From Lachnospiraceae bacterium A2 (GTDB lineage: Bacteria > Bacillota > Clostridia > Lachnospirales > Lachnospiraceae): a stretch of 64,000 nt of DNA. Under the pieces are notes generated by a model. That model saw nothing but the letters and a program-made list of their open reading frames with translations, was not told the origin of the DNA and made no database searches. Positions within the stretch are counted from its first letter, which is position 1, and each line of letters starts with the position of its first letter. Positions 1-64,000 of this stretch are shown piece after piece. Where the stretch lies: NCBI GenBank assembly GCA_000403315.2, contig KE159638.1, positions 635,793 through 699,792 of the forward strand, given 5' to 3'. The translations under genes were made by a program, and so were the position numbers.

Positions 1-753
1 AAGCGCAGTACATCCGAGAAAGGGACCTACCAGGTTGTAGCGGAGATTAAGAAGAACAGCACCTTGAAATACATTGACAAAACCATTTCCACGGGAAAAA
101 AATATTACTACGCCATTGAGAGCGTGGTGACGAAAAATGGCGTGCCTAATTACAGCGGCAATTCCAAGCCAGTCGCTGCAAGGAATATCAAAAGAGTGTC
201 CGTGACTTCCATGGCTACCGGGGAAAAAGGCGTGACGCTGAACTGGGCAAAGGTTGCCGGGGCGAACAGCTACCAGATTACCCGCAGCGAGGAGGCAGGA
301 GGGAAGTTCACCCAAATTGCCAATCTCAAGGGGGGCAGCAATACCTCTTTTACAGATACCAATACGTCTGTTGGGAAACGGTATTACTACAAAATCCGCG
401 CAATTAAAACCGGAAAAAACACTGGGTATGGGACCTACAGCAAGGCTTTGGAAAAATGGGTGCTGGGAGCTCCAGAGGATTTAGCTGTTATTTCAGACCA
501 GGCAGGGCAGGTAGAGTTAGCCTGGGAGAAGGTTTCCAAATCGGTAGGCTATGTAGTGTACCGCAGCACGAAACCGGGCAGCGGATATAAAAGCATTGCC
601 ACCTTGGAAGGCAGAGGGACAGTTGCCTATATAGATACCAATGTTACAGCAGGGAAAACCTACTATTATAAAGTGGCAGCCATATTGGAGTACAAGGGGG
701 AAACTGGGCCTGGCGACACTACAGAGCCGGCTGCAGTCCAGGTGGCGAATTAG
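1..753 (+). CDS. FN3-repeat surface protein, C-terminal part
   Basis: The reading frame is open from base 1 to the TAG at 751-753, so this is the 3' end of a gene that begins outside the window; any start inside it, such as the TTG at 64, is probably false. The 250 visible residues hold one partial and two full fibronectin type III-like repeats. Each has the pattern of a core Trp (LNWAKV, LAWEKV), a Y-x-(I/V)-x-R strand and a closing G-K-(R/T)-YYYK strand. The same repeat style ends the next gene, so the two are probably paralogous cell-surface or secreted proteins. No catalytic domain is visible in this part. Its function is unknown; FN3 repeats usually act as spacers or binding modules. Confidence 0.8.
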   Translation, partial: KRSTSEKGTYQVVAEIKKNSTLKYIDKTISTGKKYYYAIESVVTKNGVPNYSGNSKPVAARNIKRVSVTSMATGEKGVTLNWAKVAGANSYQITRSEEAGGKFTQIANLKGGSNTSFTDTNTSVGKRYYYKIRAIKTGKNTGYGTYSKALEKWVLGAPEDLAVISDQAGQVELAWEKVSKSVGYVVYRSTKPGSGYKSIATLEGRGTVAYIDTNVTAGKTYYYKVAAILEYKGETGPGDTTEPAAVQVAN

Positions 754-855
754 TACATGGTTAAAAACAAATTTTGTACGGCATCCAGTGCAGAATGATT
801 GGAAATATCTGGGGATATGCCGATAAATTATGTGCAGAAAAGGAGAAAATGGAAT

Positions 856-3702
856 ATGAAGTTAAAAAAAGGCAGGAAAATTGCAGCCATTCTATTGGCG
901 GCAGCAATCGTTTCCGCTGATTTCCACGGCGCTGGCAGCCTTGCTTATGCCAGCCAGCAGGAAAGCCAAAGGGAAGAAGCGGAATATGCCAGGACTGCGG
1001 AAGGCATAGAAAGAACCCGGGGGGAAGAAGCTGGGGAACCAGAGGGCACAGAAGCCCAAGGGGAGGAAGCCGGAACTGCGGAAGGCGCAGAGAAAACCCA
1101 GGGGGAAGAAGCTGGGACTGCGGAAGGCACAGAACCCCAAGATGAAAGAAACGGCAGCCTGGAAAGTATAAAAGAAGAAAAAGAGGGCACACAGGAAAAA
1201 GCGCTCCCAGAAGGTACAGAGCCGTTGTTCCTTCAGGAAGCCGATGAAAAAGGGGCTGGCGCCACAGAAGGACTGACGGAAACACAGGCATTTGATTTTT
1301 CCCAGGCAGAAGCAGCCTTTGCAGGGCTGTTAAAGGAATACGATATGTACGGGGTTCTGGCAAATGATGTGGAATTTCCAATTTATCAGGAGCCATCCCA
1401 GGAAGCCGTAGCAATAAATTCCCTTACCAGCGGCTCACAGGTCAAACTGGAAGGCGTAGTGTGGAATGAAACAGGCCTTTGGTTCCAGATTGGTTTTGCT
1501 TCTAATGATATAGCGTACAGCGGTTATATCCAGAGCGAGTATGTGGTGACGGCAGACAGCAGGCTGGAGGAATGGAAAGCCCAGTACCTGCCGGACTATG
1601 CAGTGGGGACGTTAAGCAGGGGCGCCGCCCGGGGCGCAACGCAGGTTTCTGCTTTCCCCAGCAGCTACCAGTCCTTCATCCAGAAATTGATCCAGGCACA
1701 TCCAAACTGGACATTTGTCCCTATGAATACAGGGCTGGAATGGGCGGACGTGCTGGCGGCTGAGATGAAAAATGGCGTCAACTTAGTGGAAACTTACCAG
1801 CCGGATACATGGAAATCCACAGCCCCAGAAGATTATAATATGGAAACTGGGGAATGGGTAATTAAGAACGGGACGAACTGGGTGCAGGCGTCCGAGTCCA
1901 TTGTCAAGTATTTTTTGGATCCCAGGAACTTTCTGCAGGAAGAATATGTGTTCCAGTTTGAGCAGCTTGTCTATGGGGACCACCATACCGAAGATGGCGT
2001 GGAAAAAATCTTAAGCGGCACATTTATGTCCCATAAGAAACTGGAAGACGGTTCCGAAGGCGGGATTACTTATGCACAGGCATTTATGAAGATTGGCAAG
2101 GATTTGAAAGTAAGCCCTTATTTCCTTGCAAGCCGTGTGCGCCAGGAGCAAGGGGTGTCTGGGACTTCCTCCCTGATTTCCGGCACTTATCCCGGGTATG
2201 AAGGGTATTATAATTATTTTAACCGGCGGGCGACTGGGATCGGGGAAGAAGTGATCCGGAGCGGCCTGCAGGAAGCCAAGGACAATGGCTGGGATACCCG
2301 TTATAAGGCGCTGGAAGGCGGCGCGAAGTCGGTATCTTCTGATTATATTTTCAAAGGGCAGGACACCTTGTATCTGCAGAAATTTGATGTAGACCCTTCT
2401 TATAACGGGCTGTACTGGCATCAGTATATGCAGAACCTCTTAGGGCCGTACAGCGAGGGCAAGAGCGTGCGGAAAGGCTATGAGGAAATGGGGATCCTCA
2501 ATAACGGCTTTGTGTTTAAGGTCCCGGTGTACAACAATATGCCAGGTTCCCCATGCCCGAAGCCGGAAGAAGGTTTAAACGCGCCAACCGTAACTGCCCA
2601 AAAAAATGGATATGTTTCCGCGAAGCTGTCATGGAATGAGGTGGCTGCAGCCCAAGGCTACCAGATTTACCGTGCAGAAGGGGAAGACGGCACATTTACA
2701 AGGATAAAATCCACAAACGCAGCCACACGGTCCTTTGAGGATACAACCATTGTGCCCGGGAAATTGTACCGGTACAAGGTGCGCGCTTACATGAAATTAA
2801 GCAGCGGGAATAAATATTCCTCCTATTCCTCAATAAAAACCCTTGATTTTACCGTCCCAGCTACTACATGGAATACGTTTAAAATCAAGAACTACAAGAC
2901 CATAGAATTATCTTGGGGAAAGAAATCGGTGGATGGCTACAAGATTTACCGGAAAACCGGGACAGGCAAATACACCTGTATCCAGACCATAAAAGATAAA
3001 TCGACGGTTAGCTTCAAAGATACTGCGGTAAAGCCTAAAAATACCTACACCTACCGGATCCGGGGCTATGTTTCTGTAAATGGGAAGAATTATTATTCCA
3101 AATATACCTCGGTGAATACGGCAGAGCTTAAGATGGCAAAGCCACAACTGAAAAAGGCATACGTTTCCGGCGGCAAGAAAATAAAGGTGACCTGGAAACG
3201 CGATTCCAAGGCTGACGGCTATTACATTTACCGGGCTACCTCCAAAAAGGGAACCTACAAGAAGGTAAAGACCATTACCAAAAATAAAACGGTAAGCTGG
3301 TCCGACACCAGCATCAAGACAGGAAAAACTTACTATTATAAAATACGTTCTTTTGTGAAAGCGTCCACGGGGACGAAATCCTCCAGTTATTCCACTGTTT
3401 TCAGCGTAAAAACAGCCCTGAAAACACCGGCAGTGACTTCCGTTACCGCTTCCAAAGGAAAGGTAAAGCTGAAATGGAAGAAGGACAGCAATGCAGCAGG
3501 CTACAAAATTTACCGGGCTACCTCCAAAAATGGCAAATACAAGGTGGTAAAGAAGCTTACGAAAAACTCCACCCTCTCATGGACGGATAAAACGGTAAAA
3601 ACCGGGAAAAAATATTACTATAAAATAAGGGCTTATTCCATTAACCAGGGGCAGGAAAAACATTCCTCATATTCCCCCAGAAAAGGCATAAAAGCGAAAT
3701 AG
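856..3702 (+). CDS. Secreted glucosaminidase with SH3-like and FN3 repeats
   Basis: This is a predicted secreted peptidoglycan hydrolase of 948 residues. The ATG at 856 follows AGGAG by 10 bases and begins a signal peptide (KLKKGRK, hydrophobic stretch, cleavage near AYA). An upstream in-frame start at 799 would hide that signal. Residues about 35-115 are an E/G/A-rich linker built of near-identical GEEAGTAEG units. An SH3-like region lies at about 161-232. The glucosaminidase domain covers about 265-560, with a candidate catalytic Glu in RVRQEQG near residue 431 and the family motif YPGYEGYYNYFN. Four FN3-like repeats fill about 573-948. It probably cleaves the glycan backbone in cell separation or wall turnover. 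The hydrolase family is clear; its exact bond specificity is inferred. Confidence 0.88.
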   Translation: MKLKKGRKIAAILLAAAIVSADFHGAGSLAYASQQESQREEAEYARTAEGIERTRGEEAGEPEGTEAQGEEAGTAEGAEKTQGEEAGTAEGTEPQDERNGSLESIKEEKEGTQEKALPEGTEPLFLQEADEKGAGATEGLTETQAFDFSQAEAAFAGLLKEYDMYGVLANDVEFPIYQEPSQEAVAINSLTSGSQVKLEGVVWNETGLWFQIGFASNDIAYSGYIQSEYVVTADSRLEEWKAQYLPDYAVGTLSRGAARGATQVSAFPSSYQSFIQKLIQAHPNWTFVPMNTGLEWADVLAAEMKNGVNLVETYQPDTWKSTAPEDYNMETGEWVIKNGTNWVQASESIVKYFLDPRNFLQEEYVFQFEQLVYGDHHTEDGVEKILSGTFMSHKKLEDGSEGGITYAQAFMKIGKDLKVSPYFLASRVRQEQGVSGTSSLISGTYPGYEGYYNYFNRRATGIGEEVIRSGLQEAKDNGWDTRYKALEGGAKSVSSDYIFKGQDTLYLQKFDVDPSYNGLYWHQYMQNLLGPYSEGKSVRKGYEEMGILNNGFVFKVPVYNNMPGSPCPKPEEGLNAPTVTAQKNGYVSAKLSWNEVAAAQGYQIYRAEGEDGTFTRIKSTNAATRSFEDTTIVPGKLYRYKVRAYMKLSSGNKYSSYSSIKTLDFTVPATTWNTFKIKNYKTIELSWGKKSVDGYKIYRKTGTGKYTCIQTIKDKSTVSFKDTAVKPKNTYTYRIRGYVSVNGKNYYSKYTSVNTAELKMAKPQLKKAYVSGGKKIKVTWKRDSKADGYYIYRATSKKGTYKKVKTITKNKTVSWSDTSIKTGKTYYYKIRSFVKASTGTKSSSYSTVFSVKTALKTPAVTSVTASKGKVKLKWKKDSNAAGYKIYRATSKNGKYKVVKKLTKNSTLSWTDKTVKTGKKYYYKIRAYSINQGQEKHSSYSPRKGIKAK

Positions 3703-3728
3703 CCCAGGCAGGGTTCTTTTCCAATGCA

Positions 3729-3781
3729 GGATATTTTATCTGTGCCAGTGCATCTTCCAGATGCTGGCTGGCAAAATATCC
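3729..3781. repeat. 53-bp intergenic hairpin
   Basis: Nested inverted repeat between the glucosaminidase and the first glycosyltransferase. Outer arms are GGATATTTT and AAAATATCC, middle arms TGCCAG and CTGGCA, inner arms GCATCT and AGATGC around a 3-base loop. It lacks a T-run directly after the stem, so it is not a classic terminator, although it may still act as one or stabilise an mRNA end. Confidence 0.55.
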
Positions 3782-3865
3782 AGGCGTGGGGAAGGACCCT
3801 GTAATAGTAGTGACGAACAGACTGCTTTCCAATACAATGGAGGATGCATATAGGAAGGAACCCAC

Positions 3866-5761
3866 ATGAAAATTACACCTTACAAGATAAAAAAGGGAAT
3901 CCGCTATTTCAAACATTACGGCGCCAAAGCTTTTTTTAACCGCCTGCGGGACAAGATGGAGCCAGAGCAGGTTCCGTATGCCCCATGGTTTGAGCGCCAT
4001 AAGCCAACGCAGGAGGAACTGGAACGCCAGAGGAAACAAAGCAGGAAGCTTGCGGTGCAGCCCTTAGTCAGCATTGTAGCCCCCTGCTACAAGACACCGG
4101 AGAAATACCTGTTGGAAATGATGGATTCTGTCCGTGCCCAGACTTATGGGAACTGGCAGCTATGCTTAATGGACGCAACCCCCACCGGGGAGGTGGAAGG
4201 CTGCGTCCGCAGTTATTGTGAAAAATATCAGGAGAAGCGGATTCTCTACCGCCATCTGGAGCAGAATTTAGGCATTTCCGGCAATACAAACCAGGGCTTA
4301 AAAGCAGCCCAGGGGGATTGGGTAGGTTTTTTGGACCATGACGATTTGCTTGCCCCGGAAGCCTTGTATGAAGTAGCGTTGCTGGCAAACCGGGAACCGG
4401 AAATGGAAGTGATTTACTCAGACGAGGATCAGGTGGAGCAGGAGCGGCAGGGGCTAAAGCACAAAAAACCCCATTTTAAGCCAGATTTCAGCCCGGATTT
4501 ATTGTGTTCCAATAATTATATCACCCATTTTCTGTGTGTAAAACGAAATGTTTTGGAGCAGGCTGGCGGGTTCCGGGAGGAATTTGACGGGGCCCAGGAC
4601 TATGACTTTATTTTGCGCTGTACGGAAATTGCAAAAATAACAGGGCATATCCCCAAAGTGCTTTACCACTGGCGTGTCCACAGCAATTCCACTGCAGACA
4701 ACCCCTTAAGCAAAACGTATGCTTATGAGGCAGGGCAGCGGGCGGTGCAGGAGCATCTGGCACGGACAGGGAGGAAGGGCAAAGCCGTCCAGCTTCCCCA
4801 TTTTGGGTTTTACCGGGTAAAATATGAGGTGGAAGGGGAACCCCTTGTTTCCATACTGATTCCCAATAAGGACCAGTCCCCCATGCTCCGCCGCTGCCTG
4901 GATTCTATCCAGAAATCCACCTACAGGAACTATGAGGTCATTATTATTGAAAATAACAGCGTGGAACCGGAAACCTTCGCTTATTATCAGGAACTTCTTG
5001 GGGAAAATCCCCTTTGCGGCAGCCAAAAGGAATGGGCCTGCCAGGGGGCAGCTATTATGGAAAAAAGAAGGGCCTGCCAGGGGCAATCCCTGCTTCCCGG
5101 CGGCCAGCGTGTCCAGATAGCAGTCTGGGAGGAAGGCTTCAATTATTCTGCAATCAATAATTTCGGCGCATCCTTTGCCAAGGGCAGTTACTATATTCTT
5201 TTGAACAATGACATAGAAATTATTACGCCCTGCTGGATGGAAGAATTCCTTGGCAACTGCCAGCGGCCAGAGGTAGGCATCGTAGGCGCCCGCCTGTACT
5301 ACCCTGACAATACGGTCCAGCACGCCGGGATAGTGGTAGGCATAGACGGCATTGCCGCCAACATGTTCCCGGGGCTAAGGCGCGGGCAGGAAGGGTATTA
5401 CCATAAAGCAGCCATCCAGCTTAATTACAGCGCTGTAACGGCAGCCTGTATGATGGTTTCCAGGGAACTCTACGAGGAACTCCACGGCTTAGAGGAACAA
5501 CTGTCCGTAGCTTTCAACGACTTGGATTTCTGCCTGCGGGCAGTTGCAGCAGGCTATTTGGTGGTATACAATCCCTTTGTGGAAGCCTACCATTACGAAT
5601 CTAAGACCCGGGGGGAAGAAGATACCCAGGAAAAAGTGCGCAGGTTTGGCGAGGAAATCGAATTTATACGCACCCGATGGATCACCCTCCTGAAAAAGGG
5701 GGATCCTTATTACAATCCTAATTTTTCCTTAAAAAAATGCAACTATGCCTTAAAGCCATAG
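3866..5761 (+). CDS. Two-domain family 2 glycosyltransferase
   Basis: A cytosolic GT-A fold glycosyltransferase of 631 residues with two GT2 domains, as in rhamnosyltransferase-like enzymes of capsule and O-antigen loci. Domain 1 starts near residue 68 (VSIVAPCYK) and carries DHDD near 157, the metal and sugar-nucleotide site. Domain 2 starts near 328 (VSILIPNKD) and carries NND near 447. Between the second-domain strand EVIIIENNS and the NNFG helix sit roughly 25-35 extra residues compared with the usual family, containing a duplicated ACQG motif. AGGAAGG precedes the ATG. It heads the exopolysaccharide group. The donor and acceptor sugars cannot be read from sequence. Confidence 0.85.
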   Translation: MKITPYKIKKGIRYFKHYGAKAFFNRLRDKMEPEQVPYAPWFERHKPTQEELERQRKQSRKLAVQPLVSIVAPCYKTPEKYLLEMMDSVRAQTYGNWQLCLMDATPTGEVEGCVRSYCEKYQEKRILYRHLEQNLGISGNTNQGLKAAQGDWVGFLDHDDLLAPEALYEVALLANREPEMEVIYSDEDQVEQERQGLKHKKPHFKPDFSPDLLCSNNYITHFLCVKRNVLEQAGGFREEFDGAQDYDFILRCTEIAKITGHIPKVLYHWRVHSNSTADNPLSKTYAYEAGQRAVQEHLARTGRKGKAVQLPHFGFYRVKYEVEGEPLVSILIPNKDQSPMLRRCLDSIQKSTYRNYEVIIIENNSVEPETFAYYQELLGENPLCGSQKEWACQGAAIMEKRRACQGQSLLPGGQRVQIAVWEEGFNYSAINNFGASFAKGSYYILLNNDIEIITPCWMEEFLGNCQRPEVGIVGARLYYPDNTVQHAGIVVGIDGIAANMFPGLRRGQEGYYHKAAIQLNYSAVTAACMMVSRELYEELHGLEEQLSVAFNDLDFCLRAVAAGYLVVYNPFVEAYHYESKTRGEEDTQEKVRRFGEEIEFIRTRWITLLKKGDPYYNPNFSLKKCNYALKP

Positions 5762-6029
5762 GGCGGGGATTGGCGGCTGATGGCGCCCAGGGCTGCAAGG
5801 CAGGAGCAACGGTGCTGCAGAAAAGCACAGCATCTCCGCTTCCCTATAAAATTGAAAACTAAAAACCAGATAAAAATATTAAATATAGATATAATAAGCA
5901 ATATAGATAGCGTAATTTTAGGGGATAGAGAAATGCCAAAACACATCCAACAAAAACGGGCAATCCGGTGGCTTCAGATTGCATGGGGCGGGGAGTTATC
6001 CCCTAAATATTTTGCCCCTACTCTCCCAC

Positions 6030-6058
6030 TTGCCCTTTTCCAAATTCAATGCTACAAT
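6030..6058 (+). promoter_or_regulatory. Candidate sigma-A promoter
   Basis: TTGCCC at 6030-6035 and TACAAT at 6053-6058 are separated by 17 bases. They lie about 40 bases before the start of the small zinc-ribbon gene at 6101. The rest of the 340-base gap after the glycosyltransferase is AT-rich and shows no convincing gene. Confidence 0.5.
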
Positions 6059-6100
6059 AGAGTGAATCAAAATTACAAGGTTGGATGTGAGAATAAACAT

Positions 6101-6301
6101 ATGATGAAAGTATTTATCTGCCCAGAATGCGGCAGCATTACAACTGTATCCCGGAGGAAAGAAATCTATTGCCACAAGTGCGGCGGAACCAAAATGCTCC
6201 CTTCCAAGCTGACATTTTCACAATACAGCGAAATGGACGAGCAGCAGAGGAAGGATTATTCAGAAAGCTGGCTGTACATACGGAATAAAACGAAAAATTA
6301 A
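6101..6301 (+). CDS. Small zinc-ribbon protein
   Basis: A 66-residue protein with two CxxC knuckles, CPECG and CHKCG, separated by 17 residues, a typical zinc ribbon. The frame stays open upstream to 5780, but that part is of low complexity, contains the promoter and lacks a good ribosome-binding site, so I start at the paired ATG ATG at 6101/6104. The C-terminal half is charged with no further motif. It sits just before the priming glycosyltransferase gene, but no functional link can be shown. The ribosome-binding site is weak, so expression is uncertain. Confidence 0.6.
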   Translation: MMKVFICPECGSITTVSRRKEIYCHKCGGTKMLPSKLTFSQYSEMDEQQRKDYSESWLYIRNKTKN

Positions 6302-6404
6302 CGTTACATCATAAATTAATGAAAATTTAAGATATTTTCCATTGTTTTCCCATGGGGAAATCATGTATGATGGATCCGTAGAACTACTTAGGGGACAGAA
6401 GATT

Positions 6405-7820
6405 ATGTATAAGAAAGAGAAAAAGAGCTGGGTAAAGCATCTGGATTTCTTGATTTTAGACATTATATGCTTGGAAGCGGCCTTTTATGGCTCCTGCCTC
6501 ATCCGGCTGGGGGATATCAGGAAACTGCCGATGCTGCTGGATTATTATAACAGGCTGGCGGTGGTGCTGCTGCTGGTGGATATCTGCATCGTATTCTTTT
6601 TTGAAGCGTATACGGGAATCCTGCGGAGGAACCGGGTACAGGAACTAAAGGTTGTGATAGGGCATTGCAGCCTGGTGTTTGCATTTATTACGGTTTACCT
6701 TTGGGCGACGAAACAGTCTGAAATTTATTCGCGGCAGATTATTTTTGTATTTTGGTGCATTGCGGTAGTAGTGGAATATTTTTCCAGATGTTTGTGGAAA
6801 ATTTATATCCGCCAGCGCATGATACGGGGAAAGAAATTTTCCCAATTGCTGGTAGTGACGGAAGAACGGTATGCAGAGGAATGTGTGTATGATTTCCAGC
6901 ATGACAGGTATAAAGAATTTGAAGTGGCGGGCGTGGTGATTGTGGATGCGGACCGGATTGGGGATGAAATCTGCGGCGTCCCGGTGGTGGCTTCTGCGGA
7001 CAGTTTTTTGGAATATGCCCGAATCAATGTAGTGGACGAGATATTTATTAACGGAAATACAAGGGAGAGCAGCGAAGCATTGGCAAATGAGCTGCTGGAA
7101 CTGGGGCTGACAGTGCATTTCAACCTTGTGCGGGAATCCCAGCTTATGCCCAATAAAATGGTAGAGCGGTGCGGGAAGTACATGGTGCTGACTACCAGCA
7201 TGAAAATTGCAACCACAAGGCAGGTATTCATCAAGCGGTGCATGGATATTTTTGGAAGCCTGGTTGGGATGCTTCTGGCAGGGATTGCCTTCCTGGTGTT
7301 TGCGCCCGTCATTAAGGTGCAGTCCCCAGGGCCGATTTTTTATGAGCAGACCAGAATCGGGAAAAATGGCAGGCGTTTTAAATTTTACAAATTCCGTACC
7401 ATGGTGGTAGGGGCGGACAGGATGCAGCAAGATTTGATGGAGCAGAATGAAATGGACGGGCTGATGTTTAAAATGGAGAACGACCCAAGGATTTTTGGCA
7501 TCGGCCGGTTTATGAGGAAATTTTCCATTGATGAGCTTCCGCAATTCTGGAATGTACTGAAAGGGGATATGAGCCTGGTTGGGACAAGGCCCCCTACGGA
7601 GGAAGAATTTGAACAATATGAGCTCCACCACAAAGCAAGGCTGGGCATCCGGCCGGGGCTGACTGGGATGTGGCAGGTCAGCGGAAGGAGCGATATTAAA
7701 AATTTTGAGGAGATTGTAGCACTGGATACCCAATATATTTCCAACTGGTCGCTGGGGATGGACATTCGGATTTTATTCCGTACGATCTGGGTGGTGCTGG
7801 CAGGTAAAGGTTCGTCATGA
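6405..7820 (+). CDS. Polyprenyl glycosylphosphotransferase (exopolysaccharide priming)
   Basis: A membrane enzyme of 471 residues that transfers a sugar phosphate from a UDP-sugar to undecaprenyl phosphate, the first step of exopolysaccharide assembly. The N-terminal 130 residues hold about four membrane segments. A Rossmann-like middle region follows, then the bacterial sugar transferase domain from about residue 275, with KRCMDIFGSLVG, the PGPIFYEQTRIGKNGRRF segment, KFRTM, DELPQFWNVLKGDMSLVGTR and RPGLTG. AGGGGA lies 9 bases before the ATG at 6405; the longer frame from 6342 lacks such a site. The gene overlaps the next one by 4 bases (ATGA), so translation is probably coupled. The sugar specificity (glucose, galactose or another) is unknown. 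Confidence 0.9.
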   Translation: MYKKEKKSWVKHLDFLILDIICLEAAFYGSCLIRLGDIRKLPMLLDYYNRLAVVLLLVDICIVFFFEAYTGILRRNRVQELKVVIGHCSLVFAFITVYLWATKQSEIYSRQIIFVFWCIAVVVEYFSRCLWKIYIRQRMIRGKKFSQLLVVTEERYAEECVYDFQHDRYKEFEVAGVVIVDADRIGDEICGVPVVASADSFLEYARINVVDEIFINGNTRESSEALANELLELGLTVHFNLVRESQLMPNKMVERCGKYMVLTTSMKIATTRQVFIKRCMDIFGSLVGMLLAGIAFLVFAPVIKVQSPGPIFYEQTRIGKNGRRFKFYKFRTMVVGADRMQQDLMEQNEMDGLMFKMENDPRIFGIGRFMRKFSIDELPQFWNVLKGDMSLVGTRPPTEEEFEQYELHHKARLGIRPGLTGMWQVSGRSDIKNFEEIVALDTQYISNWSLGMDIRILFRTIWVVLAGKGSS

Positions 7821-8581
7821 CAGAGATTTCAATTACAATTGTTGCATATAATGATGAGGATGATGTAAGGGCTGCGGTATGTTCCATTCTGGAATGTACC
7901 GCTGCCGCTGTTTCTAAGAGGCTGTATATTGTGGATAACAGCAGCCAGAAAAATGGGCTGCGGGCGTTGGGGGAGGAATACCCGGAAGTGGAGTACCTTG
8001 CCCCGGGCAGGAACCTGGGCTTTGGGGGCGGGCACAATTATGTGCTGCCAAGGCTGGATTCTGAGTTCCACGCCATTGTGAACCCGGACATTCTGCTGAC
8101 AGAGGACAGTTTTTCCGTGCTGCTGGATTTTATGCGGGAGCAGGGAGCAGGGATGGCGGTTCCCAGGCTGTCGGATGGGAGTGGGAACTTACAGGCGGTT
8201 TACCGGCGGGAACTGACGGTGATGGACATGGGAATCCGCATGTTCCTGCCTTCCCGTTTTAAAAAGCGGCAGGCATACCATACCATGCAGGAGATGGATT
8301 ATGGGAAACCTTTCCCGGTGCCTTTTGCCCAGGGCAGCTTTTTGGTTATCCGCACGGAACTGTTCCGGGAGCTGGGCGGGTTTGACAAACGCTATTTTAT
8401 GTATATGGAAGATGCGGACCTGTGCAGGCAGGTGAACCAGAGGAGCAGCCTTTGGTACTGCCCTTATACAACTGTGATCCATAAATGGGAGCGCGGGTCC
8501 CATAAGGACAGGAAGCTGAGGAACATGCATATTGCATCCATGGTACGGTATTTCCAGAAATGGGGGTGGAAGTTATGGTAA
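7817..8581 (+). CDS. Family 2 glycosyltransferase
   Basis: A 254-residue GT2 enzyme of the rhamnosyltransferase-like group. It begins with ISITIVAYNDEDDV, carries VNPDILLT in the place of the DxD site, and has the acceptor-side FMYMEDADLC motif. It has no membrane segment. It starts inside the stop of the priming transferase (ATGA) and overlaps the following glycosyltransferase, so the three genes form one tightly coupled unit. It probably adds the second or third sugar of the repeating unit; the linkage cannot be deduced. Confidence 0.87.
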   Translation: MTEISITIVAYNDEDDVRAAVCSILECTAAAVSKRLYIVDNSSQKNGLRALGEEYPEVEYLAPGRNLGFGGGHNYVLPRLDSEFHAIVNPDILLTEDSFSVLLDFMREQGAGMAVPRLSDGSGNLQAVYRRELTVMDMGIRMFLPSRFKKRQAYHTMQEMDYGKPFPVPFAQGSFLVIRTELFRELGGFDKRYFMYMEDADLCRQVNQRSSLWYCPYTTVIHKWERGSHKDRKLRNMHIASMVRYFQKWGWKLW

Positions 8582-9423
8582 GGAAAACCCGTATTTCCGT
8601 GGCGATGGTTTCTTATAATGGGGGGCAGTATATTGGGGAGCAGATCGCGTCTATCCTGCCCCAGCTTGGGGAGCAGGATGAACTGGTGGTTTCTGATGAC
8701 GGATCCGCCGACCAGACCCTTGGCATTATCCGGGAATACCAGAGGCAGGATGCCCGCGTCCGTTTAGTGGAAGGGCCGGGGAAGGGGATTAAGAAAAATG
8801 TGGAGCATGCCTTAAGGCATACGGAAGGGGACTATATTTTCCTTGCAGACCAGGACGATATCTGGATGCCGGATAAGGTAAAGCAGGTCATGGAAGCGTT
8901 TAGGAGGCAGAAAGCCATGGTAGTTATCCATGACGCCGCTGTTTTTCAGGAAGGATCCCCCAAGGAAGGACTTTCCGGCAGCGGCGGCAGCCATGCAGGG
9001 GCAGGCAGTCCCGTGCCAGAAGCCGGAAGCGGCTGCCAGATCACCATGGAATCTTTCTTCCAATACCGGGGCTCGGGGCCGGGCGTTTTCAAAAATATGC
9101 TGAAAAACAGCTATATCGGGTGCTGTATGGCTTTCCGGCGGGAACTCCTCCCGGCAGTCCTCCCAATTCCCGGAAAGATTGAAATGCACGACCAGTGGAT
9201 TGGGGTTTTAGGGGATTACGTTGCTGGAAAATCCTGTTTTTTGCAAAAAAAGCTGTTATTATACCGCAGGCATGGAGAGAATAATTCCAGCATGGAACAC
9301 TATGGAATTGGTAAAATGTTACGAAACCGTATCGTTTTTTTCGGTTATTTTTTTGTCAGAATTCTACAGTTTCAACAGAAAAAGCAAAGGTTTTTTGGAA
9401 ATTTCAAGAAAAATAACGGTTGA
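8575..9423 (+). CDS. Family 2 glycosyltransferase
   Basis: A 282-residue GT2 enzyme. ISVAMVSYNGGQYIGEQI and VVSDDGSADQT are the nucleotide-binding strands, and LADQDDIWMPDKV holds the acidic metal site. A Gly/Ser-rich insertion (SGSGGSHAGAGS) lies near residue 135. I prefer the ATG at 8575, which follows GGGGGTGG and overlaps the preceding stop by 7 bases; the ATG at 8560 has no ribosome-binding site. It probably extends the same lipid-linked oligosaccharide as its neighbours. No flippase or polymerase gene is present in the window, so either the pathway relies on genes elsewhere or the locus is reduced. Confidence 0.87.
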   Translation: MVRKTRISVAMVSYNGGQYIGEQIASILPQLGEQDELVVSDDGSADQTLGIIREYQRQDARVRLVEGPGKGIKKNVEHALRHTEGDYIFLADQDDIWMPDKVKQVMEAFRRQKAMVVIHDAAVFQEGSPKEGLSGSGGSHAGAGSPVPEAGSGCQITMESFFQYRGSGPGVFKNMLKNSYIGCCMAFRRELLPAVLPIPGKIEMHDQWIGVLGDYVAGKSCFLQKKLLLYRRHGENNSSMEHYGIGKMLRNRIVFFGYFFVRILQFQQKKQRFFGNFKKNNG

Positions 9424-9448
9424 TAAATGGCCTGAAATATTATAATAT
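9420..9448 (+). promoter_or_regulatory. Candidate promoter of the LCP gene
   Basis: TTGATA (9420-9425) and TAATAT (9443-9448) are 17 bases apart, in an AT-rich stretch overlapping the end of the preceding glycosyltransferase and about 80 bases before the LCP start codon. Confidence 0.4.
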
Positions 9449-9530
9449 AGACCATATGTATTAATTGTGCCCAAAAATGCGGGGCAGATGGGACAATAAA
9501 ACAGTAAGCGAAAACAGATAGGGTGAAGGT

Positions 9531-10652
9531 ATGGCGAAAGAAAGTAAAATACAGGGTCAGAAGCCTGACAGCAAGAAAAGCAGGAACAGAAAGAGGAGAA
9601 AATTTAAGCTGATCATAGTCATCATTGAGATTGTTTTTTTATTGGGCGTATTGGCTTTTGTCTGGGCTAACGGGAAAATGGATAAGCTGAACACAGACGT
9701 TACATTCCGGGGGCAGGATGTAAGGGTGGAGCTTCCCAAGGAAACCCAGGACGTGCTGGGGGAATATACTACCATTGCACTGTTTGGGCTGGATAACCGG
9801 GACGAAGGTTCTTATGAGAGCGGCAATTCCGACGTGATTATGGTAGCAAGGATTGATAAAGAGACAAAAGAGGTACGTTTGGTATCCGTGTACCGCGATA
9901 CATTTATGAAAATGGCGGATTTGGATAACCCCGAAGCCTACAGCAAGGCAAATGCGGCTTATGCAAAGGGCGGCCCTAAGCAGGCGGTGCGTATGCTGAA
10001 CACGAACCTTGACTTGGATATCCAGGAGTATATTTCATTTGACTTTTCTGCAGTGGCAGAAGCAGTGGACATCCTTGGGGGCGTGGAAATTGAAGTGACA
10101 GGGGAAGAAGCTGGGCATCTGAATAATTACTGTATTGAAACCTCCAAGGTGACTGGGAAAGATTACAGCCCCTTGCCAGGGGCCGGCACTTATAACCTGA
10201 ACGGGGTGCAGGCAGTTTCCTTTGGGAGAATCCGATACACCATAGGGGACGATTTTAAGCGGACGGAACGCCAGCGCCTTGTGGTGGAAAAGATGGTGGA
10301 AAAGGCATTGTCCTCCGATATGGGAACCATAAATGAACTGATTGACGCCGTGTTCCCCAAGATTAAGACCAGCTTGGATAAAGGGCAGATTGTGAGCCTT
10401 GCTACGGATGCTTTTAATTATAAACTGGGGGAAAATGCAGGTTTTCCATTTGAGATTGGGAGCGCGGTGGTAGATATTGCGTACCAGAGAAGCAAACAGG
10501 ATTGTGTCATTCCGGCAGATTTGGCTTCTAATGTAAAAGAGCTCCATGATTTCCTGTTTGGGACTACAAGTTATCAGGTGACGGACAGCGTGCAGGGCAT
10601 TAGCGACGAGATTGAATACAGGACGGGCGTGCATGCAAAGAGTAAAGAGTGA
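9531..10652 (+). CDS. LytR-CpsA-Psr (LCP) family glycopolymer ligase
   Basis: A membrane-anchored enzyme of 373 residues that moves lipid-linked polysaccharide or teichoic acid onto peptidoglycan on the outer face of the membrane. A Lys/Arg-rich N-terminus precedes one membrane segment at about residues 25-45. The LCP domain follows, with TIALFGLDNRD, SDVIMVARID, VSVYRDT and RTERQRLVVEKM, including the Asp and Arg residues that bind pyrophosphate in this family. GGTGAAGG precedes the ATG. Its place straight after the glycosyltransferases fits a role in attaching their product to the wall, although the substrate is inferred from context. Confidence 0.9.
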   Translation: MAKESKIQGQKPDSKKSRNRKRRKFKLIIVIIEIVFLLGVLAFVWANGKMDKLNTDVTFRGQDVRVELPKETQDVLGEYTTIALFGLDNRDEGSYESGNSDVIMVARIDKETKEVRLVSVYRDTFMKMADLDNPEAYSKANAAYAKGGPKQAVRMLNTNLDLDIQEYISFDFSAVAEAVDILGGVEIEVTGEEAGHLNNYCIETSKVTGKDYSPLPGAGTYNLNGVQAVSFGRIRYTIGDDFKRTERQRLVVEKMVEKALSSDMGTINELIDAVFPKIKTSLDKGQIVSLATDAFNYKLGENAGFPFEIGSAVVDIAYQRSKQDCVIPADLASNVKELHDFLFGTTSYQVTDSVQGISDEIEYRTGVHAKSKE

Positions 10653-10667
10653 CAGGAGGATGGACAC

Positions 10668-12494
10668 ATGTGTGGGATTGTAGGTTATATTGGTGAATCG
10701 CAGGCGGCGCCTGTTTTATTGGATGGGCTTTCAAAGCTGGAATACAGAGGATATGATTCGGCGGGGATTGCCGTATATGACGGGGAACAGATTCAGGTGC
10801 AGAAAGCAGTCGGCCGTTTGAAAGTGCTCAGTGAGCTGACCCATGACGGGGCTACCATGCCGGGATGCTCTGGGATTGGCCATACCCGCTGGGCAACCCA
10901 TGGGGCGCCTTCCGGGGCCAATGCCCACCCCCATTATAACCAGTCGGAAACCATTGCAGTGGTCCACAATGGAATTATTGAGAATTACCTGAAACTGCGG
11001 AAACGGCTGGAAGAAAAAGGATACCAGTTCCGTTCCGACACTGATACGGAAGTAGTGGCGCATCTTTTGGACCGTTACTACAAGGGCGACCCGGTGGAAG
11101 CCATTACCAAGATTATGCACCGGGTGGAGGGGTCTTATGCGCTGGGGATTATTTTCAAGGAGCATCCAGGGCATATTTATGCCGTGCGCAAGGACAGCCC
11201 GCTGATTGTAGGCCATGGGAAGGATGGAAACCTGATTGCTTCTGATGTGCCGGCAGTCTTAAAATATACAAGGAACGTTTATTTTATCCAGAATGAGGAA
11301 ATTGCGGTCTTAACCGGGGAAACGATTGCATTTTACAACGTGGATGGGGAGGAAATCCAGAAAGGATCCACCACCATTGACTGGGATATCAACGCGGCGG
11401 AAAAGGGCGGCTATGAGCATTTCATGTTAAAGGAAATGTACGAGCAGCCCCAGACGGTGCGGGATACCTTAAGCCCAAGGATTAAGGACGGCTCCATTGT
11501 GATTGAGGAGCTGGGCATGGACGAGGAAGAAATCCGCGGCATCCGCAAAATCCATATTGTGGCCTGCGGTTCTGCCTACCATGCAGGCGTTACTGCAAAG
11601 TATGTGTTCGAGGGCATGGCAAGGATTCCGGTAGAGGTGGATTTGGCTTCGGAATTCCGTTACCGGAACCCAATTTTAATGGACGACGAACTGGTAATAG
11701 TTATCAGCCAGTCTGGGGAAACGGCAGACTCCCTTGCAGCCCTGCGGGAAGCGAAACGGAAGGGGGTTAAGACCCTGGGGATTGTAAATGTGGTGGGAAG
11801 TTCCATTGCAAGGGAAGCAGACAGGGTTATGTATACCTGGGCAGGGCCGGAAATTGCCGTGGCAACCACTAAGGCGTATACGGCCCAGTTGATTGCGGAG
11901 TATCTCCTTGCCGTAAAATTTGCACAGGCACGGGGGGAGGTTACCGAAGCGGAAGTGGAAGGGTACCTTAAGGATTTGCAGCGCCTGCCAGACCAGATTG
12001 AAATGCTTTTAAGCAATAAGGAGAGAATCCAGCATTTTGCCAACCGTTACATTGCGGCGAAGGACGTATTTTTTGTAGGGAGAGGGATTGACTACGCTAT
12101 TTCCCTGGAGGGTTCCCTGAAATTAAAGGAAATTTCCTATATCCATTCGGAAGCTTATGCAGCCGGGGAGTTAAAGCATGGGACGATTTCCTTAATTGAG
12201 GAAGGGACGCTGGTGGCTGCCGTGGTGACCCAGGAGAACCTTTATAAAAAGACTGTCAGCAACATGGTGGAGCTGACGAGCCGGGGGGCTTTTGTCCTTG
12301 CCGTGACAAACGCCGGGAACCGGGAAATTGAAAAAGCGGCGGATTATGTGGTTTATATTCCGCAGACCAATAAATATTTTACCAATTCACTGGCAATTAT
12401 CCCGCTGCAGCTATTTAGTTATTATGTGGCGGTAGGCAAGGGATGCGATGTGGATAAGCCAAGGAACCTGGCGAAATCCGTGACGGTGGAATAG
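10668..12494 (+). CDS. glmS: Glutamine-fructose-6-phosphate aminotransferase
   Basis: This enzyme makes glucosamine-6-phosphate from fructose-6-phosphate and glutamine, the entry step to UDP-GlcNAc and cell wall. The 608 residues are the usual length. CGIVGYIG places the nucleophile Cys directly after Met1, TRWATHG belongs to the glutaminase site, two SIS sugar-isomerase domains fill the second half, and DKPRNLAKSVTVE is the classic C-terminus. AGGAGG lies 8 bases before the ATG and only 15 bases separate it from the LCP gene. No glmS ribozyme core is recognisable in that 15-base gap; if one exists it would have to overlap the LCP gene. The assignment is certain. Confidence 0.97.
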   Translation: MCGIVGYIGESQAAPVLLDGLSKLEYRGYDSAGIAVYDGEQIQVQKAVGRLKVLSELTHDGATMPGCSGIGHTRWATHGAPSGANAHPHYNQSETIAVVHNGIIENYLKLRKRLEEKGYQFRSDTDTEVVAHLLDRYYKGDPVEAITKIMHRVEGSYALGIIFKEHPGHIYAVRKDSPLIVGHGKDGNLIASDVPAVLKYTRNVYFIQNEEIAVLTGETIAFYNVDGEEIQKGSTTIDWDINAAEKGGYEHFMLKEMYEQPQTVRDTLSPRIKDGSIVIEELGMDEEEIRGIRKIHIVACGSAYHAGVTAKYVFEGMARIPVEVDLASEFRYRNPILMDDELVIVISQSGETADSLAALREAKRKGVKTLGIVNVVGSSIAREADRVMYTWAGPEIAVATTKAYTAQLIAEYLLAVKFAQARGEVTEAEVEGYLKDLQRLPDQIEMLLSNKERIQHFANRYIAAKDVFFVGRGIDYAISLEGSLKLKEISYIHSEAYAAGELKHGTISLIEEGTLVAAVVTQENLYKKTVSNMVELTSRGAFVLAVTNAGNREIEKAADYVVYIPQTNKYFTNSLAIIPLQLFSYYVAVGKGCDVDKPRNLAKSVTVE

Positions 12495-12622
12495 GGGCTG
12501 ACGGAGAAATTTTTATCACGCTTTTTTAAAATTGTTGTCACATTTTTATCACAAATTTTCCGTAAACTGCTTATTAGAAACGAAGCAAGAGCAAAATAAG
12601 GGAAACGAAAGGAGAAAATGTT

Positions 12623-14284
12623 ATGGATGGCAATTTTAACGGCAGCAGCCAGAATAATGACAATGGCAATCTCAGCAACCAATCAGATTCTTTATATTCA
12701 TACAGCTACTTAAACCAGGAAAACCAGGAGCGCAACCCAAATTACTACGAGCGGCAGGAGGAACAGGGAATTTCCGGCGGGGCAGGCAGCAATGAAAGGA
12801 CTTATGTTGCAGGCGGCGCCTCCGCCCAGGGGAATGGGAACGCAAGGAATGACCAGCAGTTCTACACCACGGGGCAATCTGCCCAGCAAGGGGGGAGCCC
12901 TTACAGTGCATCCCAGAACAGCGGGGAAGCTTACAGCAGCACGCAAAGCGGCGGGAATTATTACAGCAGTTCCCAAAACAACGGAGCCCCTTACCAGAAC
13001 CAGTGGAACCCTATCCCGGAAAATGGGAAGAATAAACAGAAAAGGAAACGGAAAGCCGCCGGTGAGAAGAAGCCCCATGGGTTTGGCATGGCGGTAGCAA
13101 AATGCGCAGCCCTTGCGTTGGTATTCGGGCTGGTTTCCGGGACTGTGTTTTATGGAACGGGACTTGCCTTTGAGCTGACAGGCGGCAAAGGGAACGCCCA
13201 ATTGGAAACTACCACAGGGGGCGGAGGGAACACAGATGGGACGACCAACAGCGGAATCCCCGGAACCAGCGTCAGCACGGCAACCACAGTGAATGATGTG
13301 GCTGATATTGTGGACAATGTTATCCCATCCATAGTTTCCATTACAAATATGGGGACAGAGGAGTTCGGCGATTTCTTCGGGCGTTCCTTCTCACAGGAAA
13401 CAGAGAGCGCAGGGAGCGGGATTATTATAAGCCAGACAAAAGATGAAATTTACATTGCAACGAATAACCATGTAATTGCCAATGCCAACCAGCTTACTGT
13501 AAATTTTGCAGATAACCAGTCAGTGGTTGCCCAGGTGAAGGGGACAGACCCCAGCACGGACCTGGCAGTGATTTCCGTTGCCATTAAGGATATCCCGGCA
13601 GAAACCATGGAGAAAATAAAAGTAGCCACCTTGGGGAATTCGGATGACGTCCGGGTAGGACAGGGGGCAGTGGCAATCGGGAATGCATTGGGGTATGGGC
13701 AGTCTGTTACCACAGGCGTTGTCAGCGCCCTGAACCGGGAAGTGACAGTGGAAGATGAAAGAGGAGGGGCTATTACCAATAGCCTGCTCCAGACCAGCGC
13801 AGCCATTAACCCAGGAAACAGCGGAGGCCCCTTAGTGAACATGAAGGGGGAAGTCATTGGGATTAATTCTGTAAAATACAACGATACCCAGGTAGAGGGC
13901 ATGGGCTTTGCCATCCCCATTTCTACAGCAGAGCCGATTATCAATGATCTGATTACAAGGGAAATAGTGGATGAATCCAATTCTTCCCATCTTGGCGTAA
14001 ATGGGCAGGATGTAACAGAGGGCATGTCAAACAGCTTTGGCATTCCGGAAGGCCTGTACATCACCTATGTGGAAGAAAACAGCGCCGCAGAACAGGCTGG
14101 CATCCGAAAGGGAGATGTCATGACGGAATTTGACGGAAGAAAAGTGCGGTCCAGGGATGGCCTGGAAGAAATTTTGCGGTACTATGCTGCCGGAACTGAG
14201 GTGACAATTAAAATCCAGGCTAACAGGAACGGGGAATGGCAGGAGCAGGAGCTTACGGCAGTCCTTGGGAAAAAGAATGAATAG
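12623..14284 (+). CDS. HtrA/DegP-type membrane serine protease with PDZ domain
   Basis: An extracytoplasmic quality-control protease of 553 residues. The first 150 residues are a cytosolic, Asn/Gln/Ser/Gly-rich disordered stretch with repeated YSSSQN- and SGGNYYSS-like units. One membrane segment follows at about 155-186. The trypsin-like domain has a complete triad: His near 282 (NNHVI), Asp near 313 (STDLAVI) and Ser near 400 (GNSGGPL). A PDZ domain occupies about 447-550 and ends in the normal way. CGAAAGGAG precedes the ATG. Enzymes of this type degrade misfolded exported proteins under envelope stress. The unusually long disordered N-terminus is common among clostridial HtrA proteins and has no known role. 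Confidence 0.93.
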   Translation: MDGNFNGSSQNNDNGNLSNQSDSLYSYSYLNQENQERNPNYYERQEEQGISGGAGSNERTYVAGGASAQGNGNARNDQQFYTTGQSAQQGGSPYSASQNSGEAYSSTQSGGNYYSSSQNNGAPYQNQWNPIPENGKNKQKRKRKAAGEKKPHGFGMAVAKCAALALVFGLVSGTVFYGTGLAFELTGGKGNAQLETTTGGGGNTDGTTNSGIPGTSVSTATTVNDVADIVDNVIPSIVSITNMGTEEFGDFFGRSFSQETESAGSGIIISQTKDEIYIATNNHVIANANQLTVNFADNQSVVAQVKGTDPSTDLAVISVAIKDIPAETMEKIKVATLGNSDDVRVGQGAVAIGNALGYGQSVTTGVVSALNREVTVEDERGGAITNSLLQTSAAINPGNSGGPLVNMKGEVIGINSVKYNDTQVEGMGFAIPISTAEPIINDLITREIVDESNSSHLGVNGQDVTEGMSNSFGIPEGLYITYVEENSAAEQAGIRKGDVMTEFDGRKVRSRDGLEEILRYYAAGTEVTIKIQANRNGEWQEQELTAVLGKKNE

Positions 14285-14293
14285 GCCGGATTT

Positions 14294-14326
14294 GTTACTG
14301 TGAACACCATGGGTGTGAACAGTAAC
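14294..14326. repeat. Palindrome after htrA
   Basis: GTTACTGT (14294-14301) pairs with ACAGTAAC (14319-14326), and CACC pairs with GGTG inside. It starts 10 bases after the htrA stop codon. Read on the minus strand it begins GTTACTGTTCAC, the same 12 bases that open the leader hairpin at 49066, which suggests a small repeat family. No T-run follows directly. Confidence 0.5.
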
Positions 14327-14412
14327 CAGCCGGATGAAATAAATCATTTTTTAACAAGTATTTCCTTCCAAATTACTGGAAAGTATGGTAAAATTAACAT
14401 AAGAAAAACGGG

Positions 14413-14444
14413 AATGCCAATCTGGAACAGTCCAGATTGGCGTT
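14413..14444 (+). terminator. Hairpin between htrA and carbamate kinase
   Basis: GCCAATCTGGA (14416-14426) and TCCAGATTGGC (14431-14441) form a perfect 11-bp stem with a 4-base loop; the stem extends by a few weak pairs. The following GTTTCGGTTT is only a weak T-tract, so terminator activity is plausible but unproven. It could serve htrA, or separate htrA from the arcC-like and pyk genes. Confidence 0.45.
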
Positions 14445-14540
14445 TCGGTTTGCAGAGGGATACAGTGGAATTGGGATTTTTCATAGTATGTGCCAGAGCG
14501 CCCGCCGCAGGGCAGATTTGGAACGATGGGAGGTTTTCAT

Positions 14541-15473
14541 TTGAGGAAGAAAAAGATAGTAATTGCCCTAGGGCATGATGCGTTAGGGACTACGCTGCCA
14601 GAGCAGAAAAGCGCAACCAAAAGGACGGCAAAAGCCGTGGTAGATTTTATTAAAGACGATTACCAGGTAGCCATTTCCCACAGCAATGGGCCGCAGGTGG
14701 GCATGATCCATACGGCAATGTCAGAATTTTGCAGGATTTACCCGGAATACACGGCAACGCCCATGTCCGTCTGCTCTGCCATGAGCCAAGGGTACATTGG
14801 GTATGATTTGCAGAATGCAATCCGCACGGAGCTTCTGGGCCGGGGGATTTACAAGCCGGTTTCCACCATCCTGACACAGGTGTGCGTAGACCCATACGAC
14901 GATGCATTTTACCATCCCACCAAGGAAATCGGGCGTGTGATGACACAAGAGGAAGCCGAAGCGGAAGAAAAGAAGGGAAACCATGTGGTAAAGACGGGAC
15001 AGGGATACCGCAGGATTGTGGCAGCCCCGAAACCGGTGGACATTGTGGAAATTGACGCAATCCGGGCTTTGCTGGAATCAGACCAGATTGTGATTGCCTG
15101 CGGCGGCGGGGGAATCCCGGTACTTGCCCAGGGGCATAAGCTGAAAGGGGCAAGCGCAGTCATTGAAAAGGATTCCGCAGCCGGGAAACTGGCTGACCTG
15201 ATAGATGCAGACTGCCTGGTGATTTTGACAGGGGTGGAGAAGGCCTGCCTGAATTATGGCACAGAGCAGGAAACCCCTATAGATGAAATGACAGTAGCCC
15301 AGGCCAAAGCCTATATGGAAGAAGGGCAGTTTGAGGAAGGGACCATGCTGCCAAAGATAGAAGCCGCCATTGACTTTATCGGCAATTCAGCGGTCCGCAG
15401 CGTACTGATTACAAGGCTGGAAACTTCCGGCGGGGAATTAAAGAAAATCAATGGCACGTTAGTGCATAAGTGA
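14541..15473 (+). CDS. arcC: Carbamate kinase
   Basis: This enzyme reversibly makes ATP and carbamate from carbamoyl phosphate and ADP, usually the energy-yielding last step of arginine or purine-derived carbamoyl catabolism. The best start is the TTG at 14541, 7 bases after GGGAGG, giving 310 residues, the normal family length. The upstream ATGs lack a site and would add an unrelated tail. Visible motifs are IVIALGHDALG (families more often have ALGGNALG), SHSNGPQVG, VIACGGGGIPV, IEKDSAAGKLA and MLPKIEAA. No arginine deiminase or transcarbamoylase gene lies nearby, so its pathway is not shown here. pyk follows after 19 bases and may be co-transcribed. Confidence 0.92.
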   Translation: MRKKKIVIALGHDALGTTLPEQKSATKRTAKAVVDFIKDDYQVAISHSNGPQVGMIHTAMSEFCRIYPEYTATPMSVCSAMSQGYIGYDLQNAIRTELLGRGIYKPVSTILTQVCVDPYDDAFYHPTKEIGRVMTQEEAEAEEKKGNHVVKTGQGYRRIVAAPKPVDIVEIDAIRALLESDQIVIACGGGGIPVLAQGHKLKGASAVIEKDSAAGKLADLIDADCLVILTGVEKACLNYGTEQETPIDEMTVAQAKAYMEEGQFEEGTMLPKIEAAIDFIGNSAVRSVLITRLETSGGELKKINGTLVHK

Positions 15474-15492
15474 TTTTAGGAGGGAGATTACC

Positions 15493-17244
15493 ATGAAAAA
15501 TTTAAGAAGGACAAAAATTATCTGCACATTAGGGCCATCCACAGACAAAGGCGATGTATTAAAACAGCTGATGGCAGAAGGGATGAATGTGGCCCGGTTC
15601 AACTTTTCCCATGGTACCCACGAGGAGCAGGGGGAACGGCTGAAAAAAGTTCAGGGGCTCCGGGAGGAGCTGGGCCTGCCCATAGCGACCCTGTTGGATA
15701 CCAAAGGGCCGGAAATCCGCCTGAGGGACATGGAAGGCGGCAAGGTGCAGCTGGAGGCAGGACAGAAATTCACCCTGACAACGGAAGAAATTTTAGGGGA
15801 TAAAAACCGCGTTTCCATTACGTATAAAGATTTGGTGAAAGACGTGGCTCCTGGATGCAGGATTTTGATAGACGACGGGCTGATTGAGCTGGGCGTGGAC
15901 GAGGTGACGGACACAGACATAAGCTGCCATGTGGTGAACGGCGGCATGATTTCCAATAAAAAAGGCGTCAATGTCCCAAATGTGGAACTGTCCATGCCTT
16001 ATATCAGCGACAAGGATTATGAAGATATCGTATTTGGCATTGAAAATGATTTTGACTTTGTAGCCGCATCTTTTGTGCGGACGGCAGACGACGTATTGGA
16101 GATACGGAAAATTTTTGAGGAAAAAGGCTGCCATAACATCAATATTATTTCTAAAATAGAGAATATGCAGGGCGTAGACAATATCGACGAGATTATCCGG
16201 GTTTCTGACGGGATTATGGTTGCAAGGGGCGACATGGGCGTGGAAATTCCTTTGGAAGACGTGCCTGTCATCCAGAAAATGATTATCAAAAAGGTAATTG
16301 AAGCTGGAAAGCAGGTAATTACTGCTACCCAGATGCTGGATTCCATGATGAAAAACCCAAGGCCAACCCGTGCGGAAGCAACCGACGTGGCGAATGCCAT
16401 TTATGATGGGACAAGCGCTATTATGCTTTCCGGGGAAACTGCGGCAGGCATGTATCCGGTGGAAGCATTGAAAACTATGGTGAAAATTGCAGCCCGCACC
16501 GAGCAGGACATCAATTATACAGCCAGGTTTAAGGCAAGGCAGAACCTGAGCAACCCGGATATTACCAATGCGATTTCCCATGCGACCTGTACCACCGCAA
16601 ATGATCTGAACGCAGCAGCGATTATCACGGTAACCCAGTCAGGGCGGACGGCGCGGATGATTTCAAAGTACCGCCCGGACTGCATTATTATCGGCGGGAG
16701 CATGTCCCCCAAGGTGTGCCGCCAGCTAAACCTTTCCTGGGGCGTGACGCCGCTTTTGATGGAGGAAAAGGATGATGCGGACGAGCTGTTTGAATATGCC
16801 GTGGATGTGGTGGAAAAGGCCGGGCTGATTTCCATGGGGGATATTACGGTCATTACCGGGGGCGTGCCTTTGGGCGTACCGGGGACTACCAATATCCTGA
16901 AAGTCCATATCGCTGGGCATATCCTGCTGACAGGGGAAGGGATTAATGAGAAATCCGTGTCCGCCAGCCTTTGCGTCTGCAAAAACGTACAAGATTTGCA
17001 GCAGCATTTCAAGGCCGGGGACATTATTGTGGCAAAAGATACAACCAATGAAATGATGGAGCAAATCCGGGAAGCATCCGGCCTGATTGTGGAGAACAGC
17101 GGGGCAGGCTCCCATGCGGTGATCGTAGGGCTGAGCCTTGATATCCCTGTGATTACAAAAGCGACAAATGCCACTACCGTCCTGAAAACCGGGGCTTATG
17201 TCACATTGGATGCCAAAGAAGGGATTGTTAGCTGCAACCAGTAA
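15493..17244 (+). CDS. pyk: Pyruvate kinase
   Basis: Converts phosphoenolpyruvate and ADP to pyruvate and ATP, the last step of glycolysis. The protein has 583 residues. The catalytic barrel carries RRTKIICTLGPS, ARFNFSHG, DTKGPEIR, the lysine of IISKIENM and the MVARGDMGVEIP segment, followed by TQMLDSM. After the allosteric domain there is the extra C-terminal phosphohistidine-like domain (GDIIVAKDTT to GSHAVIVGLSL), which is typical of many Firmicutes and explains the length. AGGAGGG precedes the ATG. The assignment is certain; regulation by sugar phosphates is the rule in the family but cannot be seen in sequence. Confidence 0.97.
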   Translation: MKNLRRTKIICTLGPSTDKGDVLKQLMAEGMNVARFNFSHGTHEEQGERLKKVQGLREELGLPIATLLDTKGPEIRLRDMEGGKVQLEAGQKFTLTTEEILGDKNRVSITYKDLVKDVAPGCRILIDDGLIELGVDEVTDTDISCHVVNGGMISNKKGVNVPNVELSMPYISDKDYEDIVFGIENDFDFVAASFVRTADDVLEIRKIFEEKGCHNINIISKIENMQGVDNIDEIIRVSDGIMVARGDMGVEIPLEDVPVIQKMIIKKVIEAGKQVITATQMLDSMMKNPRPTRAEATDVANAIYDGTSAIMLSGETAAGMYPVEALKTMVKIAARTEQDINYTARFKARQNLSNPDITNAISHATCTTANDLNAAAIITVTQSGRTARMISKYRPDCIIIGGSMSPKVCRQLNLSWGVTPLLMEEKDDADELFEYAVDVVEKAGLISMGDITVITGGVPLGVPGTTNILKVHIAGHILLTGEGINEKSVSASLCVCKNVQDLQQHFKAGDIIVAKDTTNEMMEQIREASGLIVENSGAGSHAVIVGLSLDIPVITKATNATTVLKTGAYVTLDAKEGIVSCNQ

Positions 17245-17292
17245 TCAGGGAGCGTAATGTTTGGGCTTCCTGTGCAGTGAATCAGGGAGGTT

Positions 17293-17391
17293 TGCGGGTG
17301 CGCTGTATTTTTTATCTTATAGGAAAGACCTTGCCACGCTAAAGCGTGAAAGCGTCTTCCTATAAGACAAAAAATAATATGCACACTCGCA
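17293..17391. repeat. 99-bp imperfect inverted repeat (MITE-like)
   Basis: The left end TGCGGGTGCGC and the right end GCACACTCGCA are near-perfect reverse complements, and similarity continues inwards through T-rich/A-rich stretches to CTTATAGGAAAGAC and GTCTTCCTATAAG, then to CACGCT/AGCGTG around a 2-base loop. The whole gap between pyk and the amidase is therefore one folding unit. T-run and A-run are on the wrong sides for a terminator. No coding content. Confidence 0.65.
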
Positions 17392-17408
17392 CAAGAAAGA
17401 GGAGCGAA

Positions 17409-18656
17409 ATGAAAATATATAAGAGATGGATGGTGTGTTTGCTGATCATGGCGCTGGCATTAAGCGGCTGTGGGAATTCCGGCAAAAATGCTGAAAACGG
17501 ACAGCCGGCTGGGATCCAGAAAGCAGATGCCGAATCCGGGCAGGAACATGCAGATGGCGGTTCCGGGGATTCCGAAGCAGCCAGGGATGGCACGGAAGAA
17601 GGAGCTGGCACAGGGGATTCTTCTGCAGACGGGACAGCCCAGGGGACAGATTCCAAAGATAAAGATGGCGCAAAGGATGCTTCGGCAGATGGCAAAGGTT
17701 CTGAAAATGGCAGCGGGGATTCCGCTGCAGACGGGGCAGCCCAGGGGGCAGGGGATCCCTCCGAAAAGGATGGGAAAACAAAAGAGCCGGAAGCGCCAGC
17801 ATTAAATAAAGAAACGGCAGTGTACAGCCGGGAGGAAGTAGTCACGACGTCTTCCGTCAATGTGCGGACGGCCCCCTCTACAGACAGCGAGGTGTACCAG
17901 ACAGCGGCGCGCAGGAGTGAATTTGTGCGGACAGCGGACGATGGGACCTGGAGCGCGGTGGAATTGGATGGGAAAGAGTATTATGTGGCGTCGGAATACC
18001 TGATGCTGAAATCGGAAATGAAGGACAATGGCTTTTTGGTGGTAATTGACGCTGGCCATCAGGGAAAAGGGAACAGCGAGCAGGAGCCTATCGGGCCTGG
18101 GGCGTCGGAAACGAAGGCAAAGGTTGCCAGCGGGACTTCCGGATGTGTGACGGGGCTGAACGAATATGAGCTGACGCTGTCAGTTTCCTTGAAACTGCAG
18201 GCGGAATTAGAGGCCAGGGGCTATCAGGTCGTAATGGTCCGGACCAGCCATGACGTCAATATCAGCAACAGCGAGCGGGCAGCGGTGGCAAACAATGCCG
18301 GGGCAGATGCATTTATCCGTGTCCATGCCAATGGCTCTGACGACAGCAGCGAGAATGGGATCCTGACAATTTGCCCCACCTCCTCCAATCCCTTTATGGG
18401 CAGCCTGTACAGCCAGTGCAGGAGCCTTTCGGAGTGTGTGCTGGACGGGGCGGTAAACGCCACGGGGGCAAATAAGAAATATATCTGGGAAACGGATACC
18501 ATGAGCGGCATAAACTGGTGTACCGTCCCTGTCACAATTGTGGAAATGGGATTTATGACGAACCCTGCGGAGGACCAGAATATGGCGGCAGACAGCTACC
18601 AGAACCAGCTTGCAGCAGGGATTGCCGATGGCGTGGACGCGTATTTCGGGCAATGA
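17409..18656 (+). CDS. Lipoprotein N-acetylmuramoyl-L-alanine amidase
   Basis: A surface-anchored cell-wall hydrolase of 416 residues that cuts the bond between muramic acid and the stem peptide. The signal peptide ends in a lipobox (ALSGC, Cys21), so it is a lipoprotein. A Gly/Asp/Ser/Ala-rich linker (about 22-135) contains in-frame sequence repeats. An SH3-like domain spans about 143-199 (SSVNVRTAPSTDSEVYQ). The Amidase_3 domain (about 208-415) shows zinc ligands in DAGHQG, the Glu of LNEYELT and RVHANG, and a catalytic Glu in VEMGFMTNP. The ATG at 17409 has GAGGAG close upstream; an in-frame ATG at 17346 lies within the inverted repeat and is unlikely. The family assignment is firm. Confidence 0.92.
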   Translation: MKIYKRWMVCLLIMALALSGCGNSGKNAENGQPAGIQKADAESGQEHADGGSGDSEAARDGTEEGAGTGDSSADGTAQGTDSKDKDGAKDASADGKGSENGSGDSAADGAAQGAGDPSEKDGKTKEPEAPALNKETAVYSREEVVTTSSVNVRTAPSTDSEVYQTAARRSEFVRTADDGTWSAVELDGKEYYVASEYLMLKSEMKDNGFLVVIDAGHQGKGNSEQEPIGPGASETKAKVASGTSGCVTGLNEYELTLSVSLKLQAELEARGYQVVMVRTSHDVNISNSERAAVANNAGADAFIRVHANGSDDSSENGILTICPTSSNPFMGSLYSQCRSLSECVLDGAVNATGANKKYIWETDTMSGINWCTVPVTIVEMGFMTNPAEDQNMAADSYQNQLAAGIADGVDAYFGQ

Positions 18657-18732
18657 AACATGGAACCGGATGGATAGATACGGGAATTGAAAAGGGCTTG
18701 CCGCCCTGATTAGTGCATATAATTTGTTTGAC

Positions 18733-18769
18733 GCATTGCCAGATAGTATTCTTAACTGTCTGGCAATGC
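18733..18769. repeat. Hairpin between convergent genes
   Basis: GCATTGCCAGATAG (18733-18746) pairs with CTGTCTGGCAATGC (18756-18769) with one G-T pair. It lies between the plus-strand amidase and the minus-strand secreted protein. No T-run follows on either strand. It may still work as a bidirectional transcription barrier. I see no gene in the rest of 18657-18909. Confidence 0.45.
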
Positions 18770-18909
18770 TGGATTAATAAGTATTGATTCTCATCTCGGC
18801 TACGGCAAGCTTTTCCAGCCTTATCTGCGAATCTGGGGTTTGTGCATTTTCCTGTTCCCTCCTGTCTTTTTATGTATGGGAAATCCAATGCCGCCTTGAA
18901 TATACCAGC

Positions 18910-19674
18910 TTAATTTTCTTCTGATGCCGTGCAGAGGGAATAAGTGGTATAGAAGCTCCCGTCTGGTTCCACGGAAGTGACGGCTTCCAGGCAGCTATCT
19001 GTATTGGTGATGAGATCTCCCTCCTCCACGAGCCAGGAAAAATAAAGTGGGGCTGCTTCTTTTTCATAAGGAAATGGTTCCTCTGCCTGCATTTGGGCTT
19101 CAAGGTTGGCCTTATAGTATAATGTCTTGTAGGAACCGTTATCTTCTACGACAGAAATATGGAAAAAATCCTGTTTTTTGAGCCATGTGCCCAAATCTTC
19201 TGCAAGGAAGCTTCCATTCCCAAAGGATTCTGTTACAATTTTTATCACTCCGAAGTTTTCATTGTCGGGAATGAGGGAGTTTTTAAGGATGGTATATTCC
19301 TTATTAGAAGCTTCACTGTCTGGCGGAATTAAGCTTTCCGGGCCTGTTGGGGCCGCAGGGCTATTTTCCTGGGGAAGGTTTTCCGGGGTTTCCTCCTGCT
19401 CCTGCCCGGTTTCTTCTGTTTGTATGCCATCTTCGGTTTCTGCTGTGTTTTCTGGGGCTTTTGGCTTAGTTTCTTCCTTTTTTGGCGCTGCATCTTGGGG
19501 TGTGCATGTAGGGGCATCTGCCAGATGGGGCTGTTCCGCCTGGATATCTGTAATCCCGGTTTTGGCGCCATCTTTTGGAGCCTGGGATTCAGTTGCCGGA
19601 GTTGCTGCATATAGGGATGCGGTTGCTGTGCCAAATAAAATGGCTGCTAACAGCACAGTTATCAGTTTTTTCAT
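18910..19674 (-). CDS. Secreted protein with low-complexity linker, unknown function
   Basis: I do not recognise this 254-residue protein. Residues 1-24 are a clear signal peptide (MKKLITVLLAAILFGTATAS, cut near LYA). Residues about 25-125 are rich in Pro, Glu, Gln and Thr and look disordered. The C-terminal 130 residues look folded, with alternating hydrophobic strands and YKTLYYKANLEAQ. AAGGAATGG lies 10 bases before the ATG. It is the last gene of the minus-strand group that contains the ECF sigma factor and putative anti-sigma, 206 bases after the previous gene, so it may be a secreted target or partner of that system. That link is inference from position only. Confidence 0.7.
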   Translation of the reverse strand: MKKLITVLLAAILFGTATASLYAATPATESQAPKDGAKTGITDIQAEQPHLADAPTCTPQDAAPKKEETKPKAPENTAETEDGIQTEETGQEQEETPENLPQENSPAAPTGPESLIPPDSEASNKEYTILKNSLIPDNENFGVIKIVTESFGNGSFLAEDLGTWLKKQDFFHISVVEDNGSYKTLYYKANLEAQMQAEEPFPYEKEAAPLYFSWLVEEGDLITNTDSCLEAVTSVEPDGSFYTTYSLCTASEEN

Positions 19675-19880
19675 GGTCTACCATTCCTTCCGTTTTTGTT
19701 TTATACAGATACTTTTGGTTGATAATTGTTTGGAAACAATTTATAATGTATGTAATCCATATGAATCGTTTGCCGTTTTGCGGCAGGTTGCCAGCCTATG
19801 ATTTGTATGGATTTTTTATGCATCCATAAGCATCACCGCCTTTCAGGGGGGAGGAAACCAGGGTTGGGTACTGGCAGATA

Positions 19881-20357
19881 TTAATAAATAAATTCACTGG
19901 TTTGGACTGCCCTTATTTTTTCCCATCCATCTACAATGGCATATGCGGTTCCAACGGCGCGGTATTTTGAGCCGTGCACTGCATGTTTATAGGAATAGCC
20001 CGAGGTAAATACCATTTGGTTTTTGGCAAGGCAGGAGCCAGTTTTTACGGTTTTCCAAACGCCATTGGAATACTGCTGCAGCTTTAAGGAACGGATTCCA
20101 AGCTCCGCTGCTTTACAGGTGGAAGTAACAGTCCATGCGACAGAAAGCTTGTTATTTTTCCTGGATAATTTCAGGGCAGTAGATAAGGAAAACGGCGGTT
20201 TGGCACGCAGGGAAGGGATATCCTCCAGGCTGTTTTGGTGCGCAGCCGCAGTGTCTGTTTGTGGTTCTGCACGGGGCGCTGCCGTTGCTGTTGTTGCGTC
20301 CATGCAGAATAATGCTGCGGCAAATGCCAGTATTACAATTGTTTTCTTTAATTTCAT
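19881..20357 (-). CDS. Small secreted protein, unknown function
   Basis: A 158-residue protein with a signal peptide (MKLKKTIVILAFAAALF, cleavage near TATAA). The mature part is predicted beta-rich: SVAWTVTSTCKAAELGI, LKLQQYSNGVWKTVKTGS, YKHAVHGSKYRAVGTAYAIVDG. It has two Cys residues, in STCKA and GSCLA, which could form a disulfide. The pattern resembles small secreted beta-sandwich proteins of clostridia, but I cannot name the family. AAAGGA lies 10 bases before the ATG. It is 70 bases downstream of the membrane-anchored putative anti-sigma gene and probably in the same operon. Confidence 0.7.
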   Translation of the reverse strand: MKLKKTIVILAFAAALFCMDATTATAAPRAEPQTDTAAAHQNSLEDIPSLRAKPPFSLSTALKLSRKNNKLSVAWTVTSTCKAAELGIRSLKLQQYSNGVWKTVKTGSCLAKNQMVFTSGYSYKHAVHGSKYRAVGTAYAIVDGWEKIRAVQTSEFIY

Positions 20358-20427
20358 TTCTACCCATTCCTTTCGTGTCTTTCAAGTACAAAGCCTTACA
20401 TCGTCCCTGCTTACATGTGCAGTGCAT

Positions 20428-21261
20428 TTAAGGGCTGTTTACGCTTTTTGCCTTTTCTATGATTGTGGTAATCTGTTCCAGCGGGAGGTCAGATTCCAGG
20501 ACATATAGGGTGCCCGCATACACAAATGTGGCTGTATATGCTTTCCTGCCATCTGCCTGAGTTTGGTAGATGGATACCGTTTTGTCCCCTGCAGCCATAT
20601 TTTCTTCAATTGCCGTCAGGCCTTGGCTGTTAAAGTCCACGATTCCCTGTCCGACTGGCAGGTAGGCTTCCCAGATAGCGTAAGAGCCATGGCCCTGGTA
20701 TGCTGCGGCAAAACTGTCGGAAAATTCATTGTATGTGATGCTTTCCAGCTTTAAGCTTTCCGGCATGCCGCTGTCAGGCACCAAAAAGTTACGGCCTAAG
20801 CTTTCTGACAGGCTTTCATAGTCATGGTAACTGCCCGAAGGGATGGCGTTCTCCTGCCCCGGGGTGGGGGCGTCTATTTCAAACACAAGCCGGTTGGCGG
20901 TTATGCGGAAGAACTGTATGATGGAAAAATCAAACGCTTTTACAGCAATAAATTCCGTTCCGCAAAACAGGGAGAAAAATAGCAGGAAACAGGCTGCCAT
21001 TTTCAGGAACCGCGAAGCAAATCCATGTTTTTTGGGTGGGCAAAGCACTTCCACAGAGGTTTGGCAGCGGGCGTTAAAACGTGCTGCGAAATCTTCCATA
21101 CCGTCTGTAGCGGCGCGGCCGTCGCACAGCTCCATCAATTCAAGAATCCGCCCTGCCTTTTGGGTATCTATCTGTTCCGCAGGAAGGCTGGTTTCTGCAT
21201 CCAGCAAAATAGTAAGATGGTGCTTTAATTTTTCTACGTCATTCTTATAGTTTTCTGCCAT
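20428..21261 (-). CDS. Membrane-anchored putative anti-sigma factor, DUF4367-like
   Basis: A 277-residue protein with a cytosolic N-terminus (about 1-84), one membrane segment (about 85-107) and an extracytoplasmic C-terminus. The last 50 residues (KAYTATFVYAGTLYVLESDLPLEQI) resemble the DUF4367 domain often found on anti-sigma or sensor proteins. The start is preceded by AAGGGGGATGGG. It lies 13 bases downstream of the ECF sigma gene, the usual place for a cognate anti-sigma factor. The N-terminus lacks the zinc-binding HxxxCxxC of classical ZAS anti-sigma factors. The anti-sigma role is therefore inferred from gene order and topology. Confidence 0.75.
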   Translation of the reverse strand: MAENYKNDVEKLKHHLTILLDAETSLPAEQIDTQKAGRILELMELCDGRAATDGMEDFAARFNARCQTSVEVLCPPKKHGFASRFLKMAACFLLFFSLFCGTEFIAVKAFDFSIIQFFRITANRLVFEIDAPTPGQENAIPSGSYHDYESLSESLGRNFLVPDSGMPESLKLESITYNEFSDSFAAAYQGHGSYAIWEAYLPVGQGIVDFNSQGLTAIEENMAAGDKTVSIYQTQADGRKAYTATFVYAGTLYVLESDLPLEQITTIIEKAKSVNSP

Positions 21262-21274
21262 ATTCCCATCCCCC

Positions 21275-21808
21275 TTATCTGATATAATCCTTACAGAGAG
21301 AAAAAAGTAACGCCAAAAGAAAGATTTTTAATTTTTTTCTCGCTTCTTTTTTTGCCCGTTTTAATCTCATCTTGCAGGCGCCGTCGGTAATGTTAAGCTG
21401 TTTTGCCAATTCTTCGATGGAATACCCCTCTACATATTTTTTTACAAGCAGGAAATAATCGCTGTCTGACAACAGTTTTTTTAATTCTTCCATATAGAGG
21501 GGATCGTAATTGTCTATGGCGGGGATATTTTGCAAAATGTCTTCGGCATCCCCGAAAAGGGTGGCGCCAAAACGTTTTTCCTTCTTGGCAAGATGCTTTT
21601 TCAGGATATTTTTGCAGGTAACCATAAGCCATCCAATTGGGTTTGGATGGCTTGCCAAAAGACCTATGTTCCGATATGCCTGAATGTAGGTTTCCTGTAG
21701 GGCATCTTCTGCTTCGCTGGCCCCGATTTTGCTGATGGCATATCTTTTTAACAGAGGGTAGGATTCGGTATAGAGCTGGTTAAAAAATGCGTCGTCTTTC
21801 TTTGTCAT
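21275..21808 (-). CDS. ECF-type RNA polymerase sigma factor
   Basis: A 177-residue sigma-70 family protein with only regions 2 and 4, the ECF layout. Region 2 runs from FFNQLYTESYPLLKRYA through EAEDALQETYIQAYRN to PIGWLMVTCKNILKKH. Region 4 is the helix-turn-helix YSIEELAKQLNITDGACKMRLKRAK. The ATG at 21808 overlaps the stop of the TetR gene (ATGA), so the two are translationally coupled; the longer frame up to 21871 is only TetR overlap. The C-terminus ends in an unusual hydrophobic tail (IFLLALLFSLC). It probably directs transcription of its own operon in response to the membrane protein encoded next, but no target promoter can be assigned. Confidence 0.88.
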   Translation of the reverse strand: MTKKDDAFFNQLYTESYPLLKRYAISKIGASEAEDALQETYIQAYRNIGLLASHPNPIGWLMVTCKNILKKHLAKKEKRFGATLFGDAEDILQNIPAIDNYDPLYMEELKKLLSDSDYFLLVKKYVEGYSIEELAKQLNITDGACKMRLKRAKKEARKKLKIFLLALLFSLCKDYIR

Positions 21809-22401
21809 GGCTGTTGCCCCAATCCGTAATAAGAAGTATGCAGCTTCAGCGCCTTCTGCTCCCGTTCCCATAAGGAGTACGACCCTTCATGCAGGCACCA
21901 GTCATAGATAATCCCCCGGCTGACGCCAAGGATATCCTCTGTAATTTCTTCTGGGTTCCCAGATAAAATCCCTTCGGAAACGGCAGCTTCGATGGCTTGC
22001 CGGATGGCCTTATTGAAAAAGCGTTCCGGGTCAAGGATATATTTTTCCGTACAGGAAAGCTGGTTCTTAAAATACTGTAAGGATGCCCTTGCCCCCATAT
22101 CTTCCATGGAATGGGCCTGTTCCCCAATCAGGAACTGTATTTGCCCCAATGGGTCTGCCGGATGCCCTTGCTCCCACCTTGCTTCGGACTGCTGGTCAAA
22201 CAGGCGGTAGCCTTCGTTAATAATATGCTCCTTGCTGCCAAAATGGTGGTAAAACGCCCCTACAGACACCTCGGCTTTGGTGCAGATGTCTTGGATTGTT
22301 ACATTTTCGTATGATTTCTGTGCAAATAAACCTACGGCACAGCGGAAAATCTTTTCTTTTGTGGCTGCCGCCTGTTTTTGGCGGTTTGTCAGTCCTCCCA
22401 T
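21805..22401 (-). CDS. TetR/AcrR family transcriptional regulator
   Basis: A 198-residue repressor. The N-terminal DNA-binding domain is typical: TKEKIFRCAVGLFAQKSY, then VTIQDICTKAEVSVGAFYHHFGSKE. The C-terminal ligand domain is variable. I start at the ATG at 22401, which has GGGGGC upstream; the frame extends further but that part overlaps the preceding gene and has no homology signal. It is the second gene of a minus-strand operon and overlaps the ECF sigma gene by 4 bases. A TetR repressor coupled to an ECF sigma factor is an uncommon arrangement. The inducing ligand is unknown. Confidence 0.9.
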   Translation of the reverse strand: MGGLTNRQKQAAATKEKIFRCAVGLFAQKSYENVTIQDICTKAEVSVGAFYHHFGSKEHIINEGYRLFDQQSEARWEQGHPADPLGQIQFLIGEQAHSMEDMGARASLQYFKNQLSCTEKYILDPERFFNKAIRQAIEAAVSEGILSGNPEEITEDILGVSRGIIYDWCLHEGSYSLWEREQKALKLHTSYYGLGQQP

Positions 22402-22454
22402 GTGATTGTGCCCCCAATTAAAAATTTGTGAATCTGGCCTTTCTGCCAGCATTG

Positions 22455-22850
22455 TCAGAAAAAACGGCTGATAAGGCTGTCTATTCCCATAAGGAGGAAT
22501 GAAACCATTCCCCATCCCATGCCTAAACATGCCCAGAGCAAAGCGGCATAGTCTGCCAGATAAAGATTTCCTGCCAGGGCAAAGCAGGCGTACAAAACCA
22601 GCGCCAAAATTCCTGTTATGGTGGTAACCAGTACGCCGGCATAACCCAGGTAAGTCAGTGTCCCCATGCCAGTTTTGCCCATGTCTTTTTCACATTGCAT
22701 TTTGGTAAAAAGCCGCTGGTACGGCGTCCGTGCAGGGAATGACTTGATAAACTTATGCCCGCCCTGAAAATTCCGGCATTCGCATCCCGCTGAAAGGGAA
22801 AGATAGGCTCCTGCAATATAAATAATAAGTCTGGTTAGGCTTAAAAGCAT
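22455..22850 (-). CDS. Small multi-pass membrane protein
   Basis: A 131-residue protein, not recognised. Three or four hydrophobic segments are visible: LLSLTRLIIYIAGAYLSLSAG at the start, then TYLGYAGVLVTTITGILALVLYA, LYLADYAALLWACLGMGWGM and a last short one. Between the first two is a charged loop (GGHKFIKSFPARTPYQRLFTK). GGAGGG stands before the ATG at 22850. A longer frame to 22946 would overlap the promoter, so it is rejected. It heads the TetR-ECF operon, 53 bases before tetR. It could be a transporter-like or regulatory target of TetR, but this is inference. Confidence 0.7.
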   Translation of the reverse strand: MLLSLTRLIIYIAGAYLSLSAGCECRNFQGGHKFIKSFPARTPYQRLFTKMQCEKDMGKTGMGTLTYLGYAGVLVTTITGILALVLYACFALAGNLYLADYAALLWACLGMGWGMVSFLLMGIDSLISRFF

Positions 22851-22936
22851 TCTGTTTCCCTCCAATTGGATAGCCGGATGCTGCAGCCTGTATGGAAAAT
22901 CCAGGGACAGGCAGTATGGGCGTTGCTTGTAACAGG

Positions 22937-22965
22937 ATTTTACCATATCATGTTTTGGATTTCAA
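22937..22965 (-). promoter_or_regulatory. Candidate promoter of the TetR-ECF operon
   Basis: On the minus strand TTGAAA (22965-22960) and TAAAAT (22942-22937) are separated by 17 bases. Transcription would start near 22930, about 80 bases before the membrane protein start at 22850. Confidence 0.55.
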
Positions 22966-23101
22966 CAAGAGTTAGGGCTTGTGCATATTTAACAAAATAG
23001 TATTCGGCGAATTGTATTCTGTGTCAATGGAATTTCCAAAGATTACATGGTAAGATTTAAGATATTAGTCCTGCGGGAGGTTCCGCAGGGCTGGGCTGCC
23101 A

Positions 23102-23237
23102 GTCAAATACCCCGCAGCAAGCTACGGGGTATGACCTGGCTTGTTCTTTCCGCCCCAAGGGGCGGGGTATTTAACCCTCGCGGCATTCGCCAAATATCCG
23201 CGCGAGCGCGGCTGCTTGGCTCATTGCTCGCGGGAAT
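23102..23237 (+). repeat. Dispersed leader element, copy A
   Basis: This 136-bp element has a 5' hairpin block, GTCAAATACCCCG with CGGGGTAT and a CCGCCCCAAGGGGCGG hairpin, followed by a conserved core that runs from CCCTCGCGGCATTCGCC through CCGCGCGAGCGCGG to GGCTCATTGCTCGCGGG. The same core occurs at 33.1, 49.2 and 52.2 kb. Here it ends 27 bases before the start codon of the flavin reductase and lies in the same orientation. A further small hairpin, CCTGCGG/CCGCAGG, precedes it at 23070-23089. ORFs that cross the element are not credible genes. Confidence 0.8.
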
Positions 23238-23264
23238 AAACATGCAGAGAAAAGGAGGGTTTTT

Positions 23265-25313
23265 ATGCCTGCAAAATTTACACATTTATTTTCCCCTGTC
23301 AAAATCGGGAATGTGGAAGTTCCCAACCGGATTGCCATGATGCCTATGGGGGTGTTTTCCCCAAGGATGATGAACGTAAAGACCGGCGCATACACCAAGG
23401 ATGGGGCGGATTATTACATTGCCCGCGCCAAAGGCGGCACGGGCCTGATTGTGACGGGGCTGGTTCCAATTATCCCTATGCCTGCCCTGAACCCCGTCAA
23501 TTACCCGGATGAATACATTTCCGAAATGAAATACCTGATGGAGGGAATCCATGCCCAGGGCTCTAAAATTTTCGTCCAATTGACGGCTATGACAGGGCGC
23601 GCGGCACACCTTGAGAGTGAAAACGACTGGAAGCTGCTCCCTGCCCCGGCCCCAATCCAGAATGTATGGGACCCAACCGTAAAAAACAGGGGGATAACAA
23701 AGGAAGAAATCAAGAAATATGTGGAAAACTTCGCCACTGCCGCGTTCCTTGTGAAAGAAGCAGGCGGAGATGGGGTGGAAATCCATGCCGTCCATGAGGG
23801 CTACTTGTTAGACCAGTTTGCCATTGGGTTTTATAACAAGCGGGAGGACGAATATGGCGGTTCTTTGGAAAACCGCTTACGGTTCCCGAGGGAGATTGTA
23901 GAAGCAATTAAGGAAAAGTGCGGGAAGGATTTCCCGGTGTCCGTCCGCTACAGCGTACGCAGCTATGTGAAGGATTTTAACCGGGGCGCGTTGCCCGGGG
24001 AGGAATTTGAGGAAATGGGGCGTGGCCTGGAAGAAGGGATAGCCGCTGCAAAGCTGTTGGAGGAATATGGCTATGATATGCTCAACTGCGACAATGGCAG
24101 CTATGATTCATGGTTTTGGCCCCATCCCCCGGTTTATATGCCAAAGGCCTGCAACCTGAAAGACGTGGCGGCAGTGAAGAAGGCGGTAAGCATCCCGGTA
24201 GTGTGCGCCGGGCGTTTTGACGACCCGGAACTTGCAGACAAAGCCATTGGGGAAGGCCAAATCGATATGATGGGAATGGGAAGGCCGCTGCTTGCAGACC
24301 CGGATTTAGGGAATAAATTCCGCGAAGGGCGTCTTGCGGACATCCGTCCATGCATTGCCTGCCATCAGGGATGTTTAGGGCGCATTTTCCAGGGAAAAGA
24401 TATTAGCTGCGCCGTGAACCCGGCCTGCGGGCGTGAGGAAAGCTATGCCATTGCCCTGGCAGGAACCAAGAAAAAAATCCTTGTGGCCGGCGGCGGCTTA
24501 GGGGGCATGGAAGCAGCACGGGTCTGCGCGCTCCGGGGCCATTCCGTTGATTTATATGAAAAATCAGAACAGCTTGGCGGCGTGTTTATTGCAGCGGCAG
24601 CGCCGGATTTCAAAGGGGAGGACAGGCAGCTTTTGGAATGGTACAGAAAGCAGATGGCAGACCTTTCCGTAAACGTGCACCTGGGGGCGGAAGCCACAGA
24701 GGAAACGGTACAGGGATATGATGAAATTTTTGTCGCTACCGGGGCACACGAGCGCAGGCTCAATACGCCCGGGTTTGATTCCCCCAATGTTACCTATGCG
24801 GTAGATACCCTGCTCCATACTAAAATCCAGGAGGAAAATGTCCTCGTTATCGGCGGTGGCCTGACAGGCTGTGAAATTGCCTATCTGCTGGCAAAAGGCG
24901 GAAAGAAAGTCACCATTGTGGAACAGGCGGAAACGATCCTCAACGTTTTTGGCCTGTCTGCGGCAAATTATAACATGCTGATGGAGCTGCTTGATTACTA
25001 TAAAGTAAGAATAATCAAAAATGCAGTGGCAGAAAAATATGAAAATGGCATAGTCACTGTTGTGGAAACGGAAAAGAATTACCCCAATGCCGCAAACCGG
25101 GCGAAGCGTATGTTTGTACTGGGTGCACAGGGCATGAAGGTCAGGCATGAAATCCCGGCTGGCCATGTAGTGGTTTCCATTGGGTATGTCCCGGAAACAT
25201 CACTGTATGAAAAGATAAAAGGGGAGCATGTGTACCTGATTGGGGATGCGAAAGAGCCTACGAATATTATGGATGCCATTTGGGCAGCGTATGAAACAGC
25301 AATGAAATTGTAA
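23265..25313 (+). CDS. Old yellow enzyme-type FMN / 4Fe-4S / FAD reductase
   Basis: A 682-residue NAD(P)H-dependent enoate reductase of the 2,4-dienoyl-CoA reductase family, the family that also includes the bile-acid enzymes BaiCD and BaiH. A TIM barrel binding FMN fills about 1-370 (HAVHEGYLLDQF, YGGSLENRLRFP, MMGMGRPLLADPD). The 4Fe-4S cluster is bound by CIACHQGC near residue 362 and the downstream SCAVNPACG. A two-part FAD/NAD domain follows with VAGGGLGGMEAA and VLVIGGGLTGCEIA. AGGAGGG precedes the ATG. It is a single-gene unit behind leader element copy A. The substrate may be an enoate, a dienoyl-CoA or a steroid-like enone; the sequence alone does not decide. Confidence 0.9.
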   Translation: MPAKFTHLFSPVKIGNVEVPNRIAMMPMGVFSPRMMNVKTGAYTKDGADYYIARAKGGTGLIVTGLVPIIPMPALNPVNYPDEYISEMKYLMEGIHAQGSKIFVQLTAMTGRAAHLESENDWKLLPAPAPIQNVWDPTVKNRGITKEEIKKYVENFATAAFLVKEAGGDGVEIHAVHEGYLLDQFAIGFYNKREDEYGGSLENRLRFPREIVEAIKEKCGKDFPVSVRYSVRSYVKDFNRGALPGEEFEEMGRGLEEGIAAAKLLEEYGYDMLNCDNGSYDSWFWPHPPVYMPKACNLKDVAAVKKAVSIPVVCAGRFDDPELADKAIGEGQIDMMGMGRPLLADPDLGNKFREGRLADIRPCIACHQGCLGRIFQGKDISCAVNPACGREESYAIALAGTKKKILVAGGGLGGMEAARVCALRGHSVDLYEKSEQLGGVFIAAAAPDFKGEDRQLLEWYRKQMADLSVNVHLGAEATEETVQGYDEIFVATGAHERRLNTPGFDSPNVTYAVDTLLHTKIQEENVLVIGGGLTGCEIAYLLAKGGKKVTIVEQAETILNVFGLSAANYNMLMELLDYYKVRIIKNAVAEKYENGIVTVVETEKNYPNAANRAKRMFVLGAQGMKVRHEIPAGHVVVSIGYVPETSLYEKIKGEHVYLIGDAKEPTNIMDAIWAAYETAMKL

Positions 25314-25316
25314 GGG

Positions 25317-25367
25317 GCAGATGCTTGGAGGGGCAGCAGTTTATGGCTGCCCTTCCTCCATCTGCAA
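25317..25367. terminator. Imperfect hairpin between convergent reductase and vsr
   Basis: GGAGGGGCAGC and GCTGCCCTTCCTCC form the core of a stem that extends to GCAGATG/CATCTGC, just after the reductase stop. It overlaps the last codons of the minus-strand vsr gene. No T-run follows, so terminator function is tentative. Confidence 0.35.
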
Positions 25368-25778
25368 ATCCCATATGGTTTCTTCCACCACCTGCAGGCA
25401 CTCCTCCGTGCGCTTTAAGATATCCTGCCCCCAGAAATGGATTACCGTATATCCCAGAAAAAGCAGTTTTTTGTCGTTTTCCCAGTCCCGGTTCCGGTTG
25501 CGTTCAATTTTCTTAATCCAATAGTCTGGGTTCTTGCCTTTTTCAAGGCGTACTTTTAAGACTTCCCAATCCTTCCCATGGAAAAATTCACTGTCGCAGA
25601 AAATGGCAATCTTATATTTTGTCAGCACAATGTCCGGGGAGCCGGGGAGGGATTTATAATTTTTCCGGTAACGGTAGCCCTTGTGCCATAAGGCTTTGCG
25701 GAGCTGCAGTTCAATGGATGTGTCCTGGCTGCGGATTTTGCTCATATTTTTAGACACTATCTTCGGGTCACGTGCCAT
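25341..25778 (-). CDS. vsr: Vsr-like very short patch repair endonuclease
   Basis: A 145-residue endonuclease of the Vsr family, which nicks next to T:G mismatches arising from deamination of 5-methylcytosine. The family features are MSKIRSQDTSIELQLRKALWHKGYRYR at the N-terminus, LPGSPDIVLTKYKIAIF with the metal-binding Asp, and WIKKIERNRNRD. The HGCFWH-type segment of the enterobacterial enzyme is here CDSEFFHGKDW, as in many Firmicute homologues. The ATG at 25778 has GGGGTG upstream. Vsr is usually paired with a DNA cytosine methylase; none is present in this window, so it is an orphan locally. It neighbours two alkylation-repair genes. Confidence 0.88.
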   Translation of the reverse strand: MARDPKIVSKNMSKIRSQDTSIELQLRKALWHKGYRYRKNYKSLPGSPDIVLTKYKIAIFCDSEFFHGKDWEVLKVRLEKGKNPDYWIKKIERNRNRDWENDKKLLFLGYTVIHFWGQDILKRTEECLQVVEETIWDLQMEEGQP

Positions 25779-25896
25779 GTGATGCACCCCATTCTTTGGT
25801 AAATATTATAGCCCTATTTTAACAGGCACAGGGGAAAGGGGCAAGTGCCAGATTGGAAAACCTGCAGCGCAAAAATATTCTGCAGAAGCTTCCCGC

Positions 25897-26262
25897 CTAA
25901 AGGTAACGTACCGTTGCCCCAAATGGCATAAGGGCCAGCTTGGCAATTTTAAAGCACTGCAGCCCAAATGGAATCCCTATAATGGTACAGCACAGCAGGA
26001 TGCCGTTTAATGCAGCGGCAGCCGCTAAGGGAATCCCGCTTATCAAAAGCCACAAAATATTTGCAAGGATGGAGAATGTACCGCCCCCATATTGGATCTC
26101 TTTTCCAAATGGGAAGAATGCCAGGGAAGCGAATTTAAAGCATTGCGTCCCTATGGGAATCCCTATAATTGTAATGCACCACAGGATGCCTGCAAGGGTC
26201 CATCCAAGCCCCTGCCAAAACCCTCCAAAAATAAACCATATTAAATTTCCTAAACAGCCCAT
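25897..26262 (-). CDS. YccF family membrane protein
   Basis: A 121-residue inner membrane protein of the YccF (DUF307) family. It is made of two homologous halves: GWTLAGILWCITIIGIPIGTQCFKFASLAFFPFG and the matching segment LLCCTIIGIPFGLQCFKIAKLALMPFG, with repeated IIGIP(I/F)G and QCFK motifs. AAGGAGG precedes the ATG. It begins 2 bases after the stop of the methyltransferase gene, so both are probably co-transcribed. The molecular function of the family is not known. Confidence 0.9.
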   Translation of the reverse strand: MGCLGNLIWFIFGGFWQGLGWTLAGILWCITIIGIPIGTQCFKFASLAFFPFGKEIQYGGGTFSILANILWLLISGIPLAAAAALNGILLCCTIIGIPFGLQCFKIAKLALMPFGATVRYL

Positions 26263-26264
26263 AA

Positions 26265-26840
26265 TTACCTCCTTACTGGTTCTGGTAGATATTTTTTTTC
26301 ATGTTCCAAAAGCCACTCTTTTACGCCAAGCCCTCCGGCATACCCCACAAGCGCCCCATTGCTCCCTATCACACGGTGGCAGGGGATTACAATTATAATG
26401 GGGTTGCGGTTATTTGCCATGCCTACTGCCCGGCAGCCTTTGGGGTTCTGGATTTGCAGGGCAATATCCTTATAGCTGCGGGTTTCCCCGTAAGGGATGG
26501 TGCATAGGGCGTCCCAGACTTTTTGCTGGAATGGGGTGCCGGAAGGCAGCAGGGGAAGCTGGAAATCCTTCCGCGTCCCTAGGAAATATTCCCCTAGCTG
26601 TTGTTTGGCGGAAACAATCAGGGGTGTGTCCTGCTGCTTGATAGAACCTGGGGGAAACTGCCCCAGCAGGGTCCCGCCATCCGAAAGGCTTAAATGGGTA
26701 ATTGCGTTTTCCTCCTCTACAGCCAGCAGCGGCCCGAAAGGGGAAGGGATGTAGCCAAAGTATGTTAGGATGCCGGCGCTGGCAGGCTTTTCGGGGAAAT
26801 TGGGCATGCACTGGCCGTCATGGTTGTCTTTGTATTTCAT
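26265..26840 (-). CDS. ogt: Methylated-DNA-protein cysteine methyltransferase
   Basis: A suicide repair protein that takes alkyl groups from O6-alkylguanine. The 191 residues contain the C-terminal DNA-binding domain with FQQKVWDALCTIPYGETRSY, the RAVGMANNRNPI segment and the active-site PCHRVIG near residue 153, followed by YAGGLGVKEWLLEHE. The N-terminal domain begins after a variable tail. GGGGG lies just before the ATG at 26840. It is the first gene of a two-gene operon with yccF, and stands back to back with an alkD-like gene, a sensible grouping for alkylation damage. Confidence 0.93.
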   Translation of the reverse strand: MKYKDNHDGQCMPNFPEKPASAGILTYFGYIPSPFGPLLAVEEENAITHLSLSDGGTLLGQFPPGSIKQQDTPLIVSAKQQLGEYFLGTRKDFQLPLLPSGTPFQQKVWDALCTIPYGETRSYKDIALQIQNPKGCRAVGMANNRNPIIIVIPCHRVIGSNGALVGYAGGLGVKEWLLEHEKKYLPEPVRR

Positions 26841-26883
26841 ATAACCCCCTAAATATAATTGTTATGCAGCTTTTATGTGGATT

Positions 26884-26913
26884 ATATTATGCTATTTTCC
26901 CTGTGGAAGTCAA
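26884..26913 (-). promoter_or_regulatory. Candidate promoter of ogt-yccF
   Basis: Minus strand TTGACT (26913-26908) and TAATAT (26889-26884) with an 18-base spacer, 44 bases before the ogt start codon. Other than this and the alkD promoter, the 259-base gap 26841-27099 shows nothing recognisable. Confidence 0.55.
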
Positions 26914-27025
26914 GGGTTACATGGAATTTTTCATGGAATGTTCCGGGCTGCTGACCCTAACGGGCAGTTTATGGTTTTTAGTGTTTGCCCAGGCAGGTGG
27001 TACGGCTACCGTGTGAACCTTAGCC

Positions 27026-27054
27026 TTGCTGAGCTTGCCGGAGGGGAGTATAAT
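27026..27054 (+). promoter_or_regulatory. Candidate promoter of the alkD-like gene
   Basis: TTGCTG (27026-27031) and TATAAT (27049-27054) are 17 bases apart and 45 bases before the start codon at 27100. Confidence 0.5.
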
Positions 27055-27099
27055 ACATTTGTCGGAAAATTCATGTTTCTATGATCTGGGAGAGGACGG

Positions 27100-27816
27100 A
27101 TGGATATAAAAAAACTTAATACAAATGATTACAATAATTGGATTAAAGAACAGTTAAGCTTGCTGGCAGAACCAAAGTTCCAGCAGTTTACCGCCAAACT
27201 CCTTCCGGGGGTGACGGATATCCTGGGCGTGCGGCTGCCCTTGCTCCGCCAGATGGCAAAGCAGCTTGCCAAAGGGGATTGGAAGGCTTATTTGTCCCAT
27301 GCGCTGGACAGCAGCTATGAGGAAATTATGCTGCAGGGGATGGCGCTTGGCTATGCAAAAGGGGGGCTGCAGGAAAAAAGGGGATACCTGCAGGCTTTTA
27401 TCCCCAAAATCAATAACTGGTCTGTATGCGACAGCGCCTGCTCTGCCATAAAGCTGGCGGAACAGCAGCCGGAGGAATTTTGGGACTTCCTTATGCCTTA
27501 CCTGGACAGCAAAAAGGAGTTCCAAGTCCGTTTTGCGCTGGTGCAGCTTTTGGATTACTATGTTAATGAAACGTATCTTGGCAGGGTATTGGATGCTGTG
27601 CAGCAGGCAGGGCAGGGGGGCTATTACGCCAATATGGCGCAGGCATGGGCGGTATCCATCTGCTACCGGGAGTTCCCGGAGGAAACGCTGCCCTTCCTGA
27701 AAGAAAATTCCCTGAATGATTTTACCCATAATAAGGCAATCCAGAAGATTACGGAATCCCTGAAAGTGCCGGAGGAGAAAAAAGAAATTGCCCGGAGGAT
27801 GAAACGGCAGGGGTGA
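27100..27816 (+). CDS. AlkD-like DNA alkylation repair protein
   Basis: A 238-residue HEAT-like repeat DNA glycosylase that removes bulky or positively charged alkylated bases. Family features are the helical repeats with GVRLPLLRQMAKQL, YEEIMLQGMALGYAK, FIPKINNWSVCDSAC (the NNWxxCD motif with the catalytic Asp), QVRFALVQLLDYYV and MAQAWAVSICY with the aromatic residues that face the DNA. GGGAGAGGACGG precedes the ATG. It is transcribed away from ogt and its promoter is separate. Activity on N3- and N7-alkylpurines is known for the family and inferred here. Confidence 0.92.
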   Translation: MDIKKLNTNDYNNWIKEQLSLLAEPKFQQFTAKLLPGVTDILGVRLPLLRQMAKQLAKGDWKAYLSHALDSSYEEIMLQGMALGYAKGGLQEKRGYLQAFIPKINNWSVCDSACSAIKLAEQQPEEFWDFLMPYLDSKKEFQVRFALVQLLDYYVNETYLGRVLDAVQQAGQGGYYANMAQAWAVSICYREFPEETLPFLKENSLNDFTHNKAIQKITESLKVPEEKKEIARRMKRQG

Positions 27817-27831
27817 AAAATGGGCCGTCCA

Positions 27832-28599
27832 TCAAGGCGCCAAATATGTTTCGGTTGTCCCTTGCGCCACAACTTTTTTCCCTAACAATGTAATTGCCTG
27901 CTTTGGGCAGGAATTGACACAGCGGTAGCACATGGTGCACCTGTCCCCAGCTTTGGCTTTGCCCTTTTCCATTCGTATACTGCACATTGGGCATAAGGCT
28001 GCACAGCGTCCGCATCCAATGCACTTTGCAGGATCAACCTTGAGCTTATTGGAATACCGCTTCATTTTACCCATAAAATACAGCCGCTGCCCAAACAGCC
28101 CGGCAAAATGTGGCAGCAAGCCAATCCCCTCTTGGGGCGGTTTGCCATGCTTCATGTGTTTTGCTGCGCAGATTATCTTTCTTTCCGCCTTTTTTACAGT
28201 GAGTTTATTTTGCTCCAGCGGACGCTTTAATGCCTTCACGTCGGAAATGCTGTCCGGCATTTTCAGGTGGAGCCCGCCTGTGATGTGGGCCCCATAGCGC
28301 TGGAGATGGCGTGCCAGAATCCCGGCGCCATCCCCGCTGAATAATGCCATTGTTGCAATCACAAAGATTCTTTTCCCATTCCACAGGCGGCTGTTCTGCT
28401 CGATAAAATCTTTTAGCATTTTAGGGATGTTGCTGTACTGTACGGGATAGCTGAAAACGAGTTCTTGGTGCTGCCCAATTAATTTGGCAGCGGATTTGTC
28501 CTCAATAGCCACGGTTTTTGCTGAACTGTTATAGTGGCGGAGGAAGGTTTCGAGGGCGTATCTGGAATTTCCAGTCCCGCTGAAATATATTCCAAGCAT
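27832..28599 (-). CDS. EFR1-type flavodoxin / 4Fe-4S ferredoxin fusion
   Basis: A 255-residue electron carrier. The N-terminal flavodoxin-like part starts with MLGIYFSGTGNSRYALE, the FMN phosphate loop, and covers about 150 residues. The C-terminus holds two 4Fe-4S clusters of the bacterial ferredoxin type, CIGCGRCAALCP near residues 193-204 and CTMCYRCVNSCP near 222-233. This fusion is common in clostridia as EFR1 family ferrodoxin. Its redox partners are unknown. It is convergent with the alkD-like gene, with only 15 bases between stop codons, and shares no operon with its neighbours. Confidence 0.9.
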   Translation of the reverse strand: MLGIYFSGTGNSRYALETFLRHYNSSAKTVAIEDKSAAKLIGQHQELVFSYPVQYSNIPKMLKDFIEQNSRLWNGKRIFVIATMALFSGDGAGILARHLQRYGAHITGGLHLKMPDSISDVKALKRPLEQNKLTVKKAERKIICAAKHMKHGKPPQEGIGLLPHFAGLFGQRLYFMGKMKRYSNKLKVDPAKCIGCGRCAALCPMCSIRMEKGKAKAGDRCTMCYRCVNSCPKQAITLLGKKVVAQGTTETYLAP

Positions 28600-28635
28600 A
28601 TGGGGGCTCCTTTCCGGGGTGTGTAAATGTAAAAG

Positions 28636-28730
28636 ATTTGGTTATTGCTACGGCGGTTAAATATCGCACCATCTTGTTTGCCCAAATCTCCATCTGCTGC
28701 GATATTTAACCGCCGTAGTAATATCAAATT
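28636..28730. repeat. Long inverted repeat of about 95 bp
   Basis: Arms 28645-28668 and 28698-28721 are 24 bases long and match at 23 positions (core GGCGGTTAAATATCGCA). Looser complementarity extends outwards to about 28636 and 28730. The loop is 29 bases. It lies upstream of the minus-strand flavodoxin and downstream of the sugar-binding lipoprotein. No coding content; MITE remnant or large mRNA hairpin. Confidence 0.65.
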
Positions 28731-28784
28731 ATAACCATTATTTTGGGGGCTGTCAATTCTATCTGGAATGGTGTGGGAATATGG

Positions 28785-28828
28785 AAAAGGCAGGCACATT
28801 GGGGGTAGATCCCTTGCATGTGCCTGCC
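28785..28828 (-). terminator. Rho-independent terminator of the sugar ABC operon
   Basis: On the minus strand GGCAGGCACAT (28828-28818) pairs with ATGTGCCTGCC (28799-28789) and is followed by TTTTCC. It lies about 75 bases after the stop codon of the sugar-binding lipoprotein gene and ends that transcription unit. Confidence 0.75.
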
Positions 28829-28900
28829 TGTATATCATTTCACTTGCTGCGTCAGTTATTTATTTCGCTGAACCTGCAGGATGCCTGAAAAAGTGAAAGC

Positions 28901-30274
28901 CTACTGTGCGTCCGCAATTCCCTGCACTGTTTCTAATTCTTTTACAGGGTCGCCGCCTGCTGCTACATTCTGCATGGCAACTTGGATTGCTTTTTCAATT
29001 TCGCTGTTGGATAGCTTCCGGTTCCCTGCCGCATTCTGTACATATGCATTTACTTCGTCAATGGATTGCTGCTGCAATTCCCCGTCAACTGTGCCGGTAT
29101 AGGTAATTTCGTTTGATACAGGGGAGCCTTGGAGCTTGTTGACCCAGTATTGCTGCCCTTCCCCATTTGACAGGTATTCGATGAATTTCATGGCTGCTTC
29201 CTGCTCCTTGCAGTCCTTGTTCATGCAGACCATAACGTCTACGCCGGAGGTTCCGAGCTGTTCCCCGCTCTCAGCGGCAGAGGGGAAGGGAGCCATGCCG
29301 ATGACGTCTTTTTTATTCCCAATTTCAGTCCCTTCAATTTCCGTATTGGTGATGGAGGTTGGCCCTAAATGCCAAGACCCAGTCAGGAAGAACATGGATT
29401 TCCTTGCAAAGAAATACTGGTCCCGGGCGTCTGGGTAAGTGGTAACGCCAAGGGCGCCGTCCTCCACAATCCCGTCGTTGAATAAATTCTGCCATGCCTG
29501 CATGGTATCCACGAAGCATTGGTCTGTCCATTTCCGTTCGCCCTTTTCGGCTTCATATACTGCGCCTTTTTCAATTTCGTTGGAAGCCTGGATGAACCAG
29601 TCGGAATTTACCCAGTCGTCTGCTGCGCCAACGGCAACGCATACATAACCTTTTTCCTTTGCTTTAGCGGCTGCGTCTTTCAGTTCTGCGTATGTAGTCG
29701 GCACTTTCTCTACGCCGCACTCGTCCATTACGGTTTTGTTGTACAGGAAAGTTGTCATGCCAGCGGTTAAGAGGGGCATGCCTGTTAACCTGCCGTCTGC
29801 CGTCGTGCACTGTGCAACGGCTGTTTCGTTGATTTTGCTGTCCCAGCCGCTCCAATAAGTGTCTGCAGTTTCTTTCATATCCACAGAGAATTTTGCATAT
29901 TGTTCCATCATTGGGCCGGTTGTCATGCCGAATAAGTCGGGGCCTGTCCCGGATGCCATTGCGACTTGGAGTTTTTCAAAGAAATCGTCCTGTTCTGTCC
30001 GGGTGTAGTCAATCTTAATGTCCGGGTTTTCTTTTTCAAAAGCTGCAATCATTTCTTCGGACTGTTCTGTGGTTGGGAGCCATGACCAGAAGGTTAATGT
30101 GACAGCCCCGTCGCTGGAAGTGTCTCCTTTGCTTTCTTCCGTGTTATTGGCTGCGCCATTGCTGCCATCGCTCGCATTTTTGCTGTTATTGCCCCCGTTT
30201 GCGCCGCAGCCTGCAAGTGAAAGGAGCATGGCTGCCGAAAGGGCAAGTGCAGTAAGTTTTTTTGCCTTTTTCAT
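28901..30274 (-). CDS. Sugar ABC transporter substrate-binding lipoprotein
   Basis: A 457-residue extracellular solute-binding protein, family 1. The signal peptide ends in SLAGC with Cys23 as lipid anchor, followed by a Gly/Asn/Ser linker. The body shows the family start VTLTFWSWLPTTEQSEEMIAAFEKENP, the EKLQVAMASGTGPDLFGM motif and WHLGPTSITNTEIEG. It captures an oligosaccharide and delivers it to the two permeases encoded upstream on the same strand. No ATP-binding subunit is present, as is usual for this class in Firmicutes, which share an MsmK-type ATPase. It is the last gene of the unit, after the GH43 gene, instead of before the permeases as is more usual. Confidence 0.92.
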   Translation of the reverse strand: MKKAKKLTALALSAAMLLSLAGCGANGGNNSKNASDGSNGAANNTEESKGDTSSDGAVTLTFWSWLPTTEQSEEMIAAFEKENPDIKIDYTRTEQDDFFEKLQVAMASGTGPDLFGMTTGPMMEQYAKFSVDMKETADTYWSGWDSKINETAVAQCTTADGRLTGMPLLTAGMTTFLYNKTVMDECGVEKVPTTYAELKDAAAKAKEKGYVCVAVGAADDWVNSDWFIQASNEIEKGAVYEAEKGERKWTDQCFVDTMQAWQNLFNDGIVEDGALGVTTYPDARDQYFFARKSMFFLTGSWHLGPTSITNTEIEGTEIGNKKDVIGMAPFPSAAESGEQLGTSGVDVMVCMNKDCKEQEAAMKFIEYLSNGEGQQYWVNKLQGSPVSNEITYTGTVDGELQQQSIDEVNAYVQNAAGNRKLSNSEIEKAIQVAMQNVAAGGDPVKELETVQGIADAQ

Positions 30275-30352
30275 TGTTTTTCCTCCTTGTTATGGTTTTG
30301 CTACGTGTTTAGGATAGCTTAATTTTGGCTTTTCAAAGGCTCTACTTTTTTG

Positions 30353-32194
30353 TTATTTGATATCATTTTTTGTATACTGGTATTCCATAAGCTTCAGGCC
30401 ATAAAAGAGTATTTGGGAATCCCTGCGGATTTCCGGGGCGGGCAAGCCCAGCTCTATTTCTTTGCCATCTGCAAGGAAACGTTCTTTACCTGCATCCACA
30501 ATATGGTATAAGGAAAACTCCTTTGCCTTTCCAGAGGCCAGAAGGCATTCCTTGGCAGGGTCTGCCCCATGGAGCAGGATTTTGTTATCTGCCTTCTGGA
30601 TTTGGAAGGAAAATACTTCTGTGTAGCTGCCGTCCGTTTCTTTGGGCGCCGCGGACAGTTTTGTCCCTAGGGGCAGGATCCCTTCCCCAGAGATGGAGCA
30701 GGGGGAAACGTTAAAAAATTCCCCAAAGTATTTCAAGTCCTGCCCCATTAGCAGGGCAGTCCTCGAAAGGGCAAAGCTGTGCACCGTAAGTTCCGAGAAA
30801 TATGCCCGGATTCCTACTGTCCCGCAGCCATAAGCGGCAGGGGCCATAAAGCGTAGTTCCTCCCCTCCGTCAATGGAAATGCTGTAACTGTCAAATATTT
30901 TTACCAGGCGGAACAGGTGTGGGGCGGTATAGCCAAAGCTGCCCCTGCAGATGCCATCTTTTTTGGAAAGGGGCATGGTTGCAAGGACAGCCCGCACCCC
31001 ATCCTTTGCGCGGATGATGCTCAGTTCCTGTTTCCCGGTGGAAACCTGTGCCTCTAAATAATTATTTTCATCCTGGTATTGCAGGTAAATGCCGTAACGT
31101 GCGCCCATATGGGAATGCTTTGCAGAAACCCATAATTCTGCTTCATAGTAGGAACTGCCCTGGCCGAACATTTTGGTGTCTGTGACGTCCAAATCCCAGA
31201 GCTGGATTTGGGGCATCCCCGGCGCTTTCTGGGGTGATGCGGTAGGGCCGCAGCACAGTAGCCCGTCGCCGTTAAAGTACAGGGGGTCAATGTACATTTC
31301 CCTCTGCTCCATGCCAGGTATCAGTGCTTCTTTTGCATTCCTGCCATGGTACACAATCCAGTCGTCCACCATGTTGGGGGCTTTTGCCACGGTGTTGTGG
31401 CCAGTGCCCTCCACCAGTTCATTCCGCTTTAAGAGCGGGCAGCAGATGTAGTCGGAAGGGTATTTTTTCCACTCCATGTCCATCAGGTTTTCCTTGCAGG
31501 AGGCAAGGGCAGTCCCCACATAGTAATCTACGTTTACGTATGCGTTGGCAGAATACAGGAGCCAGAACCGGTTTCCCCTTAACAATGGGGCAGCCCCTTC
31601 TATGGTGTGCCAGTCCTGCCCTTCGCCGAAGCGGTCCCTGGCATAAATTTCTTCCGGGAGGGTAGGCAGCACTACGGCTTTGGGGTTCCCTGCAAATTCC
31701 TCCGGGGAAACCATCCGGTCTGCCACAATGCAGGTCCCGGCAATCCGTTCTTCTGTCCCAATCCAGTCGTTGACGGAATAGAAAAGGTATAAGTCCCCGT
31801 GCCAGAGGACAGGGTGTGCGTCAATGGAAAATTTATCAAAAAATGTTTTTTTCCATGCAAAGGCCCCTTCCGGGTCTTTGGAAACCGCCAGCTTTAGGTG
31901 TTCCTCATGGTTATCCGTTTCTTCTGCCGGTATGTTGGAATAGTACATGTAAAAAGTCCCGTCCAGATAGAGGACTGCCGGCGCCCAGTAATCCCGGAAG
32001 CCTTCCTCACGGATGGCGTAGCCTTTGTATTCCCAATGCACGAGGTCTTTGGAAACGCTGACTTTTACCCCTTCCTCATCTGTGGCATAGCAGTAGTAGT
32101 TCCCGCACCATTTAAGGATGTAGGGGTCGGGGTTTGTGTGCCTTTTCCCATCGGAAAATGGCACGGGGTTGCAGTAAGTATTTGTTAAATCCAT
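30353..32194 (-). CDS. Family 43 glycoside hydrolase
   Basis: A 613-residue cytosolic hydrolase, probably acting on xylose- or arabinose-containing oligosaccharides. The five-bladed propeller shows the three acidic residues of GH43: Asp in NPDPYILKW, Asp in SIDAHPVLWHGDLY and Glu in LVEGTGHNTV. A C-terminal beta-sandwich region follows with YYEAELWVSAKHSHMGARYG. No signal peptide is present, so it would act on imported sugars. AAAGGA lies 12 bases before the ATG at 32194; an ATG at 32203 lies almost against that site and is less likely. The gene stands between the permeases and the binding protein, which supports joint use of one substrate. Confidence 0.9.
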   Translation of the reverse strand: MDLTNTYCNPVPFSDGKRHTNPDPYILKWCGNYYCYATDEEGVKVSVSKDLVHWEYKGYAIREEGFRDYWAPAVLYLDGTFYMYYSNIPAEETDNHEEHLKLAVSKDPEGAFAWKKTFFDKFSIDAHPVLWHGDLYLFYSVNDWIGTEERIAGTCIVADRMVSPEEFAGNPKAVVLPTLPEEIYARDRFGEGQDWHTIEGAAPLLRGNRFWLLYSANAYVNVDYYVGTALASCKENLMDMEWKKYPSDYICCPLLKRNELVEGTGHNTVAKAPNMVDDWIVYHGRNAKEALIPGMEQREMYIDPLYFNGDGLLCCGPTASPQKAPGMPQIQLWDLDVTDTKMFGQGSSYYEAELWVSAKHSHMGARYGIYLQYQDENNYLEAQVSTGKQELSIIRAKDGVRAVLATMPLSKKDGICRGSFGYTAPHLFRLVKIFDSYSISIDGGEELRFMAPAAYGCGTVGIRAYFSELTVHSFALSRTALLMGQDLKYFGEFFNVSPCSISGEGILPLGTKLSAAPKETDGSYTEVFSFQIQKADNKILLHGADPAKECLLASGKAKEFSLYHIVDAGKERFLADGKEIELGLPAPEIRRDSQILFYGLKLMEYQYTKNDIK

Positions 32195-32272
32195 GGTAAT
32201 CATCTTTCCTTTCGTTTCACTTAGGCATAAATCATTCAGCCAGAAGGCGTGTGGGGCGTGCCTTTCTCCGTA

Positions 32273-33076
32273 TTATCCCTTTACGGAACCGGCTGTAATA
32301 CCAGCCACCAGGAATTTTTGGCTGAATAAATATACTAAAATGGATGGCAGCGCCAGCAGTATCATGACGGCGTAAATCCTTGCCACGTCCACCGGGCTTT
32401 GGTAGGTGCTGGACATGAAAAACTGTGCGGCAAGGGTAACAGGGTAATTGCTTTCGCTCCTCATTACCAGAAGCGGCACAAGGTAATCGTTCCATGAGTA
32501 GATAAAAGTCAGCACCAGTACATTTGCAATCATGGGCACGCTTAAGGGCACCATGAATTCATACCAGATACGGAAGGTAGAAGCCCCGTCAATCCGTGCG
32601 CTTTCCAGAAGCTCGTCCGGTATGGTGTCAAAGTAATTTTTCAGCATCAAAAGCATCATGGGTGCGTTAAAGGCAATCAGCGGCAGGATAACCCCAAAAT
32701 GGCTGTCTAAAAGCCCGAGGTTTTTGATTACGGAAAACAGCGGGGTTGTCACTGCGGCAATTGGCACTGCAAGGCAGGCAAGGACAGCCCCATAAATAAT
32801 TTTTCCGCCCTTGAAATGCATTTTGGAAAATGCAAAAGCTGCCAGCGCAGTGATAACGGTTACTGTAAGTGCAGATATTACCGCTATGGACATGCTGTTG
32901 AAGATAACCTGGAAGTAATTGATTTTGTCATAGTTTAGCACATATGCATAATTCCCAAGGCCGTTGATGGTAAATGATTTTGTGACTGCAATAATCAGAG
33001 GCAGGACCCAGATTATTGCAAACAGGATAAGTACGGCGTAGGTAGGGGCGATTGATTTCAGTTTGTGTTTTTTCAT
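32273..33076 (-). CDS. Sugar ABC transporter permease (MalG-like)
   Basis: A 267-residue inner-membrane permease with six membrane segments. The EAA loop for contact with the ATPase reads DELLESARIDGASTFRIWYEFMVPLS. The start MKKHKLKSIAP at 33076 has AAAGGA upstream with a 13-base spacer. The open frame runs on to 33220, but that part is leader element copy B and is not coding. It partners the permease encoded just upstream. The C-terminus FLVAGITAGSVKG is the usual MalG-type ending. Confidence 0.93.
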   Translation of the reverse strand: MKKHKLKSIAPTYAVLILFAIIWVLPLIIAVTKSFTINGLGNYAYVLNYDKINYFQVIFNSMSIAVISALTVTVITALAAFAFSKMHFKGGKIIYGAVLACLAVPIAAVTTPLFSVIKNLGLLDSHFGVILPLIAFNAPMMLLMLKNYFDTIPDELLESARIDGASTFRIWYEFMVPLSVPMIANVLVLTFIYSWNDYLVPLLVMRSESNYPVTLAAQFFMSSTYQSPVDVARIYAVMILLALPSILVYLFSQKFLVAGITAGSVKG

Positions 33077-33137
33077 AATTTTAATCCATTCCTTTCGCTT
33101 TGTTTGGGCGCAAAATATATTGGAAATGTGCCGTTCC

Positions 33138-33208
33138 ATTCCCGCGGGCAATGAGCCAAGCAGCCGCGCTTGCGCGGATATTTGGCGAATGCCGCGAGGG
33201 TATTTGAC
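33138..33208 (-). repeat. Dispersed leader element, copy B
   Basis: This 71-bp short form, on the minus strand, contains GTCAAATACCCTCGCGG, the CCGCGCAAGCGCGG hairpin with one change, and the GGCTCATTGC(C/T)CGCGGGAAT end. It lacks the GGGGCGGGG hairpin block of the longer copies. It lies between the two permease genes and ends about 61 bases before the start codon of the second, in the same orientation as that gene. Confidence 0.75.
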
Positions 33209-33225
33209 TGCTGTTTCCAATTTGC

Positions 33226-34101
33226 TTAATCTTCCTTGCCCAGCTTAATCTGCAGGAACGACATAACGATGGCAATGATGAGTATGGCAACGCCGATCGA
33301 AGCTGCGCCCCCGGCATTGAAATCGTTAAAGGCCTTTTCATACAGGTAGGTATTCATGACGGTGGTCGCCCGCCCAGGCCCCCCTGCAGTCAGGAGCTTT
33401 ACCAGATCAAAGGTTTTTAAGGAGCCTACAATCCCAAGTACAAGCAGCAGGTTTGTGGTGCTTTTTAGCATGGGGAATGTGATGGATACGGTGGTTCTCC
33501 AAAACCCTGCCCCGTCAATTTTTGCCGCCTCATACACATCGTCCGGCAGGGCCATAAGGCCGGCGTAATATGTTATCATGGAAAAGCCCATCCACTGGAA
33601 GATGTTTACGGCAATGACGGAAACCAACGCGATTTTTTGGTCCCCCAGCCAGCTCATGGCAAGGGCGTCCAGGTGGATTGCCCGCAGGAACTGGTTCAGC
33701 GCCCCGTTGGTGGGATCCATGATAATTTTGAAAATAGCGGTGATAATGGATGTTGCCATGGCAATCGGCATGAAGTAGATTGCCTTAAACAGGTTTGAGC
33801 CCGGCAGCTTCTTTTTCAGCAGCAGCGCGAGGAAAAAACCAAGGCCTGCCTGTATGAATACCGTGCCGATAAAGAACAGGACATTGTTTGTCACGGCTGT
33901 CCAGAATACCGGGTCTGCCAGCATTTTGGCGTAATTCTGGAACCCAACAATTTTGTAAATGTCCGACATCCCATCCCAGTCTGTGAAGCTTACGGCTACT
34001 GTATTGATAATGCAGTAGTACACCAGTGAAAAAGACAGGACCATAAGGGGAAGGATGTAAAGATATGCCTTCCAGTTATTTTTTTTACCCAATTTATTCA
34101 T
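33226..34101 (-). CDS. Sugar ABC transporter permease (MalF-like)
   Basis: A 291-residue inner-membrane permease with six membrane segments, starting YLYILPLMVLSFSLVYYCI. The EAA loop reads DDVYEAAKIDGAGFWRTTVSITFPML. AGGAGGTG stands 5-6 bases before the ATG at 34101, an optimal site; the frame runs further to 34143 without support. It forms the transport channel with the MalG-like protein. It lies 72 bases after the response regulator gene, so the regulatory and transport genes probably form one long minus-strand unit. Confidence 0.93.
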   Translation of the reverse strand: MNKLGKKNNWKAYLYILPLMVLSFSLVYYCIINTVAVSFTDWDGMSDIYKIVGFQNYAKMLADPVFWTAVTNNVLFFIGTVFIQAGLGFFLALLLKKKLPGSNLFKAIYFMPIAMATSIITAIFKIIMDPTNGALNQFLRAIHLDALAMSWLGDQKIALVSVIAVNIFQWMGFSMITYYAGLMALPDDVYEAAKIDGAGFWRTTVSITFPMLKSTTNLLLVLGIVGSLKTFDLVKLLTAGGPGRATTVMNTYLYEKAFNDFNAGGAASIGVAILIIAIVMSFLQIKLGKED

Positions 34102-34173
34102 TGTGGTCACCTCCTGCCCCATATTATAAGGGCAGGGAACCATAAAAAAAGATAACCATTTTTGGGAATCACT

Positions 34174-35724
34174 CTACTTTTTTGCACCGAATTCGCTGGG
34201 GGTCACTCCCTCAATTTCTTTGAAAACTTTGAAAAAATAGTTGTAATTCCGGAACCCGGAAAGCTCCGCTACTTTTTTTACAGGGATGTCCTCCCGGATT
34301 AACAGGCTTTTGGCCTTATTCAGCCGCTGGCAGTTTAAGTATTCCACAAAGCGCATCCCCGTTGCCCGTTTGAATTCGCGGCTTAAGTAAGTGTAGCTGA
34401 TGCCAATCATCTCTGCGCATTTTTCAAGGGAAATGTCGTTCATATAATTTTTGTTGATATAGCTGATGGCGCGCTCAATCTGGGGCGGGTAGTTCTTCTG
34501 GCTCTCCTGTTTGGTTTTTTGTATTTTTTGGTGGAGCAGTTCCAATAGGATGGCTTTCAATTGCCCGTATTCCTCGTATTCTTCCATAGGCCCCACAGCT
34601 TGCTGCATTTCTGCTTCCAGGATGAAGCCGTAGCTGTCCAGGAGCCGTGCAAGTTCCTTCAGGCTCCATAGCATTTTTCCACGCTGGAAACGTTTCTGCT
34701 CTATCAGGTCCAGTATTTCGCATATGGTGCCAAGGCTTTCCTCCATCTGGTGTCCTAGCTCAAAGCTAAGCTGCGCCCAAAGGCTGCCTGGGATTTCTTC
34801 CATGCTGTATTCTAATTTTTTTGCCACTGCCGCCGGGACAATCCGGTTCCCTCCGAGGTACAGCTTGTCTTTTAGGATGTCCGCTAAGCGCCCTGCTTCT
34901 TCCAGCGCCGGTTTTAAGCTTTTATGTACTTCCCCATTTACCAGCGTTACGGTAATGTCAAGCATACGCAGGATCTGGCGTTTCAGGCGGCCGGTTAAGT
35001 TTGTGATGGTATTCAGCATAAAGAGGGTGCTCCGTTCCCCTGCAAAGGATATCAGCAAAGTAATATGGTATTGTTTTGACACATATACCACATATTCATA
35101 CTGGTTTCCCAATATCTGGTTCAGTAAGTCAAGCACCGCCTTGCTGATGTCCTGTTTGTATTCGGTGATATTTGCCCCGCCGGAAAGCTTGTAGTCTGGC
35201 CCGATGGCAATGGGGACCACATTATGGCAGTGGAAATTGATAATGCCTTTGGAAGAAAGCCGCATAAGGTTTTCCTCGGTAAATTCATTCTTATCATAAA
35301 TGCAGAAGCCCCTCTGGCAGCAGATATTCTTCTCCGCGGGGACAATATGGTATTTTTCCCTTACCTGCCCCAGCACATACAGCAGGTTTTCCTTGGTAAT
35401 CTCATGTTTTAGCAGGTAGTTGGCGGCGCCGTTGATTAAGCTCCCCCGCACATAGTTAAAATCATCAAAGCTGCTGATTGCGATAATTGGCAGGTATTCA
35501 TCGATAATATGGACATTGCGCATCAGTTCTACCCCATCCATCTCCGGCATCTGCATGTCGCAGAGCAGGATGTCGATGCTGTTTTTCCGCAGCCATTCCA
35601 GCGCCATTTTCCCGTTTTGGAAATCTGCTGCTATTTCATAAGTTCCGTTCCCCTCAAGGTATTTTTTGATGGTGTTGCGGCTCATAAGCTCATCATCTAC
35701 CAATGCCAGTTTTATGGTTGCCAT
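34174..35724 (-). CDS. YesN-type response regulator with AraC output domain
   Basis: A 516-residue regulator. The receiver domain has the acidic pair Asp10/Asp11, the phosphoacceptor Asp56 (LLCDMQMPEMDG) and the Lys of YLLKHE. A long middle region follows. The C-terminal 100 residues hold two helix-turn-helix motifs of the AraC family: ISLEKCAEMIGISYTYLSREFKRATG and IPVKKVAELSGFRNYNYFFKVFK. It starts inside the 3' end of the kinase gene (32-base overlap). It probably activates the permease, GH43 and binding-protein genes downstream when the partner kinase senses the sugar or its binding protein. Confidence 0.93.
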   Translation of the reverse strand: MATIKLALVDDELMSRNTIKKYLEGNGTYEIAADFQNGKMALEWLRKNSIDILLCDMQMPEMDGVELMRNVHIIDEYLPIIAISSFDDFNYVRGSLINGAANYLLKHEITKENLLYVLGQVREKYHIVPAEKNICCQRGFCIYDKNEFTEENLMRLSSKGIINFHCHNVVPIAIGPDYKLSGGANITEYKQDISKAVLDLLNQILGNQYEYVVYVSKQYHITLLISFAGERSTLFMLNTITNLTGRLKRQILRMLDITVTLVNGEVHKSLKPALEEAGRLADILKDKLYLGGNRIVPAAVAKKLEYSMEEIPGSLWAQLSFELGHQMEESLGTICEILDLIEQKRFQRGKMLWSLKELARLLDSYGFILEAEMQQAVGPMEEYEEYGQLKAILLELLHQKIQKTKQESQKNYPPQIERAISYINKNYMNDISLEKCAEMIGISYTYLSREFKRATGMRFVEYLNCQRLNKAKSLLIREDIPVKKVAELSGFRNYNYFFKVFKEIEGVTPSEFGAKK

Positions 35725-37441
35725 CTTGTACCTCCTTTACGACAGGCAATAGAAATATGCATTTTGTGTACTGCCCTGGTTCGCTTTCGTAATGCAGCCC
35801 GTATTCTTCCCCAAAAAACAGCCGTATCCGTTCATTGACATTTGGGACGCCAATCCCGTTAAAAGATTTGCGCCGTTCTGGGTTCCGGACAAGGATTTGC
35901 TGGGCATCCTGCAGGGATATGCCAGCGCCGTTGTCCTCAATGGAGATATGCAGGTGCTCCCCTTTGGCCCATGCGCTGATTTTAATGCAGCCCTGTTTGG
36001 AAAGGTCCTCTGGCAGCCCATGGTAAATGGCGTTTTCCACAATGGGCTGGAGGATGAAGCGGGGGATATAAAGGCTTTTTGTGGGTTCTTCGATGTCCTT
36101 TTCCACATAAAAATCATAGCTTCCGCTGTATTCCATAATCGTCAGGTAATTGTCCACATAGTCCAGCTCATCCGACAGCTTTATCAGGTCTTCCTCTGCG
36201 TGCATTGCGTTCTGCAGCAGGCTGTTTAAGGAGCGCAGCAGAAGCACAATGTTGTCGGCATGGCGGATGCCTGCCATCCAAGCGGCATTGTTCAGGACAT
36301 TGGAAATAAAGTGTGGGTTTATCTGCGCTTGCAGGAAGGCAATCTCATTCCGCCGTTTATCCCGTTCTTCCTCACTGATTTTCTGCATCAGTTCCCGGAT
36401 GCGCACCACCATATGGTTAAAGGCATGCCCCATCTGGCCGATTTCATCGCGGCTGATGACATGGTATTGGGTGTCCATGTGCCCTTCCGAAACTTTGTTC
36501 ATATGTTCGCTTAATACCGTGATTTCCGTTGTCATCCGGGAAATGAAAATCCCGGATATGATTCCGGCTGCCAGCAGGATGGCGGATATAACCCCGCCGG
36601 ATAAGAGGGCGGTCTGGCGGATGCCGGAAATGTAGAAATGGGACGGTATCGCCATATGGAAATTCCAGCCTACATTTTCCGCAAGGAAGGTATGGTAGGC
36701 ATACCCTTGCCCCGTATGCCCAAATACAGAGGTGTCGTCCCCACAGTTGGAAAAAATAAGGGAGCCCTGCTCATTGACAACCTGGAAGTAACTTCCTTCT
36801 GGAAGGTTCGCAGAGAACATCTTATCAATCACCCCATAGTCAAAATATAAAATCACATATCCGGCCAAATTCCCATCGGCATCCACGATCCCCCTTACGG
36901 CGGGCACTACATAATCGCTGGAAACCGTATATTTTAAGCCTTCCAGATGGATAGGGTCCATCATTACCATGGAGGTTTCCAGCCGTTCCTGGTCCAGCTT
37001 CTGTATTTCCCGGTATAAGGTTTCCTTGTCTTGGATAATGGCGCTGGTGGCAAAAATGCAGTCTTCGTTGGCAGCCACTGTAATGCCGGAGATATAGTAT
37101 TTGTATCCGATCATGCCTTTGATATAGTCCAGGATGGAACGCCGGTTTTCCAGGTATTCTTTGTTCCACTGGCCGTTTTGGCGCAGTTCCTTACGGTTTA
37201 AATTGCTGATTGGCTCAATGATATTTTTTCCGTTTGTGGAAATCAGGGTCGCCATGTAAGAGGTGTCCGTCAGGAGGTATTCAAATGCATGGTAGGCGTC
37301 CCGCATGGTGCTTTCCGACATATTTTTCAGGTAGGTGTCCATCAGGCTCTGGCTCGTCCCATACCAGATGGAAGTGATAGTGATTCCGCTGAATAGTAAA
37401 GTAATTAACAGCGCCAGCAATATTTTATTTTTTATTTTCAT
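35693..37441 (-). CDS. YesM-type sensor histidine kinase
   Basis: A 582-residue membrane kinase. An N-terminal membrane segment (ILLALLITLLFSGITIT) is followed by an extracellular sensor region of about 260 residues, a second membrane segment (LLSGGVISAILLAAGIISGIF) and a HAMP linker. The His_kinase motif is QINPHFISNVLNNAAW, with His as phosphoacceptor (other family members have NPHFLYN). The ATPase domain shows PIVENAIYHG, IEDNGAGI and GIGVPNVNERI. GGAG lies 9 bases before the ATG at 37441; an in-frame ATG at 37456 is less well placed. It is paired with the response regulator and divergent from prfB. Confidence 0.93.
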   Translation of the reverse strand: MKIKNKILLALLITLLFSGITITSIWYGTSQSLMDTYLKNMSESTMRDAYHAFEYLLTDTSYMATLISTNGKNIIEPISNLNRKELRQNGQWNKEYLENRRSILDYIKGMIGYKYYISGITVAANEDCIFATSAIIQDKETLYREIQKLDQERLETSMVMMDPIHLEGLKYTVSSDYVVPAVRGIVDADGNLAGYVILYFDYGVIDKMFSANLPEGSYFQVVNEQGSLIFSNCGDDTSVFGHTGQGYAYHTFLAENVGWNFHMAIPSHFYISGIRQTALLSGGVISAILLAAGIISGIFISRMTTEITVLSEHMNKVSEGHMDTQYHVISRDEIGQMGHAFNHMVVRIRELMQKISEEERDKRRNEIAFLQAQINPHFISNVLNNAAWMAGIRHADNIVLLLRSLNSLLQNAMHAEEDLIKLSDELDYVDNYLTIMEYSGSYDFYVEKDIEEPTKSLYIPRFILQPIVENAIYHGLPEDLSKQGCIKISAWAKGEHLHISIEDNGAGISLQDAQQILVRNPERRKSFNGIGVPNVNERIRLFFGEEYGLHYESEPGQYTKCIFLLPVVKEVQDGNHKTGIGR

Positions 37442-37560
37442 GTCCTGTTTCTCCATTTTCTGTTATTATTTCAATTATAGTGGAAGATAAACAAAAAAAT
37501 AATATAATATTTCAAACTGTACTCTATTTTTTTGCGGTGGCTGCTTACAGGCTATTTGGC

Positions 37561-37589
37561 TTGACGGTAAAGCTGCAAAACCGTATAAT
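37561..37589 (+). promoter_or_regulatory. Promoter of prfB
   Basis: TTGACG (37561-37566) and TATAAT (37584-37589) are separated by 17 bases, giving a start near 37596 and a leader of about 64 bases before the prfB ATG. Confidence 0.7.
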
Positions 37590-37659
37590 ACCCATAAGGC
37601 AGCCAGAAAGGAATACTTTTCTATGCCCCAAATTTGAAATATGGAAAGAGGTGACACAA

Positions 37660-38770
37660 ATGGTAGAATTAGACCAGTTCAAAACAACGCTGAACACATA
37701 CAAAGAGCCATTAGTGGAAGTGAGGGATTCACTTTGACTTAGCAAATAAGGAAAAGAAAATCCAGGAGCTGGAGCGGGAAATGGAAGCCCCGGATTTCTG
37801 GGACAACACAGAGGTTTCCCAGATGAAAATGAAGGAGCTGAAAAGCTTAAAGAGCGATGTGGAAACTTACGCCCAGCTTGCCAGCCAGTACGAAGATATT
37901 GAAACCTTGCTGGAAATGGGCTATGAGGAAAACGACGCTTCCCTGATTCCGGAAATCGAAGAATCCCTGCAGGAATTTGAAACAACCTTTGAAGGCATCC
38001 GCATTAAGACGCTGCTTTCCGGGGAGTACGACGGGGAATGCGCCATTGTTTCCCTCCATGCCGGAGCCGGCGGGACGGAGTCCTGCGACTGGAATTCCAT
38101 GCTTTACCGGATGTACAAACGGTGGGCGGAAGACAAGGGCTTTGAGGTGGAGGTGCTGGATTCCCTGGATGGGGAAGAAGCGGGCATTAAGTCCATTACC
38201 TTTGAGGTGCGCGGGGACAATGCCTACGGCTACCTGAAATCGGAAAAAGGCGTACACCGGCTGGTGCGCATTTCCCCGTTTAATGCAGCAGGCAAGCGGC
38301 AGACTTCCTTTGCTTCCTGTGACGTAATGCCGGATATTGAGAAAGACCTGGATATTGAAATCAAGGACGACGAGCTTCGGATTGACACATACCGTTCCAG
38401 CGGGGCTGGCGGGCAGCATATCAATAAGACGTCCTCGGCCATCCGCATTACCCACCTTCCCACCGGGATTGTGGTGCAGTGCCAGAATGAGCGTTCCCAG
38501 CATATGAACAAGGATAAGGCTATGCAGATGTTAAAGGCGAAGCTGTATCTTCTGAAACAGGAGGAAAATGAGAAAAAAGCTGCGGATATCCGCGGGGAAG
38601 TAACGGAAATTGGCTGGGGGAACCAAATCCGTTCCTATGTCATGCAGCCCTACACCATGGTAAAAGACCACCGCACCAACGCGGAAACCGGGAATGTGGA
38701 CAGCGTGATGGACGGCAAGCTGGATTTATTTATCAATGCTTACCTGAAATGGAAAAGCCTTGGAAAGTAA
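37660..38770 (+). CDS. prfB: Peptide chain release factor 2 (programmed +1 frameshift)
   Basis: Releases finished peptides at UGA and UAA stop codons. The first 25 codons, from the ATG at 37660 behind AAAGAGGTG, end at an in-frame TGA (37735-37737). Translation resumes in the +1 frame at GAC (37736-37738) and continues with DLANKEKKIQELEREMEAPDFWDN to 38770, for about 369 residues in total. The slip site is CTTTGAC, the conserved prfB autoregulatory signal: low RF2 lets the ribosome shift on the UGA. Motifs include AGAGGTESCDWNSMLYRMY and SSGAGGQHINKTSSA with the catalytic GGQ. The gene is intact and not a pseudogene. Confidence 0.97.
37732..37738 (+). promoter_or_regulatory. prfB programmed frameshift site CTTTGAC
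   Basis: CTT at 37732-37734 is the slippery codon and TGA at 37735-37737 is the zero-frame stop, with the C context that weakens termination. An upstream purine stretch, GTGAGGG (37719-37726), stands where an internal Shine-Dalgarno would stimulate the shift, somewhat farther away than in the classic AGGGGG-TATCTTTGAC arrangement. Confidence 0.9.
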
Positions 38771-38867
38771 ACAGTGCAGGGGAATCCTCAGAAACCTGGG
38801 ATGGCCTGCATGGAAAAGCAGATAAGGAAAAAGGAGTATGCTGCAAAGGGCAGCACAGGAGGGAAAA

Positions 38868-40199
38868 ATGGGTATTATCAGAGCAGCAATGGAAGCTGTA
38901 TCCGGCGGTCTTGCGGACCAGTGGCTGGAAGTATATGAGCCGGACGACATGGGGGAGCGGACCGTATTTACCAGAGGGGTAAAAACCAGGAAAGGCCAGA
39001 ATGCCAGGGGCAGCAGCGATACGGTGAGCAACGGTTCCGTCATCCATGTCTATGACAACCAGTTCATGATGCTGGTAGATGGCGGGAAAATTGTAGATTA
39101 CACGGCAGAACCGGGCTATTATAAGGTGGACAATTCTTCCTTGCCCTCCCTGTTCAACGGGCAGTTAAGGGACGCGGTAAAAGAGTCTTTCCAGCGTGTG
39201 AAATTTGGCGGGCAGACCCCAGCCATGCAGAAAGTATTTTATATTAATTTGCAAGAAATCAAAGGGATTAAGTTTGGGACCAGGAACCCGGTCAATTATT
39301 TTGACAGTTTTTACAATGCGGAACTGTTCCTCCGGGCGCATGGCACATATTCTATTAAAATTACCGACCCTGTCCGTTTTTATGGGGAGGCCATCCCAAG
39401 GAATGCGGAGCAGGTGGAAATTGAGGATATTAATGAGCAGTACCTGTCAGAATTCCTGGAGGCCCTCCAGTCAGCCATCAACCAGATGTCTGCCGACGGC
39501 ATCCGCATTTCCTATGTGGCTTCAAAAGGCCGGGAACTGGGCAAATACATGGCGGATACCTTGGACGAGGACTGGAACCGGATGCGTGGCATGGAAATTC
39601 AGGCTGTGGGGATTGCCAGCGTTTCCTATGATGAGAAATCTACGGAATTAATTAATATGCGCAACGAGGGGGCAATGCTGGGCGATCCCACTGTGCGGGA
39701 AGGCTACCTGCAGGGCCATATGGCACGGGGCTTGGAAGCGGCAGGTTCCAATGCCAATGGGGCAATGGCCGGGTTTATGGGCATGGGAATTGGGATGCAG
39801 GCAGGGGGCAGCGCTATGGGTGCGGCTTCTGCCGCCAATATGCAGCAAATGCAGATGCAGAACCAGAACATGGGGAACCAGCAGCCATCGTGGCAGGGGC
39901 AGAATGGGAACCAGCAGCCTTCATGGCAGGGACAGGGCAGGGGGCAGCAGGCAGCCCAGCCTGGCGCATGGACTTGTGCCTGCGGTGCAGGGAACACTGG
40001 GAAATTCTGTTCTGAGTGCGGCAAGCCAAAGCCGCAGGAACCAGAAAGGTGGGCCTGCAGCTGCGGCCATGTGAATACTGGGAAATTCTGTTCGGAATGC
40101 GGCAAGCCAAAGCCAGAAAACCCTGGCGCATGGACTTGCGGCTGCGGCGCGCAGAATACTGGGAAATTCTGTGCCCAGTGCGGGAAACCAGCAACTTAA
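38868..40199 (+). CDS. SPFH-domain protein with C-terminal zinc ribbons (YdjI-like)
   Basis: A 443-residue protein resembling Bacillus YdjI (virion-core-protein-like SPFH family). The first 300 residues are an SPFH/band 7-like domain: MGIIRAAMEAVSGGLADQWLE, then VIHVYDNQFMMLVDGGKIVD and LRAHGTYSIKITDPVRFYG. A Met/Gly/Gln-rich linker follows (NMQQMQMQNQNM, repeated PSWQGQ). Three near-identical zinc ribbons of the CxC...CxxC type end the protein (about 365-442), each with NTGKFC(S/A)(E/Q)CGKP. AGGAGGG precedes the ATG at 38868. The zinc ribbons repeat at DNA level too. It is the first gene of a three-gene cassette and probably forms a membrane-associated scaffold in envelope stress. Confidence 0.88.
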   Translation: MGIIRAAMEAVSGGLADQWLEVYEPDDMGERTVFTRGVKTRKGQNARGSSDTVSNGSVIHVYDNQFMMLVDGGKIVDYTAEPGYYKVDNSSLPSLFNGQLRDAVKESFQRVKFGGQTPAMQKVFYINLQEIKGIKFGTRNPVNYFDSFYNAELFLRAHGTYSIKITDPVRFYGEAIPRNAEQVEIEDINEQYLSEFLEALQSAINQMSADGIRISYVASKGRELGKYMADTLDEDWNRMRGMEIQAVGIASVSYDEKSTELINMRNEGAMLGDPTVREGYLQGHMARGLEAAGSNANGAMAGFMGMGIGMQAGGSAMGAASAANMQQMQMQNQNMGNQQPSWQGQNGNQQPSWQGQGRGQQAAQPGAWTCACGAGNTGKFCSECGKPKPQEPERWACSCGHVNTGKFCSECGKPKPENPGAWTCGCGAQNTGKFCAQCGKPAT

Positions 40200-40225
40200 A
40201 TTAGCATGGAACAAGGAGAATACAA

Positions 40226-41320
40226 ATGGCAGTTGTCAGTTTTAAATGCCCAAACTGTGACGGCGAACTGGTATTCCATCCAAGGACGCAGAAGTACAAG
40301 TGTGAATACTGTGCTTCTGCGTTTTCGCAGGAAGAATTAGACCAGCTCCTGCCAGGGCAGGGAAGGCAAATCCAACCAAACAGCGGCCCCCAGGAAGGGC
40401 ATGCCGCAGGACGGCAGGAAAATACCCCAGTTTCTGAAAGGCAGGCGGAAGAAGGGAATATCTACCAGTGCCCAAGCTGCGGCGCCCAGATTGTGACAGA
40501 TGATACCACGGCAGCGTCCTTCTGTTATTATTGCCATAACCCGGTGGTGCTTTCCGGGAGGGTGTCCGGGGAATACCTGCCCCACAAAATCATCCCCTTT
40601 GCCATCGACAAGAAGCAGGCCACAGAAAAGTTTCTGGATTATGTACATAGCAAAAAATTTGTACCAAAAGCATTTTTCAATAAGAGCCAAATCGACAAGA
40701 TTTCCGGCGTATATTTCCCATACTGGATGGTAGACATGGATATGGAAGGTTCCATGCGCGCAGAGGGGAGGAACGTCCGGGTCTGGCGCAGTGGTGACAC
40801 GGAATATACGGAAACGAAAATATACCATGTAGAGCGCGCTGGGGAACTGCATTTGGAGGACATTACAAAAAATGCCCTGAAAAAAGCCAACAGCAAGCTA
40901 TCCTCCGGCGTGCTGCCCTATGACATGGCAAAAGCGAAGGAATTCCATATGGGCTTCCTGTCCGGGTTCCTGGCAGAAAAGTGGGATATGGGGCAGGCAG
41001 AGTTAGCCGGGGAGGTGCGGGCGGAAGCGAAGGAATATGGGGAGAAGCTCCTTAAGGATACTGTCCATGGCTATAGCTCCCTTTCTGTCCGGGACTGCCG
41101 CCTGGACTGCCGGAAGGAAAACTGGGAATATGTCCTCCTTCCTGTCTGGACTGTCACTTACAAGGGCAGGGATGGGAAGATGTATTACTATTCCATGAAC
41201 GGCCAGAATGGGGCCGTATATGGGGAGCTTCCCATTGACTATAAAAAAGTATGGATGCTGAGCGGGATGGTATTTCTGGTTGTATTCCTGCTTGGGCTGG
41301 CAGGAGGGTTTTTCTTATGA
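40226..41320 (+). CDS. Zinc-ribbon membrane protein (YdjG-like)
   Basis: A 364-residue protein with two zinc ribbons at the N-terminus: CPNCDGELVFHPRTQKYKCEYC and CPSCGAQIVTDDTTAASFCYYC. A folded middle region follows (SKKFVPKAFFNKSQIDKISGVYFPYWM; LLPVWTVTYKGRDGKMYYYSMNGQ), then one membrane segment at the very C-terminus (MLSGMVFLVVFLLGLAGG). The layout matches Bacillus YdjG, encoded with YdjH and YdjI in a sigma-W envelope-stress operon. It begins 26 bases after the SPFH gene and overlaps the next gene by 4 bases (ATGA). Its biochemical activity is unknown. Confidence 0.88.
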   Translation: MAVVSFKCPNCDGELVFHPRTQKYKCEYCASAFSQEELDQLLPGQGRQIQPNSGPQEGHAAGRQENTPVSERQAEEGNIYQCPSCGAQIVTDDTTAASFCYYCHNPVVLSGRVSGEYLPHKIIPFAIDKKQATEKFLDYVHSKKFVPKAFFNKSQIDKISGVYFPYWMVDMDMEGSMRAEGRNVRVWRSGDTEYTETKIYHVERAGELHLEDITKNALKKANSKLSSGVLPYDMAKAKEFHMGFLSGFLAEKWDMGQAELAGEVRAEAKEYGEKLLKDTVHGYSSLSVRDCRLDCRKENWEYVLLPVWTVTYKGRDGKMYYYSMNGQNGAVYGELPIDYKKVWMLSGMVFLVVFLLGLAGGFFL

Positions 41321-42216
41321 ATGGTAGAAGTGGAAAAAACGGAAAAACACCTGCTTTGCGCGCCTTTGGGATATTGCGGGGCGGTCATTTGGCAGGATGG
41401 AAATTATTGCAGACGGTTTTCTTGCTGGCAATGTGCCTGCTTATTGCCCCAGCCAATGCCATGGCGGCGAATATGCAGCTTACCGACCAGGCTGGGCTTC
41501 TGGCGGAGGAGGATGGGAAAGCCATTGTCCGGCAGATTGAAAAAATGGAATCTGCCACCGGATGGGATATTATGGCTGTCACAACAGAGGACGCCGGGGG
41601 AATGGATGCAGAAACTTATGCAGAAACATGGTTTGACGACTATACGGAAAATGACAGCGGCGTGATTTGCCTGATTGACATGGAGAACCGGGAAATTGCC
41701 GTAAAGGCTTTTGGGGAGTGCAGGTATTACGTCACTGATAGCCGGAGGGATAAAATTTTAGACGCAGGCTATGAAGAAATTACCGGGGAACGGTATGGGC
41801 AGACGCTGGAAGCTATGCTGGCAGAAGTGGAAGCTGCATTTGAGGAGGAAAACCCTAAGAAAAACTCCCTTTATGATAAGGATACGGGGAAAGTTACCAG
41901 CTATGGGGAGGAGCGCCGCGGCATTAGCGGGATGGAACTTGCGGCAGCGGCAATTGCGGCGCTTGCAGCAGGAGGGATTACCGCAGGCTCCGTCATTGGC
42001 AGATACCGCCTGAAATTTGGCGGCTGCCGTTACCCTATGGAAAAAAACGGCAGCGTCCGGCTGCGGGCAAAGGAGGACCGGCTGGTCAGCCAATTTGTTA
42101 CCCACAGGCATATCCCGAAGAAAACTTCCACAGGCAGCGGCGGAGGAGGGGGCAGCAGCACCGTCCATACAGGAGCCGGCGGGCGCAGTTCCAGCGGGGG
42201 AAGCAGGAAATTTTAA
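41317..42216 (+). CDS. TPM-domain membrane protein (YdjH / YgcG-like)
   Basis: A 299-residue protein. A hydrophobic N-terminal signal or anchor (LLQTVFLLAMCLLIAPANAMA) leads to an extracytoplasmic TPM domain (about 50-170) with LLAEEDGKAIVRQIEKMESATGWDIMAV and GVICLIDMENREIAVKAFG. A second membrane segment (AAAAIAALAAGGITAGSVIG) and a Gly/Ser-rich tail with GSGGGGGSS and GGRSSSGG follow. The ATG at 41317 overlaps the previous stop and has AGGAGGG upstream. It completes the ydjI-ydjG-ydjH-like set. No pspA homologue is adjacent, unlike in Bacillus. Confidence 0.88.
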   Translation: MNGRSGKNGKTPALRAFGILRGGHLAGWKLLQTVFLLAMCLLIAPANAMAANMQLTDQAGLLAEEDGKAIVRQIEKMESATGWDIMAVTTEDAGGMDAETYAETWFDDYTENDSGVICLIDMENREIAVKAFGECRYYVTDSRRDKILDAGYEEITGERYGQTLEAMLAEVEAAFEEENPKKNSLYDKDTGKVTSYGEERRGISGMELAAAAIAALAAGGITAGSVIGRYRLKFGGCRYPMEKNGSVRLRAKEDRLVSQFVTHRHIPKKTSTGSGGGGGSSTVHTGAGGRSSSGGSRKF

Positions 42217-42223
42217 AAACAAG

Positions 42224-42252
42224 TTGCATTTCAAACATAAATGTGCTAATAT
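42224..42252 (+). promoter_or_regulatory. Promoter of the aspartate-family operon
   Basis: TTGCAT (42224-42229) and TAATAT (42247-42252) with a 17-base spacer, about 70 bases before the start of the HTH-ACT gene at 42321. Confidence 0.6.
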
Positions 42253-42320
42253 CTTTCCTGTGAGCACAGATGTATTCCACAGGCACACAGAAGGCCGTAT
42301 GCCTGTGGCTGGAGGACAGC

Positions 42321-42764
42321 ATGGAAGAAAAAACAAAATATTTTGTATTGAAAAAAAAAGCAGTCCCGGAAGTGCTGCTGAAAGTGGTGGAGGCAAAGCG
42401 GCTGTTAGAGTCGGAGCGGGCAGAATCCGTGCAGGAAGCCACAGAACTGGTCGGCATCAGCCGGAGCTCCTTTTATAAGTACAAAGACGATATTTTTCCC
42501 TTTCATGACAATGCCAAAGGGAAGACAATCACAATGGTCATCCAGATGGACGACGAGCCGGGCCTGCTTTCCGTGGTCCTTGGGATTGTGGCGGAGTTCC
42601 ACGCCAACATCCTGACAATCCACCAGAGCATCCCGGTCAACGGGGTAGCATCCTTGTCATTAAGCGTGGATGTGCTCCCAGACACGAAAAACGTATCCCA
42701 GATGGTGGAAAATATAGAACAGCAAAAGGCTGTCCATTATGTGAAAATATTAGCTAGGGAATGA
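42321..42764 (+). CDS. HTH-ACT domain protein (UPF0735 / PheB-like)
   Basis: A 147-residue probable amino-acid-responsive regulator. The N-terminal half has a helix-turn-helix-like segment, SVQEATELVGISRSSFYKYKDDIF. The C-terminal half is an ACT domain, TITMVIQMDDEPGLLSVVLGIVAEFHANILTIHQ, with SLSLSVDVLPD as the following strand. GGAGG lies 5 bases before the ATG at 42321. The family (UPF0735, including Bacillus PheB) is often found before homoserine dehydrogenase. Here it heads the hom, apgM-like and lysC group, so it may sense threonine or another end product. Direct DNA binding is not shown for the family as far as I know. Confidence 0.87.
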   Translation: MEEKTKYFVLKKKAVPEVLLKVVEAKRLLESERAESVQEATELVGISRSSFYKYKDDIFPFHDNAKGKTITMVIQMDDEPGLLSVVLGIVAEFHANILTIHQSIPVNGVASLSLSVDVLPDTKNVSQMVENIEQQKAVHYVKILARE

Positions 42765-42868
42765 AAATCTGAAAGAAGCGAAAAAAGAAATCCCCACCCT
42801 GCAGCGCCAAGCCCATGGCCTGCCAGTGGCGGGATCCGCATGGGAATCCATGCAGAATGGAGGAAATC

Positions 42869-44071
42869 ATGATAAAGATAGCAATTTTAGGGTATGGGAC
42901 AATAGGCTCCGGCGTGGTGGAAGTGTTAGACACCAACCGGGAAAGCATCGCCAAGCGTGCGGGGGATGAAATAGAGGTAAAATACATTTTGGATTTAAGG
43001 GATTTTCCGGGGGACCCTATGGAAGGGAAAGTCATCCATGACTATGGCATCATTGCAGAGGACCCGGAAATCCAAGTGGTAGTGGAAGCCATGGGGGGCG
43101 TGGAGCCAGCCTATACTTTCGTAAAACGTGCGCTGCTGGCGGGAAAGAGCGTTACCACTTCCAACAAGGCCTTGGTGGCAAAACATGGGGCGGAGCTGAT
43201 TGCCATTGCAAAAGAGCAGGGCATTAATTTCCTGTTTGAAGCCAGCGTAGGGGGCGGAATCCCCATTATCCGGCCCTTGAATTCTTCCCTGACTGCAGAT
43301 GAGATTCAGGAAATTACAGGGATTTTAAATGGGACAACCAATTACATGTTAAGCAAGATGACGTTTGAAGGGCTGGAATTTGACGACGTGCTGAAAGACG
43401 CCCAGTCCAGGGGATATGCAGAGGCAGACCCCACGGCAGACATTGAAGGGTATGACGCATGCCGGAAAATTGCGATTTTGACTTCCCTGGTATGCGGGCA
43501 GCAGGTGGATTTTGAAGAAATTTACACCGAAGGCATTACGAAAATTACAGCTGCGGATATCCGTTATGCCAAGGCCATGGGCAGGGCAATCAAGCTTTTG
43601 GCAACCAGCAGGAAAACGGAAGAAGGCTACTGCGCCATGGTTGCGCCGTTTATGCTGGCACAGGGGCATCCCCTGTACAATGTCAACGATGTGTTTAACG
43701 CTATTTTCGTCCATGGGAATGTGCTGGGCGACGCTATGTTTTACGGCAGCGGCGCAGGGAAGCTCCCAACTGCCAGCGCAGTTGTGGCGGATATTGTGGA
43801 CATTGCAAAGCACCTCCACAAGCATATCCTGATTTCCTGGAGCTCAAGGAAACTGGATTTGGTGGACTACAAACAGGCAGAAAGCCGCTTTTTTGTAAGG
43901 ACCACTAAGGAAAAAGAAGAAATCCAGAAAGCCTTTGGCAATGTGGAATTTGTGGAAGCAGAAGGGATTTCTGGTGAAACAGGGTTTTTGACAGAAGTGA
44001 TGGCGGAAGAAGCATTTGCCCAAAAAGCGTCTGTGCTGGGGGATATTTTGCAGAGAATCCGTGTGGTATAA
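42869..44071 (+). CDS. hom: Homoserine dehydrogenase
   Basis: Reduces aspartate semialdehyde to homoserine, the branch point to threonine and methionine. The 400 residues start IKIAILGYGTIGSGVVEVL, the NAD(P)-binding loop, and contain TSNKALVAKHG, the catalytic segment GGGIPIIRPL, ILNGTTNYML and GYAEADPTADIEGYDA. A C-terminal ACT-like domain follows (about 320-400), normally the site of threonine feedback. GGAGG stands before the ATG at 42869. A 104-base gap separates it from the HTH-ACT gene; the next gene follows after 48 bases. Confidence 0.96.
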   Translation: MIKIAILGYGTIGSGVVEVLDTNRESIAKRAGDEIEVKYILDLRDFPGDPMEGKVIHDYGIIAEDPEIQVVVEAMGGVEPAYTFVKRALLAGKSVTTSNKALVAKHGAELIAIAKEQGINFLFEASVGGGIPIIRPLNSSLTADEIQEITGILNGTTNYMLSKMTFEGLEFDDVLKDAQSRGYAEADPTADIEGYDACRKIAILTSLVCGQQVDFEEIYTEGITKITAADIRYAKAMGRAIKLLATSRKTEEGYCAMVAPFMLAQGHPLYNVNDVFNAIFVHGNVLGDAMFYGSGAGKLPTASAVVADIVDIAKHLHKHILISWSSRKLDLVDYKQAESRFFVRTTKEKEEIQKAFGNVEFVEAEGISGETGFLTEVMAEEAFAQKASVLGDILQRIRVV

Positions 44072-44119
44072 AGGAAGAACATTTATTGTGAATTTGCATA
44101 GTGTATAGAGAGGAATTTT

Positions 44120-45334
44120 ATGAAATATGTAATTGTGCTTGGGGACGGGATGGCAGACCTCCCAGTGGAAGAACTGCAGGGTTTGACGCCCTTGGAATTT
44201 GCCAGGACACCTTGTATGGACAGCCTTGCAGCGGCAGGGGAAATCGGGACGGTGCATACCATACCGGATGGGATGGCGCCGGGCAGCGACACGGCCAATC
44301 TTTCTGTGCTGGGGTATGACCCTCAAAAATATTATTCGGGAAGATCCCCTTTGGAAGCCCTGAGCATTGGCGTAGATATGAAGCCAACCGATGTGTCCCT
44401 GCGCTGTAACCTTGTGACGTTGACAGAGGAAGAACCGGAATTTGGGAATAAGAGGATTTTAGACCATAGTTCCGGGGAAATTTCCACCGAGGATGCAGCC
44501 ATTTTGCTGGAAGCAGTGAAAAAGGAGCTGGAAACCGAAGTTTACCAGTTCTATGCAGGAACCAGCTACCGGCATTTGCTGATTTGGCAGAATGGGGAAG
44601 TGGTTTCCCTTGCCCAGCCCCACGATGTGCTGGGGCAGGAGATTGGGCAGTACCTTCCGCAGGATAACATGCTGCGGGACATGATGGAAAAGAGTTACCA
44701 AATCCTTGTAAACCATCCCATTAACATAGAACGGAAAAAACAGGGGAAAAACCCCGCCAACTCCTGCTGGTTCTGGGGTGCAGGCACAAGGCCGTCCCTA
44801 TCTTCCTTTCAGGAAAAAACAGGCCTTAAGGGCGCCATGGTGTCTGCCGTAGATTTGCTGAAAGGCATTGCCGTAGGGGCGTCTATGAAAACGGTTTTTG
44901 TGGAAGGCGCAAACGGCGGCCTTCATACCAATTACCGTGGGAAAGCCCAGGCAGCCGTTGACGTGCTGACAAAGGAAAATTATGATTTTGTGTATGTGCA
45001 TGTAGAAGCCCCGGACGAGATGGGGCATCAGGGCAGCGCGGAGAAAAAGGTGCAGGCGATCCAATGCCTGGATGGGCAGGTAATTGCCCCTATAAAAGAA
45101 ATGCTGGAACAGGCTGGGGAGGAATTCCGCATGATGGTCCTGCCCGACCACCCTACGCCAATCTGCATCCGCACCCATACAGGGGACGACGTGCCTTACC
45201 TTCTGTATGACAGCACCGCGCCCCAGCAGAATACATGGAAATACAATGAAAAAGAAGCTGCAGGGAGCGGCTTCCATATTTCCAAAGGCTGTGAGCTGAT
45301 TAATTACCTGATTGGAAATGGAATGAAAAAGTAA
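44120..45334 (+). CDS. ApgM-like phosphoglycerate mutase / candidate homoserine kinase
   Basis: A 404-residue alkaline-phosphatase-superfamily enzyme of the archaeal type cofactor-independent phosphoglycerate mutase family (ApgM). Visible metal and active-site motifs are VLGDGMAD, the nucleophile Ser in GSDTANLSVLGYDP, FWGAGTRP, EAPDEMGHQG and VLPDHPTPICIRTHTGDD. The sequence supports the family clearly. The position between hom and lysC suggests a threonine-pathway role: some ApgM-like proteins are annotated as alternative homoserine kinases, and no ThrB gene is seen here. Phosphoglycerate mutase activity remains the alternative. The gene is 17 bases before lysC. Confidence 0.85.
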   Translation: MKYVIVLGDGMADLPVEELQGLTPLEFARTPCMDSLAAAGEIGTVHTIPDGMAPGSDTANLSVLGYDPQKYYSGRSPLEALSIGVDMKPTDVSLRCNLVTLTEEEPEFGNKRILDHSSGEISTEDAAILLEAVKKELETEVYQFYAGTSYRHLLIWQNGEVVSLAQPHDVLGQEIGQYLPQDNMLRDMMEKSYQILVNHPINIERKKQGKNPANSCWFWGAGTRPSLSSFQEKTGLKGAMVSAVDLLKGIAVGASMKTVFVEGANGGLHTNYRGKAQAAVDVLTKENYDFVYVHVEAPDEMGHQGSAEKKVQAIQCLDGQVIAPIKEMLEQAGEEFRMMVLPDHPTPICIRTHTGDDVPYLLYDSTAPQQNTWKYNEKEAAGSGFHISKGCELINYLIGNGMKK

Positions 45335-45351
45335 AATTTCAGGAGAACAAT

Positions 45352-46557
45352 ATGCTAATAGTAAAAAAATTCGGAGGGAGCTCCGTTGCAGATAAGGAAC
45401 GGATTTACCATGTGGCAAAACGCTGCATGGAGGATTACCAAAAAGGGAATGATGTGGTGGTGGTGCTCTCTGCCATGGGGAAAACCACGGACAGCCTGCT
45501 GGAGATGGCGAAAAACATCAACCCGGATCCATCCAAGCGGGAGCTGGATATGCTCCTGTCCACCGGGGAACAGACGTCCGCCGCATTGATGTCCATGGCA
45601 ATGGGCGCACTGGGCGTTCCAGCCATTTCCTTAAATGCATTTCAGGTAATGATGCAGACCTCCTCCCGGTATGGCAATGCCCGGTTTAAGAAAATTGACA
45701 CCCAGCGCATCCGCCATGAGCTGGATAACCGTAAAATTGTCATTGTCACAGGGTTCCAGGGGGTGAATAAATATGAGGACATTACCACCTTGGGCCGGGG
45801 CGGCTCCGACACCACCGCCGTTGCGTTGGCCGCCGTGCTCCACGCGGATTCCTGTGAAATTTACACAGACGTGGAAGGCGTGTACACCGCTGACCCGCGG
45901 ATTGTCCCTAATGCAAAAAAAATCCCGGAGATTACCTACGATGAAATGCTGGAGCTCGCGACGCTGGGGGCGAAAGTGCTGCACAACCGCTCCGTGGAAA
46001 TGGCGAAGAAATATGGGGTGCAGCTAGTCGTCCGTTCCAGCCTGAATAATGCCCAGGGGACGGTAGTAAAGGAGGAAACAGACATGGAAAGTATGCTTGT
46101 CAGCGGAGTTGCAGTGGATAAAAACACATCAAGGGTTGCAGTGTTCGGCGTCAAGGATATCCCGGGGATTGCATTTAAAATATTTGATTTACTGGCAAAA
46201 CACCATATTAATGTAGACATCATCCTGCAGTCCATCGGGCAGGAAGGGACCAAGGATATTTCCTTTACCGTGGCAAGGGAAGATGCGGATGAAACCGTTG
46301 CCATCCTTGAGGAACATAAGAACCGGATTACTGCAAAGAAAATCGAAAAGAACGACGCAGTAGCGAAGGTTTCCATCGTAGGGGCAGGGATGCAGTCAAA
46401 TCCCGGCGTGGCTTCCCGGATGTTCGAAGCGCTGTATAACGCAGGGATAAATATCCGCATGATTGCTACCTCCGAAATACGGATTACAGTCCTGATTAAC
46501 GAGGAGGACGTGGATAAGGCAATGCGGGCAGTCCATGACCAGTTTATAGAAGATTAA
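45352..46557 (+). CDS. lysC: Aspartate kinase
   Basis: Phosphorylates aspartate, the first committed step to lysine, threonine and methionine. The 401 residues start LIVKKFGGSSVADKERI. The kinase domain includes STGEQTSAALMS, TGFQGVN, TLGRGGSDTTAVALAA and DVEGVYTADPR. Two ACT domains follow (about 265-400) with DIPGIAFKIFDLLAKHHINVD and MIATSEIRITVLI, the places where lysine or threonine bind for feedback. AGGAGAAC precedes the ATG. It closes the aspartate-family operon. Confidence 0.96.
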   Translation: MLIVKKFGGSSVADKERIYHVAKRCMEDYQKGNDVVVVLSAMGKTTDSLLEMAKNINPDPSKRELDMLLSTGEQTSAALMSMAMGALGVPAISLNAFQVMMQTSSRYGNARFKKIDTQRIRHELDNRKIVIVTGFQGVNKYEDITTLGRGGSDTTAVALAAVLHADSCEIYTDVEGVYTADPRIVPNAKKIPEITYDEMLELATLGAKVLHNRSVEMAKKYGVQLVVRSSLNNAQGTVVKEETDMESMLVSGVAVDKNTSRVAVFGVKDIPGIAFKIFDLLAKHHINVDIILQSIGQEGTKDISFTVAREDADETVAILEEHKNRITAKKIEKNDAVAKVSIVGAGMQSNPGVASRMFEALYNAGINIRMIATSEIRITVLINEEDVDKAMRAVHDQFIED

Positions 46558-46623
46558 TCCTTAAGCAAGCCATGGCGCCTGTGGAACGGCCAGCCATAGT
46601 GATGCAGGAAGAAAGGGGCAAAG

Positions 46624-48312
46624 GTGCAGGAAGGCAGCAAAGCAAGGAAAGTGGCGACAGGCATCCATGATTTTGAAAAACTGATTACCAATAAGTATTT
46701 TTACGTGGATAAGACAAAATTCATCAAAGAATGGTGGGAAAACGGGGACGAAGTGACCTTAATTAATAGGCCGCGCCGCTTTGGGAAAACTTTGAATCTG
46801 GATATGGTGAAAAAGTTTTTCAGCATTGAATATGCAAAAAGCAGATGCTTTGACGGGCTTTTTATCTGGAAAGAGGAGGGCTACCAAAATCTTCAGGGGA
46901 CATATCCAGTCATCAGCCTGTCTTTTTCCAATGCAAAAGAACGCAGCTATCAGGAGATGCGCTGGGGAATCTGCCAACTGATTGCAGGCCTATACGATGA
47001 TAACCGTTTCCTTTTGGACAGCGGCTTGCTGGGGAAGAATGAAAAGGAATTTTTCCAGAGGGTTTCTGTAGGCATGAACGACAGCGATGCCGCAGCTTCC
47101 CTCCGGAACCTGTCTAAATTTTTAAGCAGGTACTACCAAAAACCAGCCATTATTTTGCTGGATGAATACGATACGCCTGTACAGGAAGCTTACATGAATG
47201 GTTTTTTGGATGAAATGCTGGCATTTACAAGGAGCTTTTTTACCAGCACATTTAAAGATAACCCTTATATGGAACGCGCCCTTATGACAGGGATTACCAG
47301 AATCAGCAGGGAATCTATGTTTTCAGGGCTGAATAACCTTGAGGTAGTTACGGCTGCTTCCGGGTTATATGAGGACAGTTTTGGTTTTACGGAACCAGAG
47401 GTTTTTGCTGCACTGGATGAATTCCATCTTTCTGCCTGGAAAGAAGATGTGAAATTCTGGTATGATGGCTACCGGTTTGGGGACTGCAGGGATATTTATA
47501 ACCCATGGTCCATCCTTGGATTCCTAAAGCATAAGCAATTAAAGCCCTATTGGGCCAATACGGGTTCTAACAGCTTGGCGGGGAAGCTTTTGCAGGAAGG
47601 CAGCCGGGAGCTGAAGATGGATTTTGAGCAGCTTATGAAAGGGGAGCCGATTGCTGCCCGCATAGATGAAGATACCGTGTTTGCCCAGTTGGAACGAAGG
47701 CAGGGGGCGGTCTGGGGGCTGCTCCTTTCCGGCGGCTACCTGAAAGTTTTGGATGCCTGGGGAGAAACATACCGCCTTGCCATTACCAATTATGAAGTAA
47801 AGAAAATGTTTGGGAACATGATATTGGACTGGTTTGGGAAGGCTGAATATAGCTATAATAATTTTGTGGATGCATTATTAAAAGACGATTTGGAAGGCAT
47901 GAACCGTTTTATCAATGAGGTTTCTATGGCTACGTTCAGCTATTTTGATACTGGGGGTTTTGAGCCGGAACGGTTTTACCATGGGTTTGTGCTGGGTCTG
48001 CTGGCGGAATTAGGGGGAGAATATGCGCTGGTTTCCAACCGGGAAAGCGGCATTGGCAGGTACGATGTGCTGATAGAGCCATTGGGGCGCGTGGATGGCA
48101 GTAAGAAAAATGCCATAATCATGGAATTTAAAGTCTGCGGGTCTGCGGAAGAAGGGGCGCTTCTCAAGACTGCAAAAGCAGCCTTAAGGCAAATTGAGGA
48201 AAAACAGTATGAAGCCTCTTTGGCTGCGAAGGGATTCCCAAAGAGTTCCCTACGCAAATATGGGTTTGCATTTGCAGGGAAGCGGGTGCTTATTGCATGT
48301 GCAGACGGCTGA
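46624..48312 (+). CDS. AAA-ATPase-like protein with PD-(D/E)XK nuclease domain
   Basis: A 562-residue protein of the AAA-ATPase_like / DUF1703 group, abundant in gut Bacteroidetes and Clostridia and often present in many copies per genome. The N-terminal P-loop is NRPRRFGKTLNLDMV, followed by a Walker B-like LLDEYDTPV. The C-terminus carries a PD-(D/E)XK nuclease-like motif, GRYDVLIEP then IIMEFKVC with the E-x-K, and QIEEKQYEASL. The start is GTG at 46624 after AAAGGGG. The role is unknown; defence or mobile-element-linked functions have been suggested for the group. It stands alone and is followed by a large inverted repeat. Confidence 0.88.
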   Translation: MQEGSKARKVATGIHDFEKLITNKYFYVDKTKFIKEWWENGDEVTLINRPRRFGKTLNLDMVKKFFSIEYAKSRCFDGLFIWKEEGYQNLQGTYPVISLSFSNAKERSYQEMRWGICQLIAGLYDDNRFLLDSGLLGKNEKEFFQRVSVGMNDSDAAASLRNLSKFLSRYYQKPAIILLDEYDTPVQEAYMNGFLDEMLAFTRSFFTSTFKDNPYMERALMTGITRISRESMFSGLNNLEVVTAASGLYEDSFGFTEPEVFAALDEFHLSAWKEDVKFWYDGYRFGDCRDIYNPWSILGFLKHKQLKPYWANTGSNSLAGKLLQEGSRELKMDFEQLMKGEPIAARIDEDTVFAQLERRQGAVWGLLLSGGYLKVLDAWGETYRLAITNYEVKKMFGNMILDWFGKAEYSYNNFVDALLKDDLEGMNRFINEVSMATFSYFDTGGFEPERFYHGFVLGLLAELGGEYALVSNRESGIGRYDVLIEPLGRVDGSKKNAIIMEFKVCGSAEEGALLKTAKAALRQIEEKQYEASLAAKGFPKSSLRKYGFAFAGKRVLIACADG

Positions 48313-48337
48313 TGTAAATTTGGTTCCTTTATAGGCT

Positions 48338-48450
48338 TAGGGTGTCAAAAGGGTGCGATGCAAGGATGCGCAGGGTCTGCCCCAGCGAAGCGAGGGTACT
48401 CGTGCGAATAGAAAATATCACTGCGTGACCGCATCCTTTTGACACTCTAA
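48338..48450. repeat. 113-bp element with 21-bp inverted ends (MITE-like)
   Basis: The left end TTAGGGTGTCAAAAGG and the right end CCTTTTGACACTCTAA are inverted copies with one mismatch, and similarity continues through TGCG/CGCA. The 71-base interior has GCGAAGCGAGGG and a TATCACTGCGTGACC segment. It lies between the AAA-ATPase gene and the convergent DUF2752 gene and overlaps the last bases of the latter. The ends resemble insertion-sequence termini, but no transposase is present. Confidence 0.7.
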
Positions 48451-48887
48451 AGATGGAAATTTTCCAGCAAATCCACATCCCACAGAATTAATAGCAGGTT
48501 CTTTACCACAAAATTCACCACCACAATCCCAAGCGCCGCCCATACATACCCATCCCGATACCTCATGCCAATCCTGATCCGGTGCCGGGAAACCCGCTCA
48601 ATGGTCTGGCTGGCCAGGAACCATCCTCCTACAGCGGCAGTATACAGCACCAGCGGGTGACAGATAAAGGAGCAAGCGAAATCCCCCCGCAAAAGGGCAG
48701 CCACAGCCCGTGTCCCCCCGCAGCCAGGGCAGTAAACCCCAAGGGCAGACTGTACCACACAGGGCAGCATCAGCCTGGAGAAGGGGAGGGGGAACAGCTT
48801 CCAGAGGATTCCCAGAAGGCATAATATCAGGACCAAAGCCCATCCGGTATAAAACAGGGCAGTTTCTTCTTTTTCACGTTGCCGCAT
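48447..48887 (-). CDS. DUF2752 membrane protein
   Basis: A 146-residue membrane protein with three or four hydrophobic segments. The signature of the family is VYCPGCGGTRAVAALLRGDF, here near residue 55, followed by HPLVLYTAAVGGWFLA. AAGGATGG lies about 8 bases before the ATG at 48887; the longer frame to 48977 has no such site. The function of the family is unknown, though the CPGCG motif suggests metal or disulfide chemistry at the membrane. It is transcribed from a promoter whose -35 box overlaps that of the opposite transcript. Confidence 0.85.
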   Translation of the reverse strand: MRQREKEETALFYTGWALVLILCLLGILWKLFPLPFSRLMLPCVVQSALGVYCPGCGGTRAVAALLRGDFACSFICHPLVLYTAAVGGWFLASQTIERVSRHRIRIGMRYRDGYVWAALGIVVVNFVVKNLLLILWDVDLLENFHL

Positions 48888-48998
48888 AAAACAACCATCC
48901 TTATAATAAGTAAATGCAATCAGTTCTTTGCTTTTATGGCATAAATCTCTGTTTACGCATAAAATAATATCGGGCAATAACCGCTTTCACTGTAATGC

Positions 48999-49027
48999 AG
49001 TATAATCCTTTTTTTCCTATTTGTCAA
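48999..49027 (-). promoter_or_regulatory. Promoter of the DUF2752 gene
   Basis: Minus strand TTGACA (49027-49022) and TATACT (49004-48999) with a 17-base spacer, a near-consensus sigma-A promoter, giving a leader of about 100 bases. Its -35 box overlaps that of the plus-strand promoter at 49021. Confidence 0.7.
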
Positions 49028-49049
49028 AAGCGGCCTGTTATGTTATAAT
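49021..49049 (+). promoter_or_regulatory. Promoter with long leader towards 49418
   Basis: TTGTCA (49021-49026) and TATAAT (49044-49049) with a 17-base spacer. The next start codon is at 49418, so the leader is about 360 bases and carries a cruciform hairpin and leader element copy C. Confidence 0.7.
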
Positions 49050-49051
49050 AA

Positions 49052-49139
49052 CAGCAGCTATGATAGTTACTGTTCACTCCTGAGCCGTGCACTGTGCTGC
49101 ACGGCTACAGGCCAATACAGTAACCTATGATACTGCTGA
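49052..49139 (+). repeat. Nested leader hairpin
   Basis: Right behind the promoter. GTTACTGT (49066-49073) pairs with ACAGTAAC (49117-49124), and CAGCAG...ATAG pairs loosely with TATGATACTGCTG outside. AGCCGTGCA (49083-49091) pairs with TGCACGGCT (49098-49106) inside. GTTACTGTTCAC also opens the minus-strand reading of the palindrome at 14294. Confidence 0.6.
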
Positions 49140-49241
49140 AGCAGCATAATGAAAAAGGCACTATATGAACAGGCGCAGGCAGCCGATATATGAGGAAAGC
49201 GCAGTATTTCTTTAGGGCAGGGTCTGGATATTCAGCGGGAA

Positions 49242-49397
49242 AGTCAAATACCCTGCAGCAAGCTACGGGGCATGGCCTTGCTTGTTCTTTCCGCCCCAAG
49301 GGGCGGGGTATTTGCACCCGCAGGGCACTTACCCTCGCGGCATTCGCCAAATATCCGCGCGAGCGCGGCTGCTTGGCTCATTGCTCGCGGGAATAAA
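49242..49397 (+). repeat. Dispersed leader element, copy C
   Basis: This 156-bp long form has GTCAAATACCCTGC, AGCTACGGGGCATG, CCGCCCCAAGGGGCGG and an extra CACCCGCAGGGCACTT, followed by the conserved core from CCCTCGCGGCATTCGCC to GGCTCATTGCTCGCGGG. It ends about 21-24 bases before the ATG at 49418, same orientation as the gene. It agrees with copy A almost throughout. Confidence 0.8.
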
Positions 49398-49417
49398 AAA
49401 GGGAATGAGGTGTTGTT

Positions 49418-49987
49418 ATGGTAGGAGCTATTGGAGCAACCAGCGGTTACAATTATGGAAATTACAGTACTTATGGCAGTTCCCAGGGAATAAGCGCATC
49501 CGGCAGGGATGGCGGGGAACAGGACGCCAGGGCTGGCAGGATAGGAGGAGCCCATGGGGACAAGGCTGGCAGGGCCTATGGAGCCGATGGGGTCTATTGG
49601 GAAAGGGAAAGCAAGGACGGTTCCGTGAAAAAGGTTGGGGAACGCTGCCAGACCTGTGCGGAACGGAAATATCAGGACGGTTCTGATGAAAATGTTTCCT
49701 TTAAGGCGGCAGCCCATATTTCCCCGGAAGCAGCAGGCAGCGCAGTGCGCGCCCATGAAGGGGAGCATGTGTCCAATGCCTATACAAAGGCGGCAAAGAA
49801 TGATGGGAAGGTTGTGTCAGCATCCGTCAGCATCCATACTTCTGTCTGCCCGGAATGTGGCAGGACGTATGTATCGGGGGGAACCACATCCACCCGGATT
49901 AAATACCCGGCTGACCCTTATGAAAAGAGCAAAAAGGTGCTTGGGGAGGAAGAAGCCAAAGGGAAAAATATTGATTATGCAGCTTAA
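49418..49987 (+). CDS. SprA-related putative zinc metalloprotease
   Basis: A 189-residue protein with a Gly/Tyr/Ser-rich N-terminus (about 1-70) and a compact C-terminal part. HEGEH in AVRAHEGEHVSNAY is an HExxH zinc-protease motif. Two Cys pairs, CQTC and CPEC, flank it, as in SprA-related and CJM1_0395-type proteins. The pairs may bind a second metal. There is no signal peptide. GAATGAGGTG precedes the ATG. The gene lies directly behind leader element copy C and 15 bases before a PepSY protein gene, probably one transcript. Protease activity is inferred from the motif only. Confidence 0.8.
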   Translation: MVGAIGATSGYNYGNYSTYGSSQGISASGRDGGEQDARAGRIGGAHGDKAGRAYGADGVYWERESKDGSVKKVGERCQTCAERKYQDGSDENVSFKAAAHISPEAAGSAVRAHEGEHVSNAYTKAAKNDGKVVSASVSIHTSVCPECGRTYVSGGTTSTRIKYPADPYEKSKKVLGEEEAKGKNIDYAA

Positions 49988-50002
49988 TTTAAGGAGGTAA
50001 GA

Positions 50003-50782
50003 ATGATGAAGAAATTCAGAACGAAAATAACGGCAATGATGTGCATGATGTTCTGCCTTGTGGCGGCAGGGGTGCTCTTAACCCCTAATACGGCATTTGC
50101 GAAGAAAATTACCCGGGACAGCCAGGCCGAATCCATGGCAAGGAAAAAAGTAAAAGGCGGGACTGTCGTAGAAATCGACAAAGATTATGAAAAAGGGAAC
50201 CTTGTTTATGAGGTGAAGCTTATAAAAGGGACACGGGAATACGACCTGACTTACCGGGCGTCCAATGGAAAATTAATCCAATATAGCTGGGAGGAGCATA
50301 AGTTAAACCGCAGCACCAAGAAGAAAATCATCAGCCGGAGCAAATGCAGGAGCTTGGCAAAGAAACAGGTGAAGGGGGCAACGGTCCTCAGCCTTCGGTT
50401 AAAGTATGACGATGGGATTGACCAGTATAAAGTTAAGATGAAAAAAGGGAATAAAAACTATGAGCTGGACTACCATGCAAGGACTGGCAAATTAATCGGC
50501 TATGAATGGGAAGAATTATTAAAGCCCAAGAACAGCAACAATGGCTATATCGGAGTGGAAAAGGCAAAGCAGATTGCCTTGCAGAAGGTTCCCGGCGCAA
50601 CGGTGGTAAAAGCAAAATTTGACCGGGATGACGGGAAAGCAGTATATGAAATTGAACTGATAAAAGACATATATGAGTATGACATAGAGATTGACGCAGT
50701 CACAGGGAAAATCCTGGATTTTGAACAAGATACCAGAGATGATTACGGCTATGACGATGATTACTATGATTATGACGATTGA
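50003..50782 (+). CDS. Secreted PepSY-repeat protein
   Basis: A 259-residue exported protein. The signal peptide (MKKFRTKITAMMCMMFCLVAAG, cleaved near AFA) precedes three PepSY-like repeats of about 70-75 residues. Each has a helix (QAESMARKKVKGGTV; KCRSLAKKQVKGATV; KAKQIALQKVPGATV) followed by strands ending in YEVKLIKG-, YKVKMKKG- or YEIELIKD-like segments and a D-x-x-TGK turn. The C-terminus is an Asp/Tyr tail (DDYGYDDDYYDYDD). AAGGAGG precedes the ATG. PepSY domains often inhibit or accompany proteases, so the pairing with the HExxH protein just upstream is suggestive but unproven, since that protein has no visible export signal. Confidence 0.88.
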   Translation: MMKKFRTKITAMMCMMFCLVAAGVLLTPNTAFAKKITRDSQAESMARKKVKGGTVVEIDKDYEKGNLVYEVKLIKGTREYDLTYRASNGKLIQYSWEEHKLNRSTKKKIISRSKCRSLAKKQVKGATVLSLRLKYDDGIDQYKVKMKKGNKNYELDYHARTGKLIGYEWEELLKPKNSNNGYIGVEKAKQIALQKVPGATVVKAKFDRDDGKAVYEIELIKDIYEYDIEIDAVTGKILDFEQDTRDDYGYDDDYYDYDD

Positions 50783-50852
50783 TGCAGGCTTTGTCCCACA
50801 GGCAGAACGGGGCTGGCGTAAAATGGAACTTTAGAAATGAGGCGTAATACGA

Positions 50853-51611
50853 ATGGAACGGACATCAGCAGAATTAAAAAGACTGGCAAGGGAGAAACTG
50901 GCAGGCCATTGGGGGCTGGTAATTGGGGCAATATTGCTGCAGGCTCTGATCGTGGTGGCCATTTTGCTGCCTTTTGAGTTCCTGTTCATTTTCAGCGGCG
51001 GCGGGATGGTGCAGTTTGTTGCCTATCTGGTTGCGGCAATGATCCTGGGGATTATATCCACAATTATGCAGTGTGGGATTACCCGGATGAGGCTGTGCTT
51101 TGCAAGGGGGCAGCAGGCGGGAATCGGCATGATGTTTGGGGAATTTACCAAAAGGCCAGACCGCTATATTGTGGGCACATTACTGATGTTTGGGATTGAG
51201 CTGGCCTGCCTGCTGCCGGGCAGCCTCTGCTGGCTGGTGGGGGTCCTGCAAGGCCGGATGCTTGCCAATGTCATTGGGGCTGCCCTGTATTTGGCAGGGG
51301 CAGTGGTGATGGTAGTAATCTTCCTGCGCTATGGGCTTGTATTTTTCCTGCTGGTGGACGATCCCCAGATGGGAGCCTTAGAGGCTTTCCGGGAAAGCGC
51401 CCGCCTGATGGATGGAAGGAAAGGGCGGCTGTTTTATATAGGCTTAAGCTTTATCGGCATGTATCTTCTTGGGGTGTGTTCCTGCGGCCTTGGGATGCTT
51501 TGGGTAACGCCTTATACGGAACAGACCCTGGTTAGCTTTTACCTGGATACCATAGGGGAATTGGATAGGATGCAGAAAGAAACCTATGCAGGGGAAGGGA
51601 TGCCATTTTAA
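50853..51611 (+). CDS. DUF975 family membrane protein
   Basis: A 252-residue protein with about five or six membrane segments. The cytosolic N-terminus RTSAELKRLAREKLAGHWGLVIGAILL is the typical DUF975 start. Later family features are FAVxDDPQMGALEAFRESARLMDGRKG-like (here LVDDPQMGALEAFRESARLM) and LSFIGMYLLGVCSCGLGMLWVTPYTEQT. The function of the family is unknown. A strong terminator follows 28 bases after the stop codon, so this is the last gene of the unit that starts at 49418. Confidence 0.9.
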   Translation: MERTSAELKRLAREKLAGHWGLVIGAILLQALIVVAILLPFEFLFIFSGGGMVQFVAYLVAAMILGIISTIMQCGITRMRLCFARGQQAGIGMMFGEFTKRPDRYIVGTLLMFGIELACLLPGSLCWLVGVLQGRMLANVIGAALYLAGAVVMVVIFLRYGLVFFLLVDDPQMGALEAFRESARLMDGRKGRLFYIGLSFIGMYLLGVCSCGLGMLWVTPYTEQTLVSFYLDTIGELDRMQKETYAGEGMPF

Positions 51612-51638
51612 ACCGGAATGAGGTATGGCCAACGTAAG

Positions 51639-51680
51639 AACCCAAGGCTCAAAGCAGCCCGCTTTGAGCCTTGGGTTTTA
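51639..51680 (+). terminator. Strong rho-independent terminator
   Basis: AACCCAAGGCTCAAAGC (51639-51655) and GCTTTGAGCCTTGGGTT (51661-51677) form a perfect 17-bp stem with a 5-base loop, followed by TTAT. As the complementary strand has a run of T after the stem too (GGGTTC), it may also stop transcription arriving from the minus strand. Confidence 0.88.
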
Positions 51681-51720
51681 TAAACGTTTCATTTCCAGCT
51701 TTTCTAAGCAGGAATCATTC

Positions 51721-52035
51721 CTAATAAACGCCAAAGATAAGCAAAGCCAAGGCAACAATTCCAAAAGTCCAAAGCCAGGAAAAAACAGTGTACCTGTCTG
51801 TTCTTTTTTCAGGATTGCCTATCCCATCACCTTTTTTAAATTCAATGGCTCTATTCTTCAGGTATTTATATCCAAAATATTCACCTGTTAAAATCATCCC
51901 TATGAAAAGTACGGCTATTGGAAAATCAACCTTTATAAGCAGGATAATGAATGCAATACACCGGAACCAGGCAGAACCGGGGCTAATATATCTATTTAAT
52001 TTTTCTTCCGGATTCAGAGATGCATATTTTTTCAA
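51721..52035 (-). CDS. Small membrane protein
   Basis: A 104-residue protein with three hydrophobic stretches: AWFRCIAFIILLIKVDF, IAVLFIGMILTGEYFGY and VFSWLWTFGIVALALLIFGVY. The N-terminus (MKKYASLNPEEKLNRYISPGS) and the loop (KNRAIEFKKGDGIGNPEKRT) are charged. I do not recognise the family. AAGGAGGG precedes the ATG. Base composition is more AT-rich than that of the flanking genes, suggesting transfer. It follows a 36-codon ORF on the same strand, with 32 bases between them, and may be co-transcribed with it. Confidence 0.72.
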   Translation of the reverse strand: MKKYASLNPEEKLNRYISPGSAWFRCIAFIILLIKVDFPIAVLFIGMILTGEYFGYKYLKNRAIEFKKGDGIGNPEKRTDRYTVFSWLWTFGIVALALLIFGVY

Positions 52036-52067
52036 AAGTATCCCTCCTTCCTTTAAAATCTATCTTT

Positions 52068-52178
52068 TTATGGCCTGATTGGGTCGAACCAACTTCCTTG
52101 TACAGGACCATAAATTTTATTCGCATTTGAAACAGATGTTTTATAGAAATTAACGTTTTTATTGATAAAAAGTACCAT
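52068..52178 (-). CDS. Short ORF of 36 codons behind a leader element
   Basis: The peptide starts MVLFINKNVNFYKTSV and ends GPVQGSWFDPIRP. It has no signal sequence by eye and no known peptide-pheromone or bacteriocin signature. AAAGGA lies 10 bases before the ATG, a leader element (copy D) lies 25 bases before that, and a good promoter precedes the element, so it has all parts of an expressed gene. Codon use is AT-rich as in the membrane protein that follows. The product could be a small protein, a leader peptide for the membrane protein gene, or a fossil. Moderate support only. Confidence 0.45.
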   Translation of the reverse strand: MVLFINKNVNFYKTSVSNANKIYGPVQGSWFDPIRP

Positions 52179-52203
52179 TTTAATCACGTCCTTTCTAAAT
52201 TTA

Positions 52204-52300
52204 TTTCCGCGAGCAATGAGCCAAGCAGCCGCGCTCGCGCGGATAGTTGGCGAATGCCGCGAGGGTCGAATACCCCGCCCCAAGGGTCGGGGTATTTGAC
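52204..52300 (-). repeat. Dispersed leader element, copy D
   Basis: This 97-bp intermediate form is on the minus strand: GTCAAATACCCCGACCC, TTGGGGCGGGGTATTCGAC, then the core CCCTCGCGGCATTCGCC, CCGCGCGAGCGCGG and GGCTCATTGCTCGCGG. It differs from copies A and C by isolated substitutions only (for example AACTATCC for AAATATCC). It lies between a promoter at 52310-52339 and the short ORF at 52178, hence in the transcribed leader. Confidence 0.8.
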
Positions 52301-52309
52301 TTTTCATTT

Positions 52310-52339
52310 ATATTATTTCATAAATTAATTATATTTCAA
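52310..52339 (-). promoter_or_regulatory. Candidate promoter upstream of leader element copy D
   Basis: Minus strand TTGAAA (52339-52334) and TAATAT (52315-52310) with an 18-base spacer in an AT-rich stretch. Transcription would begin just before copy D. Confidence 0.5.
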
Positions 52340-52425
52340 GGATTATAAATATTATTTCTTTATGTTATAATAAAAATACCTGGGATTGGTTTTTCTTCCA
52401 CAGAAGAATGGAATCAAAAAAGAAT

Positions 52426-52593
52426 CCTAGAGCGTGTCTGAAAATTCATTCCTACAATTTTGCTCCCCATTTTACACCGGATTCTATGCTGAATTTCGTC
52501 AATGTAGCCCACTACACCTCCCAAATCCAGCATAAAATCTGATGCAAACTGGGACGCAATCTTGCAGAAAGCAATTTTCAGACACGCTCTAGG
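52426..52593. mobile_element. 168-bp MITE with perfect 21-bp inverted ends
   Basis: The ends CCTAGAGCGTGTCTGAAAA (from 52426) and its exact reverse complement (to 52593) match over 21 bases. Inside are further inverted pairs, GATTCTATGCTGAATTT with AAATCCAGCATAAAATC (15 of 17) and TGTAG with CTACA around CCCA, so the whole element folds into one long hairpin. It has no coding capacity. Degenerate relatives are at 58848 and 61932. No clear target duplication is visible. Confidence 0.8.
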
Positions 52594-52653
52594 CTGTATG
52601 TTCCCAAAGATTTCCATGTCCCGCCTGCCCGCCATGGCCATGGGTTCCAATTT

Positions 52654-53763
52654 CTAAATACAGTCTTCCACCGCCCAAAGGAACATCTCATATTCCTTCC
52701 GGCAGCTTGGATCCCCATTCCGCATATCGAATTTATCCGAAATCTCCCGGGCTTCCCTGCCGAAGTATTCCGCCAGTTCTTTTGTCTGGTAATGAGCATC
52801 TTCCCGCTGCCAGGGCTGGTTGCCCGGTAAAGAGAGCCGGACCGTTTCCTTTCCCTGTTTCAGCAGGCTCCGCATCATAATTTCAGCGCCAATGGAAAAT
52901 TCCATTTTGTATAGGGGCGTCGTCCCTAAAACCTCATGGGGGGCTTCTTTCTGGAAAAAACTCCAGGCAGAATTCAAATCTGTCTGCACAAGATAGACAA
53001 TGGTATCGGAAAAATAGGGGGTGTGCATCCGGTATTTTTTGCATATCTGGCGTAACAGCCGGTAATAGGGGGCGGCATGTACGGGATCCCGCCTGCGGAC
53101 GGCATAATAGTAAAGGAGCCGCCCGTATTCATAAGCCAGCCTTTGGCTCTGGGGAAAATGCTTTTCCAGCAGCTTTGTAGTTTTTTCCAAGGTTTCTAAG
53201 TCATCATACCAACATGCCACCTCCCCAATGAAATCCAAGGTGTAAGAATCCCTGTAGTGGTCGGCACGGCAGAGGGCCTTGAAATCTTTTACATACTGCA
53301 TGACCTGTTCCTTGCTGCCGGCCTGCCAGTACAGCCGTGCAGATGCTATGTAGTAATTGTACAGGGGGTATCCATGCATTAGGCAGAACTCCTTGTACTT
53401 TTCCAAATATTTTTCCATGTCCCCAATGGGTATCTGGTAGAAAAAATCAGCGCAGCAGACCATTTCTGAGAAAATATACATTACAGCCTCAGCTGCCGCC
53501 TCATGGCTGCTCCCTGGCAGCCGGATGCCAGGGTTTTCTTCATAAAGAGCCAGCAGTTCCGGGAAAATCAGGTAGAGGTGGAACAAAAAGCTGCCGTTTT
53601 CATCCTCACTGCATTCATTGGCATAGGCACAGCGGAAATACAGCATATAGCTGCTGTCATTGGCTAAGTCCGCTTGCCGGATTGCCTCCCGGATGCCGGA
53701 AAGCCGCGCTTCCCCGGGATTTAATTTTTGGTATTCCTCAATCAGTTCTTTGGGCTGGAACAT
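52654..53763 (-). CDS. Unknown helical repeat (TPR-like) protein
   Basis: A 369-residue cytosolic protein I cannot name. It is almost wholly helical, with Tyr/Leu/Ala-rich units such as YNYYIASARLYWQAGSKEQVMQYV, LAYEYGRLLYYYAVRRRDPVHAAPYYRLL and CWYDDLETLEKTTKLLEKHF, in the style of tetratricopeptide repeats. No enzyme motif or membrane segment is visible. GGGAAAAC precedes the ATG (weak). It lies upstream of the MITE and just downstream (14 bases) of a small membrane protein gene with which it is probably co-transcribed. Confidence 0.72.
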   Translation of the reverse strand: MFQPKELIEEYQKLNPGEARLSGIREAIRQADLANDSSYMLYFRCAYANECSEDENGSFLFHLYLIFPELLALYEENPGIRLPGSSHEAAAEAVMYIFSEMVCCADFFYQIPIGDMEKYLEKYKEFCLMHGYPLYNYYIASARLYWQAGSKEQVMQYVKDFKALCRADHYRDSYTLDFIGEVACWYDDLETLEKTTKLLEKHFPQSQRLAYEYGRLLYYYAVRRRDPVHAAPYYRLLRQICKKYRMHTPYFSDTIVYLVQTDLNSAWSFFQKEAPHEVLGTTPLYKMEFSIGAEIMMRSLLKQGKETVRLSLPGNQPWQREDAHYQTKELAEYFGREAREISDKFDMRNGDPSCRKEYEMFLWAVEDCI

Positions 53764-53777
53764 ACTGTTTTCCCTTT

Positions 53778-54152
53778 CTATAACATATCATAAAAATCAT
53801 AAGGGCCAGAAGAATTAGGATAATTGATGTCCTCTATCAATTCCTCGATGTATTGCAGGTATCCGTCCAATCCGCCGAACTCTGCCATCAGCGTGAACAC
53901 GGAATATGTAAAAATCAGAATCCCACAGATAATGCCGAGGATCCCAAGAGCCAGCCCCGCTTTCCCGTAGCTGTTCATATGCAGTTCCCCGCCTTTGGAA
54001 AGCAGCGCAAAGAGAATGGCAAGGGAGCCGAAAATAACCGGCGGGTAGACGCAGCAGCCCATGGCAAGCCCAAGGATCCCCATGACCAGGGATGCCACGG
54101 ACATGCCGGCAGAACGCATTTCAATGTAAGATTTATTTGGTCCATAATCCAT
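53778..54152 (-). CDS. Small membrane protein, DUF4190-like
   Basis: A 124-residue protein with two long hydrophobic pairs: MSVASLVMGILGLAMGCCVYPPVIFGSLAILFALLS and GKAGLALGILGIICGILIFTYSVF. The layout of SxASLVxGILGL and a G-rich second segment resembles DUF4190 proteins. The C-terminus is acidic (YIEELIEDINYP). AAAGGA lies 13 bases before the ATG at 54152; a GTG at 54161 is the alternative. It is followed closely by the TPR-like gene. Confidence 0.78.
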   Translation of the reverse strand: MDYGPNKSYIEMRSAGMSVASLVMGILGLAMGCCVYPPVIFGSLAILFALLSKGGELHMNSYGKAGLALGILGIICGILIFTYSVFTLMAEFGGLDGYLQYIEELIEDINYPNSSGPYDFYDML

Positions 54153-54227
54153 AAAAACCACTCATTCCTTTCGCTTCGCATTTTCATTATTGTAGCATGT
54201 GGGAGCAGAAAACACAAATATATTTTC

Positions 54228-54256
54228 TTGAAAGGCAAAGTGAAATCCGATATAAT
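54228..54256 (+). promoter_or_regulatory. Promoter of tex
   Basis: TTGAAA (54228-54233) and TATAAT (54251-54256) with a 17-base spacer. The leader to the ATG at 54335 contains a GGCTGCCA/TGGCAGCC hairpin at about 54272-54305. Confidence 0.65.
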
Positions 54257-54334
54257 GGAGGGAAAAGAGGCTGCCATGCTGCTTTCCATGTATGTGGCAG
54301 CCCTATGGCAGAATAGGAGTAAGGAGAACAATCC

Positions 54335-56485
54335 ATGGATATTATTGCAAAATTAGCGGAAGAACTGGGCATCCGCAAGCAGCAGGCAGAAGCTGCGGTA
54401 ACGTTGATTGACGAGGGGAACACCATCCCTTTCATTTCCAGGTACCGGAAAGAAGCCACAGGGGCGCTGAATGACGAGGTGCTCCGGAACCTCCACGAAC
54501 GCCTGGTTTACCTGCGGAACCTGGAAGAAAAGAAGGGGCAGGTGCTTTCAAGCATTGAGGAGCAGGGCAAGCTTACCGAGGAACTGAGGCAGCAGGTGCT
54601 TTCTGCGGAAACCCTGGTGGCAGTGGAAGATTTGTACCGCCCCTACCGCCCCAAACGCCGGACAAGGGCCACCATTGCAAAAGAAAAAGGGCTGGAGCCG
54701 TTGGCAAATATTATTTCACTGCAAATGACAAAAGAAAGCCTGGAAACAGAAGCAGAGCCGTTCCTGGATAAGGAAAAAGGGGTAGAAACCCCGGCGGACG
54801 CCATTGCAGGGGCTATGGACATTTTGGCGGAAAACATTTCCGACGAAGCGGATTACCGGAAATACATCCGGGATATTACCATGCGCACTGGGAAAATTAT
54901 TTCTGCCGCCAAAAACCCGGAAACAGACTCTGTATATGAAATGTATTACGACTTCGAGGAAGGCCTTGCAAAGCTGGCAGGGCACCGGATTCTTGCGCTG
55001 AACCGGGGGGAGTCGGAGAAAATCCTGACGGTAAAGGTAGAAGCCCCCATAGATAAAATTTTGCAGTATTTGGAGAAAAAAGTCATTGTAAAAGACAACC
55101 CCAATACAGCCCCAACGTTACAGGCAGTGGTGGAGGACAGCTATAAGCGGCTGATTGCCCCGGCTATTGAGCGGGAAATCCGCAATGAGCTGACAGAACG
55201 GGCGGAGGATGGGGCCATCCGCGTATTTGGGAAAAATTTAGAGCAGCTTTTGATGCAGCCCCCCATTGCCGGGAAAGTGGTGCTGGGCTGGGACCCTGCC
55301 TTCCGTACGGGCTGTAAGCTGGCAGTGGTGGATTCCACCGGGAAAGTGCTGGATACTACGGTGATTTACCCAACCGCCCCCCAGAATAAGGTGGAAGAAT
55401 CCAAGAAAACCTTGAAAAAGCTTATCCAAAGCTATGGCATTTCCCTGATTTCTGTAGGGAATGGCACGGCTTCCCGGGAATCGGAAATGATAATTGTGGA
55501 TTTGCTTAAAGAACTTCCAAAGGAACTCCCAAACGTCCAGTATGTAATTGTAAATGAGGCAGGGGCTTCGGTTTATTCTGCAAGCAAGCTGGCAACGGAG
55601 GAATTCCCCAATTTTGACGTGGGGCAGAGGAGCGCAGCTTCCATTGCAAGGCGCCTGCAGGACCCACTGGCAGAACTGGTGAAAATCGACCCCAAATCCA
55701 TCGGGGTAGGGCAGTACCAGCACGATATGAACCAGAAAAAATTAAGCGACGCATTAGGCGGCGTAGTGGAAGACTGCGTAAATAAAGTAGGCGTAGACTT
55801 AAACACGGCTTCTGCTTCCCTGTTGGAATACATTTCCGGCATTACAAAAACCATTGCCAAAAATATTGTGGCATACCGGGAAGCGAATGGCAGGTTCCTT
55901 ACCCGGGCGCAGCTTTTGAAGGTAGCGAAGCTGGGTCCCAAGGCTTATGAACAGTGCGCAGGGTTTATGCGCATTTCGGATGGGAAAAACCCGCTGGACG
56001 GCACCAGCGTCCATCCTGAAAGCTATGGCGCAACGTTAAAATTACTGGAAAAGCTGGGCTACGCCCCGGAAGAAATCCGGGAAGGGAAGCTGGCAGGGAT
56101 TTCCAGGAAAATCCCAGACTACAAAAAGCTGGCAAAAGAACTGGATGTAGGGGAGCTGACGCTGCAGGATATTGTAAAGGAACTGGAAAAACCAGCAAGG
56201 GATCCAAGGGACGATATGCCAAAGCCGATTTTGCGGAACGACGTGCTGGAAATGAAGGACCTGGTTCCGGGCATGGTTTTGAAAGGCACAGTGCGCAATG
56301 TTATTGATTTTGGCGCATTTGTGGATATTGGGGTGCATCAGGACGGGCTGGTGCATATTTCCCAGATGACAGAACGCTATATCAAGCACCCGCTGGAAGC
56401 AGTCAGCGTAGGCGACATTGTGGAAGTGAAGGTTATGAGCGTGGATTTGCAGAAAAAGCGGATTCAGCTTACGATGAAAATTTAG
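54335..56485 (+). CDS. tex: Tex family S1 RNA-binding protein
   Basis: A 716-residue RNA-binding protein related to transcription accessory protein Tex. In order it has an N-terminal helical part (QQAEAAVTLIDEGNTIPFISRYRKEATG), a YqgF-like RNase H fold (GWDPAFRTGCKLAVVD), a helix-hairpin-helix region (LNTASASLLEYISGIT, RFLTRAQLLKVAKLGPKAYEQCAGF) and a C-terminal S1 domain (VLKGTVRNVIDFGAFVDIGVHQDGLVHIS). AGGAGAAC precedes the ATG. Tex binds nucleic acid and affects transcription and stress survival in several bacteria. It is a single-gene unit. Confidence 0.95.
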   Translation: MDIIAKLAEELGIRKQQAEAAVTLIDEGNTIPFISRYRKEATGALNDEVLRNLHERLVYLRNLEEKKGQVLSSIEEQGKLTEELRQQVLSAETLVAVEDLYRPYRPKRRTRATIAKEKGLEPLANIISLQMTKESLETEAEPFLDKEKGVETPADAIAGAMDILAENISDEADYRKYIRDITMRTGKIISAAKNPETDSVYEMYYDFEEGLAKLAGHRILALNRGESEKILTVKVEAPIDKILQYLEKKVIVKDNPNTAPTLQAVVEDSYKRLIAPAIEREIRNELTERAEDGAIRVFGKNLEQLLMQPPIAGKVVLGWDPAFRTGCKLAVVDSTGKVLDTTVIYPTAPQNKVEESKKTLKKLIQSYGISLISVGNGTASRESEMIIVDLLKELPKELPNVQYVIVNEAGASVYSASKLATEEFPNFDVGQRSAASIARRLQDPLAELVKIDPKSIGVGQYQHDMNQKKLSDALGGVVEDCVNKVGVDLNTASASLLEYISGITKTIAKNIVAYREANGRFLTRAQLLKVAKLGPKAYEQCAGFMRISDGKNPLDGTSVHPESYGATLKLLEKLGYAPEEIREGKLAGISRKIPDYKKLAKELDVGELTLQDIVKELEKPARDPRDDMPKPILRNDVLEMKDLVPGMVLKGTVRNVIDFGAFVDIGVHQDGLVHISQMTERYIKHPLEAVSVGDIVEVKVMSVDLQKKRIQLTMKI

Positions 56486-56506
56486 ATAATTTACATAATA
56501 CACCTG

Positions 56507-56535
56507 TTGACAGACGCAGCCGTCAGGAGTAGAAT
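56507..56535 (+). promoter_or_regulatory. Promoter of the riboflavin operon
   Basis: TTGACA (56507-56512) and TAGAAT (56530-56535) with a 17-base spacer, just upstream of the FMN riboswitch. Confidence 0.75.
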
Positions 56536-56556
56536 AGAAGTGTCAAATAAATAGTG

Positions 56557-56713
56557 TTCTTCAGGGCAGGGTGACTTTTTCTGATAAGCTCATAGGGGCT
56601 TGCAGGAAGGAATTCCCGACCGACGGTGATACCCAATGGGGCAAGTCCGTGAGCCGTATAGCATGATTTGGTGAGAATCCAAAACCGACAGTACAGTCTG
56701 GATGGGAGAAGAA
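56557..56713 (+). ncRNA. FMN riboswitch (RFN element)
   Basis: All conserved RFN blocks are visible in order: AGGGCAGGGTGA, AATTCCCGACCGACGGTGAT, AGTCCGTGAGCC, TGATTTGGTGAGAATCCAAA, ACCGACAGTACAGTCTGGAT and GGGAGAAGA. TTCTTC at 56557 pairs with GAAGAA at 56708 as the closing P1 stem. A terminator follows at 56770, so FMN binding probably stops transcription before ribU and the rib genes. Confidence 0.95.
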
Positions 56714-56769
56714 GCATCATGGTTATTAATGATATGTAGGATGTATGCAGGAGATGCATATGTTTTCAT

Positions 56770-56799
56770 GCCCTGAATCTTTGGATTCAGGGCTTTTTT
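56770..56799 (+). terminator. Riboswitch-controlled terminator
   Basis: GCCCTGAATC (56770-56779) and GATTCAGGGC (56784-56793) with a TTTG loop and a following TTTTTT. It stands 57 bases after the RFN element and 40 bases before ribU. Confidence 0.92.
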
Positions 56800-56838
56800 C
56801 TATAGGAAAAATATAAAATAAAAAGGAGTGTTTTTACT

Positions 56839-57504
56839 ATGAGTACAAGAAATGCCACATCAGCAAAACCAACAAAACAGAGGGATGTATGGAAAATGAC
56901 TATGACAGCCATGCTTTCCGCCATAGCCTTCGTGCTGATGTTCTTTGAATTTTCCGTCCCCATTATGCCCTCTTTCATTAAAATGGACTTATCAGAACTT
57001 CCGGCGCTGATTGGGGCGTTTGCCATGGGGCCAGTCAGCGGGGCTATGGTTTGCCTGGTCAAGAACCTGCTCCATCTGTTTATGACAACTACTGGGGGCG
57101 TAGGGGAACTGTCTAATTTTCTGCTGGGGGCAGCCTTTGTAGTCCCGGCAGGCCTGGTTTACCAGAGATGGAAGGGCAGGAAAAGCGCTGTTGCCGGAGC
57201 CTTGGCAGGGGCGGTCCTGATGGCGTCTATCAGCATTGTTTCCAATTATTTTATCGTTTACCCTGTATATTACAATTTTATGCCAAAAGAAGCCATCCTC
57301 GCCGCATACCAGATGATTTTCCCAAAAGTGGAAAATATCCTGCAATGCCTGATTGTGTTTAACGCCCCCTTCACTTTTGCCAAGGGCGTGTGCAGCGTAG
57401 CAATTACAATGCTGGTTTACAAGCCGCTGTCCCCGTTGCTGAAAGGGAATTACAGAAGTGCAAAAACCGTGCAGAAAAATACAGGGAAGGGCTATCAGGC
57501 GTAG
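56839..57504 (+). CDS. ribU: Riboflavin ECF transporter S component
   Basis: A 221-residue membrane protein that binds riboflavin outside and works with the shared EcfAAT energising module. Family features are MLSAIAFVLMFFEFSVPIMPSFIKMDLSELPALIGAF in the first segments, and then FLMT-type loops with LKNLLHLFMTTTGGVGELSNFLLGAAF, and FNAPFTFAKGVCSV near the end. Six membrane segments. AAAAGGAGTG precedes the ATG. It is the first gene behind the FMN riboswitch and its terminator, the usual regulation of ribU. ribD follows after 45 bases. Confidence 0.94.
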   Translation: MSTRNATSAKPTKQRDVWKMTMTAMLSAIAFVLMFFEFSVPIMPSFIKMDLSELPALIGAFAMGPVSGAMVCLVKNLLHLFMTTTGGVGELSNFLLGAAFVVPAGLVYQRWKGRKSAVAGALAGAVLMASISIVSNYFIVYPVYYNFMPKEAILAAYQMIFPKVENILQCLIVFNAPFTFAKGVCSVAITMLVYKPLSPLLKGNYRSAKTVQKNTGKGYQA

Positions 57505-57549
57505 TGTTTGCCGGAATACACGAAAATGGGACAGAAGGGAAGGGTGGAC

Positions 57550-58821
57550 ATGTTGCAGAAGAATGGGAACGGAACCCCGGAGGACTATATGCGCCAGGTA
57601 CTGGAACTGGCGCGCCAGGGGGAAGGGCGGGTCAGCCCCAACCCCATGGTAGGGTGCGTAGTGGTAAAGGATGGGAAAGTAATTGCGTCGGGTTACCATG
57701 AGCAGTATGGCGGCTACCACGCCGAGCGTAATGCATTGCTGAACTGCAAGGAAAATACCGAAGGCGCGGAGCTGTACGTAAATTTAGAGCCATGCTGCCA
57801 TTATGGGAAAACGCCCCCTTGCACGGAAATCATTATAGAAAAAAACATCCGCAAAGTCTATATTGGGTGTCTGGATTCCAACCCAAAAGTGGCTGGGAAA
57901 GGCGTCCAAATCCTGCGGGAACATGGCATTTTGGTAGAAACCGGAATTTTGGAACAGGAGTGCAGGGCATGCAACGAAGTGTTTTTCCACTTTATGGAAC
58001 AGAGGATGCCCTTCCTTGCCATGAAGTATGCCATGACGCTGGATGGGAAAATTGCCTGTGAAACCGGGGATTCCAAATGGGTCACTGGGGAGGGGGCAAG
58101 GGCTTATGTCCACCGCCTGCGTAACCGGTACCGGGGGATTATGGCGGGGATTGGCACAGTGCTGGCAGACGATCCCCTGCTGAACTGCCGGATAGAAGGC
58201 GGGCGGGATCCCATACGGATTATCTGCGATTCCAAGCTGCGGGTTCCCTTGGACAGCCAGATTGTGCAAACATCCAGCCAAATCGAAACCATCGTTGCCT
58301 GGAACCCGGAGGAAGCAGGGCGCTGGCGGGCAGGGCAGGGTCCTGGAACACCAAAACCAGGGCAGGAAGAAGCAGAGGGAATGCCCTTAGGGGAAAAGGT
58401 AAAGCAACTAGGACGGCATGGCGTAATATTACTGGAAATCCCAACATGGGCGCAGCAGGGCGGAGCCGCAAAGGAAGGGCAGCCTGTGGGCCTGCAAGGT
58501 AATTTGCCCATTTGCCGGCCAGCAGCCCAAAGGGACCAGGGCCAGCTTTCCTTACCAGGACTTTTCCGCCAGTTGGCAGAAAGGGGCATAGACAGCATTT
58601 TGCTGGAAGGGGGCGGCGCCTTAAATGCGTCTGCACTGCAGGAAGGCCTTGTACAGCGTGTCTACGCCTTTATCGCCCCCAAGCTGGTAGCTGGGGCAAA
58701 AGCAAAATCCCCGGTGGAAGGCCGCGGCATCCCCAGAATGGCAGATGCAGTCCGGCTTACGGATGTGGAGATAACCAGGTTTGGGGAAGATTTATGCATG
58801 GCTGGCAGAACTGTGACGTAA
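57550..58821 (+). CDS. ribD: Bifunctional riboflavin deaminase / reductase with insertion
   Basis: Carries out the second and third steps from GTP to riboflavin. The N-terminal deaminase has HAERNALLNC and LEPCCHYGKTPPCTEII with the zinc ligands. The reductase follows from about residue 150: FLAMKYAMTLDGKIAC, DDPLLNCR, ILLEGGGALNASAL. The protein has 423 residues against about 360-370 usual. The excess lies between the Rossmann strand (AWNPEEAGRWR) and ILLEGGG, a Gly/Gln/Pro-rich stretch of some 60 residues. I take the ATG at 57550 with AAGGGTGG upstream; a TTG at 57508 is possible. The frame is intact, so activity is expected. Confidence 0.92.
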   Translation: MLQKNGNGTPEDYMRQVLELARQGEGRVSPNPMVGCVVVKDGKVIASGYHEQYGGYHAERNALLNCKENTEGAELYVNLEPCCHYGKTPPCTEIIIEKNIRKVYIGCLDSNPKVAGKGVQILREHGILVETGILEQECRACNEVFFHFMEQRMPFLAMKYAMTLDGKIACETGDSKWVTGEGARAYVHRLRNRYRGIMAGIGTVLADDPLLNCRIEGGRDPIRIICDSKLRVPLDSQIVQTSSQIETIVAWNPEEAGRWRAGQGPGTPKPGQEEAEGMPLGEKVKQLGRHGVILLEIPTWAQQGGAAKEGQPVGLQGNLPICRPAAQRDQGQLSLPGLFRQLAERGIDSILLEGGGALNASALQEGLVQRVYAFIAPKLVAGAKAKSPVEGRGIPRMADAVRLTDVEITRFGEDLCMAGRTVT

Positions 58822-58847
58822 GCCCTCCAGGGGAAATATAAGAATGA

Positions 58848-58892
58848 TAGAGCGTATCTGAAAATTTTAGGAATAAATTTTCAGGCATGCCA
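58848..58892. repeat. Degenerate MITE relative, short
   Basis: TAGAGCGTATCTGAAAATTT and AAATTTTCAGGCATGCC are separated by 7-8 bases, as if the middle of the 52426 element had been lost. It fills the gap between ribD and ribE. Confidence 0.65.
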
Positions 58893-58915
58893 GGGCAAAA
58901 GATGGGAGGAAAAAT

Positions 58916-59566
58916 TTGTTTACCGGAATTATAGAAGAAACAGGGGAACTTTCAGAAATTAAAAAAGAAACCCTTTCAGCCAAAATAAAAATCCGCTGCC
59001 AGAAAGTACTGGACGGAACTAAAATTGGCGACAGCATTGCCGTAAACGGCATCTGCCTTACCGTAACATCCTTGGCGAAAGACGGCTTTACGGCAGACGT
59101 AATGGCAGAAACCATGCGCCGCAGCAGCCTGTCCGGCCTGAAAATCCCCGGAAAGGTAAATCTGGAACGGGCGATGGCAGCAGACGGAAGGTTCGGCGGG
59201 CACATTGTGTCCGGCCATATTGACGGGACAGGGAGGGTAACAGGGATCCAGCAGGAAGAAAACGCAGTCTGGTATACCATTGCAGCAGAGCCGGGGCTTC
59301 TGCGCTACATTGTGGAAAAAGGCTCCGTGGCGCTGGACGGGATCAGCCTGACCGTAGCGAAGGTGACAGAGCAGGATTTTCAGGTGTCCGTCATTCCCCA
59401 CACCCGCAAGGAAACCGCACTGTCCGAAAAAAGGGCTGGAAGCCTTATCAATATCGAATGCGACGTCGTTGGGAAATACATAGAAAAATTAATTTCCCGC
59501 AAAGCGGCGCCTGCGCAGGAAAGCAGGCTGACGGAACAGTTCCTGTCAGAGCATGGCTTCCTGTAA
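58916..59566 (+). CDS. ribE: Riboflavin synthase alpha subunit
   Basis: Joins two lumazine molecules to riboflavin. The start is TTG at 58916, behind GGGAGG with 7 bases spacing, giving the invariant N-terminus MFTGIIEETG. The 216 residues contain two lumazine-binding repeats (GDSIAVNGICLTV; GSVALDGISLTVAKV) and GGRFGGHIVSGHIDG-type segments (here FGGHIVSGHIDG). It is followed after 18 bases by ribBA. The assignment is certain. Confidence 0.96.
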   Translation: MFTGIIEETGELSEIKKETLSAKIKIRCQKVLDGTKIGDSIAVNGICLTVTSLAKDGFTADVMAETMRRSSLSGLKIPGKVNLERAMAADGRFGGHIVSGHIDGTGRVTGIQQEENAVWYTIAAEPGLLRYIVEKGSVALDGISLTVAKVTEQDFQVSVIPHTRKETALSEKRAGSLINIECDVVGKYIEKLISRKAAPAQESRLTEQFLSEHGFL

Positions 59567-59584
59567 GAAGGGAAAGAAAGGAAG

Positions 59585-60796
59585 ATGGAAATGGGAAAAC
59601 AGACTGACACAGTAGAACAGGCCATTGCAGATATCAGGCAAGGCAAAATCATTATGGTTATTGACGACCCGGACCGGGAAAATGAAGGGGATTTTATCTG
59701 CGCCGCAGAGTTTGCCACCCCGGAAAACATCAATTTTATGGCGACCCATGGAAAAGGCCTGATTTGCATGCCTATGGCGAAAGAGCTCTGCGGGAAATTA
59801 GGCTTAAAGCAGATGGTGGAGCAAAACACAGACAACCACCAGACAGCATTTACCATATCTATTGACGGCATTGATACAGATACAGGGATTTCCGCTTTTG
59901 AGCGTTCCCAGACTGCCCTTGCCGCCATGGAGGACGACGCCAAGCCCGAGGACTTCCGCAGGCCGGGCCATATGTTCCCGTTAGAATCCCGGGAAGGGGG
60001 CGTTTTAAAGCGCACCGGCCATACAGAAGCCACCGTAGATTTGGCAGTCCTTGCAGGGCTTAAGCCAAGCGGCCTGTGCTGTGAAATCATGCGGGAGGAT
60101 GGGACGATGATGCGCACCACGGAGCTTTTGGAGCTGGCGGAGAAGTTCCAGATGACGGTTATCACCATTGCAGACCTTGTCCGCTACCGGATGGATAGGA
60201 ACAGCCTGGTGCGCCAGGAAGCCCGGGCAAAGCTCCCTACGAAATACGGGGAATTTGAAATCTATGGCTATGTGAACAAATTAAATGGGGAACACCATGT
60301 CGCGCTGGTAATGGGCGACGTTGCCGACGGCCAGCCCGTGCTGTGCCGGGTCCATTCGGAATGCCTGACTGGGGATGTGTTCGGTTCTGCCCGCTGCGAC
60401 TGCGGGGAACAGCTGGAAGCAGCCATGAAAGCCATTGCTGCGGAAGGCCGCGGCATCCTCCTGTATATGCGCCAGGAAGGCCGCGGCATTGGCCTGATTA
60501 ACAAATTAAAGGCCTACAAGCTGCAGGAAGAAGGGCTTGACACGGTAGAAGCCAACGTGGAACTGGGATTTGCCCCGGATTTGCGCGATTACGGCATAGG
60601 CGCCCAAATCCTCCATGATTTGGGGGCGGAGAAGCTCCGGCTGCTCACCAATAACCCAAAGAAAATTACAGGCCTTTCCGGCTATGGCATTTCCATTGTG
60701 GAGCGTGTCCCTATCCAGATGCCCGCCCAGAAGACCGATATTTTTTACCTGAAAACAAAACAGAGCAAAATGCAGCATATGACAAATTACGATTAA
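59585..60796 (+). CDS. ribBA: Bifunctional DHBP synthase / GTP cyclohydrolase II
   Basis: Makes both precursors of riboflavin: dihydroxybutanone phosphate from ribulose-5-phosphate and the pyrimidine from GTP. The N-terminal domain (about 1-205) has [25 protein letters not shown] and [22 protein letters not shown]. The C-terminal domain has [21 protein letters not shown] with the three zinc Cys, [17 protein letters not shown] and [11 protein letters not shown]. The 403 residues match the fused family. AAAGGAAG precedes the ATG at 59585. Part of the ribD-ribE-ribBA-ribH order seen in many Firmicutes. Confidence 0.97.
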
Positions 60797-60847
60797 GGTG
60801 CTTTTGGCACCCTAACCAAATAAAACCGAAAGGAATGAGTGGTAATT

Positions 60848-61312
60848 ATGAGAGTATTAGAAGGGAAAGTAGTTGCAAGTGGAATTAAAGTAGGGATTGT
60901 AGCATCCAGGTTCAATGAATTTATTGTATCTAAGCTGGTAGGCGGCGCGCAGGACGCCTTGGTCCGCCATGGGGTAAATGACGACGACATTACCCTTGCA
61001 TGGGTCCCGGGAGCCTTTGAAATCCCCCTCACTGCCCAGAAAATGGCAGAAACCGGGAATTACGACGCAGTTATCTGCTTAGGGGCGGTCATCAAAGGGG
61101 CTACGACCCATTACGACTATGTGTGCGCAGAAGTCAGCAAGGGCGTAGCAGCCGTAGGGCTGAAAACGGAGATTCCGGTTATCTTTGGCGTAGTCACCAC
61201 AGACAATATTGAACAGGCCATTGAGCGGGCAGGCACAAAAGCCGGGAATAAAGGGTATGACGCGGCCTGCACAGCCATTGAGATGGTAAACCTGATGCAG
61301 GATATGAAATAA
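60848..61312 (+). CDS. ribH: Lumazine synthase
   Basis: Condenses the two products of the upper pathway to 6,7-dimethyl-8-ribityllumazine and usually forms an icosahedral shell of 60 subunits. The 154 residues include [56 protein letters not shown] and [24 protein letters not shown]. The ATG at 60848 is preceded by AAAGGA with a 13-base spacer; a GTG at 60839 lies closer. It is the last gene of the riboflavin operon. Confidence 0.96.
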
Positions 61313-61357
61313 AAGTATAAACGGTGGGGCTGGATTCTGAAAGGCATGAAAAACATC

Positions 61358-61386
61358 TTGTGAACCTCGTCCAAAAAGAGTATAAT
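61358..61386 (+). promoter_or_regulatory. Promoter of the ycxB-like gene
   Basis: TTGTGA (61358-61363) and TATAAT (61381-61386) with a 17-base spacer, about 25 bases from the predicted start site to the ATG at 61418. Confidence 0.65.
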
Positions 61387-61417
61387 ATGACGAAAGTAAG
61401 AAAAAGGAGCATACAGA

Positions 61418-61927
61418 ATGTCAGTAGAATTTGATGCAGCCATCACAGAAAAAGACATGTACCGGTTCAATTTATACCACGCATACCATGGGTTCCAGGG
61501 TATCTGCGCGACGCTGGTTGGCTTTTGGGTACTGGTAACGGCAGCCCTTACCTTTGGGAAAGTAGAGGTACAGTATACCTTGTTATATGTTGTGTTTGGC
61601 ATTGTATTCCTGGTTTATGTGCCCGCCAGCCTGTACCTGCGCTCCAAAAAGCAGATACAGGGCTCGGAGGTTTTAAAGCAGGCGCTCCGGTACAGGATAG
61701 ACGATGCAGGCATCCATGTGTCCCAAGGGGGGCAGACGGCAGACCTGGAGTGGAAACAGATTTACAAGATGGTATCCACCAAGAGCAGCCTTTTGGTCTA
61801 CAGCAACCGGGTCAACGCCTATGTAATCCCTAGGGAAGCCGTGGGGCAGCAGTATGAAACGGTAGTAGCCCTTGCCGTAAACCATATGGAAGGCTACCGC
61901 CTGAAACTGAACCCGTTTAGTATTTGA
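61418..61927 (+). CDS. YcxB family membrane protein
   Basis: A 169-residue protein with two membrane segments (GFQGICATLVGFWVLVTAALTF; LYVVFGIVFLVYVPASLYLR) in the first 75 residues and a cytosolic C-terminal YcxB-like domain (YRIDDAGIHVSQGGQTADLEWKQIYKMVSTKSSLLVYSNRVNAYVIPREAV). AAAAGGAGC precedes the ATG. The family is common in Firmicutes and has no known function. It is separated from tsaE by a degenerate MITE. Confidence 0.88.
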   Translation: MSVEFDAAITEKDMYRFNLYHAYHGFQGICATLVGFWVLVTAALTFGKVEVQYTLLYVVFGIVFLVYVPASLYLRSKKQIQGSEVLKQALRYRIDDAGIHVSQGGQTADLEWKQIYKMVSTKSSLLVYSNRVNAYVIPREAVGQQYETVVALAVNHMEGYRLKLNPFSI

Positions 61928-61931
61928 CAGG

Positions 61932-62020
61932 CCCCGGGAGCATGTCTGGAAATGCAGTCCTGCCTTCCATAAATTGTGAAACGCATCTGGCAGAAAGCAT
62001 TTTACAGGCATGCCCTGGGG
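61932..62020. repeat. Degenerate MITE relative, 89 bp
   Basis: The ends CCCCGGGAGCATGTCTGG and CCAGGGCATGCCTGTAAAA (reverse complement of the right end) are imperfect inverted copies related to the 52426 element; the inner GCAGAAAGCA(A/T)TTT is shared with it. It fills the gap between ycxB and tsaE and ends 14 bases before the tsaE ATG. Confidence 0.6.
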
Positions 62021-62034
62021 ATCAGAGGAGCATT

Positions 62035-62499
62035 ATGCAGATCATTGAAACATTTTCCCCAGAAGAAACTTTTCGGCTGGGGCAGGAATTAGCCGCTAAG
62101 GCACACCCCGGCGAGCTCTGCACGCTGGTAGGCGATTTGGGTACCGGGAAAACCGTGCTGACGCAGGGGATCGCCAAGGGATTGGGGATTGAAGGGCCTG
62201 TCAGCAGCCCCACCTTTACCATTGTGCAGGTCTATGAGGAGGGCAGGATGCCCTTCTATCATTTTGACGTATACCGGATTGGCGATGTGGAGGAAATGGA
62301 TGAAATCGGGTATGAGGACTATTTTTATGGGCAGGGGCTTACTATAGTGGAGTGGGCGGACCTGATTCAGGAAATCCTCCCCGGCCGTTATCGGGAAATC
62401 AAAATAGAAAAAGACATGGAAAAAGGCTTTGATTACCGGAAAATTACAATTAATGAGGTAACAAAGCCTGTTCCTGAGTGGAATGAAAGGCATGGGTGA
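62035..62499 (+). CDS. tsaE: tRNA threonylcarbamoyladenosine biosynthesis ATPase
   Basis: The ATPase of the TsaBDE complex that makes t6A37 in tRNAs reading ANN codons. The 154 residues show the P-loop LVGDLGTGKTVLTQGIAKGLG, the SSPTFTIVQVYEEG segment with the switch Thr, and YHFDVYRIGDVEEMDEIGYEDYF. AGAGGAG precedes the ATG at 62035. The open frame begins at 61924, but this N-terminal part is translated MITE and is not native. It overlaps tsaB by 4 bases. Confidence 0.95.
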   Translation: MQIIETFSPEETFRLGQELAAKAHPGELCTLVGDLGTGKTVLTQGIAKGLGIEGPVSSPTFTIVQVYEEGRMPFYHFDVYRIGDVEEMDEIGYEDYFYGQGLTIVEWADLIQEILPGRYREIKIEKDMEKGFDYRKITINEVTKPVPEWNERHG

Positions 62500-63203
62500 A
62501 AAAAATGAAAATTTTAGGGCTGGACAGTTCCGGCTTGGTGGCCAGCGTTGCCGTGGTGGAGGATGATAATTTACTTGCAGAATACACCGTAAATTATAAA
62601 AAAACCCATTCACAGACGCTGCTGCCCATGCTGGATGAAATTGCCAGGATGATTGATTTGGATTTGCAGGATATAGATGCCATCGCCATCGCAGGGGGCC
62701 CGGGGTCCTTTACCGGCCTGCGGATAGGGTCCGCCACTGCAAAGGGCTTGGGATTTGCCCTGGAAAAGCCGTTAGTCCAGATACCCACGGTAGACGGGCT
62801 TGCCTACAACCTCTATGGGTGCCGGGATATGGTCTGCCCCCTGATGGACGCAAGGCGGAACCAGACATATACCGGGCTTTATGAATTTACCCGGAAAGGC
62901 ATGGAAGTGCTGACGCCCCAGTGCGCCATAGGCATAGACGGCATTGTGGAGGATATCAATGGGAAAAACCGCCCAGTCATATTTCTGGGGGATGGCGTCC
63001 CTGTATTCCGTTCATTTATTGAAGAAAACTGCAAAGTCCCATTCTCTTTTGCGCCAGCACATTTAAATAAGCAGCGGGCAGCGGCAGTGGCAGCCCTTGG
63101 GCTGGTATATTGCCGGGAGGGGAGGACGCAGACGGCAGCAGGGCATGTCCCTGATTACCTGCGTTTATCCCAAGCAGAGCGGGAACGCCTGGAGCGCGCC
63201 TGA
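62496..63203 (+). CDS. tsaB: tRNA threonylcarbamoyladenosine biosynthesis protein TsaB
   Basis: The scaffold partner of TsaD in t6A synthesis; an ASKHA-fold protein without its own kinase function. The 235 residues show ILGLDSSGLVASVAVV, THSQTLLPMLDEI, AIAGGPGSFTGLRIGSATAKGL and PLMDARRNQTYTGLY. The GTG at 62496 overlaps the tsaE stop and has AAAGG 5 bases upstream; an ATG at 62505 is an alternative. The order tsaE-tsaB-rimI is conserved across bacteria; tsaD is not within this window. Confidence 0.95.
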   Translation: MKKMKILGLDSSGLVASVAVVEDDNLLAEYTVNYKKTHSQTLLPMLDEIARMIDLDLQDIDAIAIAGGPGSFTGLRIGSATAKGLGFALEKPLVQIPTVDGLAYNLYGCRDMVCPLMDARRNQTYTGLYEFTRKGMEVLTPQCAIGIDGIVEDINGKNRPVIFLGDGVPVFRSFIEENCKVPFSFAPAHLNKQRAAAVAALGLVYCREGRTQTAAGHVPDYLRLSQAERERLERA

Positions 63204-63256
63204 TTTGGATGCTTGGAAATGCTGCAGGGCAAAAAGAAGAAAGGACGGGCATCCCC

Positions 63257-63700
63257 ATGGAACTAAAATTGCACATCCGCAGGATGGAACCGCAGGATAT
63301 CCCTGCTGCCGCCCAAATTGAAAAGCAGCTATTTTCCCAGCCATGGAATGCGCAGGCGTTCCAGGGATCTTTAAGGGAAAACACACAGTTCCTGACTGCG
63401 TGGCATGGTACGGAGCTGGCGGGGTATTGCGGCATGTACTGCTATCCCGGCGAAGGGGAGATTACCAATGTGGCAGTGGCTCCCATGTACCAGAACCAGG
63501 GGGTTGGACGCAGGATGCTGGAACACTTATTGGAGCAGGCGCGCCAGTCAGGCATCCGCCGTATTTTTTTGGAGGTGCGCATTTCGAATGAAAATGCCAT
63601 CCGCCTTTACCGGAAGCTGGGTTTTGGGAACTGCGGAATCCGCAAAGGCCTTTACCAGTTCCCAAGGGAGGACGGCATGGTGATGGTTTGGGAACAATAG
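63257..63700 (+). CDS. rimI: Ribosomal protein S18 alanine N-acetyltransferase
   Basis: A 147-residue GNAT acetyltransferase. The substrate side has AAAQIEKQLFSQPWNAQAF, and the acetyl-CoA loop is VAVAPMYQNQGVGRRMLEHLL (motif Q-x-x-G-x-G/A), followed by IFLEVRISNENAIRLYRKLGF. The ATG at 63257 has AAAGGACGGG upstream; an earlier in-frame ATG at 63209 does not have a good site. The classic target is the N-terminal Ala of S18, but the local gene order with tsaE and tsaB is what supports the name. Confidence 0.92.
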   Translation: MELKLHIRRMEPQDIPAAAQIEKQLFSQPWNAQAFQGSLRENTQFLTAWHGTELAGYCGMYCYPGEGEITNVAVAPMYQNQGVGRRMLEHLLEQARQSGIRRIFLEVRISNENAIRLYRKLGFGNCGIRKGLYQFPREDGMVMVWEQ

Positions 63701-63743
63701 CATGTTCGAAAGGCCAATCCAGGGGATTGGCTGTAATTCCCTC

Positions 63744-63773
63744 TTTCAAATAATGTACCCCATCCACTATAAT
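63744..63773 (+). promoter_or_regulatory. Weak candidate promoter before the last gene
   Basis: TTTCAA (63744-63749) and TATAAT (63768-63773) with an 18-base spacer. The -10 box is perfect and the -35 box weak. It is about 78 bases from the ATG at 63851. Confidence 0.4.
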
Positions 63774-63850
63774 AGGACTAAGTATCGTACTGTAAGCATG
63801 GCCTGCCCTTTGCCTGCAGCAGTACCAGAAGAACTTAGGGAGGACATAGG

Positions 63851-64000
63851 ATGAAGACAGGACAACAGGAAATTATATGCAATTGCTGTAAAAAAGTAAT
63901 ACAGGAACCAGAGAAAATGCCGTACGCGGAATTTCTCCATATCGAAAAGCAGTGGGGGTATTTTTCTGGGAAAGATGGGGAAAAACAGGAATTTGATATT
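63851..64000 (+). CDS. Partial ORF with Cys motif, cut by the window end
   Basis: A reading frame opens at the ATG at 63851 behind GGGAGGACATAGG and stays open for 50 codons to the window end. The visible part includes IICNCCKKVIQE, a CxCC pattern that suggests metal binding, and FLHIEKQWGYFSGKDG. I cannot name the family; more of the protein would be needed. It begins a new transcript or continues the rimI unit. Confidence 0.6.
   Translation, partial: MKTGQQEIICNCCKKVIQEPEKMPYAEFLHIEKQWGYFSGKDGEKQEFDI

Follow-up and report, generated by a model that had tools for sequence, protein, structure and literature searches.

The dispersed repeat analysed here, which occurs four times in a 64,000-nt stretch of the genome of Lachnospiraceae bacterium A2 (the window), is best explained as a family of short mobile elements that encode no transposase and carry a hairpin close to either end, similar to palindrome-associated transposable elements (PATEs) or to large REPs; we put the probability of this reading at roughly two in three. 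The element has spread to dozens of sites in the A2 genome and occurs across the Lachnospiraceae. Compensatory change preserves its 3′ hairpin as the stem sequence drifts, and deletion between short direct repeats can remove parts of the element, the 5′ hairpin among them. Copies for the most part show no regard for the direction of genes, so the repeat is probably a piece of jumping DNA and not a new gene switch. A repeat of this abundance, present in many genomes of a major gut-bacterial family, with copies inside core operons and at least one protein end changed (that of a HAD-LuxS fusion), could be a source of error in annotation, strain typing and RNA-motif searches. Its copies also form a natural experiment, both on the spread of a hairpin element that lacks a transposase and on whether a preference for certain insertion sites is enough to yield an apparent rule of “always in front of a gene”.

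Architecture and distribution of the element

The initial annotation described a shared core of about 62 bases. This core is indeed common to the four copies in the window, but the real unit is longer and comprises two hairpins. In an alignment of 32 full A2 copies the unit has sharp ends and runs from AGTCAAATACC through a 5′ hairpin, sometimes an extra GCACCCGCAGGGCACTT piece, and a 3′ hairpin to GCGGGAATAAA, with a length of mostly about 102, 140 or 156 nt; on the bottom strand it starts TCCCGCG and ends TTTGACT. Terminal inverted repeats are absent, AGTCAAATACC and GCGGGAATAAA not being inverted repeats of each other in this alignment, and a palindrome lies near each end. Both palindromes fold as DNA; pair counts were made for the 3′ hairpin, and the 5′ hairpin (GTCAAATACCCC ... 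GGGGTATTTGAC, with inner parts present or absent) is defined by folding and alignment. The variable 5′ module recognized at the outset is this second hairpin. Among 18 variable-middle copies in three genomes (G001, G015 and G002), the 5′ start is kept in nearly all and the 3′ end CTCGCGGGAATAAA in 15, at two mismatches or fewer. A second small repeat, with GTGCCACTGGCACACAGCACC, was seen in six loci (L201, L230, L259, L373, L374 and L387), and in the first three of these it sits inside the core hairpin of the element.

All four copies first reported in the window were recovered at their positions and on their strands. The 3′ core pattern CTTGGCTCATTGCYCGCGG has exactly four matches in the window at up to three mismatches, compared with a mean of 0.02 in shuffled windows, none of 100 of which reached four. 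Each copy starts with AGTCAAATACC; the terminal sequence is (G/A)AATAAA in all but copy 2. Copy 1 is the full 140-nt form (23101–23240, plus strand, by covariance model), with its 5′ hairpin module, GTCAAATACCCC ... GGGGTATTT around a CCGCCCCAAGGGGCGG hairpin, at approximately 23102–23171 and its 3′ core hairpin at 23177–23240, both on the plus strand. The latter has a GCGAGC loop, where many other copies have GCAAGC, and a terminal GGGAATAAA. Copy 2 is a short form of about 75 nt on the minus strand that lacks the 5′ hairpin module; the covariance-model match spans 33135–33241, and the element proper lies at about 33135–33209 and has a mutated 3′ end, GAATGGA. Copy 3 (49242–49397, plus strand, model extent) is a 156-nt form with the extra GCACCCGCAGGGCACTT piece, and copy 4 (52200–52301, minus strand, model extent) is a 102-nt form.

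The description of these copies as lying before a start codon in the orientation of the gene holds for the first three, whereas for copy 4 it depends on the status of a small ORF. The 3′ end of copy 1 is 24 nt from the start, at 23265, of a gene originally called a flavin reductase, a name that we correct to OYE-type NADH:flavin oxidoreductase (PF00724). Copy 2 lies within an operon, directly 5′ of an ABC permease gene as called, with 58 nt between them. The 3′ end of copy 3 is 20 nt from the start of a gene (49418–49987, plus strand) for a 189-aa protein whose HExxH motif reads HEGEH and which has no Pfam or NCBIfam match. Copy 4 occupies the gap between two convergent genes called by a hexamer-based gene finder (50853–51611, plus strand, and 52654–53763, minus strand). 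A gene start lies ahead of it only if the adjacent 36-codon ORF is real, and this ORF is neither among the genes called nor matched by any NCBIfam model.

The genome-wide search for the core that had been proposed placed the element in dozens of places in A2 and also in relatives. With a covariance model built from 32 A2 copies, 88 matches at E ≤ 0.01 were obtained across the 5.24-Mb A2 genome, from the 150 of 2606 first-look candidates that were scored; a DNA search gave 40 matches among the 40 of 84 candidates scored. When a 140-nt consensus was compared with 61 genomes, 28 matched: 25 of the 29 genomes of the genus (A2 included), two belonging to other genera in the family, and a weak, more distant match. 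A search of GTDB species genomes with the last 25 bases as the pattern found at least 114 stretches, of which 80 loci were read. Their titles name mostly Lachnospiraceae or genera that we take to belong there, the hosts including Blautia parvula, Acetatifactor muris, Parablautia intestinalis, Hungatella effluvii, Eisenbergiella porci and Muricomes intestini, all presumably Lachnospiraceae. Plasmid and phage collections yielded no match to the element. Two loci (L220 and L240) lie on contigs labelled Gastranaerophilales and Muribaculaceae; mis-binned contigs are a likelier explanation for these than a wider host range.

Insertion sites and putative target

Evidence for mobility came from three operon junctions that are filled in A2 and empty in all relatives read: luxS-mtn (24 of 24), argR-recN (23 of 23) and pseudouridine synthase-ligA (24 of 24). 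A motif check at the three junctions found the core and the 5′ end in the A2 copy only. The 24 luxS relatives comprise 23 distinct junction sequences, two being identical; one further locus (L340) gave no usable junction. With precise insertion at junctions that are filled here and empty in relatives, the element is mobile. An inserted copy has also rewritten the C-terminus of the HAD-LuxS fusion (L127 3282–4499, on A2 genome contig C1), which ends ...HLVYPEPNTSR in A2, whereas the relatives stop shortly past HL.YP.

Additional evidence came from one site shared by three relatives. Genome G017 carries a 134-nt copy there, G028 the same copy minus 81 nt, and G024 is empty; flank identity to G017 is 98–99% for G028 and 84–89% for G024. 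The 81 nt missing from G028 comprise the 5′ module together with the first core arm, and lie between TCAAATA repeats. The three states of this site thus show insertion without duplication, and partial loss between the TCAAATA repeats. No target-site duplication is apparent between filled G017 and empty G024, the one pair close enough to judge, and the luxS-mtn junction agrees. A TA target duplication was considered and rejected, since TA is found on both sides at G017 but not at the luxS copy, and no shared TA or other direct repeats were seen by eye in the flanks of 79 A2 copies. As a separate observation, G017 and G028 are classed as two species, yet are at least 99.6% identical over several kilobases at two loci.

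The 3′ flanks of empty sites bear on the target. TAAA (TTTA on the other strand) is already present in G024. At luxS, TTATT is found in 6 of the 24 empty relatives, in 5 of them as GAATAA where the A2 copy ends GGGAATAAA, and the other 19 relatives have no GAATAA at the site; at argR-recN, the empty site of G023 has ATAAA (TTTAT) at a similar distance from the start. In all these comparisons the flanks have diverged by 11–28%, and the ligA junction is uninformative. Because the flank motif is already present in empty sites, it seems to belong to the target, as TTTA(T) on the other strand, and not to the element; from these few, diverged sites, TTTAT is the putative target. At copy 1 the putative target pentamer, assigned from the empty sites and the IS200 target described next, is at 23236–23240 on the minus strand (ATAAA on the plus strand), adjoining the element.

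An IS200 of the same genus inserts beside this same pentamer. Its filled site in G028, CATTTTAT|element|TTCTGC, compared with the empty site CATTTTATTTCTGC in G017, gives TTTAT. This IS200 copy, at about 1277700–1278350 of G028 contig C1 (L342 713–1349), is absent from G017 (L346), where the flanks are more than 99% identical, and its ends are TGTCTG and TTCAG. Group A IStrons are described, in the excerpted text of PMC4227781, as inserting after TTGAT, ATTAT or TTTAT. As far as that text extends, the element is like the genus IS200 and these IStrons in its putative insertion beside TTTAT without duplication. The ends differ: the IS200 starts TGTCTGTATAATGGGG and ends TCAG, and the element starts TCCCGCG and ends TTTGACT. 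From the common TTTAT, the mobiliser is probably an HUH transposase that acts in trans. On the strand opposite to that displayed, the unit would lie directly 3′ of TTTAT and start with TCCCGCG. By analogy with IS200/IS605 elements, a Y1-type HUH transposase provided in trans would fold the single strand, cleave it at TTTAT and transfer the unit.

Hairpin constraint and orientation relative to genes

An explanation of another kind is that the repeat is a cis-acting leader RNA or a protein-binding mRNA element, duplicated from one gene to the next in the manner of a regulatory cassette; we consider this unlikely. In its favour is the strong compensatory change in the core hairpin, which emerged from the covariance check suggested in the initial annotation. 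In an alignment of 61 cores from many species (of 94 listed, near-identical A2-genome copies and two 55-nt forms being omitted), the 20 pairs of the 3′ hairpin are paired in 93.7% of cells, and there are 109 double-change cells, against a background of 32.3 for shuffles and 5–21 for slid controls. Variation is free in the inner stem, and the flanking strands are almost fixed. While these data demonstrate that the structure of the element is under constraint, DNA folding fits them equally well. A recount of stem mismatches found 30 G-T (G-U) and 30 A-C in 106 distinct 64-nt cores, shorter cores being omitted, and 13 and 15, respectively, in 32 representatives. An excess of G-U, suggested by eye from the alignment with its shorter inner stems and shifted register, was rejected on this recount. 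Since G-U is as frequent as A-C, there is no sign that selection sees the RNA of one strand, which counts against a leader RNA. Nor does any Rfam family match the element at gathering scores in the window, where the only such match is an unrelated FMN riboswitch; below gathering scores, mir-30 and sX7 matches fall in two copy loci.

The initial annotation also claimed that the element is always upstream of a start codon and points at the gene; this rule did not survive a genome-wide tabulation. Genes were called with the home-made hexamer-based finder in 58 fetched stretches and the window, and are not an annotation; 9 of the 88 A2 model matches, scoring below 32.3 bits, were left out. The 79 A2 copies placed are 28 tandem in the same direction, 19 tandem in the opposite direction (two-sided P=0.24), 14 divergent, 14 convergent and 4 intragenic. 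The 80 loci in other genomes are 23 tandem-same, 23 tandem-opposite, 16 divergent, 4 convergent, 2 intragenic (L224 and L234) and 12 with an incomplete neighbourhood; L224 and L230, the latter on a contig too short for placement, also face a start by eye. Pooled tandem copies number 51 same and 42 opposite (P=0.41), so there is no general orientation rule and no consistent placement in sense, and the convergent and intragenic copies likewise argue against a leader RNA.

A smaller bias remains by ribosome-binding sites, and this is the second point in favour of a leader RNA. Of the copies with an end no more than 35 nt from a start codon, 30 present their 3′ end to the gene and 6 their 5′ end (P=0.00007; 14 versus 2 in A2 and 16 versus 4 in other genomes), or 18 versus 4 when only full-length copies are counted (P=0.004). 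Codirectional 3′ ends lie 10–40 nt before a start in 28 of 81 cases, 18 of them at 20–30 nt. Within 35 nt of a stop codon, the 5′ end follows the stop 16 times and the 3′ end faces it 7 times among 67 A2 copies, the end-distance test omitting 12 of the 79 (4 intragenic and 8 without a recognisable 3′ end); the corresponding counts in other genomes are 13 and 7.

The preferred reading, a mobile element with a putative TTTAT target, could account for part of this pattern. TTTAT on the template strand would be ATAAA on the coding strand, which is expected to be common in A-rich leaders and around TAA stops. Combined with loss of genic insertions, targeting of ATAAA would place many of the copies, in coding orientation, immediately behind a stop codon or ahead of an SD. 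Copies are intragenic in 4 of 79 cases, compared with 405 of 759 AATAAA sites in the same stretches. Intergenic AATAAA sites near starts face the gene with their 3′ side 78 times and with their 5′ side 36 times, giving an expected 3′-side share of 68%; the share expected from ATAAA is 57.5% and from TAAA 54%. The observed share of 83% (30 of 36) exceeds each of these (P=0.035, P=0.0009 and P=0.0003, respectively). Asymmetry of the target motif therefore explains part of the start-side bias, not all of it, and the part left over, which a leader RNA would accommodate, may reflect selection or function. Loss of antisense copies through masking of the start site was rejected as a source of the bias: in 27 cases, mean predicted accessibility of the start is 0.57 in sense and 0.56 when flipped, and it is higher in sense in 15 (P=0.95). 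The equal accessibility is a further point against a leader RNA.

The genes downstream had been described as unrelated, and they are, which again does not favour a leader RNA. A Pfam scan covered ten of the proteins encoded downstream of the 18 start-adjacent copies listed; nine match diverse families: NAD-dependent DNA ligase, RecN/SMC (two), HisG, nucleosidase, MFS transporter, ArsR-type regulator, ABC permease and OYE oxidoreductase. The tenth has no match. An RNA function of the element is not supported. Of the possibilities raised initially (an unrecognised leader RNA, a protein-binding mRNA element or a mobile 5′-UTR cassette), the mobile cassette comes closest, without the restriction to 5′ UTRs.

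Candidate mobilisers and related repeat families

The search for a mobiliser covered the genus and its Y1 transposases. No full-length element with these ends was found, the core was near none of the 31 Y1-transposase loci read, and no IS608-style guide sequence was seen by eye beside the hairpins. Matches to PF01797 (Y1) at E ≤ 0.001 are present in 15 of the 25 element-bearing genomes of the genus and in three of the four element-free ones. The other ten element-bearing genomes, including the copy-rich G002 and G012, have no such match, and the resident IS200 has the putative target in common with the element and different end sequences. Because several copy-rich genomes lack a Y1 transposase, a more speculative and unlikely proposal is that an as yet unrecognised enzyme moves this Lachnospiraceae-wide element. 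The same proposal holds that sense copies directly 5′ of ribosome-binding sites in core operons (recN, ligA, smc and hisG) are kept for an effect on the mRNA, given that the orientation bias exceeds what the target motif predicts.

The closest parallels for a transposase-free mobile element are the PATEs of Haloquadratum walsbyi, which the excerpts of PMC3119063 describe as non-coding, present in many copies and without terminal inverted repeats, with near-terminal palindromes and no target duplication. The sections available from PMC3119063 and PMC7290912 also report deletion of the PATE core between direct repeats, and palindromes struck by other small repeats. Judged against these partial sources, the likeness is extensive: the element lacks terminal inverted repeats and target duplication, has near-terminal palindromes, is too short to code and is present in many copies, its core has been deleted between direct repeats, and the GTGCCACTGGCACACAGCACC piece lies inside the core in three loci. 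PATE ends match those of IS605-type transposons in H. walsbyi (PMC3119063, in excerpt), whereas no full IS605-type element with matching ends was found here. A further difference from PATEs, as far as the excerpts describe them, is that here the stem sequence drifts with compensation across a whole bacterial family. Since the link to IS605-type ends was not found, the element is better said to work like a PATE than to be one.

A REP family that relies on a RAYT (REP-associated tyrosine transposase) of its own is also an unlikely reading, even though the repeat is palindromic, high-copy and mostly extragenic and has no visible target-site duplication. According to the portion of PMC3733652 consulted, GTAG and CGTC REPs are RAYT-associated or orphan, and one class, the CGTC REPs, has no dedicated transposase, which also favours this explanation. 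The element shares with these REPs, as that portion presents them, the character of an extragenic palindromic repeat, but differs in its length (102–156 nt, compared with 20–40 bp for REPs), in its end tags, which are neither GTAG nor CGTC, and in its two-hairpin make-up; the core is moreover absent from all 31 Y1 loci read. The repeat is very improbable as a classical MITE mobilised by a DDE transposase, which would have terminal inverted repeats and a target duplication: high copy number, lack of coding capacity and insertions that differ among relatives would fit, but the ends AGTCAAATACC and GCGGGAATAAA are not inverted repeats, the G017/G024 site has no duplication, and the flanks of the 79 copies share no direct repeats by eye.

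Literature searches found no paper describing the repeat and none with the core words in a relevant context. BOX, RUP and ERIC elements are dispersed, modular, hairpin-forming intergenic repeats, and the likeness of the element to them is one of general description rather than of compared sequences.

Three minor observations concern the surroundings of the copies. The repeat TGGCTCTAT...AAAATGGGGAAAC lies directly beside three A2 copies, in their left flanks (C1:357138, C1:3096431 and C6:160878). The FMN riboswitch of the window is at 56553–56717 on the plus strand (91.8 bits), 5′ of a gene at 56896. A dispersed word, TTTCAGACACGCTCTAG, matches the window three times, once with two mismatches (52427–52443, 52576–52592 and 58847–58863; 0.17 expected), and is also present in the flanks of some A2 copies.
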